Under the pieces are notes generated by a model. That model ran no database searches, was not told the origin of the DNA, and saw only the letters and a list, made by a program, of their open reading frames with translations. A program made the position numbers and the translations under genes. Source: Agrococcus baldri (GTDB lineage Bacteria > Actinomycetota > Actinomycetes > Actinomycetales > Microbacteriaceae). Taken from it: a DNA stretch of 64,000 nucleotides. Where the stretch lies: NCBI GenBank assembly GCA_900114805.1, contig FOZN01000001.1, positions 682,001-746,000 of the forward strand, written 5' to 3'. Positions 1-64,000 of the stretch are shown here, one piece after another. Each line of letters starts with the position of its first letter. The first letter of the stretch is position 1.

Positions 1-1539
1 GCCCAACGCGGCCCCGATGCCACGGGTGAGGGTGGTCTTGCCGGCGCCGAGCGGGCCGATCAGCAGCACGGCGTCGCCCGCGCGCAGCCGCGCGCCGATC
101 GCGAAGCCGAGCGACTCCATCTCGTCGGCGTCGGCGATCGAGCCGGCCAGCTCGACCGCGACACGAGCACCGATCATGCCGGTGAGCTCGGGGGCGGATG
201 CGTGGGCGAGCTCGACCGGGTCGCCCACGCTCGCGAGGCGGTCGCCGATGTCGAGCACGACCTGGTCCATGGCCACCCGCCCGCGGATCGGGTGCGCCTC
301 GCCCGCGAGCACCGCCGGCCGGCCGCTCGCCGAGCGGGTGACGCCGTCGGCGTAGCCGAGGCCGACGAGCGCGAGGGTCGTCTCGCCAGGGGTCACGTAC
401 TCGCCGCCGTAGGAGATGCCGAGCCCCGCCTCGGCGCGCTTGACGCCGATCACCTCGCCCAGCAGCCGCTGGGGCTCGCCGTCGAGGCCGAGCTCGAGCA
501 CTCGGCGCGGCGCGGTGGCGGCGTCCGCGGTGACGGCGGTGCCGGCATCTGCGGCAGCGGCGCTGCCGCGGCGCGCGGCGGCCATCCTGGTGACCGTCTC
601 GTAGCCGATCGTGCCCGCGGCCGCGGCCCACGCATCCGCACTCGGGTCCCCTGTCGCCGGATCGCCCCACAGCACGCCCTCGCCGGTGAGCGCCGGCTCG
701 ATGCGCAGCCGGCACGGGTCGATCGCCACGACGCGAGCAGTCTCCCCGCCGATGCGCACCGGTGCGCCGAGCGCGGGCAGCAGGCCGTCGTCGAGGCCGC
801 AGCTCGCGACGCCGTCGACGAACGCGGCGGTCACCCGCATCGCAGGCACCAGCCCCAGGGAAGCTGCGGCCGCGCCATCGCCACCGGCCGGGCCGTTCGG
901 GTCGATGCCGTACGCGGCCATGCCGATGCGCACCAGGTCGAAGCGGGCCTCGGGCAGCGCCAGCGCGCCCTGCGAGTTCGCGAGGTGCCGCACCTCGAGG
1001 CCCAGCGGCGCCGCCTGCTCGAGCGCGGCCGCGAAGTCGGCGACCTGCGCGAGGTCGGCCTCGCGGCTGCTGCCGGCCAGGTGCGACATGGCGCCGCGGA
1101 TGCGCGCGCCGCCGCGCGCGAGCTCGATCGCGCGGGCGATCGCCCGCGCGCGATCGCCGCGGGCGATGCCGTTGCGGCCCAGGCCCGTGTCGAGCTTCAG
1201 GTGGATGGTGGCGCCCGCGGCAGCCGCGGCCTCCAGCTGCGCGATCGACGAGACCGCCACCTGGATCTCGTGCGCGGCGGCGACCCGGAAGTCGGTGCCC
1301 GCGCCGTGCAGCCAGGCCAGCAGCGGCGCGTCGATGCCGGCGCGGCGCAGCGCCAGCGCCTCCTGCAGGTCGACGACGCCCAGCATCGCCGCACCGCCGT
1401 CGAGCATGGCGGTCGCCGAGCGCAGCGCCCCGTGGCCGTAGCCGTCGGCCTTCACGACGCCGCAGACGGGCACACCGATGATCGCCCGCAGCGCGCGGAC
1501 GTTCGCGGTGATCGCCGCGCTGTCGACGTCGACGCGCAT
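1..1539 (-). CDS. alr: Alanine racemase fused to TsaE-type ATPase (3' end cut by window edge)
   Basis: The frame is open without a stop for 513 codons to the window edge. The N-terminal ~440 residues are a PLP-dependent alanine racemase (L-Ala to D-Ala for peptidoglycan): [10 protein letters not shown] carries the PLP lysine (about K30), and GISYGGEY (catalytic Tyr near residue 376) and [12 protein letters not shown] are present. From about residue 455 the same frame reads as TsaE, the ATPase partner in tRNA t6A synthesis, with Walker [13 protein letters not shown] near residue 498. An internal ATG at 175-177 could also start a separate TsaE. The GTG/ATG start overlaps the acpS stop by one base (TGATG), implying translational coupling. 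Fused Alr-TsaE proteins are known in some Microbacteriaceae, as I recall; the end of the protein is outside the window. Confidence 0.9.
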
Positions 1540-1904
1540 CAGGACTCCGCGATGACCGTCGCGATGGCGATGCCGGCGTCGTGGCTCATCGACAGGTGCA
1601 GGCGCGCGATGCCGAGCGAGGCGGCGCGCTCCGCGGCGGTGCCGCGCAGCTCGAGCGACGGCTTGCCGTCGGCGGCCTGCAGCACGACGTAGTCGACCCA
1701 GCGGGTGCCGGCGGTGGTGCCGATCGCCTTCTGCGCTGCCTCCTTCGCGGCGAAGCGGGCAGCGAGCGAGTGGATCGAGCGCGGCTGGCCGTCGGCGGTG
1801 AGCTCCTCGGCGTCGAACAGCCGCTCGAGCAGCTTCGGGGTGCGGGTGACGGCGCGCTCGAAGCGCGCCAGGTCGACCACGTCGACGCCCAGGCCCACGA
1901 TCAC
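1539..1904 (-). CDS. acpS: Holo-[acyl-carrier-protein] synthase
   Basis: 121 residues, normal length for AcpS, which transfers 4'-phosphopantetheine from CoA to a serine of acyl carrier protein in the cytoplasm. [11 protein letters not shown] at the N-terminus has the metal-binding Asp, and [11 protein letters not shown] in the middle has the conserved Glu/Lys. It starts with GTG; the upstream Shine-Dalgarno is weak. Its stop overlaps the start of the alr-tsaE gene by one base, and it lies 42 bp downstream of glmS on the same strand, so glmS, acpS and alr may form one transcript. Confidence 0.93.
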
Positions 1905-1946
1905 GGCGCAGCCCCGACGATCATGACGCGACCGACCGCATCCGCA

Positions 1947-3794
<1,848 letters not shown>

Positions 3795-3827
3795 GGCGAC
3801 AATCGTACCGGCGGTAGGCTCGCGCTC
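3795..3827. promoter_or_regulatory. Back-to-back leaderless promoters for glmS and coaA
   Basis: Only 33 bp separate the divergent start codons. On the plus strand TAGGCT (3815-3820) lies 7 nt before the coaA GTG. On the minus strand TACGAT (complement of 3802-3807) lies 7 nt before the glmS ATG. A -10 box at this distance places transcription starts on the start codons themselves. No Shine-Dalgarno is visible for either gene. Confidence 0.75.
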
Positions 3828-4760
3828 GTGTCGCACCCGATCCAGTCGCCGTTCGTCGAGATCGAGCGAGCCGACTGGGCTCGGCTCGCCCCCCGCATGC
3901 CGAACCCGCTCACCGAGGACGAGGTGCGGCGACTGCGCGGCCTCGGCGACCGGCTCGAGCTGCGCGAGGTGGCGGAGGTCTACCTGCCGCTCTCGCGCCT
4001 GGTGAGCCTGTACCAGGAGTCCGCCGCCCGTCTGCACCGGGAGACGCACGCCTACCTGGGCACGGCCGCGCATCCGACCCCCTTCGTCATCGGCGTCGCC
4101 GGCAGCGTCGCGGTGGGCAAGTCGACCACCGCGCGGCTGCTCGAGGAGCTGCTGCGCCGCTGGGAGGGCTCGCCCCGGGTCGAGCTGCTCACCACCGACG
4201 GCTTCCTGCACCCCAACCGGGTGCTCGAGGAGCGCGGGCTGATGGAGCGCAAGGGCTTCCCCGAGTCGTACGACCGGCGGGCGCTGCTGGGCTTCGTCTC
4301 GCGGGTGAAGGCCGGCGAGGCCGAGGTGCGGGCACCGGTCTACTCGCACCTGACCTACGACATCGTGCCCGGCGAGGAGGTCGTGGTGCGCCGGCCCGAC
4401 ATCCTCATCGTCGAGGGCCTCAACGTGCTGCAGCCGCCGCCCGCCGGCTCGCACCTCGCCGTGAGCGACCTGTTCGACTTCTCGATCTACGTGGATGCGC
4501 GCACGAGCGCGATCCGCGAGTGGTACATCGACCGGTTCTGGGCGCTGAAGCAGAGCGCCTTCCAGGACCCGCAGTCGTACTTCCACCGCTTCGCGGACAT
4601 GACGCGCACGCAGGCGCGGATGTATTCGGAGGACGTGTGGGACTCGATCAACGGCCCCAACCTGGTCGAGCACATCCTGCCCACCCGGCCGCGCGCCGAC
4701 CTGGTGCTGCGGAAGGCCGACGACCACACCATCCGCTCGGTGCTGCTGCGCAAGCTCTGA
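3828..4760 (+). CDS. coaA: Type I pantothenate kinase
   Basis: 310 residues, the usual size for CoaA, which phosphorylates pantothenate in the first committed step of coenzyme A synthesis. The P-loop [17 protein letters not shown] is at about residues 90-106, followed by TTDGFLHPN and FDFSIYVDA, all typical of the bacterial type I (PRK-like) enzyme. The GTG at 3828 is chosen from family length and the -10 box 7 nt upstream; the frame itself is open much farther upstream, antisense to glmS. It converges on the EamA gene with a 3-bp gap. Confidence 0.95.
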
Positions 4761-4763
4761 GGC

Positions 4764-5717
4764 TCAGGGACTCGGGATGCCCTCGACGATCGCCGGCCCC
4801 CTCGTGGGCCGCGGCCGCCGCACCTGGCCGAACCGCACGAGCAGCACCCCGGCGATGATCGCCGCGGCGCCCACCCACTGCATGCCGGTGGGCAGGATGG
4901 CCAGCAGCAGCGCCGTCCAGAGGATGCCGAACATCGGCTCCGAGTAGCCGACGAAGCTCGCGAGCGTGGCGCCCAGCCGGCGCGCGCCCAGGATGCCCAG
5001 CACGTAGGAGAGCGAGGTCGCGAGCAGGATGAGCATGCCCATGGCCAGCCACCACGGCATCGTCGAGCCCGCGAGCACGACGGGCGCGGCGGTCGCGACG
5101 AAGGGCAGCAGGCCGGTCGCCGAGGCGAGGCCGAGGACGACGGCGCCGACGATCAGCCCGAGGCCCGCGAGCGCGACCGGCGGCAGCTCGGAGTCGGCCT
5201 TCGACGCCGAGGCCCAGTAGCCCGCGTTGCCGACGGCCGCGCCGAGCGCGAGCAGCACGCCCACAGGATGCAGCGCCTCGCCGCCGATCCCCGAGATCAG
5301 GCCGAGGCCGAGCAGCGCGACCGCGGCGCCGGCGAACGTCAGCCCCGCGGGCGCGCGACGCGTCCTGGCCCAGCTGTAGAACACCAGCAGCACCGGCCCG
5401 AGGAACTCGATCAGCAGGGCGAGCGAGGGGTCGATGTAGGCGACGGCGCTGAAGAACGCGAGCTGGCACACCGCGACGGCGAGCACGCCGAGCACCACCA
5501 CCTCCCGCCACGACCGCAGCACCGCATCCCATCTGCCTCGCAGCATCCAGAGGGTCGGCACCAGCAGCACGAGCGCGCCGCCGGCGATGCGCACGAGCGT
5601 GACCGCGCCGGCGCTCCAGCCGCCATCGAGCAGCGCAGACGCGAAGATGCCCGAGAGCGCGAAGGAGGCAGCGCTCGCGAGCGCGAGGGCGAGCCCGACC
5701 GGGCGACGAGATGGCAT
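4764..5717 (-). CDS. EamA/RhtA-family membrane transporter
   Basis: About 317 residues with some ten hydrophobic segments in two repeats of the EamA (DMT superfamily) type, e.g. GLALALASAASFALSGIFAS at the start and GWVGAAAIIAGVLLVRF-like residues at the end. The motif SYVLGILGARRLGATLASFVGYSEPMF-like region (RRLGAT, EPMF) is typical of RhtA amino-acid/metabolite exporters. The inner-membrane substrate cannot be told from sequence. The start is uncertain: ATG at 5717 is chosen, and a TTG at 5738 would add seven residues. Divergent from the CGNR gene. Confidence 0.85.
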   Translation of the reverse strand: MPSRRPVGLALALASAASFALSGIFASALLDGGWSAGAVTLVRIAGGALVLLVPTLWMLRGRWDAVLRSWREVVVLGVLAVAVCQLAFFSAVAYIDPSLALLIEFLGPVLLVFYSWARTRRAPAGLTFAGAAVALLGLGLISGIGGEALHPVGVLLALGAAVGNAGYWASASKADSELPPVALAGLGLIVGAVVLGLASATGLLPFVATAAPVVLAGSTMPWWLAMGMLILLATSLSYVLGILGARRLGATLASFVGYSEPMFGILWTALLLAILPTGMQWVGAAAIIAGVLLVRFGQVRRPRPTRGPAIVEGIPSP

Positions 5718-5742
5718 GACCACCAGCTTGCAGTTCAAGGGC

Positions 5743-5748
5743 TACGAT
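5743..5748 (+). promoter_or_regulatory. Candidate -10 box for the CGNR-protein gene
   Basis: TACGAT on the plus strand lies about 73 nt upstream of the GTG at 5821. No convincing -35 is present at 16-18 nt. The box matches the TANNNT pattern used by other genes of this window. Confidence 0.35.
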
Positions 5749-5820
5749 CGTGCTCACCACGACGGGGCACGGGTGTCACGACCGTGGGCCCTGACAGTCG
5801 TGAGCCTAGAGGAACGCACC

Positions 5821-6366
5821 GTGCCGCTGCACCACCCGCAAGAGCTCATGCACACGCTCGATTTCATTGCCGAGCTCTGCAACCGGCATCGCGAGGGCGC
5901 CCTCGAGACGGCGTCGCAGCTTCGCCGGCTGTGCTCGGAGTGGTCGTTCCCGGGCGCCAGCGGTGCCACGAAGGCGGATGCGGAGGGCACGTGGGCGCAG
6001 CTGCCAACGATCGAGGCGCTCTGGGATGCCGATCGGGACGAGGCCGCCAGGATGGCGAATGCGATCTTCGACGCGAACGAGGCGCGGCCGAGGCTCGTGC
6101 GGCACGGACCCTTCGACTGGCACCTGCACGGCGTGCCACCCGGCGCGCCGCTGCACAGTGCCGTCGCGGTGCACGCCGCGATGGCCTTCGTCGACCTCGT
6201 GCGCACCGACGACACCTCCCGCTGCAAGCGCTGCGGCGACGGGCGGTGCGAGCGGATGTTCTTCGACCAGTCGCGCAACCGCTCCCGGCGCTTCTGCTCG
6301 ACCACCTGCCAGTCGCGCACCAACGTCGCCGCGTTCCGGGCGCGCCACACGGCGCACCTCGGCTAG
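5821..6366 (+). CDS. CGNR zinc-finger protein (ABATE-like), variant motif
   Basis: 181 residues. The N-terminal part (about 1-125) resembles the ABATE stress-associated domain, and the C-terminus is the CGNR-type zinc finger found in putative actinobacterial transcription regulators. The finger reads RCKRCGDGRC, then FFDQSRNRSRRFCS and TTCQSRTN; the usual CGNR tetrad is replaced by CQSR while the cysteines are kept. The GTG at 5821 is preferred because AGAGGAA (5808-5814) is 6 nt upstream; a GTG at 5800 is also in frame. The target genes cannot be predicted. It converges on glmM. Confidence 0.75.
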   Translation: MPLHHPQELMHTLDFIAELCNRHREGALETASQLRRLCSEWSFPGASGATKADAEGTWAQLPTIEALWDADRDEAARMANAIFDANEARPRLVRHGPFDWHLHGVPPGAPLHSAVAVHAAMAFVDLVRTDDTSRCKRCGDGRCERMFFDQSRNRSRRFCSTTCQSRTNVAAFRARHTAHLG

Positions 6367-6373
6367 CCCGTCG

Positions 6374-7726
6374 CTATGCCGAGACGCTCAGCTCGGCGCG
6401 CACCAGGTCGGCGAGCTCGTCGGCGATCGACTGCGCGCGGTGCTGCTCGTTCGCCTCGACCATGACGCGCACGATCTTCTCGGTGCCCGAGGGGCGCAGC
6501 AGCACGCGGCCCTGCTCCCCCAGCTCGGTCTCCGCCTTCGAGACGGCGTCGGCGATCTGCTGATTGCCGCGCAGGCCCAGCCGGTCGACGCCGGTGACGT
6601 TGATGAGCACCTGCGGGTAGACCTGCATCACGCCGGCGAGCTCCTGCAGCGAACGGCCGGTGCGCGCCATCTCCGCGGCGATCTGCAGCCCGGTGAGGAT
6701 GCCGTCGCCGGTGGTGGCGTGCGCCGAGAAGATGATGTGGCCCGACTGCTCGCCGCCGAGCGAGAGGCCGTACTCGCCGAGCGCCTCCAGCACGTAGCGG
6801 TCGCCGACGGCGGTCTGCACGAGCGCGATGCCGTGCTCGTCCATCGCGACCTTCAGGCCGAGGTTCGACATGACGGTCGCCACGAGCGTGTTGTCGGTGA
6901 GCAGCCCGCGGCGCTTGGCCGACAGCGCCAGCAGCGCCATGATCTGGTCGCCGTCGACGACGTTGCCTGCCGCATCGATCGCGAGGCAGCGATCGGCGTC
7001 GCCGTCGTGGGCGATGCCCAGGTCGGCGCCCGATGCGACCACCAGCTCGCGCAGCTGCTCGAGGTGGGTCGAGCCGACCTCGCGGTTGATGTTGATGCCG
7101 TCGGGGTCGTTGCCCATCACGGTCACCGTCGCGCCGGCGTCGGCGAACGCCTGCGGGCTGACGCCGGCGGCCGCGCCGTGCGCGCAGTCGAGCGCGACGT
7201 GGAGGCCCTTGAGGCTCACGTCGAGCGTGCCCAGCAGGTGCACGAGGTAGCGGTCCTCGGCGTCGGCGAAGCGGCGCACGGTGCCCACCTCCGCGCCGAT
7301 GGGGCGCAGCGGGGCGCCGCCGAGCGCGGTCTCGATCTCGTCCTCGACCGCGTCGGGCAGCTTGCGTCCACCGGTGGCGAAGAACTTGATGCCGTTGTCC
7401 GGCGCCGGATTGTGCGACGCCGAGACCATCACGCCGAAGTCGGCGCCGATGCTGGCCACCAGGTAGGCGGCAGCCGGCGTCGGGATGACGCCGGCGTCGA
7501 GCACGTCGATGCCGCTGGAGGCCAGGCCTGCCGAGACGGCCGCGACGATGAACTCACCCGAGACGCGGGGGTCGCGCGCGACGACTGCGACAGGGCGCCG
7601 CCCCTCCTGCCGGGCATGTCGCCCGAGCACGAGTGCGGCGCCCTGTGCAAGCGCCAGCGCCGATTCTGCCGTGATGTCGAGCCCCGCGAGGCCTCGAACT
7701 CCATCCGTGCCGAACAGGCGCGACAT
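6374..7726 (-). CDS. glmM: Phosphoglucosamine mutase
   Basis: 450 residues, full length. It interconverts glucosamine-6-phosphate and glucosamine-1-phosphate for UDP-GlcNAc synthesis. It starts [12 protein letters not shown] as in the family, has the phosphoserine loop [12 protein letters not shown] (Ser about 104), the Mg-binding DGDADRC and the sugar-binding GGEQSGHI, and ends with the phosphate-binding [14 protein letters not shown]. It lies 3 bp after rpsI and is probably cotranscribed with rplM-rpsI. Confidence 0.97.
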
Positions 7727-7729
7727 GGA

Positions 7730-8209
7730 TCAGCGCTTCGAGTACTGCGGCGCCTTGCGGGCCTTCTTGAGACCGGCCTTCTTGCGCTCGATGACGCGAG
7801 CGTCACGCGAGAGGAAGCCGGCCTTCTTGAGCTCCGGACGGTTGTTCTCGACGTCGATCTCGTTCAGCGCACGAGCGATGCCGAGGCGCAGCGCGCCGGC
7901 CTGGCCCGAGGGGCCGCCGCCCGAGATGCGGGCGATCACGTCGTAGCTGCCCGCGAGCTCGAGGAGCGTGAACGGGTCGTTGATCAGCTGCTGGTGCAGC
8001 TTGTTCGGGAAGTAGTCCTCGAGCGTGCGGCCGTTCACGGTGTACGAGCCGGAGCCGGGGATCAGTCGCACGCGGGCGATTGCCTGCTTGCGACGGCCGA
8101 CGGCCTGGCCGCCGATGTTGACGACGCGAGGAGCCTTGGGAGCCTCAGCTGCCGGCGTCTCGGTCGAGAAGCTCTCAGGAGCCTCGATGGAGTCTGCGAT
8201 CTTCGCCAT
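7730..8209 (-). CDS. rpsI: Ribosomal protein S9
   Basis: 159 residues; the first ~30 (rich in Glu, Ala, Pro) are an extension over the E. coli protein, and the core starts near [13 protein letters not shown]. It ends [11 protein letters not shown], the conserved basic tail that reaches the P-site tRNA. It follows rplM by 20 bp, the usual pairing of L13 and S9. Confidence 0.97.
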
Positions 8210-8229
8210 GTCTGGTGTCTCCTCGCGCC

Positions 8230-8676
8230 CTACTGGGCGACCTGGTCGAACGTGTAGGGGGTGGGCTGCTGCGCCGCGTGGGGGTGCTCGGGGCCTGCGT
8301 AGACCTTGAGCTTCTTGATCTGGGCGCGGCCGAGCGAGTTCTTCGGCAGCATGCCGCGGATGGCCTTCTCGACGGTGCGGACCGGGTAGCGGTCGAGCAT
8401 CTCCTCGTAGCCGACCGCGCGGAGGCCGCCCGGGTAGCCGGAGTGGCTGTAGGCGACCTTCTTGGCCAGCTTCTGGCCTGTCAGGGCGACCTTCTCCGCG
8501 TTGACGACGATGACGAAGTCACCCATGTCCATGTGCGGGGCGAAGGTCGGCTTGTGCTTGCCGCGGAGCATGGCGGCTGCGTGGCTGGCCAGACGGCCCA
8601 GCACCACGTCGGTGGCGTCGATGACGATCCAGTTGTGCTGGACGTCCGCCGCCTTGGGCGAATACGTGCGAGTCAT
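8230..8676 (-). CDS. rplM: Ribosomal protein L13
   Basis: 148 residues. It begins [20 protein letters not shown] and has the typical GRLASHAA and MLPKNSLGR motifs. The ATG at 8676 is chosen (not the upstream in-frame start at 8715) from family length and a GTGAGG Shine-Dalgarno 6-8 nt upstream. It is the first gene of the rplM-rpsI-glmM unit. Confidence 0.97.
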
Positions 8677-8773
8677 TGATGCCTCACTGATCGAATGGAT
8701 GGTCGTGAATCCCACTCCGAGGTGTTCCGGCAGCGATGCTGCGGGAACGATCCGGTGGAGGGCTCATTCGGGA

Positions 8774-8790
8774 GCGCACAGGCTGTGCGC
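8774..8790 (-). other. Hairpin in the rplM leader
   Basis: GCGCACA, loop GGC, TGTGCGC: a perfect 7-bp stem just downstream of the predicted transcription start of rplM-rpsI-glmM. It could serve in L13 autoregulation or mRNA stability; no function is shown by sequence alone. Confidence 0.5.
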
Positions 8791-8801
8791 ACCAAGGATC
8801 G

Positions 8802-8831
8802 AGCATAGTCGCCCGATCCCCCGTCGGTCAA
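8802..8831 (-). promoter_or_regulatory. Promoter of rplM-rpsI-glmM
   Basis: On the minus strand TTGACC (complement of 8826-8831) and TATGCT (complement of 8802-8807) are 18 nt apart, a near-consensus SigA promoter. The predicted start near 8795 gives a leader of about 120 nt. Confidence 0.8.
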
Positions 8832-8833
8832 CC

Positions 8834-10264
8834 TCAGCGGTCGATCGCCGGGTCGTACTCCTCGTCCTCCTCGTGCCAGACGACGTCGACGACCTGCTCG
8901 CTCGTGGTCGACGGCTCGGCGCCGTCCTCGAGCGGCTCGCCCTCGACGGGCTCGTCCACCTCGATGGCGAGGTCTGCGAGCGGGTCGGTGTCAGGGGCGG
9001 ATGCGGTGTGCGAGTCGGGTACGACCACACGGTCCTCCGCGGCCACGGACGGCACCGCGGCCGGCGCGCTCGACGCCGTGGAGGCATCCGCCACCGCATC
9101 GTCGGGGCCGGCGGCCGCCTCGGAGCCCGCAGCGCTCCAGGTGCGCGGGTCCGCGGCGTCGGCGACGTGCATGAGCGACTGCACCTCTGCCATGAAGCCG
9201 TTCAGCTGGGTCTGCTGGTAGCGCAGCGAGCGGGTGCGGTCCTCGGCGTCGCGCAGCACGTCCTTCGTGTGCTTCGTGACCGTGTCGACGATCGACTGCG
9301 AACGCTGCCGGGCCTCATCGAGCATCGAGGACGCTCGGGCCTTCGCGCTCGCCTCGATCTGCGCGGCCTGCGCCTTCGAGAGCTGCTCGTAGGCCTCCGA
9401 CTGCTCGGCCACGTGCTTGGCGTGCGCGAGCGCGGAGGCGACCTTGTCGTTGGCGTCGCTCGTGATGCGCTCGGCGTGGGCGACGGCCTGGCTGTGCAGG
9501 CGCAGGAACTCCTGCTGGGCGTCGTCCTGGCGGCGAGTGATGGCGGCGTCGAGTTCGACCCTGCGCGCCTTGGCTTCTCGCACGATGCGGTCTGCATCGA
9601 GCTTCAGGTCGTCGGTCTCTCGCTGCGCCTGAGCGCGCATCGCCGCGGCGGCACGCTCGGCCTCGCCCAGCAGCACCTGCGCCTCACGGTCGGCCTGCGA
9701 CACCTTCTCGCCGAGTGATCCGAGCTCTGTCTCGATGCGCGCACGGTGCGCGGTCTGCTCGGTCTCGCTGCGGCGGCGCGCGAGTTCGGCCTCGTGCTGC
9801 GCCTCCTGCAGCACCCGGGCTGCCTCTTCCTGGGCTTCCTTGCGGATGCGGTCGCGCTCGGCATTCGCGTCGTCGAGGATGCGCTCGGCCGAGGTCGAGG
9901 CGTTGGTGACGAGCGTCGAGGCCTGATCCTCGGCGACGCGGAGGATCTCGGCGAAGCGCACGCGCGTCTGCCGGCCCTCCTCGCCGTCGCCCTCGGGGGT
10001 GGTGTCGTCGGCGCCCTCCTCGTCGAGCGTCTGCACCTGCTGCGCCAGGCGCAGCATGCGGGCCTCCGCCTGATCGGCGCGCGCGATGGCGGCGTCGAGG
10101 TCCTCGCTCAGGTGCTGCACGCGCGCCTCGGTCGCGAGTGCGGCGGTCTCGCCCTGGCCGCGCAGCTCATCGAGCTCGCCGCGCAGCGATGCCATCGCAG
10201 CATCGACCTGCTCGCGGTCGTAGCCCCGGAAGACCTGATCGAACGCCTGCTGCTGCTCCGCCAT
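8834..10264 (-). CDS. DivIVA-like coiled-coil cytoskeletal protein
   Basis: 476 residues. The N-terminus has the DivIVA-type signature FDQVFRGYDREQVDAAM, followed by a very long Glu/Ala/Arg-rich coiled coil (about 30-360, with one acidic break near 85-105). The tail (about 375-476) is acidic and disordered. This plan matches the polar-growth/filament proteins of actinobacteria (Wag31/DivIVA relatives, Scy/FilP type), which organise growth at the cell pole beneath the membrane. The ATG at 10264 has GAGAGG 6 nt upstream; an in-frame start at 10300 lacks one. It is divergent from the HAD gene. It is not canonical Wag31, which is shorter. Confidence 0.75.
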   Translation of the reverse strand: MAEQQQAFDQVFRGYDREQVDAAMASLRGELDELRGQGETAALATEARVQHLSEDLDAAIARADQAEARMLRLAQQVQTLDEEGADDTTPEGDGEEGRQTRVRFAEILRVAEDQASTLVTNASTSAERILDDANAERDRIRKEAQEEAARVLQEAQHEAELARRRSETEQTAHRARIETELGSLGEKVSQADREAQVLLGEAERAAAAMRAQAQRETDDLKLDADRIVREAKARRVELDAAITRRQDDAQQEFLRLHSQAVAHAERITSDANDKVASALAHAKHVAEQSEAYEQLSKAQAAQIEASAKARASSMLDEARQRSQSIVDTVTKHTKDVLRDAEDRTRSLRYQQTQLNGFMAEVQSLMHVADAADPRTWSAAGSEAAAGPDDAVADASTASSAPAAVPSVAAEDRVVVPDSHTASAPDTDPLADLAIEVDEPVEGEPLEDGAEPSTTSEQVVDVVWHEEDEEYDPAIDR

Positions 10265-10309
10265 GCCGTGCCTCTCGACTCCCGCCGAACGCCTCGGCAA
10301 CCGTGCTCC

Positions 10310-10315
10310 AGTCTA
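10310..10315 (-). promoter_or_regulatory. -10 box of the DivIVA-like gene
   Basis: TAGACT on the minus strand, about 46 nt upstream of the ATG. No clear -35 is seen at the proper distance. Confidence 0.45.
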
Positions 10316-10370
10316 AGCCGCGCGCGAACAGCCGGCGAGCCCGATCAGATACCTGAGATCATGGTGGGAC

Positions 10371-11015
10371 ATGACTCCCAGCGGCATCATCTTCGACCTC
10401 GACGGCACCCTCACCGACTCCAAGCCGGGGCTCCTCGCGAGCCTGCGGCACATGCACGTGTCGGTCGGATGGCAGGTGCCCGGCGAGGCCGAGCTGCTCG
10501 AATGGCTCGGGCCGCCGCTCGTGACCGTGCTCGGCGAGGCGGGCCGGACGCCCGCCGAGATCGAGGCGGCGCTGCTCGCCTTTCGCGCCCGCCAGGCTGC
10601 CGGCGGTCTGGTCGACTCGACGCTCTACCCGGGCGTCGAGGGGCTGATCGCCTCCCTCGACGACGCGGGCCGGCCGCTCGCGGTGGCCACCCACAAGCTG
10701 CAGCCGGATGCCGAGACCGTCATCGACCACTACGCGCTGCGCCACCGCTTCCGCGGGGTGCACGGCCGCGTCGACGGCGAGGTCGGCCACTCGAAGGCGA
10801 GCGTGATCGCGCGCGCTGTCGGCTCCATCGGCCTGCCCGCCGCCGAGCTGGTGATGGTCGGCGACCGCGTCAACGACATCGCTTCGGCGCACGAGCTGGG
10901 CATGCGCTCGATCGGGGTCGCCTACGGCTACGGCGGCCGCGCCGAGCTCGAGGCCGCCGGCGCGACCCGCATCGTCGAGTCGGTCGACGAGCTGGCGCTG
11001 GTGCTCGCGGCCTGA
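10371..11015 (+). CDS. HAD-family hydrolase (phosphoglycolate phosphatase-like)
   Basis: 214 residues. Motif I is FDLDGTLTDS (nucleophilic Asp about residue 9), motif II lies in AVATHKL, motif III Lys in VGHSKASVIARA, and motif IV VGDRVNDIASA binds Mg. A helical cap lies between motifs I and II, as in the Gph/PGMB-like subfamily. The likely activity is a small phosphate-ester phosphatase; the substrate cannot be named. It converges on truA. Confidence 0.85.
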   Translation: MTPSGIIFDLDGTLTDSKPGLLASLRHMHVSVGWQVPGEAELLEWLGPPLVTVLGEAGRTPAEIEAALLAFRARQAAGGLVDSTLYPGVEGLIASLDDAGRPLAVATHKLQPDAETVIDHYALRHRFRGVHGRVDGEVGHSKASVIARAVGSIGLPAAELVMVGDRVNDIASAHELGMRSIGVAYGYGGRAELEAAGATRIVESVDELALVLAA

Positions 11016-11043
11016 CTCCGCCGGCTCGCGCGAAGCGCCGGAG
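11016..11043. terminator. Possible bidirectional terminator between HAD gene and truA
   Basis: CTCCG ... CGGAG ends with a GC-rich, imperfect interior, placed exactly between two convergent stop codons. No T-tract. Confidence 0.35.
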
Positions 11044-11048
11044 AGCGC

Positions 11049-11876
11049 TCAGGCGTCCAGGTCGGATGCGCTGCGCCGTGCCCTGGCGCGCTCGGCCTGC
11101 TGTGCGAGCAGGTCGTCGGGCGGGTAGCCGACCGCGACCAGCGTCAGCCCGTGCGCGGGCATGAGGCCGGTGAGCGGAGAGCGGCTGCGCTCGTCGAGCA
11201 GCGCGGCCGCCTGGGCGAGCCCGAGCCTGCCCTCCCCCACCCGCACACATGCGGCCACGAGCGCGCGCACCATGGAGTGGCAGAACGCATCCGCCGTCAG
11301 TGCCGCGGTGAGCAGCGCGCCCTCCCGCTGCCACGTGAACGCGCGCAGCTCGCGGATCGTCGTCCCGCCCTCGCGCGGCTTGCAGAAGGCGGCGAAGTCG
11401 CGCAGCCCCACCAGTGCCTCCGCGGTGCGCTGCATCGCGTCGACATCGAGCGGCTGCGGCACGTGCGCGGCGGTGTGCCGCTCGAGCGGGTCGGCCGCTG
11501 CGCTCGCCATGATGCGGTAGCGGTACGAGCGCGAGACGGCCGAGAAGCGTGCGTCGAAGCCCGCGGGCGCGGGCGAGACGGCGCGCACCACGAGATCACC
11601 CCCGCGCGCGGCCAGGCGCGACAGGCGCAGCGCCAGCCGCTGCGCGGCGTCGGGGTCGCCGGGCACCAGTGCGTCGGGCACGTCGGCGTGCGCGACCTGC
11701 CCGCTCGCATGCACGCCCGCATCCGTCCTGCCCGCGACAGCCACGCGCACCGGCTCCCGCGCGATGGTCGTCAGCGCCCGCTCGAGCTCGCCCTGACAGG
11801 TGCGCAGACCCGGCTGCGCGGCCCAGCCTGCGAAGCCGCCGCCGTCGTACGCGAGGTCGAGGCGGATGCGCGGCAT
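11049..11876 (-). CDS. truA: tRNA pseudouridine(38-40) synthase
   Basis: 275 residues. It modifies U38-U40 in the anticodon stem of tRNAs. It starts MPRIRLDLAYDGGGFAGWA and carries the catalytic Asp in AVAGRTDAGVHASGQVAH, with the family motifs RSYRYRI and FCHSMVRALV. The ATG is preceded by TAGGCT at 6 nt, so the mRNA is probably leaderless. In many actinobacteria truA follows rplQ; here a GH15 gene lies between them on the other strand. Confidence 0.95.
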   Translation of the reverse strand: MPRIRLDLAYDGGGFAGWAAQPGLRTCQGELERALTTIAREPVRVAVAGRTDAGVHASGQVAHADVPDALVPGDPDAAQRLALRLSRLAARGGDLVVRAVSPAPAGFDARFSAVSRSYRYRIMASAAADPLERHTAAHVPQPLDVDAMQRTAEALVGLRDFAAFCKPREGGTTIRELRAFTWQREGALLTAALTADAFCHSMVRALVAACVRVGEGRLGLAQAAALLDERSRSPLTGLMPAHGLTLVAVGYPPDDLLAQQAERARARRSASDLDA

Positions 11877-11882
11877 GCCGTC

Positions 11883-11888
11883 AGCCTA
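11883..11888 (-). promoter_or_regulatory. -10 box of leaderless truA
   Basis: TAGGCT on the minus strand, 6 nt before the truA ATG; no Shine-Dalgarno is present. Confidence 0.65.
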
Positions 11889-11967
11889 CGTGCGCTGCAG
11901 CGCTCTGCCGGCCCACGGGATGCGCCGATCCTGAACGCGACCTGCCCCCGCCGCCGAGGCGTCCCGA

Positions 11968-11973
11968 TAGCCT
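11968..11973 (+). promoter_or_regulatory. -10 box of the leaderless GH15 gene
   Basis: TAGCCT on the plus strand, 6 nt before the ATG at 11980, the same geometry as truA on the opposite strand. Confidence 0.65.
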
Positions 11974-11979
11974 CGCGGC

Positions 11980-13908
11980 ATGCCGAACGACACCCTGGCC
12001 ATCGAGGACTACGCACTGATCGGCGACCGGACGACGGCCGCGCTCGTCGGCCGGAACGGCTCGATCGACTGGCTGTGCCTGCCGCACTTCGACTCGCCCG
12101 CGTGCTTCGCGGCGCTGCTCGGCGGCCCCGAGCACGGGCACTGGCGCATCGGGCCGAGCGCCGAGGCGGAGTCGACTCGCCGCTACCTGCCGGGAAGCCT
12201 CGTGCTCGAGACGACGCACGCGACGGCGACCGGCAGCGTCACGGTGACGGATGCGATGCCCACCGGCGACGACCGGGCCGACGTGGTGCGCATCATCGAG
12301 GGCATCGCCGGCGAGGTCGAGCTCGAGCAGGAGCTCGTCGTGCGCTTCGGCTACGGCAGCGTGCCGCCGTGGTTCCGCCGCCTGCGGGAGGACGGCACGG
12401 AGATCCTGGTCGCGATCGCCGGCCCCGACCGGCTGGTGCTGCGCGGACCGGAGCTGCCGCGCGCCGACGGCCACCGGCACCGCTCGACCTTCACGGTGCG
12501 GGAGGGCGACCGGATCGTGCTCGACCTCTGCTGGCGCCACTCGTGGCGGCCCTTCGCCGGCCCGGTGGGCGAGTCGGAGATCGTGGAGACGACGGTCGCC
12601 GAGTCGGCTGAGTGGCTGCGCGAGCTCGACTACGAGGGGCCGTACCTCGAGGCGGTGCAGACGAGCGTGCTGGTGCTGCGCTCGCTGACCGACGGGGTGA
12701 CCGGCGGCATTCTCGCCGCGCCCACGACCTCGCTGCCGGAGGCCCCCGGGGGCGAGCGCAACTGGGACTACCGCTTCACCTGGCTGCGCGACGCGTCGCT
12801 CACCGTCGACGCGATGCTCGCCGTGCGGCTCTCCGAGAAGGTCGACCTCTGGCGCAACTGGCTCCTGCGGGCGATCGCGGGCGACCCGCAGGACATGCGC
12901 ATCATGTACCGGCGCGACGGCGGCCGCGACCTCGTCGAGCGCGAGCTCCCGCACCTGCCGGGCTACGGCGGCGCCGCACCCGTGCGCATCGGCAACGGCG
13001 CGGCCGACCAGCGGCAGCACGATGTGCTCGGACAGGTCATGCTCACCCTGCAGCGGCTGCGCGAGATCGGCCTCGACGACACCCAGGACTCGTGGCGCAT
13101 GCAGCGGGCACTGCTCAACGAGCTCGCCACCCACTGGGAAGAGCCCGACCAGGGGCTGTGGGAGATGCGCGGCGAGCCGCATTTCTTCACCCACTCGCGG
13201 GCGATGATGTGGGCTGCCTTCGACTGCGGCGTCCGGGCCATCGAGGAGGACGGCTGCGAGGGCGACCCGACCGGCTGGATCGCGCTGCGGGATGCGCTGC
13301 GCGAGGAGGTGCTGACGCGCGGCTTCGACGAGTCCACCGGCTCGTTCCGCCAGCACTACGGCACCAGTGAGGTCGACGCCTCGCTGCTGCAGCTGCCGAC
13401 GATCGGCATCGTCGAGGCGACCGATCCGCGCTTCCTCGGCACGATCGCGCGCATCGAGCAGGATCTGCTCGTCGAGGGCGTCCCGCTGCGATATCGCACC
13501 ACCGGCGTCGACGGCCTCGAGGGCCACGAGTTCCCGTTCGTGCTGTGCGGCTTCTGGCTCGTAACCGCCTACGCGCAGGCGGGCAGGGTCGACGACGCGG
13601 AGCGGCTGATGGAGCAGCTGGTGTCGATGCGGAACGACGTCGGGCTGCTGGCCGAGGAGATCGACCCCGCGACCGGTCGCCACTGGGGCAACTTCCCACA
13701 GGCGTTCTCGCACCTCGGCCTCGTGCTGGCGGCGACGGAGATCGCGAAGGCCGAGCGGCAGCAGGCCGGTGCCGCGCAGGCCGAGTCGGCTGAGGCGGAG
13801 CAGAAGGAGGCCGAGCGCGAGCAGGCCCACGGCTCGCTCAGCGAGCCGGGCGAGCCGGATCCCGCGGTCTCGCCGCAGCCTCAGGACGAGGCGACGCCGG
13901 AGCGCTGA
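11980..13908 (+). CDS. Glycoside hydrolase family 15 protein (glucoamylase/trehalase-like)
   Basis: 642 residues. An N-terminal beta-rich domain starts IEDYALIGDRTTAALVGRNG and contains SIDWLCLPHFDSPACFAALL; the alpha/alpha-barrel catalytic domain begins near residue 260 with NWDYRFTWLRDASLTVDAML, the hallmark of bacterial GH15 proteins. Members hydrolyse alpha-glucosides; mycobacterial relatives are trehalases, so trehalose or maltooligosaccharides are plausible substrates. There is no signal peptide, so it is cytoplasmic. The last ~45 residues are a charged Gln/Glu/Ala tail not needed for the fold. It stands alone between truA and rplQ. Confidence 0.9.
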   Translation: MPNDTLAIEDYALIGDRTTAALVGRNGSIDWLCLPHFDSPACFAALLGGPEHGHWRIGPSAEAESTRRYLPGSLVLETTHATATGSVTVTDAMPTGDDRADVVRIIEGIAGEVELEQELVVRFGYGSVPPWFRRLREDGTEILVAIAGPDRLVLRGPELPRADGHRHRSTFTVREGDRIVLDLCWRHSWRPFAGPVGESEIVETTVAESAEWLRELDYEGPYLEAVQTSVLVLRSLTDGVTGGILAAPTTSLPEAPGGERNWDYRFTWLRDASLTVDAMLAVRLSEKVDLWRNWLLRAIAGDPQDMRIMYRRDGGRDLVERELPHLPGYGGAAPVRIGNGAADQRQHDVLGQVMLTLQRLREIGLDDTQDSWRMQRALLNELATHWEEPDQGLWEMRGEPHFFTHSRAMMWAAFDCGVRAIEEDGCEGDPTGWIALRDALREEVLTRGFDESTGSFRQHYGTSEVDASLLQLPTIGIVEATDPRFLGTIARIEQDLLVEGVPLRYRTTGVDGLEGHEFPFVLCGFWLVTAYAQAGRVDDAERLMEQLVSMRNDVGLLAEEIDPATGRHWGNFPQAFSHLGLVLAATEIAKAERQQAGAAQAESAEAEQKEAEREQAHGSLSEPGEPDPAVSPQPQDEATPER

Positions 13909-13915
13909 CGCAGAA

Positions 13916-13944
13916 GAGGGGCACCGCGTGCTGCGATGCCCCTC
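13916..13944. terminator. Bidirectional terminator between GH15 gene and rplQ
   Basis: GAGGGGCA (13916-13923) pairs with TGCCCCTC (13937-13944), an 8-bp stem between convergent stops at 13908 and 13961. Confidence 0.7.
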
Positions 13945-13960
13945 CCCGTGCGTGCTGCGA

Positions 13961-14617
13961 CTACTTGCCGTCGCGCTGCGTGTTCTCCTTCGACGCGGCA
14001 CCGGTCGCGGCGTCCTGCGCCACGTCCTGCGCCTCGGCGGCCTCGGCGTCCGCAGCCTCGGCGGCGGCCTCGTCAGCCTCGACCTGAGCGTCCTGCGCGG
14101 GCGACTCGTCGGTCGCCTCCGCGGCCTCGGTGGTCTCCTCGGCCTCGGCCTCGGCGTCAGCGGCCTTGGCCTCTGCAGCCTTCGCCTCCGAGGCCTCCTG
14201 GTCGGCGGCGGCCGACTTGGCGGCAGCGGACGCCTTCGACTTCGAGGCCTTCTTCTGCACCGGCTCGAGCACGAGCTCGATCTGCGCCATCGGGGCGTTG
14301 TCGCCCTTGCGGAAGCCGAGCTTCGTGATGCGGGTGTAGCCGCCCTCGCGCTCAGCGACCAGCGGAGCGATCTCGGTGAAGAGCTCGTGCACGACGCCCT
14401 TGTCACCGATGACGCCGAGCACACGACGACGCGCGTGCAGGTCGCCGCGCTTGGCGAACGTGATCAGGCGCTCAGCGACGGGGCGGAGGCGCTTGGCCTT
14501 CGTCTCGGTCGTCTTGATCGACTTGTGCGTGAACAGCGCGGCCGCGAGGTTCGCCAGCAGCAGGCGCTCGTGGGCGGGGCCGCCTCCGAGGCGGGGTCCC
14601 TTCGTGGGCTTGAGCAT
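13961..14617 (-). CDS. rplQ: Ribosomal protein L17 with long acidic/Ala-rich tail
   Basis: 218 residues where about 120 are usual. The core (1 to ~118) begins [20 protein letters not shown] and ends with [14 protein letters not shown]. The remaining ~100 residues are Ala, Glu, Asp, Lys and Gln in low-complexity runs, certainly disordered. Extended L17 tails occur in several actinobacteria. Last gene of the alpha operon, 36 bp after rpoA. Confidence 0.96.
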
Positions 14618-14653
14618 GATTCGTATCCCTCTAGTTGTTCAGTCGGCCCGCGT

Positions 14654-15643
14654 TCAGCGAGCGTCCTCGTCGTAACCGCTGTAGAAGTGGGCGCCGTCGA
14701 AGCCGGGCACCGCGTCCTTGAGCGAGAGGCCCAGCTCGACGAGCTTGTCCTTCACCTCGTCGACCGACTTCTGGCCGAAGTTGCGGATGTTCATCAGCTG
14801 CGTCTCGCTCAGTGCCACGAGCTCGGACACCGTGTTGATGCCCTCGCGCTTGAGGCAGTTGTACGAGCGGACCGACAGGTCGAGCTCCTCGATCGGCGTG
14901 GCGAGCTCGCCCGAGCCGATGGCCTCGGCGGGTGCCTGCCCGATCTCGATGCCCTCTGCTTCCGCGTTCAGGTCGCGCGTCAGGCCGAACAGCTCGACGA
15001 GCGTGCGGCCGGCCGACGCGATGGCGTCGCGCGGCGAGATCGCCGGCTTCGACTCCACGTCGACGACGAGCGAGTCGAAGTCGGTGCGCTCACCGGCACG
15101 GGTCGCCTCGACGCGGTAGGTGACCTTGAGCACGGGCGAGTAGATCGAGTCGATCGGGATGACCCCGGCCTCAGCGAACTCGTCGCGGTTCTGCGCGGCC
15201 GAGACGTAGCCGCGGCCACGCTCGATCGTCAGCTCGAGCTGCAGTTTCGCCGAGTCGTTCAGCGTCGCGAGCACCAGCTCGGGGTTGTGGATCTCGACGC
15301 CGGCGGGCGCCGTGATGTCAGCCGCGGTCACCGTGCCCGCGCCCTGGCGCGAGAGGTAGGCGACGACGGGCTCGTCGTGCTCGGAGGAGACGACGAGGCG
15401 CTTGATGTTGAGGATCATCTCGGTGACGTCCTCCTTCACCCCCGCGATCGTCGAGAACTCGTGGAGCACGCCGTCCAGGCGGATGCTGGTGACAGCAGCG
15501 CCGGGGATCGACGAGAGGAGGGTGCGGCGGAGTGAGTTGCCGAGGGTGTAGCCGAAGCCAGGCTCGAGCGGCTCGATCGTGAACCGCGAGCGGTGCTCGG
15601 AGACGGTCTCCTCGGTGACAGTGGGGCGCTGGGCGATCAGCAC
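14654..15643 (-). CDS. rpoA: RNA polymerase alpha subunit
   Basis: 329 residues. The N-terminal dimerisation domain (1 to ~235) contains [20 protein letters not shown]; after a short linker the C-terminal domain (from ~250) has [17 protein letters not shown] and [16 protein letters not shown], which contact UP-element DNA and activators. The start is GTG, with AAAGGAA about 8 nt upstream. Two perfect hairpins separate it from rpsK, so its expression may be set apart from the ribosomal genes. Confidence 0.98.
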
Positions 15644-15661
15644 GTGTCGGTTCCTTTCGGT

Positions 15662-15685
15662 CGCGAGTCCGCTATATGACTCGCG
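15662..15685 (-). other. Hairpin in the rpoA leader
   Basis: CGCGAGTC (15662-15669) pairs with GACTCGCG (15678-15685) over an 8-nt AT-rich loop, 18 nt upstream of the rpoA start. Confidence 0.6.
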
Positions 15686-15704
15686 TGTTCAGTGACGGCG
15701 GATG

Positions 15705-15733
15705 GCCGGGCAGGCAGAAGGTGCCTGCCCGGC
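15705..15733 (-). terminator. Hairpin after rpsK (partial terminator or attenuator)
   Basis: GCCGGGCAGGC (15705-15715) pairs with GCCTGCCCGGC (15723-15733), an 11-bp perfect stem 9 nt after the rpsK stop. There is no T-tract, so it is more likely a processing or attenuation element than a full stop. Confidence 0.55.
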
Positions 15734-15742
15734 TGGAGCGAC

Positions 15743-16141
15743 TTAGTTGCGGCGGGGCTTCGGCGGGCGAACGCCGTTGTGCGCCTGCGGCGTCACGTCG
15801 TGGATCGCACCGATCTCGAGGCCGGCGGCCTGGAGCGAGCGGATCGCCGTCTCGCGGCCCGAACCGGCGCCCTTGACGAACACGTCCACCTTCTTCATGC
15901 CGTGGTCCTGCGCCTGGCGCGCGGCCGACTCAGCGGCGAGCTGTGCGGCGTACGGGGTCGACTTGCGCGAGCCCTTCATGCCGACGCCGCCACCGGAGAC
16001 CTGCGAGACGACGGCCCCGGTGGTGTCGGTGATGGAGACGATCGTGTTGTTGAACGTCGACTTGATGTGGGCGTGGCCCGCTGCGATGTTCTTCTTGTCC
16101 TTCTTGCGCGGCTTGCGGACCGCGGACTTGGGAGCTGCCAT
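15743..16141 (-). CDS. rpsK: Ribosomal protein S11
   Basis: 132 residues, full length. The typical core [36 protein letters not shown] and the basic C-terminus [11 protein letters not shown] are present. It follows rpsM by 21 bp in the alpha operon. Confidence 0.98.
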
Positions 16142-16162
16142 GTTCTTCTACCTCCACGCGGC

Positions 16163-16540
16163 CTAGCGGCCGGCCTTCTTCTTGCCGGCGACCGTCTGCT
16201 TGCGGCCCTTGCGGGTGCGCGCGTTCGTCTTGGTGCGCTGACCGTGCACGGGGAGACCGCGACGGTGGCGGATGCCCTGGTACGAGCCGATCTCGACCTT
16301 GCGACGGATGTCGGCGGTCACCTCGCGGCGGAGGTCACCCTCAACCTTGAACGCAGCCTCGATGTGCTCGCGGAGCGCGAGCAGCTGCTCGTCGGTGAGG
16401 TCCTTCACGCGGATGTTGCGGTCGATGCCGGTGGCTTCGAGCGTCTGGATCGACCGGGTGCGGCCGACGCCGAAGATGTACGTCAGTGCGATCTCCACGC
16501 GCTTCTCGCGCGGGATGTCGACACCTGCGATGCGTGCCAT
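16163..16540 (-). CDS. rpsM: Ribosomal protein S13
   Basis: 125 residues. It starts [20 protein letters not shown] and has [18 protein letters not shown] and the lysine-rich tail that touches tRNA. The ATG at 16540 is supported by CTAGGAGA upstream; the frame is open to 16603 but the family starts here. Confidence 0.98.
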
Positions 16541-16662
16541 CGTGTGTCTCCTAGGGAGTGGTGAGAGGTATGGAGCAGCGGAGGTGCCTGGGCCTCTCCC
16601 CAAGGTGTCGCCATCGTGAGAGGGCTCTTACCGCTGCTGGGTGCTGTTGTGCAGTTGTGCGC

Positions 16663-16680
16663 CGCGCTCCGAGGAGCGCG
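16663..16680 (-). other. Hairpin between rpmJ and rpsM
   Basis: CGCGCTCC pairs with GGAGCGCG around a 2-base centre, 12 nt after the rpmJ stop, in a 151-nt gap; nothing else coding is seen in this gap. Confidence 0.45.
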
Positions 16681-16691
16681 AGCGCCGGGGC

Positions 16692-16805
16692 TCAGCCCTG
16701 GCGCTGCTTGTGGCGGGGGTTGTCGCAGATGACCATCACGCGACCGTGCCGGCGGATCACCTTGCACTTGTCGCAGATCTTCTTGACGCTGGGGTAGACC
16801 TTCAT
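16692..16805 (-). CDS. rpmJ: Ribosomal protein L36 (zinc-binding form)
   Basis: 37 residues, a very short gene. The sequence starts [19 protein letters not shown], and Cys11, Cys14, Cys27 and His32 form the zinc site of the C+ type. It sits between infA and rpsM, the usual order. Confidence 0.96.
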
Positions 16806-16869
16806 GTTTGCTTCCTCGCTGGCCTCGTGCTCGCGCGGGTGCGCGGGCCGTTCCTTTCCAGCAGCCTGA

Positions 16870-17091
16870 TTACTTGTAGCGGTAGACGATGCGGCCGCGG
16901 GTGAGGTCGTAGGGGCTGAGCTCCACGATCACTCGGTCCTCCTGGAGGATGCGGATGTAGTTCTGCCGCATCTTTCCGGAGATGTGTGCGAGCACGATGT
17001 GGCCGTTCGAGAGCTCGACGCGGAACATCGCGTTCGGGAGTGCCTCGACGACCGTTCCTTCGATCTCGATGACGCCGTCTTTTTTGGCCAT
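16870..17091 (-). CDS. infA: Translation initiation factor IF-1
   Basis: 73 residues, a single OB fold: [20 protein letters not shown], then [13 protein letters not shown] and the C-terminal [12 protein letters not shown]. It binds the ribosomal A site at initiation. The ATG at 17091 is the family start. First gene of the alpha-operon block here, with its own promoter. Confidence 0.98.
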
Positions 17092-17165
17092 AGCCTTCTT
17101 CTGCAAGTTTCTGGTTGCCGGTCATGCGAGTGACGCGCGCAGAGGGCGCGCGACACCAACGGTCA

Positions 17166-17195
17166 ACTCTACGCGGAAGGTGAGTGAACTTGCAA
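17166..17195 (-). promoter_or_regulatory. Promoter of infA-rpmJ-rpsM-rpsK-rpoA-rplQ
   Basis: On the minus strand TTGCAA (complement of 17190-17195) and TAGAGT (complement of 17166-17171) are 18 nt apart. The box overlaps the 3' end of the preceding DUF3419-like gene. The predicted start near 17159 gives a leader of about 68 nt. Confidence 0.7.
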
Positions 17196-18119
17196 GCCGG
17201 GCGTGTCGGGGCGCTCAGCGACGTCGGACCGGTGCACCACGATGCTGCCCCACAGCATCGCACGATCTCGCCGCGCACGCTTGGCGGCGTCGTCGTCCAT
17301 GGTGGTGGCGAACGAGCGCGCGATGATCGGGCCGCCCGGGACGACCGCCCGCACCGCCGCCTTGCGAAGGTCGCGCACCCATCGCTCGTCGGCCCCGTCG
17401 ATCACGTTCGACAGCGTGATGGCGTCGTAGGTGCCGGGCTCGACGCGCTCGAGATGGTCGAGCAGCGGCGCATCGACCCAGCCGATCGCATCGGCGTCGA
17501 CGCGCGGCAGCCGATGGCCCGGCAGCTCCTCCCCCAGCAGCAGCCGCCAGGCGTAGGGGTTGTCGCGCGGGGCATGCTTGCGCAGCGCACGCGCGATACG
17601 GCCGCGGATCGCCTCATCGAAGTGGGGCGGGATGGGCGTCGAGAAGTCGCGCAGGACCAGCGCGGACAGCGCGCCGGCCGGCCCGAGCATCGTCTTCAGG
17701 ATGGATGCCAGGGTGCGGTTGTCGAGCCGGTCCTTCCAGGCCTGCGACGCCCTGATCGGATCGTTCTCCTGCAGGAACTGCCGCACGCGACGGCGGCTCC
17801 AGGCGGGGCTCGCCGCGCGGATCATGCCGCGGCCCAGATCGAACAGGCGCTCCGCGGCGCCGGGCTCGAACGCTCCGCCTGCCACGCGTCGGCGCGCGTA
17901 CTCCAGCTGGTTCCGGTTCGAGCCGATCACGGTGACGCGATGGCCCGCGTCGGCGAGCACGGCGATCATCTCGCCGGCGCCGCCGGAGACCAGCACACGG
18001 CTGGCGGGGGCGAGCTCCTCGAGCTCGATGCCGGGGTCGGACCAGTCCCAGCCGTGCAGCAGCCGCTGCCGCGGGTTGGCGCTCGAGCGGCCGCGCCGGC
18101 GCGTGCCGCGCATCAGCAT
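17169..18119 (-). CDS. Putative SAM-dependent enzyme, DUF3419/BtaA-like
   Basis: 316 residues. A Rossmann-like SAM-binding segment is suggested by RVLVSGGAGEMIAVLADAGH followed by RVTVIGSNRNQLEYARRRV (about residues 40-80). A later ITLSNVIDGADERWVRDL and VVPGGPIIARSF match the strand/helix pattern of DUF3419 proteins, whose best-known member BtaA makes betaine lipids by 3-amino-3-carboxypropyl transfer. No BtaB-like methyltransferase is next to it, so betaine lipid synthesis is not implied. The ATG at 18119 has GAGGCGG upstream. Between mtlD and infA, same strand, a non-conserved insertion in the ribosomal region. Confidence 0.45.
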   Translation of the reverse strand: MLMRGTRRRGRSSANPRQRLLHGWDWSDPGIELEELAPASRVLVSGGAGEMIAVLADAGHRVTVIGSNRNQLEYARRRVAGGAFEPGAAERLFDLGRGMIRAASPAWSRRRVRQFLQENDPIRASQAWKDRLDNRTLASILKTMLGPAGALSALVLRDFSTPIPPHFDEAIRGRIARALRKHAPRDNPYAWRLLLGEELPGHRLPRVDADAIGWVDAPLLDHLERVEPGTYDAITLSNVIDGADERWVRDLRKAAVRAVVPGGPIIARSFATTMDDDAAKRARRDRAMLWGSIVVHRSDVAERPDTPGLQVHSPSA

Positions 18120-18198
18120 CGCGTCCGCCTCATGCGCGCGCCTGCCTCATCCCCATGGCTCCGATCCTGCCGCATCTCGGCTGGGAGCGCTGCGGGCC

Positions 18199-19329
18199 TC
18201 AGCTCCGCGCTGCCGCCACGCGTTCCGCGAGCGTCTCGGCGAGCGGGCCCGTCTCGATGCCGCTCACGTGCGCGACGAAGTCCGCCGGCTCCAGTTCGTG
18301 CAGCAGCCGCTGCAGCTCGACCGCCTGCTCGTCGCCCTCCGCGTCGAAGCGCAGCGCGGCGGCGTACGCGGCGACCAGGCCATCGGCGCGCTCGCCGCGC
18401 TCCACCAGCTCGACGGCCGGCTGCACGAAGCGCTCGTGACGCGAGAGCTTGCGCAGCGGCTGGCGCCCGATGCGCTCGCAGGTGTCTGGCAGCGCCGGGT
18501 TCTCGAAGCGCTCGATCGCGCGCGCGACATACGCGGCGTGCTCGTCGGCGTCGAACCCGAACTTCGCCAGCAGCAGCCTCGAGGTGTCGGCGAGCGCCGC
18601 CTCGACGGCGGCGCGGATGGCCCGGTCCTCGAGCGCCTCCGCGATCGTCGCGATGCCGGCGTTCCACCCGGCGTAGGCGGTGGTCGCGTGCCCGGTGTTG
18701 ACCGTGAACAGCTTGCGCTCGATGAACGGCGCGAGATCGTCGACGAAGTGCGCATCCGGAATGGCCGGCTGGGCTGCGCCCGAGCCGGCGAACGGCGAGC
18801 GGTCGATCGACCACTCGAAGAAGTCCTCCACCACCACGTCGAGACCGGCGGGATCCTGCGGCGGGATGATGCGGTCGACCGCGGTGTTGGCGAACACGGC
18901 CTTCGCCGCGAGCTCCTCGGCGCCCTCGAGCACGTGCTCGCGCAGGGTGTCGCTCGCGCCGATCGCGTTCTCGCACGCCATCACCACCAGCGGATCGCCC
19001 GAGCGCAGCGCGAGCCCCTCGCGGATCACGGGGGCGATGAACCGCATGACCGTCGGGCCCACCGCGCACGTGACGACATCCGCATCCGCCACCGCCTGCG
19101 CCGCGCCGGTCGGGTCAGCCTTCGAGTCGATGCCGGTGAAGCCGGTGACCGTGTGCACGACCGCGTCGGGCCCGACCTCGCGCACCTGGTACGCATCCGC
19201 CGTCTGCAGCATGCCGATCAGCTCGGGGTTGACGTCGACGAACGTCACCTCGTAGCCGGCTCGGTGCAGGAGCAGCCCGACGAAGCCGCGGCCGATGTTG
19301 CCCGCGCCGAAGTGGACGGCGCGCATCAC
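18199..19329 (-). CDS. mtlD: Mannitol-1-phosphate 5-dehydrogenase
   Basis: 376 residues, normal for MtlD, which oxidises mannitol-1-phosphate to fructose-6-phosphate with NAD+. An N-terminal Rossmann motif [14 protein letters not shown], the substrate segment [17 protein letters not shown] and a C-terminal helical domain are present. Its start overlaps the mtlF stop by 4 bp (ATGA). Last gene of the mannitol PTS operon. Confidence 0.95.
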
Positions 19330-19757
19330 TCGTTGACGTCGCCGAGCAGCTCGAGGATGGCCGCGGCATCCGGCGCCGCCTCGAGCTTCGCCACCTCGTC
19401 CTCGTCGGCGAACACGATGGCGATCTTCGACAGGATCTCGAGGTGCCCGCCATCCTTGCCGGCGATGCCGATGACGAACTTCACCGGATTGCCGTCCCAG
19501 TCGATCGGGGTGTCGTGGCGGGCCACCGACAGCCCGGAGTCGAGGATCGACTCCTTCGACTCGTTCGTGCCGTGCGGGATGGCCAGCAGGTTGCCCATGT
19601 AGGTCGACACGCTCGTCTCGCGCTCGCGCATGGCGTCGGCGTAGTCGGGCGTCACCGCACCCGCGGCGACCAGGATGTCGGCCGCCTCCTGGATCGCCTC
19701 ATCCTTCGAGGTGGCCGTCGGTGTCGTGGTGATCTGCTCGAGGGAGAGAACGGGCAT
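19326..19757 (-). CDS. mtlF: Mannitol PTS enzyme IIA
   Basis: 143 residues. The phosphorylated His is in [10 protein letters not shown] (about H62). It receives phosphate from HPr and passes it to the IIB domain of MtlA. It lies 7 bp after mtlA and overlaps mtlD by 4 bp, so the set is tightly coupled. Confidence 0.94.
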
Positions 19758-19764
19758 GATGCTC

Positions 19765-21315
19765 CTATTCGGTCGCGTTCGAGTCGCCGACCAGCGTGAC
19801 GACGTCGTCGTACTTCGGGCTGTTCATGAAGTTCTCGACCGACACGTGGGTCGCGCGGTCGTTCTGCAGCCGCGCGCGGGCCGTGAGGTCCTGGTGCGTG
19901 ACGATCAGATCCTCGCTGCCGTCGAGGTTCGCGATGGCCACGTTCTTGACCTCGATCCCCTCGATGCCGGCCTTCTTGAGCTTGTTGCGCAGCACGCTCG
20001 CGCCCATCGCGCTCGAGCCCATGCCCGCGTCGCAGGCGAAGACGATCTTGCGGATGGGTTCGCTCACGACCGCGGTGCCGCCCGCGTCGGCCGCGGTGCC
20101 GGCCGCCGCGCCGCCGGCGGCGAGGTTCGAGAGGTGCTCGGACTTCTTGCCCTTCGCCGCCTCGGTCTTCGCGATGGCCGCAGACAGGTCGCCCGCGTCC
20201 TCACGCGCGAGGTCGCGCTTGCGCGAAGCGCGCAGGATGACCGCGGCCACCAGGAACGTGACCGCGGCCGCGACCACCACCGAGAGCAGCACGCCGACCA
20301 GGTTGCCGATGCCCACCAGCCCTGCCTGGACGGCGACGGCGAAGATGCTGCCGGGAGCCGCCGGGCCGGCGAGGCCGGTGCCGAGCAGCATGTTCGTGGC
20401 CACGCCCGACGCGCCGCCGAGCACGAGCGCGATGATGAGCGTGGGCTTCATGAGCGCGTAGGGGAAGTAGACCTCGTGGATGCCGCCGGCGAACTGGATG
20501 ATCGCGGCACCCGGTGCGGTGGCGCGCGCGGCGCCGACGCCGAAGAACGAGAACGCCAGCAGCAGGCCCAGGCCCGGACCGGGGTTCGCCTCGAGCAGGA
20601 ACAGGATCGAGCTGCCGTCGGTCGCCACCTCGGTGGTGCCCAGCGGCGTGAGCACGCCGTGGTTGATGGCGTTGTTGAGGAAGAAGACCTTCGCCGGCTC
20701 GATGAGGAACGATGCGAGCCAGAGCAGGCCCGTGTCGACCAGCCAGCCGACGGCGCCGCCGACGACCGACATGATCCAGTTCACGATGGGGGCGATGAGG
20801 TAGAAGCCCAGCAGCGCCATCAGGAACGCGACGATGCCCGCCGAGAACATGTTGACGAGCATCTCGAAGCCGGCGCGGACCTTGCCGTCCCACAGCTTGT
20901 CGAGCTGCTTCATCACCCAGGCTGCGAGCGGTCCGAGGATCATGGCGCCGATGAACATGTGCACGTAGCCGAGGCCGCCCTCGCCCTCGGCGTTGATGCG
21001 GTCGATCAGCAGGTCGGAGCCGACGATCGCGCCCATCACCGCGAATGCGCCGACCACCGCGCCTCGGGTCTCGTAGACCATGCGGCCGCCGGTGCCGGCG
21101 ATCATGATCGGCAGCAGGTAGTGGATGATCGGGCCCACCATGGTGGCCAGGTCGGCGTTCGGGAACGGGCCGACCTCGATGAAGAGCGCGGTCAGGATGC
21201 CCCAGGCGATGAGCGCGGGGATGTTCGGCATGATCATGCCGGAGAGGAACGTGCCGAACTTCTGCACTGCGACGCGCGCGCCGCCGGACTTCGAGGCTGC
21301 TTGCGTGGTGGTCAT
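19765..21315 (-). CDS. mtlA: Mannitol PTS enzyme IICB
   Basis: 516 residues. The IIC membrane domain (about 15-345; GTFLSGMIMPNIPALIAWG, then HPVLTP-type loop read here as NHGVLTPLG and the GGIHE motif) forms the channel. A low-complexity linker joins it to the IIB domain, whose phosphorylated Cys is in VFACDAGMGSSAMGAS (about residue 428). IIA is a separate protein (mtlF) here, as in Gram-positive bacteria. The ATG at 21315 is chosen because the upstream in-frame region is serine-rich non-coding sequence. Confidence 0.95.
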   Translation of the reverse strand: MTTTQAASKSGGARVAVQKFGTFLSGMIMPNIPALIAWGILTALFIEVGPFPNADLATMVGPIIHYLLPIMIAGTGGRMVYETRGAVVGAFAVMGAIVGSDLLIDRINAEGEGGLGYVHMFIGAMILGPLAAWVMKQLDKLWDGKVRAGFEMLVNMFSAGIVAFLMALLGFYLIAPIVNWIMSVVGGAVGWLVDTGLLWLASFLIEPAKVFFLNNAINHGVLTPLGTTEVATDGSSILFLLEANPGPGLGLLLAFSFFGVGAARATAPGAAIIQFAGGIHEVYFPYALMKPTLIIALVLGGASGVATNMLLGTGLAGPAAPGSIFAVAVQAGLVGIGNLVGVLLSVVVAAAVTFLVAAVILRASRKRDLAREDAGDLSAAIAKTEAAKGKKSEHLSNLAAGGAAAGTAADAGGTAVVSEPIRKIVFACDAGMGSSAMGASVLRNKLKKAGIEGIEVKNVAIANLDGSEDLIVTHQDLTARARLQNDRATHVSVENFMNSPKYDDVVTLVGDSNATE

Positions 21316-21346
21316 CGTCGACTCCGTGCTGCGTCGGGTTGGGTGG

Positions 21347-21601
21347 TCAGGCGTCGTGATCGGTGGCGAGGAGCTGCTCGAGCTCGTCGAGGACACTCTC
21401 GTCGTCGGAGGCGATCGTGATCGAGTCGCCCTTGTTCACGCCGAGCGAGATGACCGAGAGGATGCTGGCCGCGTTGACCTGCTTCTCACCCTTGGTGACC
21501 GTGACCGCGCTGCTGGCCTTGGCCGCGGCCTGGGCGAAGAGCGAGGCCGGACGGGCGTGCAGCCCGTGCGCTGACTCGACGGTGACGGTGCGCTCGGCCA
21601 T
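21347..21601 (-). CDS. ptsH: HPr phosphocarrier protein
   Basis: 84 residues. His15 in SAHGLHARPAS is phosphorylated by enzyme I; Ser46 in AASILSVIS is also present. GAAGGAG is a strong Shine-Dalgarno just upstream. It is the first gene of ptsH-mtlA-mtlF-mtlD. Enzyme I and an MtlR-type regulator are not in the window. The 71-nt gap before it holds a TAGCGT box and short inverted repeats but no clear -35. Confidence 0.96.
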   Translation of the reverse strand: MAERTVTVESAHGLHARPASLFAQAAAKASSAVTVTKGEKQVNAASILSVISLGVNKGDSITIASDDESVLDELEQLLATDHDA

Positions 21602-21672
21602 GGTGCTCCTTCGAGATCAGGGCCGGGGTCGGCCCGAGGTGGCAACACGCTACCACCGGGCACTGCCCGCCG

Positions 21673-22502
21673 TCAGCGATCCGCGATCGGCACCGGCACG
21701 ACGCCGAACGGCTGCAGACCCGCTGCCCCGCCATCGAGCGCCGTCAGCACCCAGATGCCTGCGGAGTGCACCGCGACCGAGTGCTCCCACTGGCAGGCGT
21801 CGGTGCCGTCGGCGGTGCGCACCGTCCAGCCGTCGTCGTCCACGGTGGTGCCGGTCGACCCGGCGTGGATGATCGGCTCGATCGCGACGCACAGCCCCGG
21901 CTTCACCGCAGGCCCGCGCACGCGCGTGCGGTAGTTGAACACCGGCGGATCCTCGTGCATGGCGGTGCCGATGCCGTGGCCGATGTAGTCGTCGTTGATG
22001 CCGTAGTCGCTGTGGGCCTCGATGTGGTCCTCGACGGCGGCGCCGACCTCGCCGAGTTGCTTCGCGGAGGCGAGCGCCGCGATGCCGGCCCAGAGTGCCC
22101 CCTCGGTGACGTTGCTCAGCCGCTGGCGGGCCGCGGTGCGCTCCGGCTCGCCGCCGGGCACGACGACCGTGATCGCCGCATCGCCGTGGAAGCCGCCGAT
22201 GGTGGCGCCGCAGTCGACGGTGACCAGGTCGCCCGGCTCGAGCGGAGCGGTGCCCGGGATGCCGTGCACCACGACGTCGTTGACACCGACGCACAGCGTG
22301 TGCTCGTAGCCGGGCTCGAGCTGGAAGTTGGGCACGGCCCCGTGCTCGCGGATGACGCCCTCGGCGAGGCGGTCGAGCTCGAGCGGGGTGACGCCCGCCC
22401 GGATCTCCTGCGCGACTGCGGCGAGCGCGAGCGCGGTGATGCGACCCGGCTCACGCATCGCGGCGAGCTCGCGCCGCGACTTGGAGTGACCGCGGCCTCG
22501 CA

Positions 22503-22503
<1 letters not shown>
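21673..22503 (-). CDS. map: Methionine aminopeptidase, type I
   Basis: 276 residues. Removes N-terminal Met in the cytoplasm. The pita-bread metal ligands can be located in [19 protein letters not shown] (two Asp), [12 protein letters not shown] (His) and the C-terminal IEPIIH and SVAVH-type segments (Glu). Its start overlaps the adk stop by one base (TGATG), the classic secY-adk-map order. Confidence 0.96.
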
Positions 22504-24416
<1,913 letters not shown>

Positions 24417-24442
24417 GTGCAGCCTTCCAGAGAATGGCAATC

Positions 24443-24468
24443 GGGGCGGTCCGCGCACGGACCGCCCC
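24443..24468 (-). terminator. Strong hairpin between rplO and secY
   Basis: GGGGCGGTCCG (24443-24453) pairs with CGGACCGCCCC (24458-24468) around a CGCA tetraloop, an 11-bp perfect stem 9 nt after the rplO stop. There is no T-tract; attenuation between the ribosomal block and secY-adk-map is a reasonable reading. Confidence 0.65.
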
Positions 24469-24477
24469 TCAGCCTAC

Positions 24478-24942
24478 TTACTTGACCGAACCGCCAGCGG
24501 CCACGATCTTCTGCTCAGCCGCAGCCGAGACCTTGTCGACCGCGATCGTGAGCGCGACCGAGAGCTCGCCACCGGCGAGCACCTTGACCAGCTCGTTCTT
24601 GCGGACCGCGCCCTTGGCGACCAGAGCGGCCACCGTGACGTCGCCGCCCTCGGGGAACAACTCGCCCAGCTGGCCCACGTTGACGACCTGGTACTCCGTG
24701 CGGAACGGGTTCTTGAAGCCGCGCAGCTTCGGAGTGCGCATGACACTCGTGAGCTGGCCGCCCTGGAATCCGGGACGCACCTGGTAGCGGGCCTTGGTGC
24801 CCTTCGTGCCTCGACCGGCCGTCTTGCCCTTCGACGCCTCACCGCGGCCGACACGCGTGCGGGCGGTCTTCGCGCCCGGCGCGGGCCGGAGGTGGTGCAC
24901 CTTGAGCGACGGCAGCTCGGCCGACTCGTTCTTGTCAGTCAT
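24478..24942 (-). CDS. rplO: Ribosomal protein L15
   Basis: 154 residues with the glycine-rich core [20 protein letters not shown] and C-terminal [16 protein letters not shown]. The ATG at 24942 overlaps the rpmD stop by 8 bp. Confidence 0.97.
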
Positions 24943-25123
24943 TCTGGATCTCCTCGACCTTGACGAGGTGCCGAACCGTGTTGACGTACCCACGGTTCTG
25001 CTGGTTGTCCTCGCGCTCGACCGACTGGCCGATGCGCTTGAGCCCGAGCGAGCGCAGCGTGTCGCGCTGGTACTGCTTCTCGCTGATCACAGACTTCGTC
25101 TGCGTGATCTTCAGCTTGCTCAC
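24935..25123 (-). CDS. rpmD: Ribosomal protein L30
   Basis: 62 residues: [20 protein letters not shown] then [10 protein letters not shown], full length. It starts with GTG in a GTGA overlap with the rpsE stop and overlaps rplO by 8 bp at its end. Confidence 0.96.
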
Positions 25124-25845
25124 TTGGATGCCGCCTTCGCGATCTCGGCCTCGTGCTTGGTGTTCTCCGCCTCGGCACGGAGCAGGCGCTCCGGCACGAC
25201 GCGGTCCACGTCGAGACCACGACGGGCTGCCACTGCGCGGGGCTCCTCGAGCATGCGCAGTGCCGCGACCGTCGCGTGGACGATGTTGATGGAGTTCGAC
25301 GAGCCGAGCGACTTGCTCAGCACGTCGTGGATGCCAGCGCACTCCAGGACGGCGCGCACCGGTCCACCCGCGATGACGCCGGTACCGGCGGCAGCGGGAC
25401 GCAGCAGCACGACGCCGGCTGCGGCCTCGCCCTGCACGGGGTGCGGGATCGTCTTGGCGATGCGGGGGACGCGGAAGAAGTTCTTCTTCGCCTCCTCGAC
25501 GCCCTTGGAGATCGCGGTGGGGACCTCGCGCGCCTTGCCGTAGCCGACGCCGACCATGCCGTCGCCGTCACCCACGACGACAAGCGCCGTGAAGCTGAAG
25601 CGGCGGCCGCCCTTGACGACCTTCGAGACGCGGTTGATCGTCACGACGCGCTCGAGGAACTGGTTCTCCGTGCGGTCGTCGCGACGCCCGCGCTCGTTGC
25701 GCGTGCCGCGGTCGCGGCTGCCGCGACGCTGCTCGCGGGGCTCGTCGCGGTGGTCGGCCGACTGGCCGGCCTCAGCCGCGGGAGCACCGGCTGCAGCCTG
25801 CTGCGTGGTGTCCGTCACCTGCGTGTCCTTGTTCTCTTCGCTCAC
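25120..25845 (-). CDS. rpsE: Ribosomal protein S5 with long N-terminal extension
   Basis: 241 residues; the first ~65 are a charged, Gln/Arg/Asp-rich disordered extension, and the S5 core begins at [31 protein letters not shown] and the C-terminal S5 domain ([18 protein letters not shown]) are normal. It starts with GTG in a GTGA overlap with the rplR stop. Confidence 0.97.
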
Positions 25846-26213
25846 AGTCCCAGCCCTGCCTCTCGTGCGCCGTCGGCGATCGCTGCGACGCGACCGGCGT
25901 AGCGGTTGCCGCCGCGGTCGAACACGACCGACTCGACGCCTGCAGCCTTCGCACGCTCAGCGAGCAGCTCGCCGACGCGCTTGGCCTTGGCCGTCTTGTC
26001 GCCGTCGAGCGCACGGAGGTCTGCCTCCATGGTCGACGCCGAGGCGACGGTGATGCCCTGCGAGTCGTCGACGATCTGCACGAACACGTGGCGTGCCGAG
26101 CGGGTGACGACCATGCGCGGCACCGAAGCGGTGCCGACGATCTTCTTGCGGAGGCGTGCGTGACGACGGCCGCGGGCAGCCGACTTGCTCTTGCCTCGGG
26201 TACCGATGCCCAT
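25842..26213 (-). CDS. rplR: Ribosomal protein L18
   Basis: 123 residues: [20 protein letters not shown] and [19 protein letters not shown]. It binds 5S rRNA. The ATG overlaps the rplF stop by one base (TGATG); an in-frame GTG one codon upstream is an alternative. Confidence 0.97.
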
Positions 26214-26749
26214 CACTTACCAGCCTTTCCAGCCTTGCGGCGGATCTGCTCGCCTGCGTAGCGCACACCCTTGCCCTTGTAGGGCTCGGGCTTGCGCAGC
26301 TTGCGGAGATTCGCGGCCACTTCGCCGACGGCCTGCTTGGAGATGCCGCTGACGGTGACCTTGTTGTTGCCCTCGACGGCGAACGTGATGCCGGCGGGCG
26401 GCTCGATGTTCACCGGGTGCGAGAAGCCGAGCGCGAACTCCAGGCCCGTGCCCTTCGCCTGCACGCGGTAGCCGGTGCCGACGACCTCGAGCGACTTGGA
26501 GTAGCCCTCGGTGACGCCGACGATGTCGTTGGCGATGAGGGTGCGGGTGAGGCCGTGCAGCGAGCGCGACTCGCGCTCGTCGTCGGGCCGGGTGACCTGC
26601 ACCTGGCCGTCGGCGACCTCGACCTCGATCGGCTGCGCGATGCGGGTCGTGAGCTCGCCCTTGGGGCCCTTGACGGTGACGACGCCGTCGTTCACCGAGA
26701 TCTCGACACCCGAGGGGATGTCGATGGGGAGACGTCCGATTCGTGACAT
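26213..26749 (-). CDS. rplF: Ribosomal protein L6
   Basis: 178 residues: [27 protein letters not shown] and the C-terminal [16 protein letters not shown]. It lies 6 bp after rpsH. Confidence 0.97.
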
Positions 26750-26755
26750 GTCAGC

Positions 26756-27154
26756 TCACCACACGTAGGCGAGGACTTCCCCGCCGACGCCCTTCTGCTC
26801 GGCCTCACGGTCAGTGAGGAGGCCCGAGCTCGTGGACAGGATGGCGACGCCGAGGCCGCCGTGCACCTGGGGGATCTCGGTTGATCGCGCGTAGACGCGC
26901 AGACCGGGCTTCGAGACCCGCTTGAGGCCAGCGAGCGCGCGCTCGCGGTTCGTGCCGTACTTGAGGCTCAGCGTCAGCGTCTTGCCGACGCGTGCGTCCT
27001 CGACCTTCCAGCCCGAGATGAAGCCCTCGCGCTCGAGGATCTCAGCGATGTTCGCCTTGAGGTTCGACGACGGCAGCGTGACCTCGTCGTGCATCGCCGT
27101 ATTGGCGTTGCGCAGACGCGTCAGCATGTCGGCGACCGGGTCGGTCATCGTCAT
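26756..27154 (-). CDS. rpsH: Ribosomal protein S8
   Basis: 132 residues: [20 protein letters not shown] to the C-terminal [11 protein letters not shown]. The ATG at 27154 (MTMTDPV) has GGAGA 6-7 nt upstream; a second ATG two codons on is possible. rpsN (S14) is not at its common position just upstream. Confidence 0.97.
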
Positions 27155-27212
27155 GGATGTTCTCCGTTCTGGTTTCGCTGCCCGTTCCGCGGACAGCGAC
27201 CTTGAATTCAGC

Positions 27213-27231
27213 TCGGCGCCGGCGGCGCCGA
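27213..27231 (-). other. Hairpin between rplE and rpsH
   Basis: TCGGCGCC pairs with GGCGCCGA around a GGC loop in the 82-nt gap where rpsN is found in many other bacteria. The gap is too short for rpsN. The hairpin may regulate or process the message. Confidence 0.5.
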
Positions 27232-27236
27232 TGGGG

Positions 27237-27797
27237 TCAGGACTTGAAGGGGAAGCCGAGCGCCTTGAGCAGCGCGCGACCCTCGTCATCCGTCTTCGCC
27301 GTCGTGACGACGGTGATGTCGAAGCCGCGGACGCGGTCGATCTTGTCCTGGTCGATCTCGTGGAACACGGACTGCTCCGTGAGGCCGAAGGTGTAGTTGC
27401 CGTTGCCGTCGAACTGCTTGGGCTCGAGGCCGCGGAAGTCGCGGATGCGCGGGAGCGCGAGCGTCAGCAGACGGTCGAGGAACTCCCACATGCGGTCGCC
27501 GCGCAGCGTGACGTGCGCGCCGATCGGCATGCCGTCGCGCAGCTTGAACTGAGCGATCGACTTGCGGGCAGCGGTGACCTTCGGCTTCTGTCCGGTGATC
27601 AGCGTCAGGTCGCGGATCGCGCCATCGATCACCTTCGAGTCACGTGCGGCCTCGCCGACACCCGTGTTGACGACGATCTTGGTCAGGCCAGGCACCTGCA
27701 TGACGTTCGTGAAGCCGAACTCCTCCTGGAGCTGCTTCACGATCGTCTCGCGGTACTGCTGCTTGAGCCTGGGCAGGCGCACAGCGGTGTCAGTCAT
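27237..27797 (-). CDS. rplE: Ribosomal protein L5
   Basis: 186 residues: [39 protein letters not shown] and [20 protein letters not shown]. It binds 5S rRNA. The ATG at 27797 overlaps the rplX stop by 8 bp. Confidence 0.97.
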
Positions 27798-28161
27798 TGC
27801 TCTTAATCTCCTTGCCCGACTTGCTCGAGACGCGAACCTTCTGCGGGATCGACGCGCCGTTCTTCTCGACGGTCTTGACCTCGCTGCGGACGCGCGTGGG
27901 CTTCTTCGACTCGGGGTCGACGAGCGCGACGTTCGACACGTGGATCGGGGCCTCGTGGGTCTCGATGCCACCCGTGCGGGTGCCGCGGTTGGTCTGGCCG
28001 ACCTTGATGTGCTTGGTGACGAGGTTGACGCCCTCGACGACCACTCGGTCCTGCTCGGTGAGGACCCGGATGACGCGACCGGTCTTGCCTCGGTCACCGC
28101 CGCGCGACTCGCGCGCGCCGGCGATCACCTGGACGAGGTCGCCCTTCTTGATGCTGGCCAT
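27790..28161 (-). CDS. rplX: Ribosomal protein L24
   Basis: 123 residues: the KOW motif lies in [20 protein letters not shown] and [10 protein letters not shown], with the later [20 protein letters not shown]. It follows rplN by 3 bp. Confidence 0.97.
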
Positions 28162-28164
28162 GGG

Positions 28165-28533
28165 TCAGATCACCTCCGGTGCGAGCGACACGATCTTCAT
28201 GAAGCGCTTGTCGCGGAGCTCGCGACCGACGGGTCCGAAGATGCGAGTGCCGCGGGGGTCGCCGTCCGTCTTCAGGATGACTGCTGCGTTCTCGTCGAAC
28301 TTGATGTACGAGCCGTCGGCGCGGCGCGTCGACTTCACGGTGCGGACGACGACGGCCTTGACCACGTCGCCCTTCTTGACGTTGCCGCCGGGGATGGCGT
28401 CCTTGACCGTGGCCACGATGGTGTCACCGAGGCCGGCGTAGCGACGGCCGGAGCCGCCGAGCACGCGAATGGTCAGGAGCTCCTTGGCGCCGGTGTTGTC
28501 GGCAACCTTGATGCGGGATTCCTGCTGAATCAT
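28165..28533 (-). CDS. rplN: Ribosomal protein L14
   Basis: 122 residues, the canonical length: [20 protein letters not shown] to the C-terminal [12 protein letters not shown]. The ATG at 28533 is the family start; AAGGAGA lies upstream. Confidence 0.98.
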
Positions 28534-28559
28534 GTCTGGATCTCCTTCGAGGCCGAGGC

Positions 28560-28844
28560 CTACTTGGCCTTCTCGAGGATCTCGACGACGCGCCACCGCT
28601 TGGTGGCGCTCATCGGGCGGGTCTCGGCGATCATCACGCGGTCACCGATGCCGGCTGCGTTCTGCTCGTCGTGTGCCTTCACCTTCGAGGACTTGCGGAG
28701 CACCTTGCCGTACAGGGCGTGCTTGACGCGGTCCTCGACCTCGACGACGACGGTCTTGTCCATCTTGTCGGAGGTGACGTAGCCGATGCGCGACTTGCGG
28801 TAGCCGCGCTGGACGGTCTCGTCCTTGGGCTGCTCAGTAGCCAT
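28560..28844 (-). CDS. rpsQ: Ribosomal protein S17
   Basis: 94 residues: [20 protein letters not shown] and [20 protein letters not shown]. Its ATG overlaps the rpmC stop by one base (TGATG). Confidence 0.97.
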
Positions 28845-29161
28845 CAGTTGTCCTCAGCCTTCTCGTCATTCTCAGAAGCCTTGGCCTCGTCGGCCTTCTT
28901 CGACTTCTTCTTGTCCGCAGGCTTCTCGACGGGCGCCGGGGAGGCGCTGATGCCGAGCTCGCGCTCACGGATCACGGTGTAGAGCCGCGCGATGTCGCGC
29001 TTGACGGCGCGCAGGCGGCCGTGCGACTCCAGCTGGCCGGTGGCCGACTGGAAGCGCAGGTTGAACAGCTCTTCCTTGGCCCGCTTCAGCTCGACGACGA
29101 GTCGCTCGTCATCGAGGGTGGCGAGCTCGGCGGGCATGAGCTCCTTGGAACCGATCGCCAT
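28844..29161 (-). CDS. rpmC: Ribosomal protein L29 with C-terminal extension
   Basis: 105 residues where ~65-80 is usual. The core [20 protein letters not shown] and [19 protein letters not shown] is followed by a ~35-residue Lys/Glu/Ala tail. It overlaps rplP by one base (TAATG). Confidence 0.96.
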
Positions 29162-29580
29162 TATGCGTCAGCCTCCTCGCGCTTGATGATGCGTGCCTTG
29201 AGCGGCAGCTTGTGAATGGCTCGCGTCATCGCCTCGCGGGCGAGCTCCTCTTCGACACCGGCGACCTCGAACAGGACGCGGCCCGGCTTGACGTTCGCGA
29301 CCCACCACTCGGGCGAACCCTTGCCGGAACCCATGCGGGTCTCGGCAGGCTTCTTCGTGAGCGGACGGTCGGGGTAGATGTTGATCCACACCTTGCCACC
29401 GCGCTTGATGTGACGCGTCATGGCAATACGTGCGGCCTCGATCTGGCGGTTCGTGACATACGCAGGCGTGAGCGCCTGGATGCCGTAGTCACCGAACGAC
29501 ACGGCCGTGCCGCCTGTGGCCTGGCCACGACGGTTCGGGTGGTGCTGCTTGCGGTGCTTGACTCGACGGGGAATAAGCAT
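29161..29580 (-). CDS. rplP: Ribosomal protein L16
   Basis: 139 residues: [40 protein letters not shown] and [14 protein letters not shown]. It overlaps the rpsC stop by one base. Confidence 0.98.
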
Positions 29581-30323
29581 TACTTCGCCTCTGCTCCTGC
29601 TGCGGCCGGAGCTGCGTCGCGACGGGGACCCCGACGCTCGCGCTGCTGCGGCTTCTGGTTCGCCTGCTCGCGAGCCAGCTCGCGGTTGGTGAGCTCACCG
29701 TTGTAGATCCAGACCTTCACGCCGATGCGGCCGAAGGTGGTGCGTGCCTCGTAGAAGCCGTAGTCGATGTTCGACCGCAGCGTGTGCAGGGGCACGCGGC
29801 CCTCGCGGTACTGCTCGCTGCGGCTCATCTCGGCGCCGCCGAGACGACCCGACACCTTGATCTTGACGCCCTTGGCGCCGGCGCGCTGCGCCGACTGCAG
29901 ACCCTTGCGCATCGCGCGGCGGAACGCCACGCGAGCGCTGAGCTGCTCGGCGATGCCCTGTGCGACGAGCTGGGCCGAGCCCTCGGGGTTCTTGACCTCG
30001 AGGATGTTCAGCTGGATCTGCTTGCCGGTGAGCTTCTCGAGGTCGGCGCGGATGCGCTCGGCCTCGGCGCCACGGCGACCGATCACGATGCCCGGCCGGG
30101 CGGTGTGGATGTCGACGCGGACGCGGTCCTTGGTGCGCTCGATCTCGATGCGGGCGACGCCGGCGCGGTCGAGGCTGGTGATCAGCATCTTGCGGATGCG
30201 GACGTCCTCAGCCACGTAGTCGGCGTAGCGCTGTCCCGGCTTCGTCGACTCGGCGAACCAGCGCGACACGTGGTCGGTGGTGATGCCGAGGCGGAAGCCG
30301 TACGGGTTGACCTTCTGTCCCAT
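29580..30323 (-). CDS. rpsC: Ribosomal protein S3
   Basis: 247 residues: [20 protein letters not shown], a KH domain with [19 protein letters not shown], and C-terminal [10 protein letters not shown]; the last ~35 residues are a basic/Ala-rich tail. It overlaps rplV by one base. Confidence 0.98.
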
Positions 30324-30691
30324 TACTTCTCGTCCTCCGTGGTCGGCGTCGCGAGCACGACGGTGATGTGGCTCGTCCGCTTGTTGATGCGGAACGCGCG
30401 ACCCTGTGCACGCGGCTGGAACCGCTTGAGCGTGGTGCCCTCGTCGACGAAGATGCGGGACACGTAGAGGTCCTGCTCGTCGAGGAACTCGTTCGTCGCA
30501 TCGGCCTTGACCCGGGCGTTCGCCATCGCCGAGGCGACGAGCTTGTACACCGGCTCCGAGGCGCCCTGCGGGGCGAACTTCAGGATCGCGAGGGCTTCCT
30601 CGGCCTGCTTGCCGCGAATCATGTCGACGACACGGCGGGCCTTCTGAGGGGTCACGCGGATGTGACGAACGCGAGCGATCGACTCAACCAT
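30323..30691 (-). CDS. rplV: Ribosomal protein L22
   Basis: 122 residues: [20 protein letters not shown] and [19 protein letters not shown], the loop that lines the exit tunnel. It has a strong Shine-Dalgarno and lies 27 bp after rpsS. Confidence 0.98.
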
Positions 30692-30718
30692 TGCCTTCTC
30701 CTTCTTCCGTCACCGCGC

Positions 30719-31000
30719 TTAGCGGCGACGGCCCTTCTTGTCGTCCTTCACGTGTCCACGGAAGGTACGGGTGGGCGCGAACTCGCCCAGCTTGTGGCCG
30801 ACCATCGTCTCGGTGACGAAGACCGGGATGTGCTTGCGACCGTCGTGCACGGCGATCGTGTGACCGAGCATGGCCGGCACGATCATCGAACGGCGCGACC
30901 ACGTCTTGATGACGTTCTTGCTGCTGGCCTCGTTCTGGCGAACCACCTTGGTGAGGAGGTGGTCGTCGACGAACGGACCCTTCTTGAGGCTGCGGGGCAT
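30719..31000 (-). CDS. rpsS: Ribosomal protein S19
   Basis: 93 residues, canonical length: [19 protein letters not shown] and [18 protein letters not shown]. It follows rplB by 12 bp. Confidence 0.98.
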
Positions 31001-31012
31001 CGGACTCTCCTA

Positions 31013-31852
31013 CTAGCGCTTCTTCTTGCCGGTCGAACGGCGACGGACGATGAGCTTGTCACTCGGCTTGTTGGGCCGACGGGTGCGGCCCTCTGCCTGG
31101 CCCCACGGGCTGACGGGGTGGCGGCCACCGCTCGTCTTGCCCTCGCCACCACCGTGCGGGTGGTCGACCGGGTTCATCGCGACACCGCGGACGGTCGGGC
31201 GGACCCCGAGCCAGCGCTTGCGGCCGGCCTTGCCCCAGTTGATGTTCGACTGCTCGGCGTTGCCGACCTCGCCGATCGTCGCTCGGCAGCGCGCGTCGAC
31301 GTTGCGGATCTCACCCGACGGCAGGCGGAGCTGCACGTAGGGGCCGTCCTTGGCGACCAGACGCACCGAGGCGCCCGCCGAACGAGCCATCTTGGCGCCG
31401 CCGCCGGGGCGGAGCTCCACTGCGTGGATGACCGTACCGGTGGGGATGTTGCGCATCGGCAGGTTGTTGCCCGGCTTGATGTCGGCGCCTGCGCCCGACT
31501 CCACGACGTCGCCCTGCCCGAGCTTGTTCGGCGCCAGGATGTAGCGCTTCGTGCCGTCCTCGAAGTGCAGCAGCGCGATGCGCGCCGTGCGGTTGGGGTC
31601 GTACTCGATGTGCGCGACGCGGGCGTTCACGCCGTCCTTGTCATTGCGACGGAAGTCGATGACGCGGTACTGGCGCTTGTGACCGCCACCGATGTGCCGC
31701 GTGGTGATGCGACCGGTGTTGTTGCGGCCGCCCGTCTTGGGCAGCGGGCGAAGCAGCGACTTCTCGGGCGTCGACCGGGTGATCTCAGCGAAGTCGGCGA
31801 CGGACGAGCCTCGACGACCTGGGGTCGTCGGCTTGTACTTGCGAATAGCCAT
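31013..31852 (-). CDS. rplB: Ribosomal protein L2
   Basis: 279 residues: [34 protein letters not shown] and the peptidyl-transferase-region motif [15 protein letters not shown]. Full length. Confidence 0.98.
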
Positions 31853-31870
31853 GTTCTCGTTCCTTCAGTC

Positions 31871-32170
31871 TCAGCCGACAGCCGTGAAGATGTCGATCGA
31901 GCCGGACTTCAGCTTGACGATGGCGCGCTTGGTGTCCTTGCGCTTGCCGGTGCCGAAGCGGGTGCGGCGCGACTTGCCGACGCGGTTCAGTGTGTTGACG
32001 CGCTCCACCTTGACGCCGAAGATCTTCTCGATGGCGAGCTTGATCTCCGTCTTCGTGGCACGAGGGTCGACCTCGAAGGTGTAGCTGCCCATGTCGATGA
32101 GCGCGTAGCTCTTCTCCGACACGATCGGTCGGATGATGACGTCGCGAGGGTCCTTGTTGTAGCCGCTCAT
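31871..32170 (-). CDS. rplW: Ribosomal protein L23
   Basis: 99 residues: [20 protein letters not shown] and [19 protein letters not shown]. It binds at the exit tunnel near SRP and trigger factor. It overlaps the rplD stop by one base (TGATG). Confidence 0.97.
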
Positions 32171-33141
32171 CAGTTGTCCTTCTCTGCCTTGTCAGCCTTC
32201 GAGGCCTTGCCGGCCTCGGTGAAGCCTGCGGCCTCAGCGGCCGCTGCGGTGCGGAACCACACCTCGGCCTCGGTCTGCTCGTACCAGCGACCGCCGGGGA
32301 GGTGGAACTTCATCGAGCTGGCGTTGCCCTTGATCTCGAAGCCCTCGGGTGCCGAGCCGTCCTCCAGCGCGGCGTGCGAGTCGGTGCCGAAGTCAGCGGC
32401 GGCAGCAGCCGGCGCCTCCTCGACGTCCGCAGCCTTGGCCTTGGCCGGCTTCTCAGCCTTCTCGGCCTTGGCGGGCTGCTCGGCCACGGGTGCCGCTGCG
32501 ACCTCTGCCTTCCCGCCCGACTTCGCGGCGACGAACGCCTCGTAGGCCGGCTGAGAGAAGACGATGTCGTCGCTCACGAGCACGTCGTACGCGTTGAGCT
32601 GGTCCCACGTGAGCACGTGCACCTCGGGGAGGTTGCGCACCGAGGTGAACGCGGTCTCCTCCGAGCGGTCGAGCACGACCAGCACGTTCTTGACGACACC
32701 GAGCGCGCCGAGCATCTCGACGGCGACGCGGGTCTTGGGCGTCTCGCCGGCGAATGCCTCGACGATGTGCAGCTTGCCGCCGCGGGCTCGGTCGGAGAGC
32801 GCGCCGAGCAGAGCCGCGGCGATCATCTTCTTGGGGGTGCGCTGCGAGTAGTCACGCGGCACGGGGCCGTGGACGATGCCACCGCCGCGGTGCTGGGGCA
32901 TGCGGATCGAGCCCTGACGGGCGCGGCCGGTGCCCTTCTGCTTGTGCGGCTTGGCGCCGGAGCCGGAGACCTCGCCGCGACCCTTGACCGCGTGCGTGCC
33001 CTGACGGGCGGCAGCCAGCTGCGCCACGACGACCTGGTGGATGAGCGGAACGTTCGTCTGCACGTCGAAGATGCTCGCGGGCAGCTCGATCGAGCCTGCC
33101 TGCTTGCCCTCGGCGTTGACGATGGCGACCTGTGCAGTCAT
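32170..33141 (-). CDS. rplD: Ribosomal protein L4 with an extra C-terminal domain
   Basis: 323 residues where ~205-220 is usual. The core (1 to ~210) has [34 protein letters not shown] and the tunnel loop [21 protein letters not shown] Lys/Ala/Glu linker (about 211-260) leads to a compact segment with [23 protein letters not shown] and AAAEAAGF, then a lysine-rich end. This segment looks like the small domain I know as the sunset domain in actinobacterial proteins; its role on a ribosomal protein is unknown. 2 bp after rplC. Confidence 0.96.
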
Positions 33142-33143
33142 GC

Positions 33144-33794
33144 TCAGGCTCCCTTCACAGCGTTGCGGACGTACACAAGACGGCCGCGAGCGCCGGGGAC
33201 GGCGCCCTTGACGAGCATGAGACCCTGCTCGGCATCGACCGAGTGGATCGTGAGGTTCAGCACCGACACGCGGTCCGTGCCCATGCGGCCGGGCATGCGC
33301 TTGCCGCGGAAGACGCGGCTCGGCGTTGCCGAGGCACCGATGGAGCCGGGCTTGCGGTGGTTGCGGTGCGCACCGTGCGAGGCGGAGACGCCGGCGAAGT
33401 TGTGACGCTTCATGACACCGGCGAAGCCCTTGCCCTTGGACGTGCCGACGACATCCACCTTCTGGCCGACGGCGAACAGGTCGACCGCCAGCTCCTGGCC
33501 GAGCTCGTACTCAGCGGCGTTGTCCGTGCGGACCTCGGTGATGTGGCGACGCGGCGTGACGCCGGCGGCCTCGAAGTGGCCGGCAGCGGGCTTGTTGACC
33601 TTGCGCGGGTCGATCTGGCCGGCGGCGATCTGGATGGCTGCGTAGCCGTCCTTCTCGGGCGTGCGGATCTGCGTGACCACGTTCGGCGTGATCTCGAGCA
33701 CCGTGACCGGGACGAGCTTGTTCTGCTCATCCCAGACCTGGGTCATCCCGAGCTTCTTGCCGAGCAGGCCGCGAGTCGTCATGATCTTCGACAT
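33144..33794 (-). CDS. rplC: Ribosomal protein L3
   Basis: 216 residues: [20 protein letters not shown] and the peptidyl-transferase loop region [16 protein letters not shown] with GRMG following. It follows rpsJ by 8 bp. Confidence 0.98.
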
Positions 33795-33802
33795 GGCGTT
33801 CC

Positions 33803-34111
33803 TTAGAGCTTGATCTCGATGTTGACGTCAGCGGGCAGGTCGAGGCGCATGAGCGAGTCGACAGCCTTCGGCGTCGGGTCGATGATGTCGATGAGTCGCT
33901 TGTGCGTGCGCTTCTCGAAGTGCTCGCGGCTGTCCTTGTACTTGTGAGGCGAACGGATCACGACGACCACGTTCTTCTCGGTCGGCAGCGGCACAGGGCC
34001 CACCACCGTCGCGCCCGCACGGGTCACGGTGTCGACGATCTTGCGCGCCGAAGAGTCGATGACCTCGTGGTCGTACGACTTCAGTCGGATGCGGATCTTC
34101 TGTCCCGCCAT
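33803..34111 (-). CDS. rpsJ: Ribosomal protein S10
   Basis: 102 residues, canonical: [20 protein letters not shown] and [20 protein letters not shown]. First gene of the S10 operon; also the NusE transcription factor. Confidence 0.98.
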
Positions 34112-34340
34112 GGCTGACTCTCTTCCTGTCGACGCAGCCGTTCAGGCTGCTCGCAACGCACTGCTCGAGTGCACCGCTGTTCTTCTGTCAATGCCCACGA
34201 GGGGCGCGCACCGATGCCGAGCACGGCCGTGCCGCGCTCGAATTCAGTGAAGTTCTTGTTGGGGCTGCCCGCGGCCCAGGTTCGTGATCGACCTGTGCAC
34301 AGCCAGAGCAGTGAGCGACGTGAACCGCCGCGTTTGCAAC
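34112..34340 (-). promoter_or_regulatory. Leader of the S10 operon
   Basis: About 230 nt of untranslated leader between the predicted start and rpsJ. It holds a hairpin GCAGCC-GTTCA-GGCTGC at 34134-34150 and other short inverted repeats. No coding frame with a good start is seen. Autoregulation by a ribosomal protein is plausible but not shown. Confidence 0.5.
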
Positions 34341-34346
34341 CTGACG

Positions 34347-34376
34347 ATTCTCGCACGGATGCGGATGTTCGTGCAA
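34347..34376 (-). promoter_or_regulatory. Candidate S10-operon promoter
   Basis: TTGCAC (complement of 34371-34376) and GAGAAT (complement of 34347-34352) are 18 nt apart on the minus strand. The rest of the interval up to 34441 shows nothing else. Confidence 0.5.
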
Positions 34377-34441
34377 CCCGGGCGTGTCGCGCTTCCTCGC
34401 CCGTGTTCGCGCGGGTCGGCCGGGCGTGTGCCGGCACAGCA

Positions 34442-34473
34442 GAGGGGGACGGGGCCGTAGTCCTGTCCCCCTC
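34442..34473 (-). terminator. Terminator after the MT0933-like gene
   Basis: GAGGGGGAC (34442-34450) pairs with GTCCCCCTC (34465-34473), a 9-bp stem 12 nt beyond the stop of the small gene. Confidence 0.75.
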
Positions 34474-34485
34474 CGGTGGCCGCGA

Positions 34486-34692
34486 CTACTGCTGCTGCTG
34501 GTCCTGCTGGTCCTGCTGGCCGACGAAGCCGTCGGCGTGCTGTTGCACGCCGTCGGTGTGCTCGGCGAACCTGCCGCCGGTCAGCTTGTCGAAGCCGTCG
34601 CCGGCTCCCTGGATGGCCTGGTCGCTCTGCTGCTCGCCCTGCTCGCTGTTGAGCGCGTCCTTGCCCTTGTTGACGAGGTCTTCGAACCCCAT
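34486..34692 (-). CDS. MT0933/Rv0909-like antitoxin-family small protein
   Basis: 68 residues: MGFEDLVNKGKDALNSEQGE, then KLTGGRFAEHTDGVQQHADG and a Gln/Asp tail. The helix-TGG(K/R)-helix pattern matches the MT0933-like family (annotated as antitoxin after Rv0909/Rv0910). No toxin gene lies next to it, and many such proteins are solitary, so a toxin-antitoxin role is doubtful. GAAGGAG precedes the ATG. Confidence 0.65.
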   Translation of the reverse strand: MGFEDLVNKGKDALNSEQGEQQSDQAIQGAGDGFDKLTGGRFAEHTDGVQQHADGFVGQQDQQDQQQQ

Positions 34693-34801
34693 GTGCAACT
34701 CCTTCGGTCGTCGCCGCGCTGTTCGCGGCCTCCGCGCACACAGAACCACACTCGCCCGAGGGGCACCAGACCCGATCGACGACCGCAGCTGCGACTGCGG
34801 G

Positions 34802-35941
34802 TCACAGGCCGCGCATCGTGAACGAGGACACGAGCAGAGACCGGGCCGGCGGCAGCCCGAGGATCCGCACGAGCGCGAGCCTGGCGACGCGAGCGGCCCC
34901 GTGTGCAGGCGCACCCATGCGCATGTTCCAGGCTGCCCGGCGCACGGCGCGCGCAGCAGCGCGCCCCCGCTCGCGGGCGTAGCCCTCGAGCGCTGCTCCG
35001 TCGCGTTCGTGCGGGGCCGCGCTCGCGAGGGCTCGGTCGAAGGCGACGGCGTCGAGCCATCCGAGGCTCATGCCCTGCCCGCCGATCGGGCTGATCTCGT
35101 GCGCGGCGTCGCCGACGAGGGCGACGCGACCACGCGTGAACTCGGTCGCCACCCGCTGCCGCGCCACGAAGCTGCTCGGCTTCGCCGCGGCCGGCAGCTC
35201 GGGCGCCACGCCGAGGCGCTCCCGCAGCAGTCGCTGCAGCGCGGCCAGCGACAGCGGCTCCATCCGCGTCGGCCCGCTCGGTCCCGGAAGCCGCGCGACC
35301 CAGCGTCGCTGCCCGTCCGGCATCGGGAACGATTCGACGATGCCGTCGGGTTCGAGGCACAGCAGGGCCGCGCCCGGCGCGCCGGTGCGATCCGGCGCGT
35401 CAGCCATCGCGTAGGCCGCGACGCCGGGCCGCGGCTGCCACGCGATGCCCAGCAGCCGCCGCACCGTGCTGCGCACGCCGTCGGCGCCCACCGCCCAGCG
35501 GGCCGCGACCCGGGCGCCGTCCGCGAGCTCGAGCTCGACCTGTCCCGACACGGACTGCTGCAGGCCGACGAGCTCGGCGCCAGTCCGCAGGGCTCCAGGT
35601 GCCAGCTGCGCGAGGCGCTCCCGCAGCAGTGCCTCGGTGCGGTGCTGCGGCAGCGAGAGGATCCGCCGGTCGCCGAAGGGGACGCGCGCGAGCTCCCGCC
35701 CGCCGCCCAGCGCGATGCCCACCTCGACGCCCGCCGCCTCGCGCCGAACCGCGTCACCGACACCGGCGGCATCGAGCGCCGCGAGGCCGGGCGGGTGGAT
35801 GCCGATGGCTCGCGAGGCGCGCGAGACCGCGGGCCTGCGCTCGAGCACGATCAGGTCGACGCCGCGCTGCGCCAGCAGGCACCCCAGCAGCAGCCCGACC
35901 GCGCCGGCACCGACGATGGCGACCTCGACACGCTCGGTCAC
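34802..35941 (-). CDS. FAD-dependent monooxygenase of the type III polyketide operon
   Basis: 379 residues. N-terminal FAD-binding VAIVGAGAVGLLLGCLLAQRG (GxGxxG, split here only for quoting) with Glu/Arg LERRP at the end of strand 2, a middle WAVGADGVRSTVRRLLGI and the second FAD motif RVALVGDAAHEISPIGGQG are those of class A aromatic hydroxylases. With the synthase and methyltransferase it probably hydroxylates a polyketide ring. The GTG at 35941 gives a 4-bp GTGA overlap with the methyltransferase stop; a GTG at 35950 is an alternative. Confidence 0.85.
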   Translation of the reverse strand: MTERVEVAIVGAGAVGLLLGCLLAQRGVDLIVLERRPAVSRASRAIGIHPPGLAALDAAGVGDAVRREAAGVEVGIALGGGRELARVPFGDRRILSLPQHRTEALLRERLAQLAPGALRTGAELVGLQQSVSGQVELELADGARVAARWAVGADGVRSTVRRLLGIAWQPRPGVAAYAMADAPDRTGAPGAALLCLEPDGIVESFPMPDGQRRWVARLPGPSGPTRMEPLSLAALQRLLRERLGVAPELPAAAKPSSFVARQRVATEFTRGRVALVGDAAHEISPIGGQGMSLGWLDAVAFDRALASAAPHERDGAALEGYARERGRAAARAVRRAAWNMRMGAPAHGAARVARLALVRILGLPPARSLLVSSFTMRGL

Positions 35942-36651
35942 GCGGGCCACACGAGCTCCAGCCGCCAGGGATGGCCGCCGCGCACGCGCCAGCCCGACGG
36001 CACCGCCCGGGCGAGCTCGGCGACCGTGTGGCTGCGGCGGATGGATGCGAGGCCGTCGGCGCGGATGAACGAGTGGCGCAGCAGCGTGCCCTCGAACGGC
36101 AGCGTGCCGGCGGCGAATGCGAGGTAGCCGATGGCGGATCGCGCGATGTCGCCGTGCACGGCCACGCCTCCCGGTGCGAGGAGCCGTTCGGAGTCGGCGA
36201 GGATCGCGCCGAGCTCGCGCGGCGCGAGGTGGTGCAGCACGTGGCCGGAGATGACGACGTCGAAGCGCTCGTCAGCCAGGGCGAGCTCGCGCGTCGTCGT
36301 CTGCCGCAGCTCCAGCCCCCGCATGGCCGGGAGCCCGGCCGCGAAGGCGATCGCGCGCGGGTCGGGGTCGATCGCGACCGCCTCCAGCGTGCCCGGCTCG
36401 CGCGCGGCCCAGCGCAGCAGGCGCCGGGGCAGATCGGCACCGCCCGTGCCGACATCGAGCAGCCGCACGCGCGATCCGGCGCGCAGCCGAGGGCGGATCC
36501 ACCGGCGGTACATCGCGCCGCGGCCGGAGACGATCGCGTTCACGAGGTCGAAGCGGGAGTAGGTGCGGGCGAGCATGACGGGGTCGCATGCCGGGTCGTC
36601 CATGGTCTCGCGCGCGTCGGGATCGCGCCGCCGCAGCCCGCTCAGCAGCAT
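35938..36651 (-). CDS. Class I SAM-dependent methyltransferase of the polyketide operon
   Basis: 237 residues. Motif I VRLLDVGTGGADLPRRLL, motif II near AVAIDPDPRAI, and RFDVVISGHVLHHLAPREL (post I/motif IV) define a Rossmann-fold methyltransferase of the UbiE/Methyltransf_11/25 type. It starts 1 bp after the type III synthase and overlaps the monooxygenase by 4 bp. It probably O- or C-methylates the polyketide product. Confidence 0.85.
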   Translation of the reverse strand: MLLSGLRRRDPDARETMDDPACDPVMLARTYSRFDLVNAIVSGRGAMYRRWIRPRLRAGSRVRLLDVGTGGADLPRRLLRWAAREPGTLEAVAIDPDPRAIAFAAGLPAMRGLELRQTTTRELALADERFDVVISGHVLHHLAPRELGAILADSERLLAPGGVAVHGDIARSAIGYLAFAAGTLPFEGTLLRHSFIRADGLASIRRSHTVAELARAVPSGWRVRGGHPWRLELVWPA

Positions 36652-36652
36652 C

Positions 36653-37798
36653 TCAGCCGCGGATGGTCAGCAGCGCCGACTCCACCGTCAGCCCCGGGCC
36701 GAAGGCCATTGCCGCCACCCGGTCGCCGTCGGCCGCCGCGGGATCCCGCAGGATGCGCTCGAGCACGAACAGCACCGTGGCGCTGGACATGTTGCCGTAG
36801 TCGCGCAGCGTCTCGCGCGCGGGCGCGAGCTGCGCCTCGCTCAGCACGAGCGTCGACTCGACCCGGTCGAGGATGCTGCGGCCGCCCGGGTGGATGGCCC
36901 AGTGCTCGATCGCCGAGCCGGCGCGCTCCTCAGCGAGCGCATCGCCGAGCGCCGGCTCGCTCGCCAGCAGCGGCGCGATCGCGCCCGTGACGTGCTCGCC
37001 GATGATCGAGGGGATCGCGTTCGAAAGCACCATCTCGAAGCCGTGGTCTCCGATGCGCCAGGCCATGTCGCCCTCGCCCTGCGGTGTCGTGCGCGTCGCG
37101 AAGGCGTCGAGCTGCAGCGCGCGCTCACCCTCGGCAGGCGGCCGGGCCGTCACGAGCGCCGCCCCCGCCCCGTCGCCGAACAGCGAGGTCGCAACGATCG
37201 TGTCGGGGTCGTTCGAGGTGCGCAGGTGCAGCGTGCACAGCTCGACGCTCACGACCAGCACGACCGCGTCCGCGTCCGCCTCGCACAGCTGCTTCGCGAG
37301 CCGCAGCGCGGGCACCGCGGCGTAGCAGCCCATGAAGCCCAGGTGGTAGCGCTGCACGCCGGCTCGCAGCCCGAGGTCGCGCGCCAGCACGAAGTCGGGT
37401 CCCGGCGCGTAGAAGCCCGTGCACGAGACGGTGACGACGTGCGTCACGTCTTCCGGCTCGAGGCCGTCGACCGCGTCGAGCGCGGCCCGGCCGGCCTCGA
37501 CGTACAGCCGGCTCGCGTGCGTCTCGTAGCGGTCGTTGCGCAGCCTGGTGCCGGGGTCGAGCAGCAGGCCGGAGTCGCGGTCGAAGAACTCGGGCTCGGC
37601 CGGCGCCGGGCCATCGAGGGTGAGCTCGTCGATCACGGTGTAGCGGCGCTCGATGCCGGACACCCCGAACGAGGTGCTCACGATGCGCTGCGCGAGCCGG
37701 CTCAGACCCGGCTGCGACGCGAAGACCTCGGCGACCTGCGGCTGAAGGAGCTCGGTCGACGGCACCGCTGTGGACAGGCCTCGCATCGTCACCGTCAT
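36653..37798 (-). CDS. Type III polyketide synthase (chalcone/stilbene synthase family)
   Basis: 381 residues. The catalytic triad is complete: Cys158 in YHLGFMGCYAAVPALR, His303 in WAIHPGGRSILD and Asn336 in DYGNMSSATVLFVL. It condenses a CoA or acyl-carrier starter with malonyl-CoA into pyrones, resorcinols or similar. Bacterial operons of the same three activities (e.g. Streptomyces srsABC) make methylated, hydroxylated alkylresorcinols, so a phenolic lipid or quinone is the likely product here (inference). TAGCCT lies 6 nt before the ATG, so the operon mRNA is probably leaderless; MRGLSTAVPS four codons on is another possible start. Confidence 0.93.
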   Translation of the reverse strand: MTVTMRGLSTAVPSTELLQPQVAEVFASQPGLSRLAQRIVSTSFGVSGIERRYTVIDELTLDGPAPAEPEFFDRDSGLLLDPGTRLRNDRYETHASRLYVEAGRAALDAVDGLEPEDVTHVVTVSCTGFYAPGPDFVLARDLGLRAGVQRYHLGFMGCYAAVPALRLAKQLCEADADAVVLVVSVELCTLHLRTSNDPDTIVATSLFGDGAGAALVTARPPAEGERALQLDAFATRTTPQGEGDMAWRIGDHGFEMVLSNAIPSIIGEHVTGAIAPLLASEPALGDALAEERAGSAIEHWAIHPGGRSILDRVESTLVLSEAQLAPARETLRDYGNMSSATVLFVLERILRDPAAADGDRVAAMAFGPGLTVESALLTIRG

Positions 37799-37804
37799 GG
37801 CCCG

Positions 37805-37810
37805 AGGCTA
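37805..37810 (-). promoter_or_regulatory. -10 box of the leaderless polyketide operon
   Basis: TAGCCT on the minus strand, 6 nt before the synthase ATG, in the 72-nt gap after hutI. No -35 box recognised. Confidence 0.6.
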
Positions 37811-37870
37811 ATGGGGCACACTGTGGGTTCGCCGGACGTAAGCGCGCAGCGCAGCTCGACCCGGCTCCGC

Positions 37871-39139
37871 TCAGACCACCCGCGCGCCCGCGCGCCAGAC
37901 CGCGCTCGTCAGCGGCACGCCCGGCCGGTAGGCGAGGTGCGTGATCGACGGGGCATCGAGCACCTGCAGGTCGGCGCGGGCACCGGGGCGGATGCGTCCC
38001 AGCGGCAGGCGGGCACGCCCGGCCCGCGAGGCGGCCGGGTCGGGCACGCCGCGCTCACCGGAGCCGGCGGCGCGCACCGGCGCGGCCGCGGACTCGTCGC
38101 CGTCGAGCCCGAGGGCGACGGCGCCGCCGAGCGTCGCGGCGCGCACGGCCTCCTCGACTGTCAGCCCCATCTGCAGCACGGCGGTCGCGACGCAGAACGC
38201 CATCGAGGTCGTGTAGCTCGTGCCGGGGTTGCAGTTCGTCGCGATCGCGATCACGGCGCCCGCGTCGACCAGCCGCCGCGCGGGGGCGAGCGGCATGCGG
38301 GTCGAGAGGTCGCAGGCTGGCAGCACGGTGGCGACGGTGCCGGTGCCGCCGTGCCAGGTCTCCGCGAGCATCCGCACCTCCTCGTCGTCGATGAAGGCGA
38401 CATGGTCGACGCTCGCGGCGCCGAGCTCGACCGCGAGCCGCACGCCCGGGCCGGGGCCGAGCTGGTTGCCGTGCACGCGCAGCGCGAGTCCCGCGGCCCT
38501 GCCCGCCTCGAGCACGCGGCGCGACTGCGCCTCGTCGAAGGCGCCGCGCTCGCAGAAGACGTCGATCGCCTCGACGTGCGGCGCGACCGCCGCCAGCATC
38601 TCGCCCGTCACCAGGTCGACGTAGGCGTCCGGCCCGCCGCGCTCGGCCCAGTCCTGCGGCACCAGGTGCGCGCCCAGGAAGGTGACCGAGTCGGCGCGGG
38701 TGGCTGCGATGCGCGCGCTGCGCAGCTCGTCTGCGACGGTCAGGCCGTAGCCGGTCTTGGTCTCGAAGGCGGTCGTGCCGCCGCGCAGCAGCTCGTCGGC
38801 GAGCCGGTCGAGGTTGGCGGTGAGCTCGTCGTCGGTCGCGGCGCGGGTGGCACCCACGGTCACGCCGATGCCGCCGGCCGCGTACGCCTCGCCCGCCATC
38901 CGCGCCTCGAACTCGGCGGTGCGGTCGCCGGCGAACACCAGGTGCGTGTGGCTGTCGACCCAGCCGGGCAGCACCGCGCGACCGTCGACGTCGACGCGCT
39001 CGTCGGCGGCCGGTGCTGCGGATGCCTCACCCACCCACGCGATCACGTCGCCGTCGACCACGACGGCCGCGTCGCGCATCCGCCCGCGTTCGTCGTCGTT
39101 GGTGGTCAGCTCGCCGATGCCGGTGATGAGGGTCGCCAT
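37871..39139 (-). CDS. hutI: Imidazolonepropionase
   Basis: 422 residues. Hydrolyses imidazolone-5-propionate to N-formimino-glutamate in histidine breakdown. Amidohydrolase metal site in LPGWVDSHTHLVFAGDR, with later GNQLGPGPG and SVDHVAFID. About 30 extra Ala/Gly/Arg-rich residues sit before the C-terminal GRIRPGARADLQVLD strand. The ATG at 39139 overlaps the hutH stop by one base (TGATG). The frame is open far upstream through hutH, but that part is not coding in this frame. Confidence 0.95.
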   Translation of the reverse strand: MATLITGIGELTTNDDERGRMRDAAVVVDGDVIAWVGEASAAPAADERVDVDGRAVLPGWVDSHTHLVFAGDRTAEFEARMAGEAYAAGGIGVTVGATRAATDDELTANLDRLADELLRGGTTAFETKTGYGLTVADELRSARIAATRADSVTFLGAHLVPQDWAERGGPDAYVDLVTGEMLAAVAPHVEAIDVFCERGAFDEAQSRRVLEAGRAAGLALRVHGNQLGPGPGVRLAVELGAASVDHVAFIDDEEVRMLAETWHGGTGTVATVLPACDLSTRMPLAPARRLVDAGAVIAIATNCNPGTSYTTSMAFCVATAVLQMGLTVEEAVRAATLGGAVALGLDGDESAAAPVRAAGSGERGVPDPAASRAGRARLPLGRIRPGARADLQVLDAPSITHLAYRPGVPLTSAVWRAGARVV

Positions 39140-40749
39140 CACTGACCCCGCTCGATGCCGACCTGGAAGCTCTCGCCCTCGCGCGCCGACCACGCCTCGA
39201 TGCGGTCGACCAGCCCCGCCTCGATGAGGGCGCCGCCGCCGACGGCGAAGGCGACGGATGCCTCGATGTCGCGGGCGAGGAAGCGGTCGGGCCCGACGCC
39301 CGGCACCAGCCGGCGCAGCGCCTCGATGACCCGCCCGGTGCGGGGCCCGGGAGCGTCGTCGCGCAGCTCGATGCCGCGCGCTGCCGTCATGATCTCGATC
39401 GCGAGCACCCTGCCGAGGCCGTCGACGGCGCGGCGCAGCTTGCGGGCGGCGCCCCAGCCCATCGAGACGTGGTCCTCCTGCATGGCGCTCGAGGGGATGG
39501 AGTCGGCCGAGGCGGGCACCGCGAGGCGCTTGAGCTCGGAGACGATGCCGGCCTGCGTGTACTGCGCGATCATCAGGCCCGAGTCGACGCCCGGGTCGTG
39601 GGCGAGGAACGGCGGCAGGCCGTAGGAGCGCGCCGGGTCGAGGAAGCGGTCGCTGCGGCGCTCGCTCATCGAGGCGACGTCGGCGATCGAGATGGCGAGG
39701 AAGTCGAGCACGGCGGCGACGGGCGCGCCGTGGAAGTTGCCGTTCGAGACCACGCGGCCATCGGGCAGCACGACCGGATTGTCGATCGCGCTCGCCAGCT
39801 CGATCTCGGCGACGCGGGCGGCGTGCGCGGCGGTGTCGCGCGCGGTGCCGTGCACCTGCGGGGCGCAGCGCAGCGAGTAGGCGTCCTGCACGCGCGTGTC
39901 CTCCGGCCCCTTGTGGCTGGCGACGATGGGGCTGTCGGCCAGCAGCGCGGCGATGTTCGCGGCGCTGGCGGCCTGGCCCGGGTGCGGGCGCAGCGCCATC
40001 AGCTCGGGCGCGAAGGGGGCGTCGGTGCCGAGCAGCCCCTCGACGCTCATGGCGGCGGCGAGATCGGCCGTGTCGAGCAGCTTGTCGAGGTCGGCCAGCG
40101 CCAGGCACAGCATCGCCAGCATGCCGTCGGTGCCGTTGACGAGGGCGAGCCCCTCCTTCTCGGCCAGCACGACGGGCGTGAGGCCCGCCCTGCTGAGTGC
40201 TTCGGAGGCGTCGAGGAGCTCGGTCGAGAGCTCGAGCGGGCCATCTCCCTGGCGGTCCACGCGCACGGTGCCCTCCCCCATCGCCGCGAGCGCGATGTGC
40301 GACAGCGGCGCGAGGTCGCCCGAGCAGCCCAGCGAGCCGTACTCGCCGATGACCGGGTGGATGCCGGCGTTCAGCATGCCGGCGTAGAGCTCTGCGGTCG
40401 CGCGACGGATGCCGGTGCGGCCGGTCGCGAGCGTCTGCAGCCGCAGCAGCATCAGGCCGCGCACCACCTCGCGCTCGATCTCCTCGCCGCTCGAGGCCGC
40501 GTGCGAGCGGATCAGCGACTGCTGCAGCCGGGTGCGGTCCTCCGGCGCGATGGCCGTGTTGGCCAGCGCGCCGAAGCCGGTGGAGATGCCGTAGTGCGGG
40601 CTCGTGTCGGCGGCGAGCCCGTCGATCACGGCGCGCGAGGCGTCGAGCGCCGCGAGCGCCGCGGCGCTCAGCTCGACGCGCGCATCGAAGCGGGCGACCT
40701 GCACGACCTCGTGCCGGGTGAGGGGGGAGTCTCCGAGAACCACAGTCAT
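39139..40749 (-). CDS. hutH: Histidine ammonia-lyase (Cys-Ser-Gly cofactor triad)
   Basis: 536 residues. Deaminates histidine to urocanate. The MIO electrophile comes from residues 142-144 in GEYGSLGCSGDLAPL: Cys-Ser-Gly here instead of the common Ala-Ser-Gly, at the same numbering as Pseudomonas HutH. HYGISTGFGALAN (catalytic Tyr) is present near residue 53. The ATG at 40749 is chosen by family start (MTVVLGDSPLTRHEVV); the frame extends upstream into the regulatory region. Cotranscribed with hutI. No urocanase gene (hutU) is beside it. Confidence 0.96.
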   Translation of the reverse strand: MTVVLGDSPLTRHEVVQVARFDARVELSAAALAALDASRAVIDGLAADTSPHYGISTGFGALANTAIAPEDRTRLQQSLIRSHAASSGEEIEREVVRGLMLLRLQTLATGRTGIRRATAELYAGMLNAGIHPVIGEYGSLGCSGDLAPLSHIALAAMGEGTVRVDRQGDGPLELSTELLDASEALSRAGLTPVVLAEKEGLALVNGTDGMLAMLCLALADLDKLLDTADLAAAMSVEGLLGTDAPFAPELMALRPHPGQAASAANIAALLADSPIVASHKGPEDTRVQDAYSLRCAPQVHGTARDTAAHAARVAEIELASAIDNPVVLPDGRVVSNGNFHGAPVAAVLDFLAISIADVASMSERRSDRFLDPARSYGLPPFLAHDPGVDSGLMIAQYTQAGIVSELKRLAVPASADSIPSSAMQEDHVSMGWGAARKLRRAVDGLGRVLAIEIMTAARGIELRDDAPGPRTGRVIEALRRLVPGVGPDRFLARDIEASVAFAVGGGALIEAGLVDRIEAWSAREGESFQVGIERGQ

Positions 40750-40803
40750 GCCCCCATTCCACCTGCGGCACCGGACACGCGCATCCGCCTGCGTCATACT
40801 CGT

Positions 40804-40819
40804 GTCTGAGATCTCAGAC
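40804..40819. promoter_or_regulatory. Perfect 16-bp palindrome, probable HutR operator
   Basis: GTCTGAGATCTCAGAC is a perfect inverted repeat between hutH and the IclR-type regulator, 54 bp from the hutH ATG and 12 bp from the regulator GTG. Its centre TCTGAGATCTCAGA matches 11 of 14 positions of the corynebacterial HutR box TCTGwwATwCCAGA (from memory). -10-like sequences flank it (CATACT at 40795-40800 on plus, TATGAC on minus). Confidence 0.75.
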
Positions 40820-40831
40820 TCGGAGGCGATC

Positions 40832-41593
40832 GTGGGGATGGCACGGATGCCGGCGGCCCGGAGCGCGCTGCGGGTGCTGGCGCTGCTCGCCGAGCAGGCC
40901 GGCCCGGTGCGCGCGGCGACCATCGCGCGCGAGCTCGGGCTGCCCCGGTCGAGCGCGTACCAGCTGCTGCAGGTGATGCGCGACGAGGGCTTCCTCGTGC
41001 ACTACCCGGAGCTGGGCGCGTGGGGCGCGAGCGCCCGGGTGCAGCAGATCGGCTCGCGGGTGGCAGCGGCGACCAGGCTCGAGCGGCTCGCGCAGCCCCT
41101 GCTCGACGGCCTCGTGCGCGCCGCGCCGGTGCCGACCACGAGCCACCTGGCGGTGCTGGCCGGCAGCGATGTCGCCTACGCCGGGCGGGGCGAGGCGCGC
41201 CGCTCCCCCGCGACCGTCTCGAACGTCGGGGTGCGGCTGCCCGCGGTGCGCACGGCGACCGGCCGCGCGATGCTGGCAGCGCTGGGCGACGAGCAGGTGC
41301 GCGCGCTCATCCCCCACGACCGCGACCTGGCGGGCGAGCGTCCGGCGACGCGCTCGGCCCTGACGACGCTGCTCGCCGGGGTGCGGCGGCGCGGCTGGGC
41401 GAGGGAGGACGGCGAGGTGGATGCGGCCTACGGCTCGGTCGCGGCCGCCGCGCGCGACGCCGCCGGCTATCCCGCCGCGGCCGTCGGACTGACCTTCCGG
41501 CTGGCGGCACTCGAGCCCGACGACTGGGAGGGGCTGGGCGCGCAGTGCGCAGCCGCGGCAGCCGAGCTCACCCGCCGGCTCGGCGGCGGCTGA
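40832..41593 (+). CDS. hutR: IclR-family regulator, probable HutR
   Basis: 253 residues. N-terminal winged helix (about 8-70) with AATIARELGLPRSSAYQLLQ as recognition helix region; C-terminal IclR effector domain with HLAVLAGSDVAYAGRGEARR, AVRTATGRAML and AAAVGLTFRLA. GGAGG lies 5 nt before the GTG at 40832; an ATG two codons on is possible. Divergent from hutHI across the palindrome, like corynebacterial HutR, an IclR-type regulator of hut genes. Whether it activates or represses is not visible. Confidence 0.8.
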   Translation: MGMARMPAARSALRVLALLAEQAGPVRAATIARELGLPRSSAYQLLQVMRDEGFLVHYPELGAWGASARVQQIGSRVAAATRLERLAQPLLDGLVRAAPVPTTSHLAVLAGSDVAYAGRGEARRSPATVSNVGVRLPAVRTATGRAMLAALGDEQVRALIPHDRDLAGERPATRSALTTLLAGVRRRGWAREDGEVDAAYGSVAAAARDAAGYPAAAVGLTFRLAALEPDDWEGLGAQCAAAAAELTRRLGGG

Positions 41594-41611
41594 GCTCGAC
41601 TGCCGCGCGAC

Positions 41612-41890
41612 TCAGACGGGCCGCTCGTCGGCGTCGGGTCCGGACGGCGGAGCGTCCGCCAGCGCAGCCTCGGAGGCGTCGTCGGGCTGCAGCTCGGGCT
41701 TATCCATCGCGTGCGTCCTGTCGATGACCGCCTGCGCTCGGTCGGCCTGCTCGTCGTAGGAGGCGCCGGTCGCGTCCTCGACGAAGTCCTGGCTGCCGTC
41801 GACGTCGGCACCGGGCAGCTCGACATCCGGCTGGTCCTCATCGCGGCGGTCGTCGCGGCGGTCGTCGCCCTGCGGTTCGTGCTCAGCCAT
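41612..41890 (-). CDS. Small acidic, probably disordered protein
   Basis: 92 residues, very rich in Asp, Glu, Arg and Pro (DDRRDDRRDEDQPDVELPGA near the start), with one likely helix around YDEQADRAQAVIDRTHAM. I do not recognise a family. GAGAGGGG lies 6 nt before the ATG, supporting translation. Part of a run of tiny minus-strand genes between hutR and tuf. Confidence 0.6.
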   Translation of the reverse strand: MAEHEPQGDDRRDDRRDEDQPDVELPGADVDGSQDFVEDATGASYDEQADRAQAVIDRTHAMDKPELQPDDASEAALADAPPSGPDADERPV

Positions 41891-42140
41891 CTCGCACCCC
41901 TCTCGTGACCCGGCGGCGGTGCGCCGCCCTCTGACAGCACACCATGCCGAGCGCCGCTGGGCAATGGTGACGCTCGGAGCTGCGGGGCGATGCCGGCGGC
42001 GGCGAAGGCCAGCGGCCGTTCGCGGCGTCGGCGGCGAGGCGCTCGCCCCAGGCCTGCTCGGCTTGCTCGAGTCGCTCCGTGCGCTCGTCGGCGGTGACGT
42101 CGACGGCGGGTGCGGCGGCGGATGCGGTGGCGATGCTCAT
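41883..42140 (-). CDS. Possible small hypothetical protein
   Basis: 85 residues with a strong Shine-Dalgarno (GAGGAG) before the ATG. The first ~45 residues look protein-like (TADERTERLEQAEQAWGERL), the rest is Pro/Ser/His/Arg-rich and less convincing, so either the 3' part is frameshifted or the peptide is poorly conserved. It overlaps the next gene by 8 bp. No family recognised. Confidence 0.4.
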   Translation of the reverse strand: MSIATASAAAPAVDVTADERTERLEQAEQAWGERLAADAANGRWPSPPPASPRSSERHHCPAALGMVCCQRAAHRRRVTRGVRDG

Positions 42141-42247
42141 GGGTCTCCTCGGGTCGCCAGACCACAGGTTACGAGGCGACGCGGCGGGCCCGGCAGCCCA
42201 CCGCGTCGTCGATCGTCACGCCCCGTCACGCGGCGTGGCAGCGTTGC

Positions 42248-42415
42248 TCAGCCACCTGGCGGCTGCGTAGGGTCGGCGGGCCATTCGGGCGCCTCGGGCG
42301 GCGGCCCCACCGGCGCCTCCGGCGCGCTCGGCGCACCGGGCGCAGTGGGATCCACGCGCACCGGAGGGTCCTGCTCCGGCGGATCCGATGCGGCCGCGGT
42401 CTCGATGCCGCTCAT
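42248..42415 (-). CDS. 55-residue Pro/Glu-rich peptide
   Basis: Very short gene starting ATG at 42415 in a 4-bp ATGA overlap with the preceding small gene. The product MSGIETAAASDPPEQDPPVR continues with Pro/Ala/Glu repeats and ends in TQPPGG; it is surely unstructured. Coupled translation and codon use support it, but the function is unknown. The 107-nt gap after it (42141-42247) shows nothing. Confidence 0.5.
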   Translation of the reverse strand: MSGIETAAASDPPEQDPPVRVDPTAPGAPSAPEAPVGPPPEAPEWPADPTQPPGG

Positions 42416-42774
42416 GGCTCAGCACGCCCGTCGGCCGGGTCGTCATTGCCCGGCTGCGCTCCGGGAGGCGGCGCGATGCCGGTATCGCTGGCGCCCGCGT
42501 CGTCGGCGTCGGCCCAGTTGCCGCCCGTGCGGTCGGTGTCGGTGGGGCCGACGCCGAAGGCATCGGGCCCGCCAGCCTCGGAGCCGACCGGCTCATTGGC
42601 GGGCGATTGGGTGCCGGGGGCGACCGAGTCGTCGGCGACGTCATCCGCGGCGCCGCCGGCCTCCGCCTCCTCGGCGGCAGCCCGGTCGGGTCGCTCGCCC
42701 GGCTGCTGCACCAGCTCGTGCTCCTGATCGAACGCCGCGAGCCCTGCGTCGGCGATGTCGTCGGTCCCGGGCAT
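42412..42774 (-). CDS. Small acidic, disordered protein
   Basis: 120 residues: MPGTDDIADAGLAAFDQEHE followed by an Asp/Ala/Gly/Pro-rich stretch. A perfect AGGAGGTG Shine-Dalgarno lies 5-6 nt before the ATG at 42774, so it is translated. No family recognised; composition resembles the neighbours at 41612 and 42248, perhaps a small cluster of stress or crowding-related disordered proteins (speculative). Confidence 0.6.
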   Translation of the reverse strand: MPGTDDIADAGLAAFDQEHELVQQPGERPDRAAAEEAEAGGAADDVADDSVAPGTQSPANEPVGSEAGGPDAFGVGPTDTDRTGGNWADADDAGASDTGIAPPPGAQPGNDDPADGRAEP

Positions 42775-42886
42775 CTCGCACCTCCTGTGCCGAGCGGGCG
42801 GCGGTCGCCCGCGCACCTGCCAGCCAAGCCGATCCTGCCGTCACCCGCCAGCCCCCAAAGCGAAGCGGCGCCCACGGGTGCGACCG

Positions 42887-43114
42887 TCAGTCGATCAGCC
42901 ACCAGATGCCGGCCACCGCCTGCGCGATCGCGATCAGCAGTGCGATCGTGATCAGCACCACGTGCACGGTCAGGAACCGCGTCGGCCTGCCGTGCGCATC
43001 CCTCGCTCGCTCATCCTTCGCGATACGACGCAGGAATGTCGGCCAGACGAGCAGGCTGAAGGCGGCTCCGACCAGCAGCAGCACGGCCCCGACGATGCCG
43101 ACCGCGTCAGGCAT
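42887..43114 (-). CDS. SCO4848-family small membrane protein
   Basis: 75 residues with two transmembrane helices (about 4-24 and 49-72) separated by WPTFLRRIAKDERARD and RFLTVHVVL, the pattern of the actinobacterial SCO4848 family. Function unknown. It overlaps the upstream DUF1801 gene by 8 bp. Confidence 0.7.
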   Translation of the reverse strand: MPDAVGIVGAVLLLVGAAFSLLVWPTFLRRIAKDERARDAHGRPTRFLTVHVVLITIALLIAIAQAVAGIWWLID

Positions 43115-43538
43115 CTCGGGCCGGATCCTCGCCGCGCGCGTGCGCGATGCGGATCAGCTGCCGCAGCACGGCCTCGTCGACCTGCTCGAGCCGCTTCACG
43201 TACACGCAGCCGGCGCCCTCCGTGTAGCCGCCCAGCTGCGGCAGCAGCGCCGCGCCCTCAGGCAGATCCTTCAGTCCGTAGAGCGAGAGCGCCCCCTTGC
43301 GCGGCGAGAAGCCGACCTTCGGCCAGTCGCCCTCGGCACGCGAAGTCTTCGAGGGCGACACGTAGTGGTAGCTGCCGAAGCCGATGATCGACGGACCCCA
43401 CAGCACCGGTTCCTCGCCGGTCTCCTCGCGCATGATCGCGACCAGCCGGTGCCCCTCCTCGACGCGCCGGGGCGGCTCGGCCGCATCGAGGAATGCTTCG
43501 ACGGATGCGTCGGTGGGCTTGGTCTTCTGCTCTGCCAT
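43107..43538 (-). CDS. DUF1801 domain protein
   Basis: 143 residues: [45 protein letters not shown] and [20 protein letters not shown] are the conserved blocks of DUF1801 (YdhG-like, frataxin-like fold). No defined function. The ATG at 43538 has AGAGGA 8 nt upstream. Confidence 0.85.
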
Positions 43539-43611
43539 GCGACCATCCTCTGCCGGATCGGGGGCGGCGTCCAGATCGGCCGGCCCTCCGCCGCATCCGT
43601 CCGCGCACGCA

Positions 43612-43642
43612 GAAGGGGCCCCGCAGTGCGCGGGGCCCCTTC
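43612..43642 (-). terminator. Strong terminator of tuf
   Basis: GAAGGGGCCCCGC (43612-43624) pairs perfectly over 13 bp with GCGGGGCCCCTTC (43630-43642), 18 nt after the tuf stop. Confidence 0.88.
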
Positions 43643-43659
43643 CGTGTGTCGTGCTGGTC

Positions 43660-44853
43660 CTACTTGTTGATCTTCGTGACCGTGCCGGCGCCGACCGTGC
43701 GGCCGCCCTCACGGATGGCGAAGCCGAGGCCCTCCTCCATGGCGATCGGCTGGATCAGCTCGACCGTCATGTCGGTGGTGTCGCCGGGCATGACCATCTC
43801 GGTGCCCTCGGGGAGCGAGATGACGCCGGTGACGTCGGTGGTGCGGAAGTAGAACTGCGGGCGGTAGTTCGTGAAGAACGGGTTGTGGCGGCCGCCCTCG
43901 TCCTTCGCGAGGATGTACGCCGTGCCCTCGAAGTTCGTGTGCGGCGTGACCGAGCCCGGCTGCACGACGACCTGGCCGCGCTCGACGTCCTCGCGCTTGG
44001 TGCCGCGCAGGAGCAGACCGCAGTTCTCGCCGGCCCATGCCTCGTCGAGCTGCTTGTGGAACATCTCGATGCCGGTGACCGTCGTCTTCTGCGTCGGGCG
44101 GATGCCGACGATCTCGACCTCGGAGTTGATCTTCAGCGTGCCGCGCTCGGCGCGACCCGTGACGACCGTGCCACGGCCGGTGATCGTGAAGACGTCCTCG
44201 ACGGGCATCAGGAACGGGCGGTCGCGGTCGCGGACCGGGTCCGGGATGTTCTCGTCAGCGGCTTCCATGAGCTCGATGATCGAGTCGACCCACTTCTGCT
44301 CGCCCTCGAGCGCCTTGAGCGCCGAGACGCGGATGACCGGAGCGTTGTCGCCGTCGAAGTTCTGGCTCGACAGCAGCTCGCGGACCTCCAGCTCGACGAG
44401 CTCGAGGATCTCCTCGTCGTCGACCATGTCGGACTTGTTGAGCGCGACCATCAGGTACGGCACGCCGACCTGCTTGGCGAGCAGCACGTGCTCGCGGGTC
44501 TGCGCCATGGGGCCGTCGGTCGCGGCGACCACGAGGATCGCGCCATCCATCTGGGCCGCACCCGTGATCATGTTCTTGATGTAGTCAGCGTGACCAGGAG
44601 CGTCGACGTGCGCGTAGTGGCGCTTCGGCGTCTCGTACTCGATGTGCGAGATGTTGATCGTGATGCCGCGCTGGCGCTCCTCAGGAGCGGAGTCGATCGT
44701 TGCGAAGTCGCGCTGCACGTTGGTCGCCGACGGGTACTTGTCGGCCAGGACCTTCGAGATCGCTGCCGAGAGCGTCGTCTTGCCGTGGTCGACGTGACCG
44801 ATCGTTCCGATGTTGACGTGCGGCTTGGTCCGCTCGAACTTGGCCTTAGCCAC
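43660..44853 (-). CDS. tuf: Elongation factor Tu
   Basis: 397 residues. GTP-binding motifs [29 protein letters not shown] and [10 protein letters not shown], then domains II and III. It delivers aminoacyl-tRNA. Start GTG with CTAGGAGG upstream. It lies 153 bp after fusA and appears to have its own promoter as well as a strong terminator. Confidence 0.99.
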
Positions 44854-44925
44854 TATGTCCTCCTAGGACTGTTCTCATGAGTGCACCGCCGCATCCGCGG
44901 CGATCCTTCGGGGTGGTGTTGATCT

Positions 44926-44931
44926 ATCGTA
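44926..44931 (-). promoter_or_regulatory. -10 box of a tuf promoter in the fusA-tuf gap
   Basis: TACGAT on the minus strand, about 73 nt before the tuf start; the -35 region (TTTTCC or TTTCCC) is weak. Confidence 0.5.
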
Positions 44932-45006
44932 CTTCGACCGCGGTTGCAGGGAAAACCGAAGTCGCTGGCGTGCGGACCGGGGCGCCGCCGTGGCCGCCCC
45001 GGCGCC

Positions 45007-47121
45007 TCACTCGCCCTTGCTCTTCTGGACGATCTCGTCCGAGACGGCCTTGGGCACCTCGGCGTAGCTCGAGAACTCCATCGAGTAGACGGCGCGGCCC
45101 GAGGTCTTCGACCGCAGGTCTCCGACGTAGCCGAACATCTCCGACAGCGGCACGTCGGCCCTGACGACCTTCACGCCCTGCGCGTCCTCCATCGACTGGA
45201 TCTGCCCGCGGCGCGAGTTGAGGTCGCCGATGACATCGCCCATGTACTCCTCGGGCGTGCGCACCTCGACCGCCATGAGCGGCTCGAGCAGGATCGGCTG
45301 GGCCTTGCGGGCAGCCTCCTTGTACGCCATCGATCCGGCGATCTTGAACGCCATCTCCGAGGAGTCGACGTCGTGCGCAGCACCGTCGAGCAGCGTCGCC
45401 TTGACGCCGACCGTCGGGTAGCCGGCGAGCACGCCGACCTGCATCGCATCCTGCATGCCGGCGTCGACCGAGGGGATGTACTCACGAGGCACGCGACCGC
45501 CGGTGACGGCGTTCACGAACTCGTAGGTGGTCTCCGCGGTGACCTCCATCGGCTCGAGCTTGATCTGCACCTTCGCGAACTGACCGGAACCACCGGTCTG
45601 CTTCTTGTGGGTGTAGTCGTACTTCTCGACGGTGCCCTTGATGGTCTCGCGGTACGCGACCTGGGGCTTGCCGACGTTCGCCTCGACGTTGAACTCGCGC
45701 TTCATGCGGTCGACCAGGATGTCGAGGTGCAGCTCGCCCATGCCCTTGATGACCGTCTGACCGGTCTCCGGGTTGTTCTCGGTGCGGAAGGTCGGGTCCT
45801 CCTCGGCGAGCTTCTGGATGGCGATGGAGAGCTTCTCCTGGTCCGCCTTCGTCTTCGGCTCGATGGCCACCTCGATGACGGGGGCCGGGAAGGTCATCGA
45901 CTCGAGCACGACCTGGTTGGCGGGGTCGCTGAGCGTGTCGCCGGTGGTGGTGTCCTTGAGGCCGATCACCGCGTAGATGTGACCCGCGCTCATCGACTCG
46001 ACGGGGTTCTCCTTGTTGGCGTGCATCTGGAAGATCTTCCCGATGCGCTCCTTCTTGCCCTTGGTCGAGTTCACGACCTGGGCGCCGGAGTCCACGTGGC
46101 CCGAGTAGACGCGCACGTAGGTCAGGCGACCGAAGAACGGGTGCACGGCGACCTTGAACGCGAGTGCCGCGAAGGGCTCGTCGCGGTCGGCGTGGCGCTC
46201 GATGATGACGTCCTCGTCGCGCACGTCGCGACCCGGGATGGCCGGGACGTCGAGCGGGTTGGGGAGGTAGTCGACGACCGCGTCGAGCATCGGCTGCACG
46301 CCGCGGTTCTTGAACGCGGAGCCGCAGAGCACGGGGTAGATCTCCGAGTTGACCGTCATCTTGCGGATGGCGGCCTTGATCTCGGCGACCGTGATCTCCT
46401 CGCCCTCGAAGAACTTCTCCATCAGGGCGTCGTCGGTCTCGGCGACGGTCTCGATGAGGGCCGTGCGGTACTCGTCGGCCTTCTCCTTGAGCTCGGCCGG
46501 GATCTCCTCGATGGCGTACTCGGCGCCCATCTTCACGTCACCCTTGGAGTCGCCTCGCCAGGTCTTCGCGTTCATCTCGACCAGGTCGACGATGCCCTCG
46601 AAGGAGCTCTCCTCGCCGATCGGCAGCTGCAGCACCAGCGGGCGAGCGCCGAGGCGGTTGATGATGGTGTCGACCGTGAAGTAGAAGTCGGCACCCAGCT
46701 TGTCCATCTTGTTGACGAAGCAGATGCGCGGCACGTCGTACTTGTCGGCCTGGCGCCACACCGTCTCGGACTGGGGCTCGACGCCCTCCTTGCCGTCGAA
46801 GACGGCGACCGCGCCGTCGAGCACGCGGAGCGAGCGCTCGACCTCGACCGTGAAGTCGACGTGGCCGGGGGTGTCGATGATGTTGATCTGGTTGTTGTCC
46901 CAGAAGCAGGTCACGGCGGCAGACGTGATCGTGATGCCGCGCTCCTGCTCCTGCTCCATCCAGTCAGTCGTCGCGCCGCCGTCGTGCGTCTCGCCCATCT
47001 TGTGGTTGACGCCCGTGTAGAACAGGATGCGCTCGGTCGTGGTGGTCTTGCCGGCATCGATGTGCGCCATGATGCCGATGTTGCGGACCTTCTTCAGGTC
47101 CGTGAGCACGTCCTGTGCCAC
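45007..47121 (-). CDS. fusA: Elongation factor G
   Basis: 704 residues. G domain with [40 protein letters not shown] and [10 protein letters not shown]; domains II-V follow. Drives translocation. Start GTG with GGAGGAA upstream. Third gene of the str operon. Confidence 0.99.
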
Positions 47122-47163
47122 AGGGTTCCTCCGATGAGTGGATGGATGCGTTTGGTATTGGTG

Positions 47164-47195
47164 GATGCGGGCCGCCTTGGACGGCGGCCCGCATC
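47164..47195 (-). other. Perfect hairpin between rpsG and fusA
   Basis: GATGCGGGCCGCC (47164-47176) pairs with GGCGGCCCGCATC (47183-47195), a 13-bp stem with a 6-nt loop 4 nt after the rpsG stop. No T-tract; an attenuator or processing site in the str operon. Confidence 0.65.
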
Positions 47196-47199
47196 AAGG

Positions 47200-47670
47200 T
47201 CACCAGCGGTAGTGCGCGAAGGCCTTGTTCGACTCGGCCATCTTGTGCGTGTCCTCGCGGCGCTTCACAGCGGCGCCGAGGCCGTTGGATGCGTCGAGGA
47301 TCTCGTTCATGAGGCGCTCGGTCATGGTCTTCTCGCGACGAGCCTTGGCGTACGAGACGAGCCAGCGCAGCGCGAGCGTGTTCGCGCGGTGCGGCTTGAC
47401 CTCGACGGGCACCTGGTAGGTCGAGCCACCGACGCGGCGCGACTTGACCTCGAGGGTCGGACGGATGTTGTCGAGGCCCTTCTTGAGCACGACGACGGCG
47501 TCCTCGCCCGACTTGGTGCCGACGCCGGCGAGCGCGCCGTAGACGATGCGCTCGGCGAGGCCCTTCTTGCCGTCGAGCAGGATCTTGTTGACGAGCTGCG
47601 AGACGATCGGTGCGCCGTAGACGGGGTCAGCAACCACCGGGCGCTTGGGTGCGGGTCCCTTGCGAGGCAT
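47200..47670 (-). CDS. rpsG: Ribosomal protein S7
   Basis: 156 residues, canonical: [39 protein letters not shown] and FAHYRW at the end. Overlaps the rpsL stop by one base (TAATG). Confidence 0.98.
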
Positions 47671-48044
47671 TACTTCTTCTCCATCTTCGCGCCGTAGCGG
47701 CTACGAGCCTGCTTGCGGTTCTTCACGGCCTGGGTGTCGAGCGCGCCGCGCACGATCTTGTAGCGCACGCCGGGGAGGTCCTTCACACGACCGCCGCGGA
47801 CGAGCACCATCGAGTGCTCCTGGAGGTTGTGGCCCTCACCGGGGATGTAGGCGGTGACCTCGGTGCCGTTCGAGAGCTTCACGCGCGCGACCTTGCGGAG
47901 CGCCGAGTTCGGCTTCTTGGGCGTGGTGGTGTAGACGCGGGTGCAGACGCCGCGCTGCTGGGGGTTCGCCTTCAGTGCCGGCGCCTTGGTCTTGGTGACC
48001 TTCGGCGACCGACCCTTGCGGACCAGCTGCTGGATTGTGGGCAC
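47670..48044 (-). CDS. rpsL: Ribosomal protein S12
   Basis: 124 residues: [38 protein letters not shown] and [18 protein letters not shown]. Both lysines whose change gives streptomycin resistance are the wild-type Lys. GTG start; the frame is open upstream to 48230 but without family similarity. Confidence 0.98.
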
Positions 48045-48157
48045 GTTGCTTCTTCCTGCTGCACGGTGACAGCTCTTCGATGTGGTGGTCCGGCTGGGCC
48101 GGCTCCATCGGTGATCCGTCGCACGCTCTCGCGCGCTCCCGGATATGCCGTGGGGGT

Positions 48158-48176
48158 CTGCGGATAGGCTCCGCAG
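48158..48176 (-). other. Hairpin in the rpsL leader
   Basis: CTGCGG pairs with CCGCAG over a 7-nt loop in the ~189-nt leader of the str operon. The rest of the leader (48045-48233) shows no gene. Confidence 0.4.
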
Positions 48177-48239
48177 CCCGAGTGAACTCGTACGCTTCCT
48201 GCGCATGACGCAGGGCGCGCATGTGCGCACACCCGCTCG

Positions 48240-48268
48240 ATGCTACCGGTGTGGGGAAATCTGGTCAA
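48240..48268 (-). promoter_or_regulatory. Promoter of the str operon
   Basis: TTGACC (complement of 48263-48268) and TAGCAT (complement of 48240-48245) are 17 nt apart, a strong SigA promoter. Predicted start near 48233. Confidence 0.85.
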
Positions 48269-48277
48269 GCAGGGGCG

Positions 48278-49012
48278 TCAGCCGTGCGGCGCGGCGTCCC
48301 GATCGAGGGTCCACCACTCCCCCAGCGGCGTCGCGCGAGCACGCTCCGCGCCGACGGCGTCCACCAGTTGCCGCTCCTGCAGCACCTGCAGGATCGACTC
48401 CCGCTCGTCGCGCAGCGCCTGCTGCTCATCGCTGGGCAGCGCCTGCACCCGCTTCGCCAGTGCGATCTCCTTGCGGTCGCGCACCGTGGGCCGCGAAGCC
48501 GCGAGCTGGGCGATGACCACGACCAGCCCCAGCAGCCCGGTCACCACGATCGGCGCCATCAGGCTTGCGAACGAGGTGGGCGGCAGCATGCCGGAGAACC
48601 ACGGCACCGCGAGCACGGCAGAGAGCACGGCGAGGACGCCCATCGCAACAGCCGCGCCGCTCCGCTCGCGTCCGCGACGCCACCAGTCGACGAGCACCCA
48701 TGCCTGGCCGATCGCGCCGATCCAGAACGTCACGAGCACCATGGTCTGCAGCTGGTCGCCGACGAAGCCGTCGCCCGACATCATGCTCCCGAAGTCGTCG
48801 CCGCCCAGCGGCAGCAGCAGCGCGGCGGGCGGCGCGACCATCGCGATCGCCTTCAGCGCGCCGAGGGCCAGCTTCCCGCGTGCCCCGCCGCGCAGCGAGG
48901 GCGTCAGCCGCAGCTGCCGCCACTCGAGGATCCCGTAGTCGACCCCCTTGCTGAAGTCGCCCTCCTGGGCATGCCGAACCGCATCGCTGGTCCGCTCCGC
49001 TGACTCGCTCAA
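48278..49012 (-). CDS. Four-helix membrane protein near the T7SS-like locus
   Basis: 244 residues with four predicted transmembrane segments, e.g. LKAIAMVAPPAALLLPLG, VLVTFWIGAIGQAWVLVDWW, GVLAVLSAVLAVPWFSGML and APIVVTGLLGLVVVIAQLAA, then a cytoplasmic helical tail of about 55 residues. No family recognised. The start is uncertain; TTG at 49012 gives a 4-bp TTGA overlap with the previous stop and has GGAGG 8 nt upstream. Last gene of a three-gene operon after the effector-like gene. Confidence 0.65.
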   Translation of the reverse strand: MSESAERTSDAVRHAQEGDFSKGVDYGILEWRQLRLTPSLRGGARGKLALGALKAIAMVAPPAALLLPLGGDDFGSMMSGDGFVGDQLQTMVLVTFWIGAIGQAWVLVDWWRRGRERSGAAVAMGVLAVLSAVLAVPWFSGMLPPTSFASLMAPIVVTGLLGLVVVIAQLAASRPTVRDRKEIALAKRVQALPSDEQQALRDERESILQVLQERQLVDAVGAERARATPLGEWWTLDRDAAPHG

Positions 49013-49695
49013 TGGTCTCCCTCCGGGCGCACCCACCGCAGGGTGGACGCGCACATGTCGAACAGCGCATGCAGCGCTCTGGGGTTCTCGGCCTCGCGGG
49101 AGAGGTGCTGCGGCCGGCCGTATGTGGCCATCAGCTCGAGCGCCCGCCGCCGTCGCGTGCCGGGTACTGGCGTGAGGTAGTGCGTCGTGCTGATCACGAC
49201 CTGCTCGCCCTCGACCTCCTGCTCCGACTCCGTCTCGAAGCGCATCGTGCGCGTGTCGCCCATCAGCGGTTCTGCACCGTACTGGCGGATGGCGAACTGC
49301 GCGTACGCATCGATCGGCGACTCGGCTGTTCCCCGACGGATGACGGCGATGATCGAGGCCGGCACGAAGAGCCCGTCGCCGCTGCTGTCGAGCGGCATGA
49401 AGGCCGCGACCGCGCCGTTGCCGCGCATGGCCGCGAAGCTCTCACGGAGCATGCGGCGGACAGCGACCTCGATGTCGGGTCGGCCCGCCTGCATCATCCG
49501 CTGGCGCAGCTGCTTCGCCAGCATCGCCTCAGCCGCCTCGTCGACCGCCGTCCTCGCCCACCCTCGCGGCAGCGTGAGGGCGAAGTCGGGCTCCGCGGCC
49601 GCACCGAGCTCCGCACGCAGGGAGACGCGCTCGCGGCGAGCCTCCTGCGGGCGCGGGTCCTCGACCGCCTCAGCGCGGTGCACGCGCTCGCTCAT
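49009..49695 (-). CDS. Hypothetical protein, T7SS-locus associated
   Basis: 228 residues, no signal peptide or membrane segment. An alpha/beta protein with FALTLPRGWARTAVDEAAEA near residue 38 and a later GDTRTMRFETESEQEVEGEQ strand region. No family recognised. Its order of elements (Trp-containing loop, amphipathic helix with RRMLRESFAA, then beta strands) resembles its neighbour at 49692, so the two may be distant paralogues. 4-bp overlaps with both neighbours. Confidence 0.65.
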   Translation of the reverse strand: MSERVHRAEAVEDPRPQEARRERVSLRAELGAAAEPDFALTLPRGWARTAVDEAAEAMLAKQLRQRMMQAGRPDIEVAVRRMLRESFAAMRGNGAVAAFMPLDSSGDGLFVPASIIAVIRRGTAESPIDAYAQFAIRQYGAEPLMGDTRTMRFETESEQEVEGEQVVISTTHYLTPVPGTRRRRALELMATYGRPQHLSREAENPRALHALFDMCASTLRWVRPEGDH

Positions 49696-50369
49696 CGCTC
49701 CTCGCCGCCGTCGCCGGCGGACGATGCCTCATCGTCCGCGCGCCGTGCGGCCTCGAGCTGCAGCGACATCCAGATCGCGTCGTCATCGATGAGCACCGCA
49801 GCGGGCGAGGCGGCCCGGAAGGGCGCGCCATCGGGCAGCGTGACCTTGAGCGTGCTGATCATGCCGTGGAGTCCGGGCAGGATCTGGCCGAGCAGATGCG
49901 GCAGCGTCGACTCCACCAGCACCACCAGCGCGCGCTCGCCGTCGTCGAAGACCGCGCACCAGTCGACCAGCGTGGATTCGACCCCGTCGCCCGTCCCCAG
50001 GTCGTGCATGCGCACGCACATGGTGCCGGGACCGACGGGGGCATCCTCGTAGGCGAGGACGGTGAAGTCCTCCGCCTGCCAGTCGGGCAGGGTGGCAGAG
50101 GCGAACATGTCGATCTGCACGCGCACCCGCACCGTGCGGAACACCGGCCAGACGTCGAAGACGAACTCCGCATCCGGCCGCTCCTCGAGCCCCGCGAGCA
50201 GCATCTGCCGCACTCGCCCCTCCGCCTCGGGCGTCCACAACTCGCCCCAGGCGGTCTGCAGCTCGTCGACGCACTCATCGACCCACTTCGCGCGATCCGC
50301 TTGCGGCAGCTCGTCCGGGATCGCCAGCCAGCCCGGCTCCGTCGTCGCCAGCTCGATGGATCCAGTCAC
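49692..50369 (-). CDS. Hypothetical protein, first gene of leaderless operon after effector-like gene
   Basis: 225 residues, soluble. ELPQADRAKWVDECVDELQT, VRQMLLAGLEERPDAEFVFD and a beta-rich middle. No family recognised. It starts with GTG, 7 nt after a TAGGGT box, so the mRNA is probably leaderless and separate from the upstream effector-like gene 27 bp away. Its position makes it or its downstream partners candidates for immunity or accessory factors (inference). Confidence 0.65.
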   Translation of the reverse strand: MTGSIELATTEPGWLAIPDELPQADRAKWVDECVDELQTAWGELWTPEAEGRVRQMLLAGLEERPDAEFVFDVWPVFRTVRVRVQIDMFASATLPDWQAEDFTVLAYEDAPVGPGTMCVRMHDLGTGDGVESTLVDWCAVFDDGERALVVLVESTLPHLLGQILPGLHGMISTLKVTLPDGAPFRAASPAAVLIDDDAIWMSLQLEAARRADDEASSAGDGGEER

Positions 50370-50376
50370 GGCGGCG

Positions 50377-50382
50377 ACCCTA
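50377..50382 (-). promoter_or_regulatory. -10 box of the leaderless three-gene operon
   Basis: TAGGGT on the minus strand, 7 nt before the GTG of the 225-residue gene. Confidence 0.6.
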
Positions 50383-50396
50383 CCAGCCGTGGTCGA

Positions 50397-51638
50397 TCAC
50401 CAGACCGTCTTGACGACCGGGTTGCGGTTGCGGAGGCTCTCGCGGTCGTCGCCGGTCACCTGGTTGTAGATGGTGTTGCCCCAGCCCTCGATCTTCAGGT
50501 AGTGGCCCACCTTCGAGTGGTACATCTCGTAGATCGAGCCGGGCATGCCGTCAGCGGTGTCGCTCCAGTCGCTGATGTTCTTCCCCGTGATCGACTTCAC
50601 GACCGAGTCCTGCCAGCCGGTGTTCGCGCCCTCGCCCGCCCACTTCTGCCAGCCGGTCTTGTTGGCGCCGGATTGGCCGAAGTCCTTCACCGCGCTCCAT
50701 CCCTTCTGGTAGACGTTGGGCTCGATCTTGGTCACACCGTCGGTGACGACGCGCTGCTTCGTGCCGAAGTTTGCGAACATGTCCCGAGCGAAGCCCGCCT
50801 TGTCACCCTTGAAGAGCTTGCCGGCCTTGCCGAAGGGGATGAGGTCGACCGCCGCCCAGGCGACATCGCCCCAGGAGCCGTCGCCGTCGAGAGCCATCAC
50901 AACGGTGAGCACCAGCGTCGCGACGGCGATCGCCGCGGCGATGGCCGCGACGATCGGTCCGCCGATGATGAGCGCGGCGATGCCGACCACCAGACCCGCC
51001 CACTTCAGGATCTCGAGGGCGATGTTGATCCTGCCCTTCCAGTCCTCCCAGGTGGAGTCCTTCAGGTCGTCGCTGAAGGCATCCTCGATCGTCCCGATCG
51101 CCTTCTCCCACGCGTCTTCCCAAGTGTCATAGGCGGTGTCGTACACGCCTGCGGCGTCTTCCCAGTCCTCCCAGGCTGCGAGCTTCGCCTGATCCTTGGC
51201 CTCCTGCTCGGCCTCCTCATCGCTGCCTTCCTCAGGCTTGCCGATGCCGAGGAAGTAGTCGGTGCCGTCCTTGTCGCCGGGCAGGCCGTCGTAGAGGTTC
51301 CACTTGTCGCGCGCGTCCTGGCAGGCGGTGTCGACCTGGGACTTGATGGTGTTCCGCACCTCGTTGCCGTAGGTCTTCAGTGCAGTGCCGAGGGGCTTAT
51401 AGAGCTCAGCAGCGAGCGTGAGCTTGTCGTCGGCGTCGCCGACCTTCTTCCGCAGCGCATCGACGGCGTCACCCTGCTGTCCGTCATCACCGCTGGCGAG
51501 CTCGCGCAAGGTGCCGGCCGCAAGCTCCATCCGGTAGCCGAGCTGCCAGACCTCGTTGCCCTGGGTCCAGATCTCGTCGCCGTCGCCCTCGAACTCGATG
51601 ATCCATCGGCTCTGATTGGTGTATGGCCAATGCGCCAT
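50397..51638 (-). CDS. T7SS-effector / polymorphic-toxin-like protein
   Basis: 413 residues. Residues 1-200 are mainly helical and charged, with several Trp (EIWTQGNEVWQLGYRMELAA; WEDWEDAAGVYDTAYDTWED), like putative T7SS-secretion-signal/WXG-LXG-type N-termini. Residues 209-250 are a long hydrophobic stretch. It is followed by GDVAWAAVDLIPFGKAGKLF, a pattern seen before the toxin part of polymorphic toxins. The last ~130 residues have no recognised catalytic motif. It is 26 bp after the 104-residue helical gene and under the same palindrome-associated promoter. A secreted effector is likely; toxicity is inferred only. Confidence 0.65.
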   Translation of the reverse strand: MAHWPYTNQSRWIIEFEGDGDEIWTQGNEVWQLGYRMELAAGTLRELASGDDGQQGDAVDALRKKVGDADDKLTLAAELYKPLGTALKTYGNEVRNTIKSQVDTACQDARDKWNLYDGLPGDKDGTDYFLGIGKPEEGSDEEAEQEAKDQAKLAAWEDWEDAAGVYDTAYDTWEDAWEKAIGTIEDAFSDDLKDSTWEDWKGRINIALEILKWAGLVVGIAALIIGGPIVAAIAAAIAVATLVLTVVMALDGDGSWGDVAWAAVDLIPFGKAGKLFKGDKAGFARDMFANFGTKQRVVTDGVTKIEPNVYQKGWSAVKDFGQSGANKTGWQKWAGEGANTGWQDSVVKSITGKNISDWSDTADGMPGSIYEMYHSKVGHYLKIEGWGNTIYNQVTGDDRESLRNRNPVVKTVW

Positions 51639-51664
51639 GCTTGTCTCCCTGCCTCGTGCCCTGG

Positions 51665-51979
51665 TCAGCTCTTCGGCGGCTGCTCGCCGCTCTCGAACTT
51701 CGAGGCCGCTTCCTCGTCGAACTGCTCGAACGACTTGTGCAGTCCGTCGGCCGCTTCATGGATGGTGGAGAGCGACTCCACGAGCCTCCCCCGCTTGTAG
51801 TCCCAGCGCGACTCCGACTCGCCTGCCTTGTCGGGGAGCTCGCGACGGTCCCAAGGCTTGCCGATGGCGTCGCGGATCAGATCCGAGCGGTCGCCGGCGT
51901 TCTCGAACTCCTCGATGATGGCGGCCAGCCGGGTCACGAGCCTGCCGAGCTCGTCGTACTTGATCAGCACGTCGTTCAT
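51665..51979 (-). CDS. Small helical T7SS-partner-like protein
   Basis: 104 residues, two predicted long helices: DELGRLVTRLAAIIEEFENA and LVESLSTIHEAADGLHKSFE, joined by a loop with KPWDRRELPDKAGESESRWD. Size, helical hairpin and Trp loop resemble WXG100 proteins or the small partners of LXG effectors. GGAAGG precedes the start; an ATG one codon upstream (51982) is also possible. Directly upstream of the effector-like gene, so a co-secreted partner or chaperone is a reasonable inference. Confidence 0.65.
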   Translation of the reverse strand: MNDVLIKYDELGRLVTRLAAIIEEFENAGDRSDLIRDAIGKPWDRRELPDKAGESESRWDYKRGRLVESLSTIHEAADGLHKSFEQFDEEAASKFESGEQPPKS

Positions 51980-52021
51980 CATGACCCTTCCGTTGTGGGC
52001 AGCGTGCCCGTCGTCCATGCA

Positions 52022-52067
52022 AATCTATGGTGCGCCCCAGTGCCGGCCAATGGGGAGACCTCCCCAT
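52022..52067 (-). promoter_or_regulatory. Palindromic operator and promoter 2 of the T7SS-like locus
   Basis: On the minus strand: ATGGGGAGGTCTCCCCAT (perfect palindrome, complement of 52050-52067), whose last T begins TTGGCC (-35, 52045-52050), then 17 nt to TAGATT (-10, 52022-52027). It drives the 104-residue gene and the effector-like gene, with a leader of about 35 nt. Confidence 0.8.
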
Positions 52068-52093
52068 CAGGCGCTGCGCCATCGGCGCGAAAA

Positions 52094-52115
52094 GGGGGCC
52101 GCTCGCGCGGCCCCC
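52094..52115 (-). terminator. Intrinsic terminator after the WXG100-like gene
   Basis: GGGGGCCGC and GCGGCCCCC form a 9-bp stem with a TCGC loop, followed on the minus strand by TTTT. It isolates the WXG100-like gene from the next promoter. Confidence 0.85.
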
Positions 52116-52129
52116 TCGGCGACAGCGTG

Positions 52130-52426
52130 TCAGCCCGTGATGCTGGCCGCAGCGCCCTCGTCCGTGTCCTGGATCATCTGCGACATGTCACGCAGCGCCT
52201 GCGCCATGCCCTCGACGCCCTTGGCGGCTTCCTTCATGCCCTCGGTCATGTCGGTGTACGAATCCTTGTAGGCACCCGAAGCCTGCTGCGTCTTGAAGCC
52301 GTCCTCGACGAGCTCGTCGACGTAGCCCTGCAGCTTGTCCAGCAGGTCATCGATGTCCGTCTTGCCGGTGTCGAGGTTGGAGGCAGTGCTCTCCATGTCG
52401 TCGTATGATGCGCCGAAGTCAACCAT
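52130..52426 (-). CDS. WXG100-family (ESAT-6-like) protein without the Trp
   Basis: 98 residues, the size of WXG100 substrates of type VII secretion. Two helices (DDMESTASNLDTGKTDIDDL to about 40; MKEAAKGVEGMAQALRDMSQ) flank the turn VEDGFKTQQASGAYKDSY; the Trp-X-Gly is replaced by an Asp-Gly-Phe turn, a variant seen in other actinobacteria. Monocistronic: its own operator/promoter upstream and a terminator downstream. Encoded 94 bp after the EssC-type ATPase. Confidence 0.85.
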   Translation of the reverse strand: MVDFGASYDDMESTASNLDTGKTDIDDLLDKLQGYVDELVEDGFKTQQASGAYKDSYTDMTEGMKEAAKGVEGMAQALRDMSQMIQDTDEGAAASITG

Positions 52427-52481
52427 CGGTCCTCGCCTTTCTCAACTGGGATCGTGGGCCCGGTCTGGACCAACTGCAACC

Positions 52482-52527
52482 AATCTAGGAAAGCTCGCCT
52501 GAACGCTCAATGGGGAGACCTACCCAT
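52482..52527 (-). promoter_or_regulatory. Palindromic operator and promoter 1 of the T7SS-like locus
   Basis: On the minus strand: ATGGGTAGGTCTCCCCAT (one mismatch to perfect, complement of 52510-52527), whose last T begins TTGAGC (-35, 52505-52510), then 17 nt to TAGATT (-10, 52482-52487). The palindrome overlaps the stop codon of the ATPase gene. It drives the WXG100-like gene with a ~50-nt leader. Same layout as the copy at 52022-52067. Confidence 0.8.
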
Positions 52528-55500
52528 GCGCAGCGGAGGCGGTCTGCAGCGTCGAGGACGGCGTGGCCTCGGCGAGCGGCATCTGCGTCATCACGCCCTT
52601 GCCGAACTGCACGAAGATCCCGCGGCCGACGGGCGACTCGCTGCGCTTGATCCGCGGGAACGGCACCTTGAAGACCGATTCGCCGTCGTAGGTGTCCGGC
52701 TGCAGCGCGATGCCCTGGCGGGCCGACTTCCACTCACCGATCGTCCCGCTGCTCGATCCGGCACGGGAGATGTCCGCCTCTCCGAAGAGCACGTGGTCGC
52801 TGTTGTTCACCGCGGACATGAGCCCGCGGAGCGCACGCTCCGCCGGCCCGTCGTTCAGCTGCGCGACGTCCTCGGCGACGATCACGATGCGGCCGGGCAC
52901 GGACTCGTCCACGACGAGCTCGGCGAGCTCCTTGGCGAGCTCCTCGACGTCGTCCGGGCGCACGGCGCTGCGGATCCATGGCCGGAAGTCGGCCAGCTCC
53001 GCGCGGCGGCCACCGAAGTGGAAGAGCTTCACGTCGGGGTCGAGGCGCTCCATCGCGGTGACGAGCGCGCGCAGCGCGTTCGTGCGCCCCGATTGCGGCG
53101 GGCCGACGATGGCGAACGTGCCGACCGGGTCGAAGCCGCGTGCTGCCAGCGTGTCCTCCGCGATCCCGAACACCGGCAGGCCGTCGACGCTGTCGGCCAG
53201 GTCGCGCTGTGCGACGCGCGTCGGCAGCGCCCCGATCTCGTCGACATCGGCGACGCCTGCCGCTCGCAGGTCGGCAGCGATCTGATCCAGCACCTTCGCC
53301 TGCTCCGCCACGTTCGAGGTGCCACCGATCACCGCCAGCTGGGTCTCCGACCCGTCGAGCAGCGCCCGGCCGGCCGGCGACGACTCGTCGAGCACGTCGC
53401 GGGCGACGCCCAGGTAGAGGTAGCCGTTCGGGTCGGCGAGACGGAGCACGATCTTCCTCGAGATGTTGCCGGTCACGCTGCCGCCGACCGAACCCGCCCG
53501 ATCCGCCGCGAGCACGGCGTGCACGCCGAGGTTGCGGCCCTCGCTGAGCACCCGCATGAACATCCGGTAGAACGGCGACCGCGCCGCGGGGATCTCCCAG
53601 TCCTTGCGGAACTCCGGGAAGTTGTCGACCAGCAGGAACACCCGCGTGGCCTTCGGGTCGACGATCGTGCGGTACTCGGCCAGGTTCGCCGCGTCGGCGT
53701 CGGCGAACGCCTTCGCGCGACGGTCCATCTCGCGGTTGAGCGAGCGGAGCAGACGCTGCACGCGCTCGGCGTCGTCGCCGTCGATGATCGAGCCGACGTG
53801 CGGCAGCCGCTCGAGCGCGCGCAGCGAGCCGGTGCCGAAGTCCAGGCCGTAGACCTCGGCCAGGCCCAGCTCCGGCCGCAGACCGGCCACCGTGCCGATC
53901 GTCTTCAGCACGGAGGACTTGCCGGATCCCGACGCCCCGAACACGATCATGGAGCCGTCGCGATCGGCATCGAAGTAGGTGGGCAGCTGCGCCTGCCGCT
54001 CGGGCAGATCGGCAAGGCCCAGCAGCACCTTCCCGTCGCCCTCGAGCGGCTGCGAGACGATGTCGATCGTCGTGTCGAGGTCATCGAGCCACGGTCGGCG
54101 CGGCGCAGGGATCGCGGCGCTGGCCGCCGCGTCGATCATGGTTCGCACGATCCGCTTCTGATCGTTGGGACCCAGGTCCTCGTCCTCGGAGTCGGACTCG
54201 GCGACACGCTCGATCTCCCACACCGCGGTCGATCCGAATCGCAGCTCGGCGACCTTGACCTCGGCGACGACGACCTCGTCCTTGCCCGACCAGCCGCCCG
54301 CATAGGCCGATTGGAACGGCACGAGGCGTCCGGGACCCGTCTTCGCGATGCCGCGACCGGGGATGCTCGGGTCGAACGAGGCTGCGACGGTGTCGTCCAC
54401 GACATCGCGCGAATCCGATTCGTCGGCCATGCGCAGCGCCACGCGCAGGTTGGTGTTGGCCCGCAGGTTGTCCTTGATGACGCCGGCAGGGCGCTGCGTC
54501 GCCATGATCAGGTGGATGCCGAGCGAACGACCTCGCTGGGCGATGTCGACGACGCCGTCGACGAACTCCGGCACCTCCTTGGCGAGCGCCGCGAACTCGT
54601 CGATCACCAGCACCAGCGCCGGAGGCGTCTCCGGGTCCTGGCGCTTCTCGAGCTCGAGCAGGTCCTTCGCCTTCTTGCGATTGAACAGGTGCTCGCGATG
54701 GTGCAGCTCCGCCTTCAGGCTCGTCAGCGCCCTGCGCACCAGGTGCTGGCTGAGGTCGGTGACCAAGCCGACGCAGTGCGGCAGCTCCACGCAGTCGGCG
54801 AACGCGCTGCCGCCCTTGTAGTCGACGAACAGGAACGTGACGCGGTCCGGGCTGTGCGCGGCCGCCATGCCGAGCACCCACGCCTGCAGGAACTCCGACT
54901 TGCCGGCGCCGGTCGTGCCGCCGACCAGTGCGTGCGGGCCCTGAGTGCGCAGATCGAGCGTCATGACGTCGCTCGCGCCCTGTCCCATCACGGCGCGCAG
55001 CGTGCCGGCGCGCTTCAGCCGCGGCAGTTGGGCGCCCGAGCGGTCGATGATGGTGGAGTTCTGGCGCCAGCGGTCGACGACCGCACCCGCATCCGCTGCC
55101 ACCTCGTCGCCGACCAGCGACAGGAACATGACGGCGTTCGGGATGTCGGAGCTGTCGTTGATCACGATGCTCGAGTCGATCACCGGCGCGAGCCGCTTGG
55201 CGAACATGCTCATGTACTCGAGCGAGACCCCCTCCACGACCACCGGGCGCTTCGCCTCACCGGCGCGCACCGATCCGGCCGTAGCATCCTCGAGACCGCC
55301 GGTGACGTCGACGAAGCTGCGGCAGGCCGCGGGCAGTGACTCCACCGTCGGCGCCACGAAGACGCCGTGCACGCCGACATCCGCCCCGCGCTCCAGGATC
55401 TGCGTCAGGCGCGGGCGGTCGACCGGGGCGTCATCGGTGACGATCACGATCACCGACACCGGCGGCTTGGCCTTCCTGTTCTCTGCGGCCCGCGAGACGT

Positions 55501-57070
55501 CGGTCCCGTAGTCCATCGGCGTCCAGGTGTCGTCGAGCGGACCGCGCGGCTCGGCGGCCTTCGTGCGCTTCATCACATGCTCTTCGAGCGAGTTGAGCAG
55601 GGCTGCGCCCGCAGGGGCGGAGTCGGCGAGCGGCAGGTCCTTGAACGGGTTCGTCTCGCTCGTGGTGTGCGGCAGCCACTTCAGCCAGTCGAGCTGCTCG
55701 GTCCAGTCGGCCCCGCAGAGCGCGACTGCCACGACCTCGTTGGGCGCGTGCAGCCCGAAGAGCTGGACGGAGATCGAGCGCAGCGCATCCGCCGCCAGTC
55801 CTCTCGGGCCCGCGACGCCGATGGAGCCGGATGCCGCGAGCGACTCGTACACCGGCACGTCGTCGACGTATCGGAAGCGCTCACGCAGCCGCTCGACGCG
55901 CTCCTCGAACTCCGGCAGGCCCTCGGACTCCTCGGATTCGACGTCGCGGATCGTCAGGCGCGACTCGGCTCGGCACGAGCCCAGCCGCACGCCCAGGAAG
56001 TTCCAGTGCTCCGGCCGCCTCGTCCAGAGCATCGGCCCCAGCCGCATGGCGTGCTCGAAGACCTCGGCGACCGGCGGCGCCTCCTGGTTGCGGATCTCGA
56101 CCTCGATCGGCTGCTCGCGGTAGAAGCGCTCCTCGAGATCCTCGTACTGCTTCTCGAACACCTGCTTCTCATGCAGCTGGCGCCCGCCGGCCTGCCGCTT
56201 CTGGTTGAAGTGGTTCGCGAGGAACATCAGCGGCGTCATCACGGCGATGAGGATCGACCGCGCACGACCCGTCATCGCATACAGCGCGCCGGCCATCAGG
56301 ATCGGCGTCATGAGCATTGGCCAGGGGAAGAGCTTGTCGGTGATCTCCTTCGGCAGCCGCGGCGGCTTGATGGCCTCTCCGGGGAAGCGCGGCTCGACCC
56401 GCGGGCTGCGGTTGAACATCAGCGCGCCGCCGCGCTCGAGCACCGGGTCGTCGCCGGCAGCGTCGAAGGAGCCGGCGAGCTGCACGACGAACTCCGAGTC
56501 GCCGATCGTGAACGGCTGCCCGGGGACGACCGTCAGCCGCATCACGAGCTCGCCGTCGACCAGGATGCCGTTCGAGGAGCCGAGGTCGACCAGCTCGATG
56601 TGCGTGCCCACCTCGATGCGCGCATGGCGCTTCGAGACCAGCGCGTCGTCGAGCACGATGTCGTTGCCCGCGTCGCGTCCGATGCGCCAGTGCCCCTTCG
56701 GCAGCTGGAACTCCTGCCCGCGCAGCGCGCCGCCGACGGCGCGCAGGACGACGACCGCCTCCGGCGCGGTGCCGGATGCCTCCCCGAAGCGCCGCGGGTT
56801 GGCACCCAGGTTCACCACCGACGCATGGAAGCCCGAGCCGATGGCCGCCTCGGCGACCAGCACATCCGGCTGCAGCTCGACCAGCTGCTGCTCCGTGGGC
56901 GGCGCCACCGCGAGGGTGAGGGTGTCGAACTCGCCGAAGGCGATGCTCTTGGCCGGGTCTGCCAGCGCGATCTGCCGCGCGACATCGGCGACGGTCGCCG
57001 TCGAATCGGCGGTGATGACCACGTCGGTGGGATCCACCGTCGGCCGATGCAGCGTCAGCTTGACCTTCAT
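52520..57070 (-). CDS. EssC/EccC-type FtsK-SpoIIIE ATPase with N-terminal FHA domain
   Basis: 1516 residues. Residues 1-90 form a beta-grasp/FHA-like region; a canonical FHA domain is at about 105-198 (WRIGRDAGNDIVLDD, SKRHARIE, LGSSNG), then two transmembrane helices (about 248-287). Three ATPase domains follow: D1 with Walker A GGTTGAGKSE (about 720) and VLVIDEFAALA; D2 with FGASGSGKSS (about 1045); D3 with GPPQSGRTN (about 1325), where Arg replaces the P-loop Lys, so D3 is probably degenerate. This is the motor that selects WXG100 substrates in type VII secretion. FHA suggests control by the nearby kinase. Confidence 0.93.
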   Translation of the reverse strand: MKVKLTLHRPTVDPTDVVITADSTATVADVARQIALADPAKSIAFGEFDTLTLAVAPPTEQQLVELQPDVLVAEAAIGSGFHASVVNLGANPRRFGEASGTAPEAVVVLRAVGGALRGQEFQLPKGHWRIGRDAGNDIVLDDALVSKRHARIEVGTHIELVDLGSSNGILVDGELVMRLTVVPGQPFTIGDSEFVVQLAGSFDAAGDDPVLERGGALMFNRSPRVEPRFPGEAIKPPRLPKEITDKLFPWPMLMTPILMAGALYAMTGRARSILIAVMTPLMFLANHFNQKRQAGGRQLHEKQVFEKQYEDLEERFYREQPIEVEIRNQEAPPVAEVFEHAMRLGPMLWTRRPEHWNFLGVRLGSCRAESRLTIRDVESEESEGLPEFEERVERLRERFRYVDDVPVYESLAASGSIGVAGPRGLAADALRSISVQLFGLHAPNEVVAVALCGADWTEQLDWLKWLPHTTSETNPFKDLPLADSAPAGAALLNSLEEHVMKRTKAAEPRGPLDDTWTPMDYGTDVSRAAENRKAKPPVSVIVIVTDDAPVDRPRLTQILERGADVGVHGVFVAPTVESLPAACRSFVDVTGGLEDATAGSVRAGEAKRPVVVEGVSLEYMSMFAKRLAPVIDSSIVINDSSDIPNAVMFLSLVGDEVAADAGAVVDRWRQNSTIIDRSGAQLPRLKRAGTLRAVMGQGASDVMTLDLRTQGPHALVGGTTGAGKSEFLQAWVLGMAAAHSPDRVTFLFVDYKGGSAFADCVELPHCVGLVTDLSQHLVRRALTSLKAELHHREHLFNRKKAKDLLELEKRQDPETPPALVLVIDEFAALAKEVPEFVDGVVDIAQRGRSLGIHLIMATQRPAGVIKDNLRANTNLRVALRMADESDSRDVVDDTVAASFDPSIPGRGIAKTGPGRLVPFQSAYAGGWSGKDEVVVAEVKVAELRFGSTAVWEIERVAESDSEDEDLGPNDQKRIVRTMIDAAASAAIPAPRRPWLDDLDTTIDIVSQPLEGDGKVLLGLADLPERQAQLPTYFDADRDGSMIVFGASGSGKSSVLKTIGTVAGLRPELGLAEVYGLDFGTGSLRALERLPHVGSIIDGDDAERVQRLLRSLNREMDRRAKAFADADAANLAEYRTIVDPKATRVFLLVDNFPEFRKDWEIPAARSPFYRMFMRVLSEGRNLGVHAVLAADRAGSVGGSVTGNISRKIVLRLADPNGYLYLGVARDVLDESSPAGRALLDGSETQLAVIGGTSNVAEQAKVLDQIAADLRAAGVADVDEIGALPTRVAQRDLADSVDGLPVFGIAEDTLAARGFDPVGTFAIVGPPQSGRTNALRALVTAMERLDPDVKLFHFGGRRAELADFRPWIRSAVRPDDVEELAKELAELVVDESVPGRIVIVAEDVAQLNDGPAERALRGLMSAVNNSDHVLFGEADISRAGSSSGTIGEWKSARQGIALQPDTYDGESVFKVPFPRIKRSESPVGRGIFVQFGKGVMTQMPLAEATPSSTLQTASAAHG

Positions 57071-57085
57071 ATGGCGCCCTTCCGG

Positions 57086-57817
57086 TCAGTCCTGGTTGTC
57101 GTCGGCGTCGCGCAGCGCCGGGTCGTCGAGCAGCGGCAGATCGCTGCGGGTCACCAGCTGCGACGACACCGCGTACTCCACCAGTCGCGCTCGCCGGTTG
57201 CTGGCGAGCTTGCCGACGCCGCCGCGCAGCCCCTGCACGCCCATCCGGTCGAGCTTGTCGCAGACGTTGTCGAGCTTGCGGTTGAACCGGCTCATCGTCC
57301 AGCCGAGCCGGGCCGCCGCTGCGCCGCTGGAGGGCAGCTCGCTCACGCCCACGCCGTCGCGGCTGAGCATCGGCTCGGCGAGGGCGACGATCAGCAGCTT
57401 CTGCAGCTGCGTGAGGCCGACCGGCATGACGGTCGTCTCCCCCGACGAGCGGCGCCGGTGCTCGGTCGACATGGCGAACGAGGCGTCCTGCGAGTGGAGG
57501 CCGAGCTCGTACGTCGTCGGTCCGGCGGTGAAGACGATCGAGCACTCGGAGAAGACGATCGGCAGGCGCGCACCAGGCGACAGCCAGGACTGCACCGCGC
57601 CACCGCCGGAGGAGATGGTCGCCGACAGCCTGGAGCCGAGGTTCGAGAGCCACCACAGGCCGTCCTGGTTCCGGAGCTCGAGGAACTCGCGATGCAGGTA
57701 CTGGTTGTCGTCGACGGTGAGATCGCCCTCGCGGCCGATGACGAACGGCTGCGAGGGGTCGAGCGTGATCCACTCCCCCGCGAACTCGAGCTTCAGCTCT
57801 GGCACCTGCTCAGCCAT
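57086..57817 (-). CDS. FHA-domain protein with possible winged-helix C-terminus
   Basis: 243 residues. The N-terminal ~100 is an FHA fold (FVIGREGDLTVDDNQYLHRE, SNLGSR), though the binding loops are not fully canonical. Residues about 130-225 read as a DNA-binding-type helical domain: LTQLQKLLIVALAEPMLSRD, then AAARLGWTMSRFNRKLDNVC as a possible recognition helix. An FHA-winged-helix protein could be a phospho-responsive regulator, perhaps of the palindromes at 52050 and 52510 (inference). It overlaps the kinase stop by 8 bp and lies 15 bp before the ATPase gene. Confidence 0.7.
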   Translation of the reverse strand: MAEQVPELKLEFAGEWITLDPSQPFVIGREGDLTVDDNQYLHREFLELRNQDGLWWLSNLGSRLSATISSGGGAVQSWLSPGARLPIVFSECSIVFTAGPTTYELGLHSQDASFAMSTEHRRRSSGETTVMPVGLTQLQKLLIVALAEPMLSRDGVGVSELPSSGAAAARLGWTMSRFNRKLDNVCDKLDRMGVQGLRGGVGKLASNRRARLVEYAVSSQLVTRSDLPLLDDPALRDADDNQD

Positions 57818-59297
57818 TGACGCACCCTTCCGTGTCGTTCGATGACCGCCCGTCCGAGCGCACCAGTCGCACCAGGATGCACGACTCGCCGTCACCGTCG
57901 CGCTCGAGCGTCACCTCGGGCGCACTGGTCTGCGCCGTGACGGGGTCCCCGTCGCTGCGCTCGTAGCGGTACTGGAACGCGTCGCCGGTCTGGGGCTGCG
58001 CGTTGGTCCAGGTGAAGCGCACGGTGTCGCCGTCCACCGTGCCTCCGACGTTGATGGGGGCGGAGGGCCGCTGCGGCGCGGCAGGCGGCGCGACCGACTG
58101 GCTCGGGTTCGCCGGCGGCGCGGGCTGGTTGCCGGTCGTGAGGGCGAGCGCGACGATGCCGATGCCCAGCACGGCGACGACGCCGGCGCCGACGATTCCG
58201 AGCACGGCGCTGCGCCGGGAGCGCGGCTGCTCCGGCGGCGCTGCGGCTGCGGCCGGCTGCGGCGCGTCGCCCGCCGGCTGCCTGCGGACGGTGGCGTCCG
58301 ACACCGAGGAGCCGGTCGGCGCAGCACCGACGGACTGCGGCTCGCCGGCATGCGGGTCGACCGAGATGACGCCGCGGATGCGGGTCGCACCCCCGTCCTC
58401 CTCGTCGACGACCTCGGGATCGAGCGAGTCGTCGAGCACGTCGAGCGGCGTGACCGGCAGCGCCATCTCCGCCTCGACCTGCTGCAGGGCGCGCCCGAAG
58501 GCGACCGCGCTGGCGTGCCGGCGCGAGGGGTCGGGCTCCATCGCCGCGGCGAGCACGGCCTCGAGCCGCTGCGGCACGTCGTGGCGTGCCAGCGGCGAGA
58601 TCTCGCCGCGCTGGATGCGATCGATCAGGTCGACACTCGTGTTGCTGCCGCCGGGCAGCTCGAACGGCGTCCTGCCGGCGAGCAGCGTCGACAGCGTCGC
58701 GGCGAGTGAGAAGACGTCGGATGCCGGGGTCGACCTGGGCGGCTCGAGGAAGGCCTCGGGCGGCGACCACGGGATCGACATGCCGCTCGCGTCGTCGCCG
58801 ACGCCCGAGCTCGTGGCGATGCCGAAGTCGGTGAGCGCCGGACGGTTGTAGGCGGTCACGAGGATGTTCGCCGGCTTGATGTCGCGGTGCAGGATGCCGG
58901 CGCGGTGCGCGGTCTCGACGGCGCCCGCGATCTGCACGCCGAGCGCGAGCACCTCCGGCACCGAGAAGCGGTCGCGGCGGTAGCGCACGCCCAGGTTGGG
59001 CTTCGGGCAGTACTCCATGGCGAGGAACGGCCGACCGTCGGGCGCCACCGCCGCCCCGAAGATGGTCACGATCGACGGGTGGCTCGAGAGCTGCGCCATC
59101 ACGTTGGCCTCGTGCCGGAAGTTCTCGATCAGCTGCCGGTTGACCGCATCGGGCAGCAGCACCTTGACCGCCACCTTCCGGGCCGGCAGCAGCTGCTGAT
59201 AGAGGAACACGTCGGCGAAGCCGCCGGAGCCCAGCAGCGACAGGTAGTCGTAGCCGGGCAGCTCAGGAGGTGCCGAGGGTGCGCGCTTGGGGCTCAC
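57810..59297 (-). CDS. Membrane Ser/Thr protein kinase with extracellular FN3-like domain
   Basis: 495 residues. Kinase domain about 15-275: glycine loop LLGSGGFADVF, Lys45 in KVAVKVLLP, catalytic HRDIKPANILV (Asp139) and DFGIATS (157-159). A Pro/Ala linker, one transmembrane helix (about 363-387) and an outer domain (about 412-495) with fibronectin-III-like strands, SAPINVGGTVDGDTVRFTW, and two Cys. It is a receptor-like kinase, probably phosphorylating FHA-recognised partners in the operon. GTG start in a 4-bp GTGA overlap with the preceding gene. Confidence 0.92.
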   Translation of the reverse strand: MSPKRAPSAPPELPGYDYLSLLGSGGFADVFLYQQLLPARKVAVKVLLPDAVNRQLIENFRHEANVMAQLSSHPSIVTIFGAAVAPDGRPFLAMEYCPKPNLGVRYRRDRFSVPEVLALGVQIAGAVETAHRAGILHRDIKPANILVTAYNRPALTDFGIATSSGVGDDASGMSIPWSPPEAFLEPPRSTPASDVFSLAATLSTLLAGRTPFELPGGSNTSVDLIDRIQRGEISPLARHDVPQRLEAVLAAAMEPDPSRRHASAVAFGRALQQVEAEMALPVTPLDVLDDSLDPEVVDEEDGGATRIRGVISVDPHAGEPQSVGAAPTGSSVSDATVRRQPAGDAPQPAAAAAPPEQPRSRRSAVLGIVGAGVVAVLGIGIVALALTTGNQPAPPANPSQSVAPPAAPQRPSAPINVGGTVDGDTVRFTWTNAQPQTGDAFQYRYERSDGDPVTAQTSAPEVTLERDGDGESCILVRLVRSDGRSSNDTEGCVNG

Positions 59298-60829
59298 GGC
59301 GCCGGCTCGATCGTGACGACTTGCGCGTCGCCCAGGTCGAGGCGATCACCGAGCTGCAGGATGGTGGATGCCTCGGGCCGCAGCCGCTGCGGTGCCGCGC
59401 CCTCGCGCAGCAGCAGGGTGCCGTTGGTCGAGCTGAGGTCGATGGCGACGAGGTTCCAGTCCTCCATACGCAGCTCGATGTGGCTGCGCGAGATGTCCTC
59501 GCCGGGGCTCTCCACCGTCACCAGGCGGGGCACGCGGCCGTCCTCGACCCGGCGCGAGCGCGGACGACGGCCGATGACGACGCCGCGGCCCAGCGGCACG
59601 CGCTCACCGGAGGTGAGCACCGCGACGGCGACCTCGGGGCGGCGGCGCTGCGCGGCGGAGCCCTCGTCGATCGCCGCGCCGCACTGGCTGCACTGCGGCG
59701 TGCCGGGCGCGTTGACGTGGCCCTCGGGGCACAGCGTCGAGAGCACGAGCGGTCCGGTCGCCGGCGGCGTCGCGAGCTCGCGCTGCGAGCGCTCAGCCCT
59801 CAGCTCGCGGGCTCGATCGGCGGTGACGGTCATGCCGTCGTGATCGCCGAGCCCGGCGTCTGCGGATGCGGCCGGTGCCGCGGGAGGGACGGCTGCAGCC
59901 GCGCTCGTGGGCGCTGGCGGCTCCGCCGTGACGGGACGGGCGCTCGGCGCTGGGCGGGTGATCGGCGCAGCGGTCGGCGCAGCGCTCGGCGCAGCGCTCG
60001 GCGCGGCGGTCGGCGAGGTGGTGGACTCCGTCGGCGGCTGCGGCGCGGAGTCGATCGCGCGCACGTCGACGGCGGGCTTGATGAAACCGGGCACCGAGTC
60101 GATGAGCCCGCCGATCGGGTTGCCGGCGTCGGTGACGAAGGGACGGGCGGACTCTGGCTGCTCCGCGGGGGCTTCCGGCTCCGCCGGCGCTGCCGGCTCC
60201 GCGGGGGCTTCCGGCTCCGCCGGCGCTGCCAGCTCTGCGGGGGCTTCCGGGTCCGCGAAGGCTTCCGGCTCCGGAGCCTCTGCCCTCGCCTCAGTGGCGG
60301 CGGCCGGCGGCAGCGTCTGGCCGAACGCGCCCATGCTCGGCGCAGCGGGGGCAGGGGTGTCGGCGACGGGAGCCGCCTGCGCGTCGTCGGCCGACGCATC
60401 CGCCGGCCTGGGTGCGACGCGCACGGCGGCCACGCGGACCACCCCGCCCTCGAGCGGCAGCGTGGCGCCGTCGAGCGCGCCGAGGCCACCGGCGGCGATG
60501 CGCTGCCCGTCGCCGAGCTCGTCGAGCGACCACTCGGCGCCGAAGCGATCGGCCAGCGGCGACGCATCGGCGGCGGCAGGCACGCCGTGGCGACGCAGCA
60601 GCAGACGAGCGCCATCGACATCGACGAGCGCGATGAGTGCCGTCAGCTCCTGCTCGATCACGGCGCGCAGCCCTTCCAGCGATGCCACGGAGGCGGCCTG
60701 GGCGTGCAGCTCCGCCGCGCGAGTGGGAGCGAGGTCGCGCTCGCACACCAGCACCACCCGGTCTGCCGCGATGCACCATGCCTCGCCTGGCGCGTACTCG
60801 ACGCGCGCGCTCTGCGTCCATCCGCTCAT
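59294..60829 (-). CDS. FHA protein with zinc ribbon and repeat linker
   Basis: 511 residues. The N-terminal ~150 is an unrecognised alpha/beta region. Residues ~155-360 are an Ala/Pro/Glu-rich disordered linker with a 12-residue repeat (see repeat feature). Then a zinc ribbon with CPEGHVNAPGTPQCSQCG near residue 390, and a C-terminal FHA domain (about 415-505; IGRRPRSRRV, SRSHIELR, SSTNGTLLL). It is cytoplasmic, and likely a phospho-threonine adaptor. ATG at 60829 overlaps the PP2C stop by 4 bp; the frame is open further upstream but only as PP2C antiframe. Confidence 0.85.
   Translation of the reverse strand: MSGWTQSARVEYAPGEAWCIAADRVVLVCERDLAPTRAAELHAQAASVASLEGLRAVIEQELTALIALVDVDGARLLLRRHGVPAAADASPLADRFGAEWSLDELGDGQRIAAGGLGALDGATLPLEGGVVRVAAVRVAPRPADASADDAQAAPVADTPAPAAPSMGAFGQTLPPAAATEARAEAPEPEAFADPEAPAELAAPAEPEAPAEPAAPAEPEAPAEQPESARPFVTDAGNPIGGLIDSVPGFIKPAVDVRAIDSAPQPPTESTTSPTAAPSAAPSAAPTAAPITRPAPSARPVTAEPPAPTSAAAAVPPAAPAASADAGLGDHDGMTVTADRARELRAERSQRELATPPATGPLVLSTLCPEGHVNAPGTPQCSQCGAAIDEGSAAQRRRPEVAVAVLTSGERVPLGRGVVIGRRPRSRRVEDGRVPRLVTVESPGEDISRSHIELRMEDWNLVAIDLSSTNGTLLLREGAAPQRLRPEASTILQLGDRLDLGDAQVVTIEPAP
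60161..60268. repeat. Three tandem 36-bp repeats in the FHA/zinc-ribbon gene
   Basis: Units at 60161-60196, 60197-60232 and 60233-60268 (the last diverged) encode a 12-residue Glu-Ala-Pro-Ala-rich repeat in the disordered linker. A 12-bp GGCGCAGCGCTC-like repeat also occurs at about 59964-60012 in the same gene. Confidence 0.8.
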
Positions 60830-61653
60830 GGCCGCACCTCCGTGGGGATCGTGTCGTCGAGCGACTGCGCATGGGTGTCGAACAGGTCCTCGTCGGCGAG
60901 GGACACGGCATCGACGTCGACCACGACGACGGAGACGTTGTCGGCCGCGCCGGCATCGAGTGCCCTGCGCATCAGCAGCGCGGCGGCTGCCGCGGGCGAG
61001 TGGACATCGCGCAGGATCTGCTCGATCTCGCCGTCGTCCACCTCGCCGGTGAGGCCGTCGGAGCACACCAGCAGGCGCTGCGCGTGCTCGGCGGGCCGCA
61101 GCCACACGTCGGCAGGCTGCCGCTCGCCCGCGCCGAGGGCGCGCGTGATGACGTTGCGGTGCGGATGCCGGCGGGCATCGGCGCGCCGCAGCGCACCGGT
61201 CTCGACCAGCTCCTGCACCACCGAGTGGTCGACCGTGACCTGCTGGAGCTGCCCGCGCTCATAGAGATAGGTGCGGGAGTCGCCGATGTTGAGGATGAGC
61301 CAGTGCGCGACGCCGGCCACATCGACCAGCACGGTGCCCGAGAGCGTCGTGCCGCCCATGGGCTCGCCCAGCGAGCGCTGCTGCACCGACTCGAACGCGC
61401 GCTCGACCGCATCCTCGACGCATTCGACATCGGCGAGCGTGCGGCCCTTCAGGCTGCGGAACGCCTCGATCGCGAGCGCGCTGGCGACATCGCCGGAGGC
61501 GTGACCCCCCATGCCGTCGGCGACCACGAACACCGGGAACGAGGCGAACACGGAATCCTCGTTCACGGTGCGGCGCATGCCGGGGTGCGTGGCGCCCGCC
61601 CAGCGCAGCGAGATCGACGGGTGGCTGAAGCGGAACTCTCCGACGGTGCTCAC
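60826..61653 (-). CDS. PP2C-family Ser/Thr protein phosphatase
   Basis: 275 residues. Metal-binding motifs RRTVNEDSVFA, VVADGMGGHASGD, GDSRTYLYERG, LLVCSDGLTGEV and GAADNVSVVVVDVD are complete, so it should be an active Mn/Mg phosphatase (PstP/Stp type), cytoplasmic with no transmembrane segment. It overlaps the FHA gene by 4 bp and the RDD gene by 4 bp. It would reverse the operon kinase. Confidence 0.95.
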   Translation of the reverse strand: MSTVGEFRFSHPSISLRWAGATHPGMRRTVNEDSVFASFPVFVVADGMGGHASGDVASALAIEAFRSLKGRTLADVECVEDAVERAFESVQQRSLGEPMGGTTLSGTVLVDVAGVAHWLILNIGDSRTYLYERGQLQQVTVDHSVVQELVETGALRRADARRHPHRNVITRALGAGERQPADVWLRPAEHAQRLLVCSDGLTGEVDDGEIEQILRDVHSPAAAAALLMRRALDAGAADNVSVVVVDVDAVSLADEDLFDTHAQSLDDTIPTEVRP

Positions 61654-63215
61654 GATGCCGCTCCTGCCTCGACGGTGACGGTGCGATCGCCGAAGCGCAC
61701 CACGTCGCCCGGCATGAGCGCGAAGGGCTCCCCTGCCGTCAGCTGGTGCTCGGCACCGCGGCGGACCACGCTCGAGCCGTTGGTCGAGGCGCGGTCGACC
61801 GCCGCGAGGGGATCCGCGGTGATCAGCAGGTGCGTCTTCGAGATCGAGCGGGTGTCGTCGACGAACGGCAGCAGGTGCGCGACCACCTCCCCGGCGGCCG
61901 GCGACGGGTTGCGGCCGATCAGCGCGGCGCCGGTGATCGCGAAGCGGTCGCCGTTGTCGAAGGCGAGCGTCGCGGCGGCAGTGGCGGCGCGCGGGCGGGC
62001 ACGGGTGGCCTCGAGATCCTCGTCGTCGGCTACCTCGATCCGGCGCACGGTGCGATCGTCGATCTCGTCGTCGAGATCGGGCTCGATGACGGTCTCGTCG
62101 CTGATCTGGCTGGCGGCGCGGGGGGCGCGGGGCTGCGGTCGCTCGGCCGTCGGCGCCTGGGCGGCCGGCACCTGGGCGGCCGGCACCTGCGCCGGCGGCG
62201 CGGCCGCCGAGTGGGCCGACGGAGCCGCGTGGGCTGCCGGGGCCGACGGCGAGCCGTCCCTGCCGGGGACGCTGTCGACGATGCCGTCAGCGAGCGGGCG
62301 CGGCGCGCTCGGGGCGGGCTGCGGCGCGGAGGGCCGCGCGCGGCCGCTGAGCTCGCCGGGCCGGTAGCCGCCCAGCCGGGCGCCGCCGGCGGGCATGCCC
62401 GGCAGCGTCTGCGTGGGCGCGGGCTGCTCGGCATGGGTCGGCAGGCCGACCTGCGTCGCGGCGCCGGGCTCGACGGGGCGCGCTGCGCCGACGACGCCCG
62501 AGCTCACCCGGGCGCCGGGGCGGTAGGCCTGCGGTGCGCTCGCCGACGGGGTCGCCAGCGACGGCAGCTGCGACTTGGCCGCCTCTGGGACTGCCGCGAT
62601 CGTCTTGCGCGCCACGCGCATCCGCTTCTCGTGGTACGGATTCAGCCCGTGGGTGATGTCGACGAACCAGGTGCCCGCCGCCTTGTCGAGCCAGCCACGG
62701 CCGCGCTTCTCGCCGTCGAACAGCGGCGAGATGAAGAACAGCACCGGACCGATCAGCGGCACCAGGAAGATCAGGTAGAGCAGCAGGCCGCGCAGCAGCG
62801 CGCGGCGGAATGTCGGCTTGGCCAGGGTGACGACGTTCACGCTGCGGATGCCGACGAAGGCCTTGCCCATCGTGACGCCGCGGCGGCCGTGCAGCGCGAG
62901 CTGCGTGATGCAGAAGGCGAGGGTGAGCACGAACGACAGGCCCGCGGCGAGGATCATCCAGAGCAGGTTCGGGTGGCTGACGAAGCCGGCGGGCGTCAGC
63001 GCACCGGTCGCGAGGGCCAGCAGCGAGGGCAGCGCCACCAGCCAGTAGGGCAGCTGCAGGAGGGCGTACACCGAGAACTCGATGATCGAGGCGAGCGCCC
63101 TGCGCCCCAGCGGCGCGGGCCGGATGCCGAGCGCGGCCGCGTAGGCGGGATCCGGGCGCCCGTCCTCGTCGAGCCCCTCGATCACCTCGCGGCTCTCGTC
63201 GATCTCCCAGATCAT
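61650..63215 (-). CDS. RDD-family membrane protein with C-terminal FHA domain
   Basis: 521 residues. RDD domain at about 25-190 with several transmembrane helices (ASIIEFSVYALLQLPYWLVA; LLRGLLLYLIFLVPLIGPVL) and the conserved RRGVTMGKAFVGIRSVN. A Pro/Ala-rich linker (about 230-400) with QVPAA repeats leads to an FHA domain (about 425-515; ITGAALIGRNPSPAAGEV, SISKTHLLI, DRASTNGSS). It overlaps the PP2C gene and the transglutaminase-like gene by 4 bp each. It could tether phospho-signalling to the membrane. Confidence 0.9.
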   Translation of the reverse strand: MIWEIDESREVIEGLDEDGRPDPAYAAALGIRPAPLGRRALASIIEFSVYALLQLPYWLVALPSLLALATGALTPAGFVSHPNLLWMILAAGLSFVLTLAFCITQLALHGRRGVTMGKAFVGIRSVNVVTLAKPTFRRALLRGLLLYLIFLVPLIGPVLFFISPLFDGEKRGRGWLDKAAGTWFVDITHGLNPYHEKRMRVARKTIAAVPEAAKSQLPSLATPSASAPQAYRPGARVSSGVVGAARPVEPGAATQVGLPTHAEQPAPTQTLPGMPAGGARLGGYRPGELSGRARPSAPQPAPSAPRPLADGIVDSVPGRDGSPSAPAAHAAPSAHSAAAPPAQVPAAQVPAAQAPTAERPQPRAPRAASQISDETVIEPDLDDEIDDRTVRRIEVADDEDLEATRARPRAATAAATLAFDNGDRFAITGAALIGRNPSPAAGEVVAHLLPFVDDTRSISKTHLLITADPLAAVDRASTNGSSVVRRGAEHQLTAGEPFALMPGDVVRFGDRTVTVEAGAAS

Positions 63216-64000
63216 CGGCGCCTCCGCTCTCTCCTGCGTCTCCGGAAGGACCGCAGCGACAGCGCGCCCAGCAGTCGCTGCATCGGCTTCGCCTCCATCC
63301 GCATGCCCTTGACGCTCCGCTCGACATCGAGCCAGAAGGCATCGACATCCTCCTTCGGAGGATCGCCCGGGCCGAAGACACCCTCGTCGACGAATTCGCC
63401 GATCTCGCTCGCTCTCGAACGAGGGTAGCGATCCTCGACGGTGGCTGCGACTTCGCGCCGGGTGACGCCCGCGGGCACCGGCAGCCCGAGGTCGACCGCA
63501 TGGTCGACCACCTCGTGCCAGCCGCCGGAGAGGCGATCGCTCTCGCGCTCCGCGCGGTAGCGCCTCCGCCACCGCGCGGCCTTGATCGCGCCCACGACGA
63601 TGAACGGCGAGGCGAGCAGCAGGATGAGCAGCAGCGAGCCGCCGCCGATCCACAGCCAGATGACCCAGGAGGCGTCCTCGACCTCCTCGTCCTCCTCCTG
63701 CCCCTCGTCCGCGACGGTGTCGGGCGACATGTCCGCCGGCTCCTCGGGCGGCTGCGGCGGCTGCAGCACCTGCGGCTTGGGGTCCGGTTCGGGCTCGGGC
63801 TCGGGCTGGATGTCGTCGTTGTCCTCCGGCGGCGTCGGGTCGAAGCGCACCCAGCCGTAGCCCTCGAAGGGCACCTCGACCCAGGCGTGCATCTCGCCGC
63901 CGGTGAGCTCGACCGGCTGGTCGCCACCCGGGAAGCCGTCGTCGGGATAGAGCCCCATGACGACGCGTGCCGGCACGTTGATGCGGCTCAGCGCCAGCGC
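63212..64000 (-). CDS. Transglutaminase-like membrane protein (TgpA-type), C-terminal part
   Basis: 262 residues present; the frame runs off the right edge, so the N-terminus is missing. The visible part begins in a transglutaminase-like core (SRINVPARVVMGLYP, then MHAWVEVPFEGYGWVRFDPT, which holds the active-site His and downstream Asp region). A Glu/Pro-rich stretch, one transmembrane helix (WVIWLWIGGGSLLLILLLAS) and a basic cytoplasmic domain follow. TgpA-type proteins in actinobacteria usually lie with MoxR and DUF58 genes upstream; those would be beyond the window. 4-bp overlap with the RDD gene. Confidence 0.88.
   Translation of the reverse strand, partial: ALALSRINVPARVVMGLYPDDGFPGGDQPVELTGGEMHAWVEVPFEGYGWVRFDPTPPEDNDDIQPEPEPEPDPKPQVLQPPQPPEEPADMSPDTVADEGQEEDEEVEDASWVIWLWIGGGSLLLILLLASPFIVVGAIKAARWRRRYRAERESDRLSGGWHEVVDHAVDLGLPVPAGVTRREVAATVEDRYPRSRASEIGEFVDEGVFGPGDPPKEDVDAFWLDVERSVKGMRMEAKPMQRLLGALSLRSFRRRRRERRRR

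Follow-up and report, generated by a model that had tools for sequence, protein, structure and literature searches.

The window, the 64,000-nucleotide stretch of Agrococcus baldri DNA analyzed here, carries on its minus strand a type VII secretion (T7SS) locus. Its genes encode, in order, an RDD membrane protein (61650-63653; PF06271, E = 1.3e-13) with a C-terminal stretch that looks FHA-like by inspection and a true start that is probably further in; a PP2C-type phosphatase (60826-61653; PF13672, E = 3.6e-12); an FHA protein; a Ser/Thr protein kinase (57810-59297; PF00069, E = 1.8e-34); a 243-residue protein with a predicted FHA domain followed by C-terminal HTH-like helices (57086-57817), our candidate reader of the sites described below; an EssC/EccC-type ATPase with an FHA domain (52520-57070); a 98-residue WXG100 protein (52130-52426); a 105-residue Esx-like small protein (51665-51982); and a 413-residue protein (50397-51638). 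Three small genes and then rpsL-rpsG-fusA-tuf follow. The WXG100 protein, which matches PF06013 (E = 1.9e-12) and scores 36.3 bits, below the cut-off, with TIGR03930, is likely a secreted partner. For the Esx-like gene, the most likely start is 51982 or 51979, which agrees with its relatives, and not 52018; the longer reading (51665-52018) has no Pfam match, and similar proteins beginning with MNDVLIKY lie behind the same site in two relatives (loci L073 and L074). The 413-residue protein, LXG-like by inspection alone and with no Pfam match at E ≤ 0.001, is a candidate effector that is probably encoded on the Esx-like transcript. As for the ATPase, it reaches 530 bits (E = 1.2e-158) with TIGR03928, the T7SSb EssC model, below the curated cut-off of 778.4. 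It matches the EssC, EccCa, and EccCb models, all below cut-off, and the locus may be T7SSd-like or belong to a further subtype.

Two palindromic operators, each found by pattern and by weight matrix, stand in front of the putative substrate genes, on the same strand. Operator 2, ATGGGTAGGTCTCCCCAT (52510-52527), is located 5' of the WXG100 gene and shares one base with a −35-like TTGAGC (52505-52510), recognized from sequence and position counts; 17 nt beyond this hexamer, and 23 nt from the 16-bp core of the operator, lies the −10 element TAGATT (52482-52487). Operator 1, ATGGGGAGGTCTCCCCAT (52050-52067), is located 5' of the Esx-like gene and likewise shares one base with a −35-like TTGGCC (52045-52050), which is again followed after 17 nt by TAGATT (52022-52027). 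At both operators the first T of the −35-like hexamer is the end of the palindrome. The twin palindromes touching the −35 that an earlier note had described are where it placed them. A pattern search allowing up to three mismatches finds these two places alone in the window (as four rows, the operators being near-palindromic), where shuffled sequences lead one to expect 0.07. A weight matrix built from 107 sites of relatives, with the window left out, also puts them at the top: the best 12 window rows, down to 9.3 bits, are the same two places in various spacings and strands, and none of the matches listed lies before the ATPase operon or the other machinery genes. The sequence and position of operator 2 are kept in L073 and L074, and the TAG stop codon of the ATPase gene (52520-52522) lies inside it. 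This overlap, together with sites behind gene ends in L003 and L004, would be compatible with a palindrome that acts as an RNA or DNA structure, such as a terminator or a processing site. We consider this very improbable: no U-run follows the palindrome, a separate terminator-like element, GGGGGCCGC...GCGGCCCCCTTTT, is already present 3' of the WXG100 gene, and neither the fixed distance to the −10 nor the paired change with a protein helix, both described below, would be expected of such a structure.

The motif is not confined to the locus. Four perfect TGGGNAGNNCTNCCCA sites occur in the genome, namely, the window pair, C5:192523, and C6:647404, and 11 sites occur at one mismatch or fewer, compared to 1 for a reversed control. 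A near-perfect site (C7:768784) lies 5' of an Esx-like gene and a weaker one (C4:159784) 5' of a DUF6459-type gene; behind the sites at C7:769785 and C6:436073, the −10 is missing from its expected position. Among relatives, 37 of 60 carry at least one perfect site (reversed control, 3 of 60), and TGGGNASNNSTNCCCA recurs across Micrococcales, mostly 5' of small WXG100/Esx-type genes. The earlier note had seen no other copy, which holds for the window and not for the genome, and an operator specific to this locus, as it had proposed, has to be given up in view of the genomic sites and those in relatives. Its view that the pair is more than a simple duplication stands, as the flanks of the two copies differ. 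That there are two copies in one locus, only 460 bp apart, would suit a recently duplicated promoter block or plain coincidence, but given the unlike flanks, the shuffled expectation, and the spread among relatives, we regard either as practically negligible.

A search in the genome and in relatives for a set spacing to the −10 had been suggested with the first description. In 312 oriented hits, that is, matches to TGGGNASNNSTNCCCA with at most one mismatch in both orientations across the window and the fetched loci (a few genomes, e.g., L079/L188 and L081/L209, being counted twice), TANNNT begins 23 nt 3' in 92 and 24 nt 3' in 45 (137 of 312), while every other offset from 0 to 49 occurs at most twice. 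The half-sites are nearly fixed in 132 distinct promoter-like sites, the central dinucleotide being preferentially TT (53 sites) or TC (35 sites), and just outside the palindrome a T and then a G occupy the −35 position. The hexamer makes a weak −35, conserved at the first and third bases and with mostly a base other than T at the second. Nine loci (L206, L209, L242, L257, L258, L259, L263, L269, and L270) have intact half-sites and no TANNNT at 22 to 25 nt. We observed TTGAGT at the −10 place behind otherwise canonical operators in L209, L257, L258, L269, and L270, perhaps a lineage-specific −10. A de novo palindrome search in 32 loci lacking the motif or its −10 yielded one isolated candidate.

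With the first T of the −10 placed at −12, the center of the site would fall at −43.5 or −44.5. The site abuts or overlaps the −35 at a fixed phase, as at class II activator promoters, and this position, on its own, suggests class II activation. A repressor operator that blocks the −35 of otherwise competent promoters would touch the −35 just as well, and EspM, the nearest published regulator by architecture, is a repressor of whiB6; yet a repressor need not keep one phase, as the sites do with their two adjacent spacings, nor does a weak −35 suit a competent promoter, and we therefore hold repression to be unlikely, if worth keeping in mind.

We then asked what the 138 promoter-like sites precede. 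A first open reading frame (ORF) follows at 111 of them, none follows at 17 (two of which, L082 and L087, encode a WXG protein when the sequence is read), and the end of the locus is reached at 10. The 111 ORFs include some spurious ones, such as those across the structured RNA in L039 and L093. By our own motif rules and reading, 76 of the 111, 85 to 112 residues long, fall into three WXG100/Esx-like groups (34, 29, and 13). Pfam matches at E ≤ 0.01, which overlap in part, are WXG100 (49), WXG100_2 (9), YbaB (7), DUF6317 (7), EspC (5), PPE (5), DUF6459 (3), RDD (2), FHA (2), LppM (1), GerE (1), and others; BLOC1_2 matched 13 of the 111, which we take as chance matches to coil-like sequence. 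In two Microbacterium loci (L225 and L229) the site lies 5' of an RDD/FHA gene like the one at 61650-63653 in the window. Recurrence only before WXG100 or effector genes, the condition named in the first description, is thus not supported, and since a structured RNA and a DUF6459 gene also belong to it, the regulon is not restricted to substrates. Individual loci add to this picture of targets: a DUF6459-type (Rv3235-like) gene at L041:6281-6694 stands behind a weaker operator, DUF6459-type genes in L097 and L110 stand behind perfect ones, and in a genome of another family a perfect operator precedes a lipoprotein-like gene (L083:1362-2414) that is probably the one LppM-domain match.

The structured RNA, of about 170 nt, lies behind the operator at C6:647404 (L039:6456-6630; about 647455-647630 of C6); an alignment of 11 Agrococcus loci shows this stretch to be conserved. 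Its fold has seven helices in which 98.0% of the cells pair, a fit that is destroyed by sliding the partners, and 11 of its 41 pairs changed on both sides, compared to a mean of 5.0 in shuffles, none of 500 of which came as high. In all ten loci inspected, six of which come from genomes represented in the alignment, it lies 3' of an operator; in L312 this operator has an A-C..C-T core. Exact copies of a 17-base seed of the RNA occur in 6 of 299 genomes of the family, and these 6 are the only members of this genus in the set; in three Agrococcus genomes (G003, G012, and G015) the RNA was not found above chance. Rfam at E ≤ 1 gave no match at the RNA in the five of its loci searched, nor in four other loci, and a known RNA family was accordingly rejected. 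Regulation of WXG100 mRNAs by the RNA gained no support either: in four genomes, the duplex energies did not fall outside those spanned by 44 control gene starts.

The protein encoded at 57086-57817, which the earlier note had put forward for testing as an FHA-winged-helix protein, is most likely the reader of these sites: it is the candidate best supported by co-occurrence and by a paired change of protein and site. Of 297 genomes of the order, 131 matched a profile of its HTH part, and we counted 125 of them as carriers after setting aside six weak matches (E = 3.9e-7 to 1.7e-8, in one genus; two have one site). At least two perfect sites are present in 70 of the 125 carriers and in 0 of the 172 genomes that lack the protein (reversed pattern, 1/125 and 4/172). 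At least one perfect site occurs in 101/125 with the protein (reversed control, 16/125) and in 20/172 without it, close to the 24/172 of the reversed control. WXG100 genes are present in 275 of the 297 genomes, including 161 of the 172 without the protein (two no-match genomes being placed by elimination), and the motif therefore tracks the FHA + HTH protein and not WXG100 genes generally. Among the 15 genera tabulated with both states, the proportion is higher with the protein in 12, lower in 1, and tied in 2. Because genomes are related, P values for this co-occurrence overstate their independence. Nor does co-occurrence by itself tell the protein apart from the neighboring genes, as it is encoded within the locus. 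Perfect sites are absent from 24 of the 125 carriers; two of these (G257 and G296) keep intact half-sites with another core, and variant sites explain only a few of the site-free carriers. Autoregulation was considered and rejected: in the fetched flanks of 80 loci, several of them short, the promoter-like sites listed are all 3' of the regulator gene and none is 5'.

The paired change comes from Agrococcus, where the regulator is present in 21 of 22 genomes searched, and also in G018; the genome missing it is 65% complete, and one regulator match runs off its contig. Among 104 loci compared, 98 retain the segment FNRKLDNVC[DE]K. Of these 98, 55 have canonical promoter-like sites, 43 have none in the fetched stretch, and none has variant sites. 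G003, G012, and G015 have no perfect site and clearly diverged copies of the regulator. In L265 (G012) the helix reads FNRRLDTLC and there are three TGGGGACTTCTCCTCG sites; in L266 (G015) it reads FNRRLDALC, with AGGGGAGTTCTCCCCT twice and TGGGGAGTTCTCCCCT once. These changed sites lie 22 to 23 nt before TANNNT, 5' of WXG100/Esx-type genes, and canonical sites are absent from both loci. One further AGGGG site in G015 lies 5' of an Esx-like gene, and AGGGGAGNNCTCCCCT occurs three times in G015, once in G012 (with no −10), and in none of the 22 other Agrococcus genomes. The G003 contig that appears as both L191 and L267 is too short for sites to be seen, and the remaining two of the 104, L278 and L280, differ elsewhere and have no site. 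Although the paired change is seen in only two genomes, whose protein has also changed elsewhere, divergence alone does not explain it: 30 regulator loci that are 66 to 100% identical to the window's (counting its own) all keep FNRKLDNVC[DE]KL, and 26 of the genomes concerned have perfect sites. Our own WXG100 models matched in 5 of 41 loci tried, two being L265 and L266, so that most motif-free loci are uninformative and not contrary. G018, which has the usual helix, shows no perfect site in the 19 kb around its regulator; its perfect sites lie in other parts of the genome, one of them 5' of the RNA.

In a structure model of the protein, the changed residues fall within helix 175-191, the predicted recognition helix, which with helix 164-171 would form the HTH-like part. 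Comparison of this model to solved folds indicates an FHA fold over approximately residues 1 to 112, the rows of that comparison covering the FHA part; a sequence profile did not find FHA in this protein. Residues G28, R29, H42, R43, N59, and G61 are invariant in 57 sequences of the protein. The phosphothreonine signature of FHA domains, S-R-x-H, is not intact in this FHA part. Pfam gives no match for the HTH part, including none to GerE (PF00196) at E ≤ 5, and a sequence search against solved structures returned nothing for the whole protein and two chance-like matches for the HTH part.

Dimer sites of LuxR/NarL-type regulators often have a 7-2-7 layout, which the symmetry of the operators fits, and the genome has 15 GerE-domain matches; moreover, 1 of the 111 first ORFs, by sequence the one in L256, has a GerE domain. 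A response regulator of this type, or another transcription factor, could then bind the palindromes while the FHA protein merely travels with the locus. However, a scan of 18 window proteins from the locus and next to it gave no GerE match, and both the presence pattern and the paired helix/site change point to the FHA protein, which makes another reader quite unlikely. A LuxR-type identity of the FHA protein itself is not supported, as it has no PF00196 match and its profile reaches an hhalign probability of 2.9% against eight GerE domains of the genome.

From the computed sites, their spacing, targets, and conservation, the co-occurrence, the paired change, and the modeled FHA fold, we infer, with a probability of roughly 0.74, that the palindromes are the operators of a T7SS-substrate regulon, bound by a dimer of the 57086-57817 protein that acts as an activator and is tuned by phosphorylation through its FHA domain. 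The dimer would bind the TGGG-N-A...T-N-CCCA half-sites about 43.5 bp before the predicted start and contact the sigma factor at the weak −35 (TTGRSC), activating the WXG100 promoter and the Esx-like/effector promoter together. Its activity would be set, through the FHA domain, by a phosphothreonine signal from the neighboring kinase and phosphatase. Since no site was found before the machinery genes of the window, the substrates would be switched on separately from the machinery. The dedicated regulator of T7SS substrates apart from the ATPase operon that had been suggested for this locus thus gains from the conservation of the sites, their activator-like spacing, and their absence before the ATPase operon, and loses its restriction to the locus. 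Little seems to have been described of how T7SS transcription is controlled in bacteria other than mycobacteria, staphylococci, and bacilli. A readable operator provides a genome-wide list of candidate T7SS substrates, including small Esx-like proteins without a Pfam match, and allows one to test, in harmless bacteria, how a T7SS senses its own state; the natural pairs in which protein and site have both changed are a ready specificity experiment.

The closest parallel is EspM (MMAR_5438/Rv3863), the ESX-1 regulator of mycobacteria, which, according to PMC7002343 and PMC11005418, has an N-terminal FHA domain and a DNA-binding C-terminal HTH half, is encoded beside an ESX locus, and governs secretion genes. 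Its C-terminal half binds the whiB6-espM region and whiB6 is repressed, and at no fewer than 363 residues EspM exceeds the 243 of the window protein (same papers); the terms "inverted repeat" and "palindrom" are absent from the main text of PMC7002343. In the structure model the window protein has the EspM domain order, an N-terminal FHA and C-terminal HTH-like helices. It gives no match to the EspM model (NCBIfam NF052403) at E ≤ 1, a range in which HMMER filters drop most matches above 0.1, and the FHA part of the window ATPase matches at 0.0051. EmbR/SARP proteins are built from an N-terminal OmpR-type HTH, a BTAD, and a C-terminal FHA. We rejected membership of the window protein in this family, as it has only 243 residues and the FHA domain comes first with the HTH behind, in contrast to EmbR of Mycobacterium tuberculosis, where the FHA is C-terminal (chain 283-382 in 2fez). 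DegU at yukE of Bacillus subtilis is similarly a phospho-controlled transcription factor needed for T7SS (PMC3701619), but is the response regulator of a two-component system. The T7SSd of Actinomycetota likewise combines an ATPase that carries an FHA domain at its N terminus with a kinase of the same cluster (PMC11217815); however, among the mentions listed from that paper (12 of 19), a regulator is named for T7SSi alone (the LytR-like TsiN), and no FHA-HTH regulator or operator appears. In the titles and beginnings of abstracts listed, with few subscription papers among them, we found no literature on the motif or the regulator apart from the EspM and T7SS papers. The earlier note's remark that it had not seen such control described has to be qualified, since EspM already provides an FHA + HTH regulator at an ESX locus, if one that represses whiB6. 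We lean, by a little, toward a wider reading in which the window protein represents a new family, separate from EspM, of FHA-HTH activators encoded in T7SS loci, with one operator, substrate expression coupled to kinase signaling, and the Agrococcus RNA; its reach would be much of Micrococcales, substrate expression would be separate from that of the machinery, and the RNA would be a dedicated transcript.

Some smaller observations concern transcripts and plasmids. The 5' leaders of WXG100 mRNAs have a common GGTCC...GGGCC-type stretch that could form a hairpin (52430-52480 in the window). On the minus strand at L040:6524 and L105:2501, an operator with a −10 leads into a conserved stretch with no evident ORF, which by inspection heads toward the 3' end of a convergent DsbA-like gene and is possibly a second RNA. 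In two relatives (L096:2501 and L098:2501), an operator precedes a short conserved transcript with a terminator-like hairpin, a candidate for another RNA. Finally, among plasmids, a relative of the regulator's HTH part is encoded in one record, an Arthrobacter replicon.
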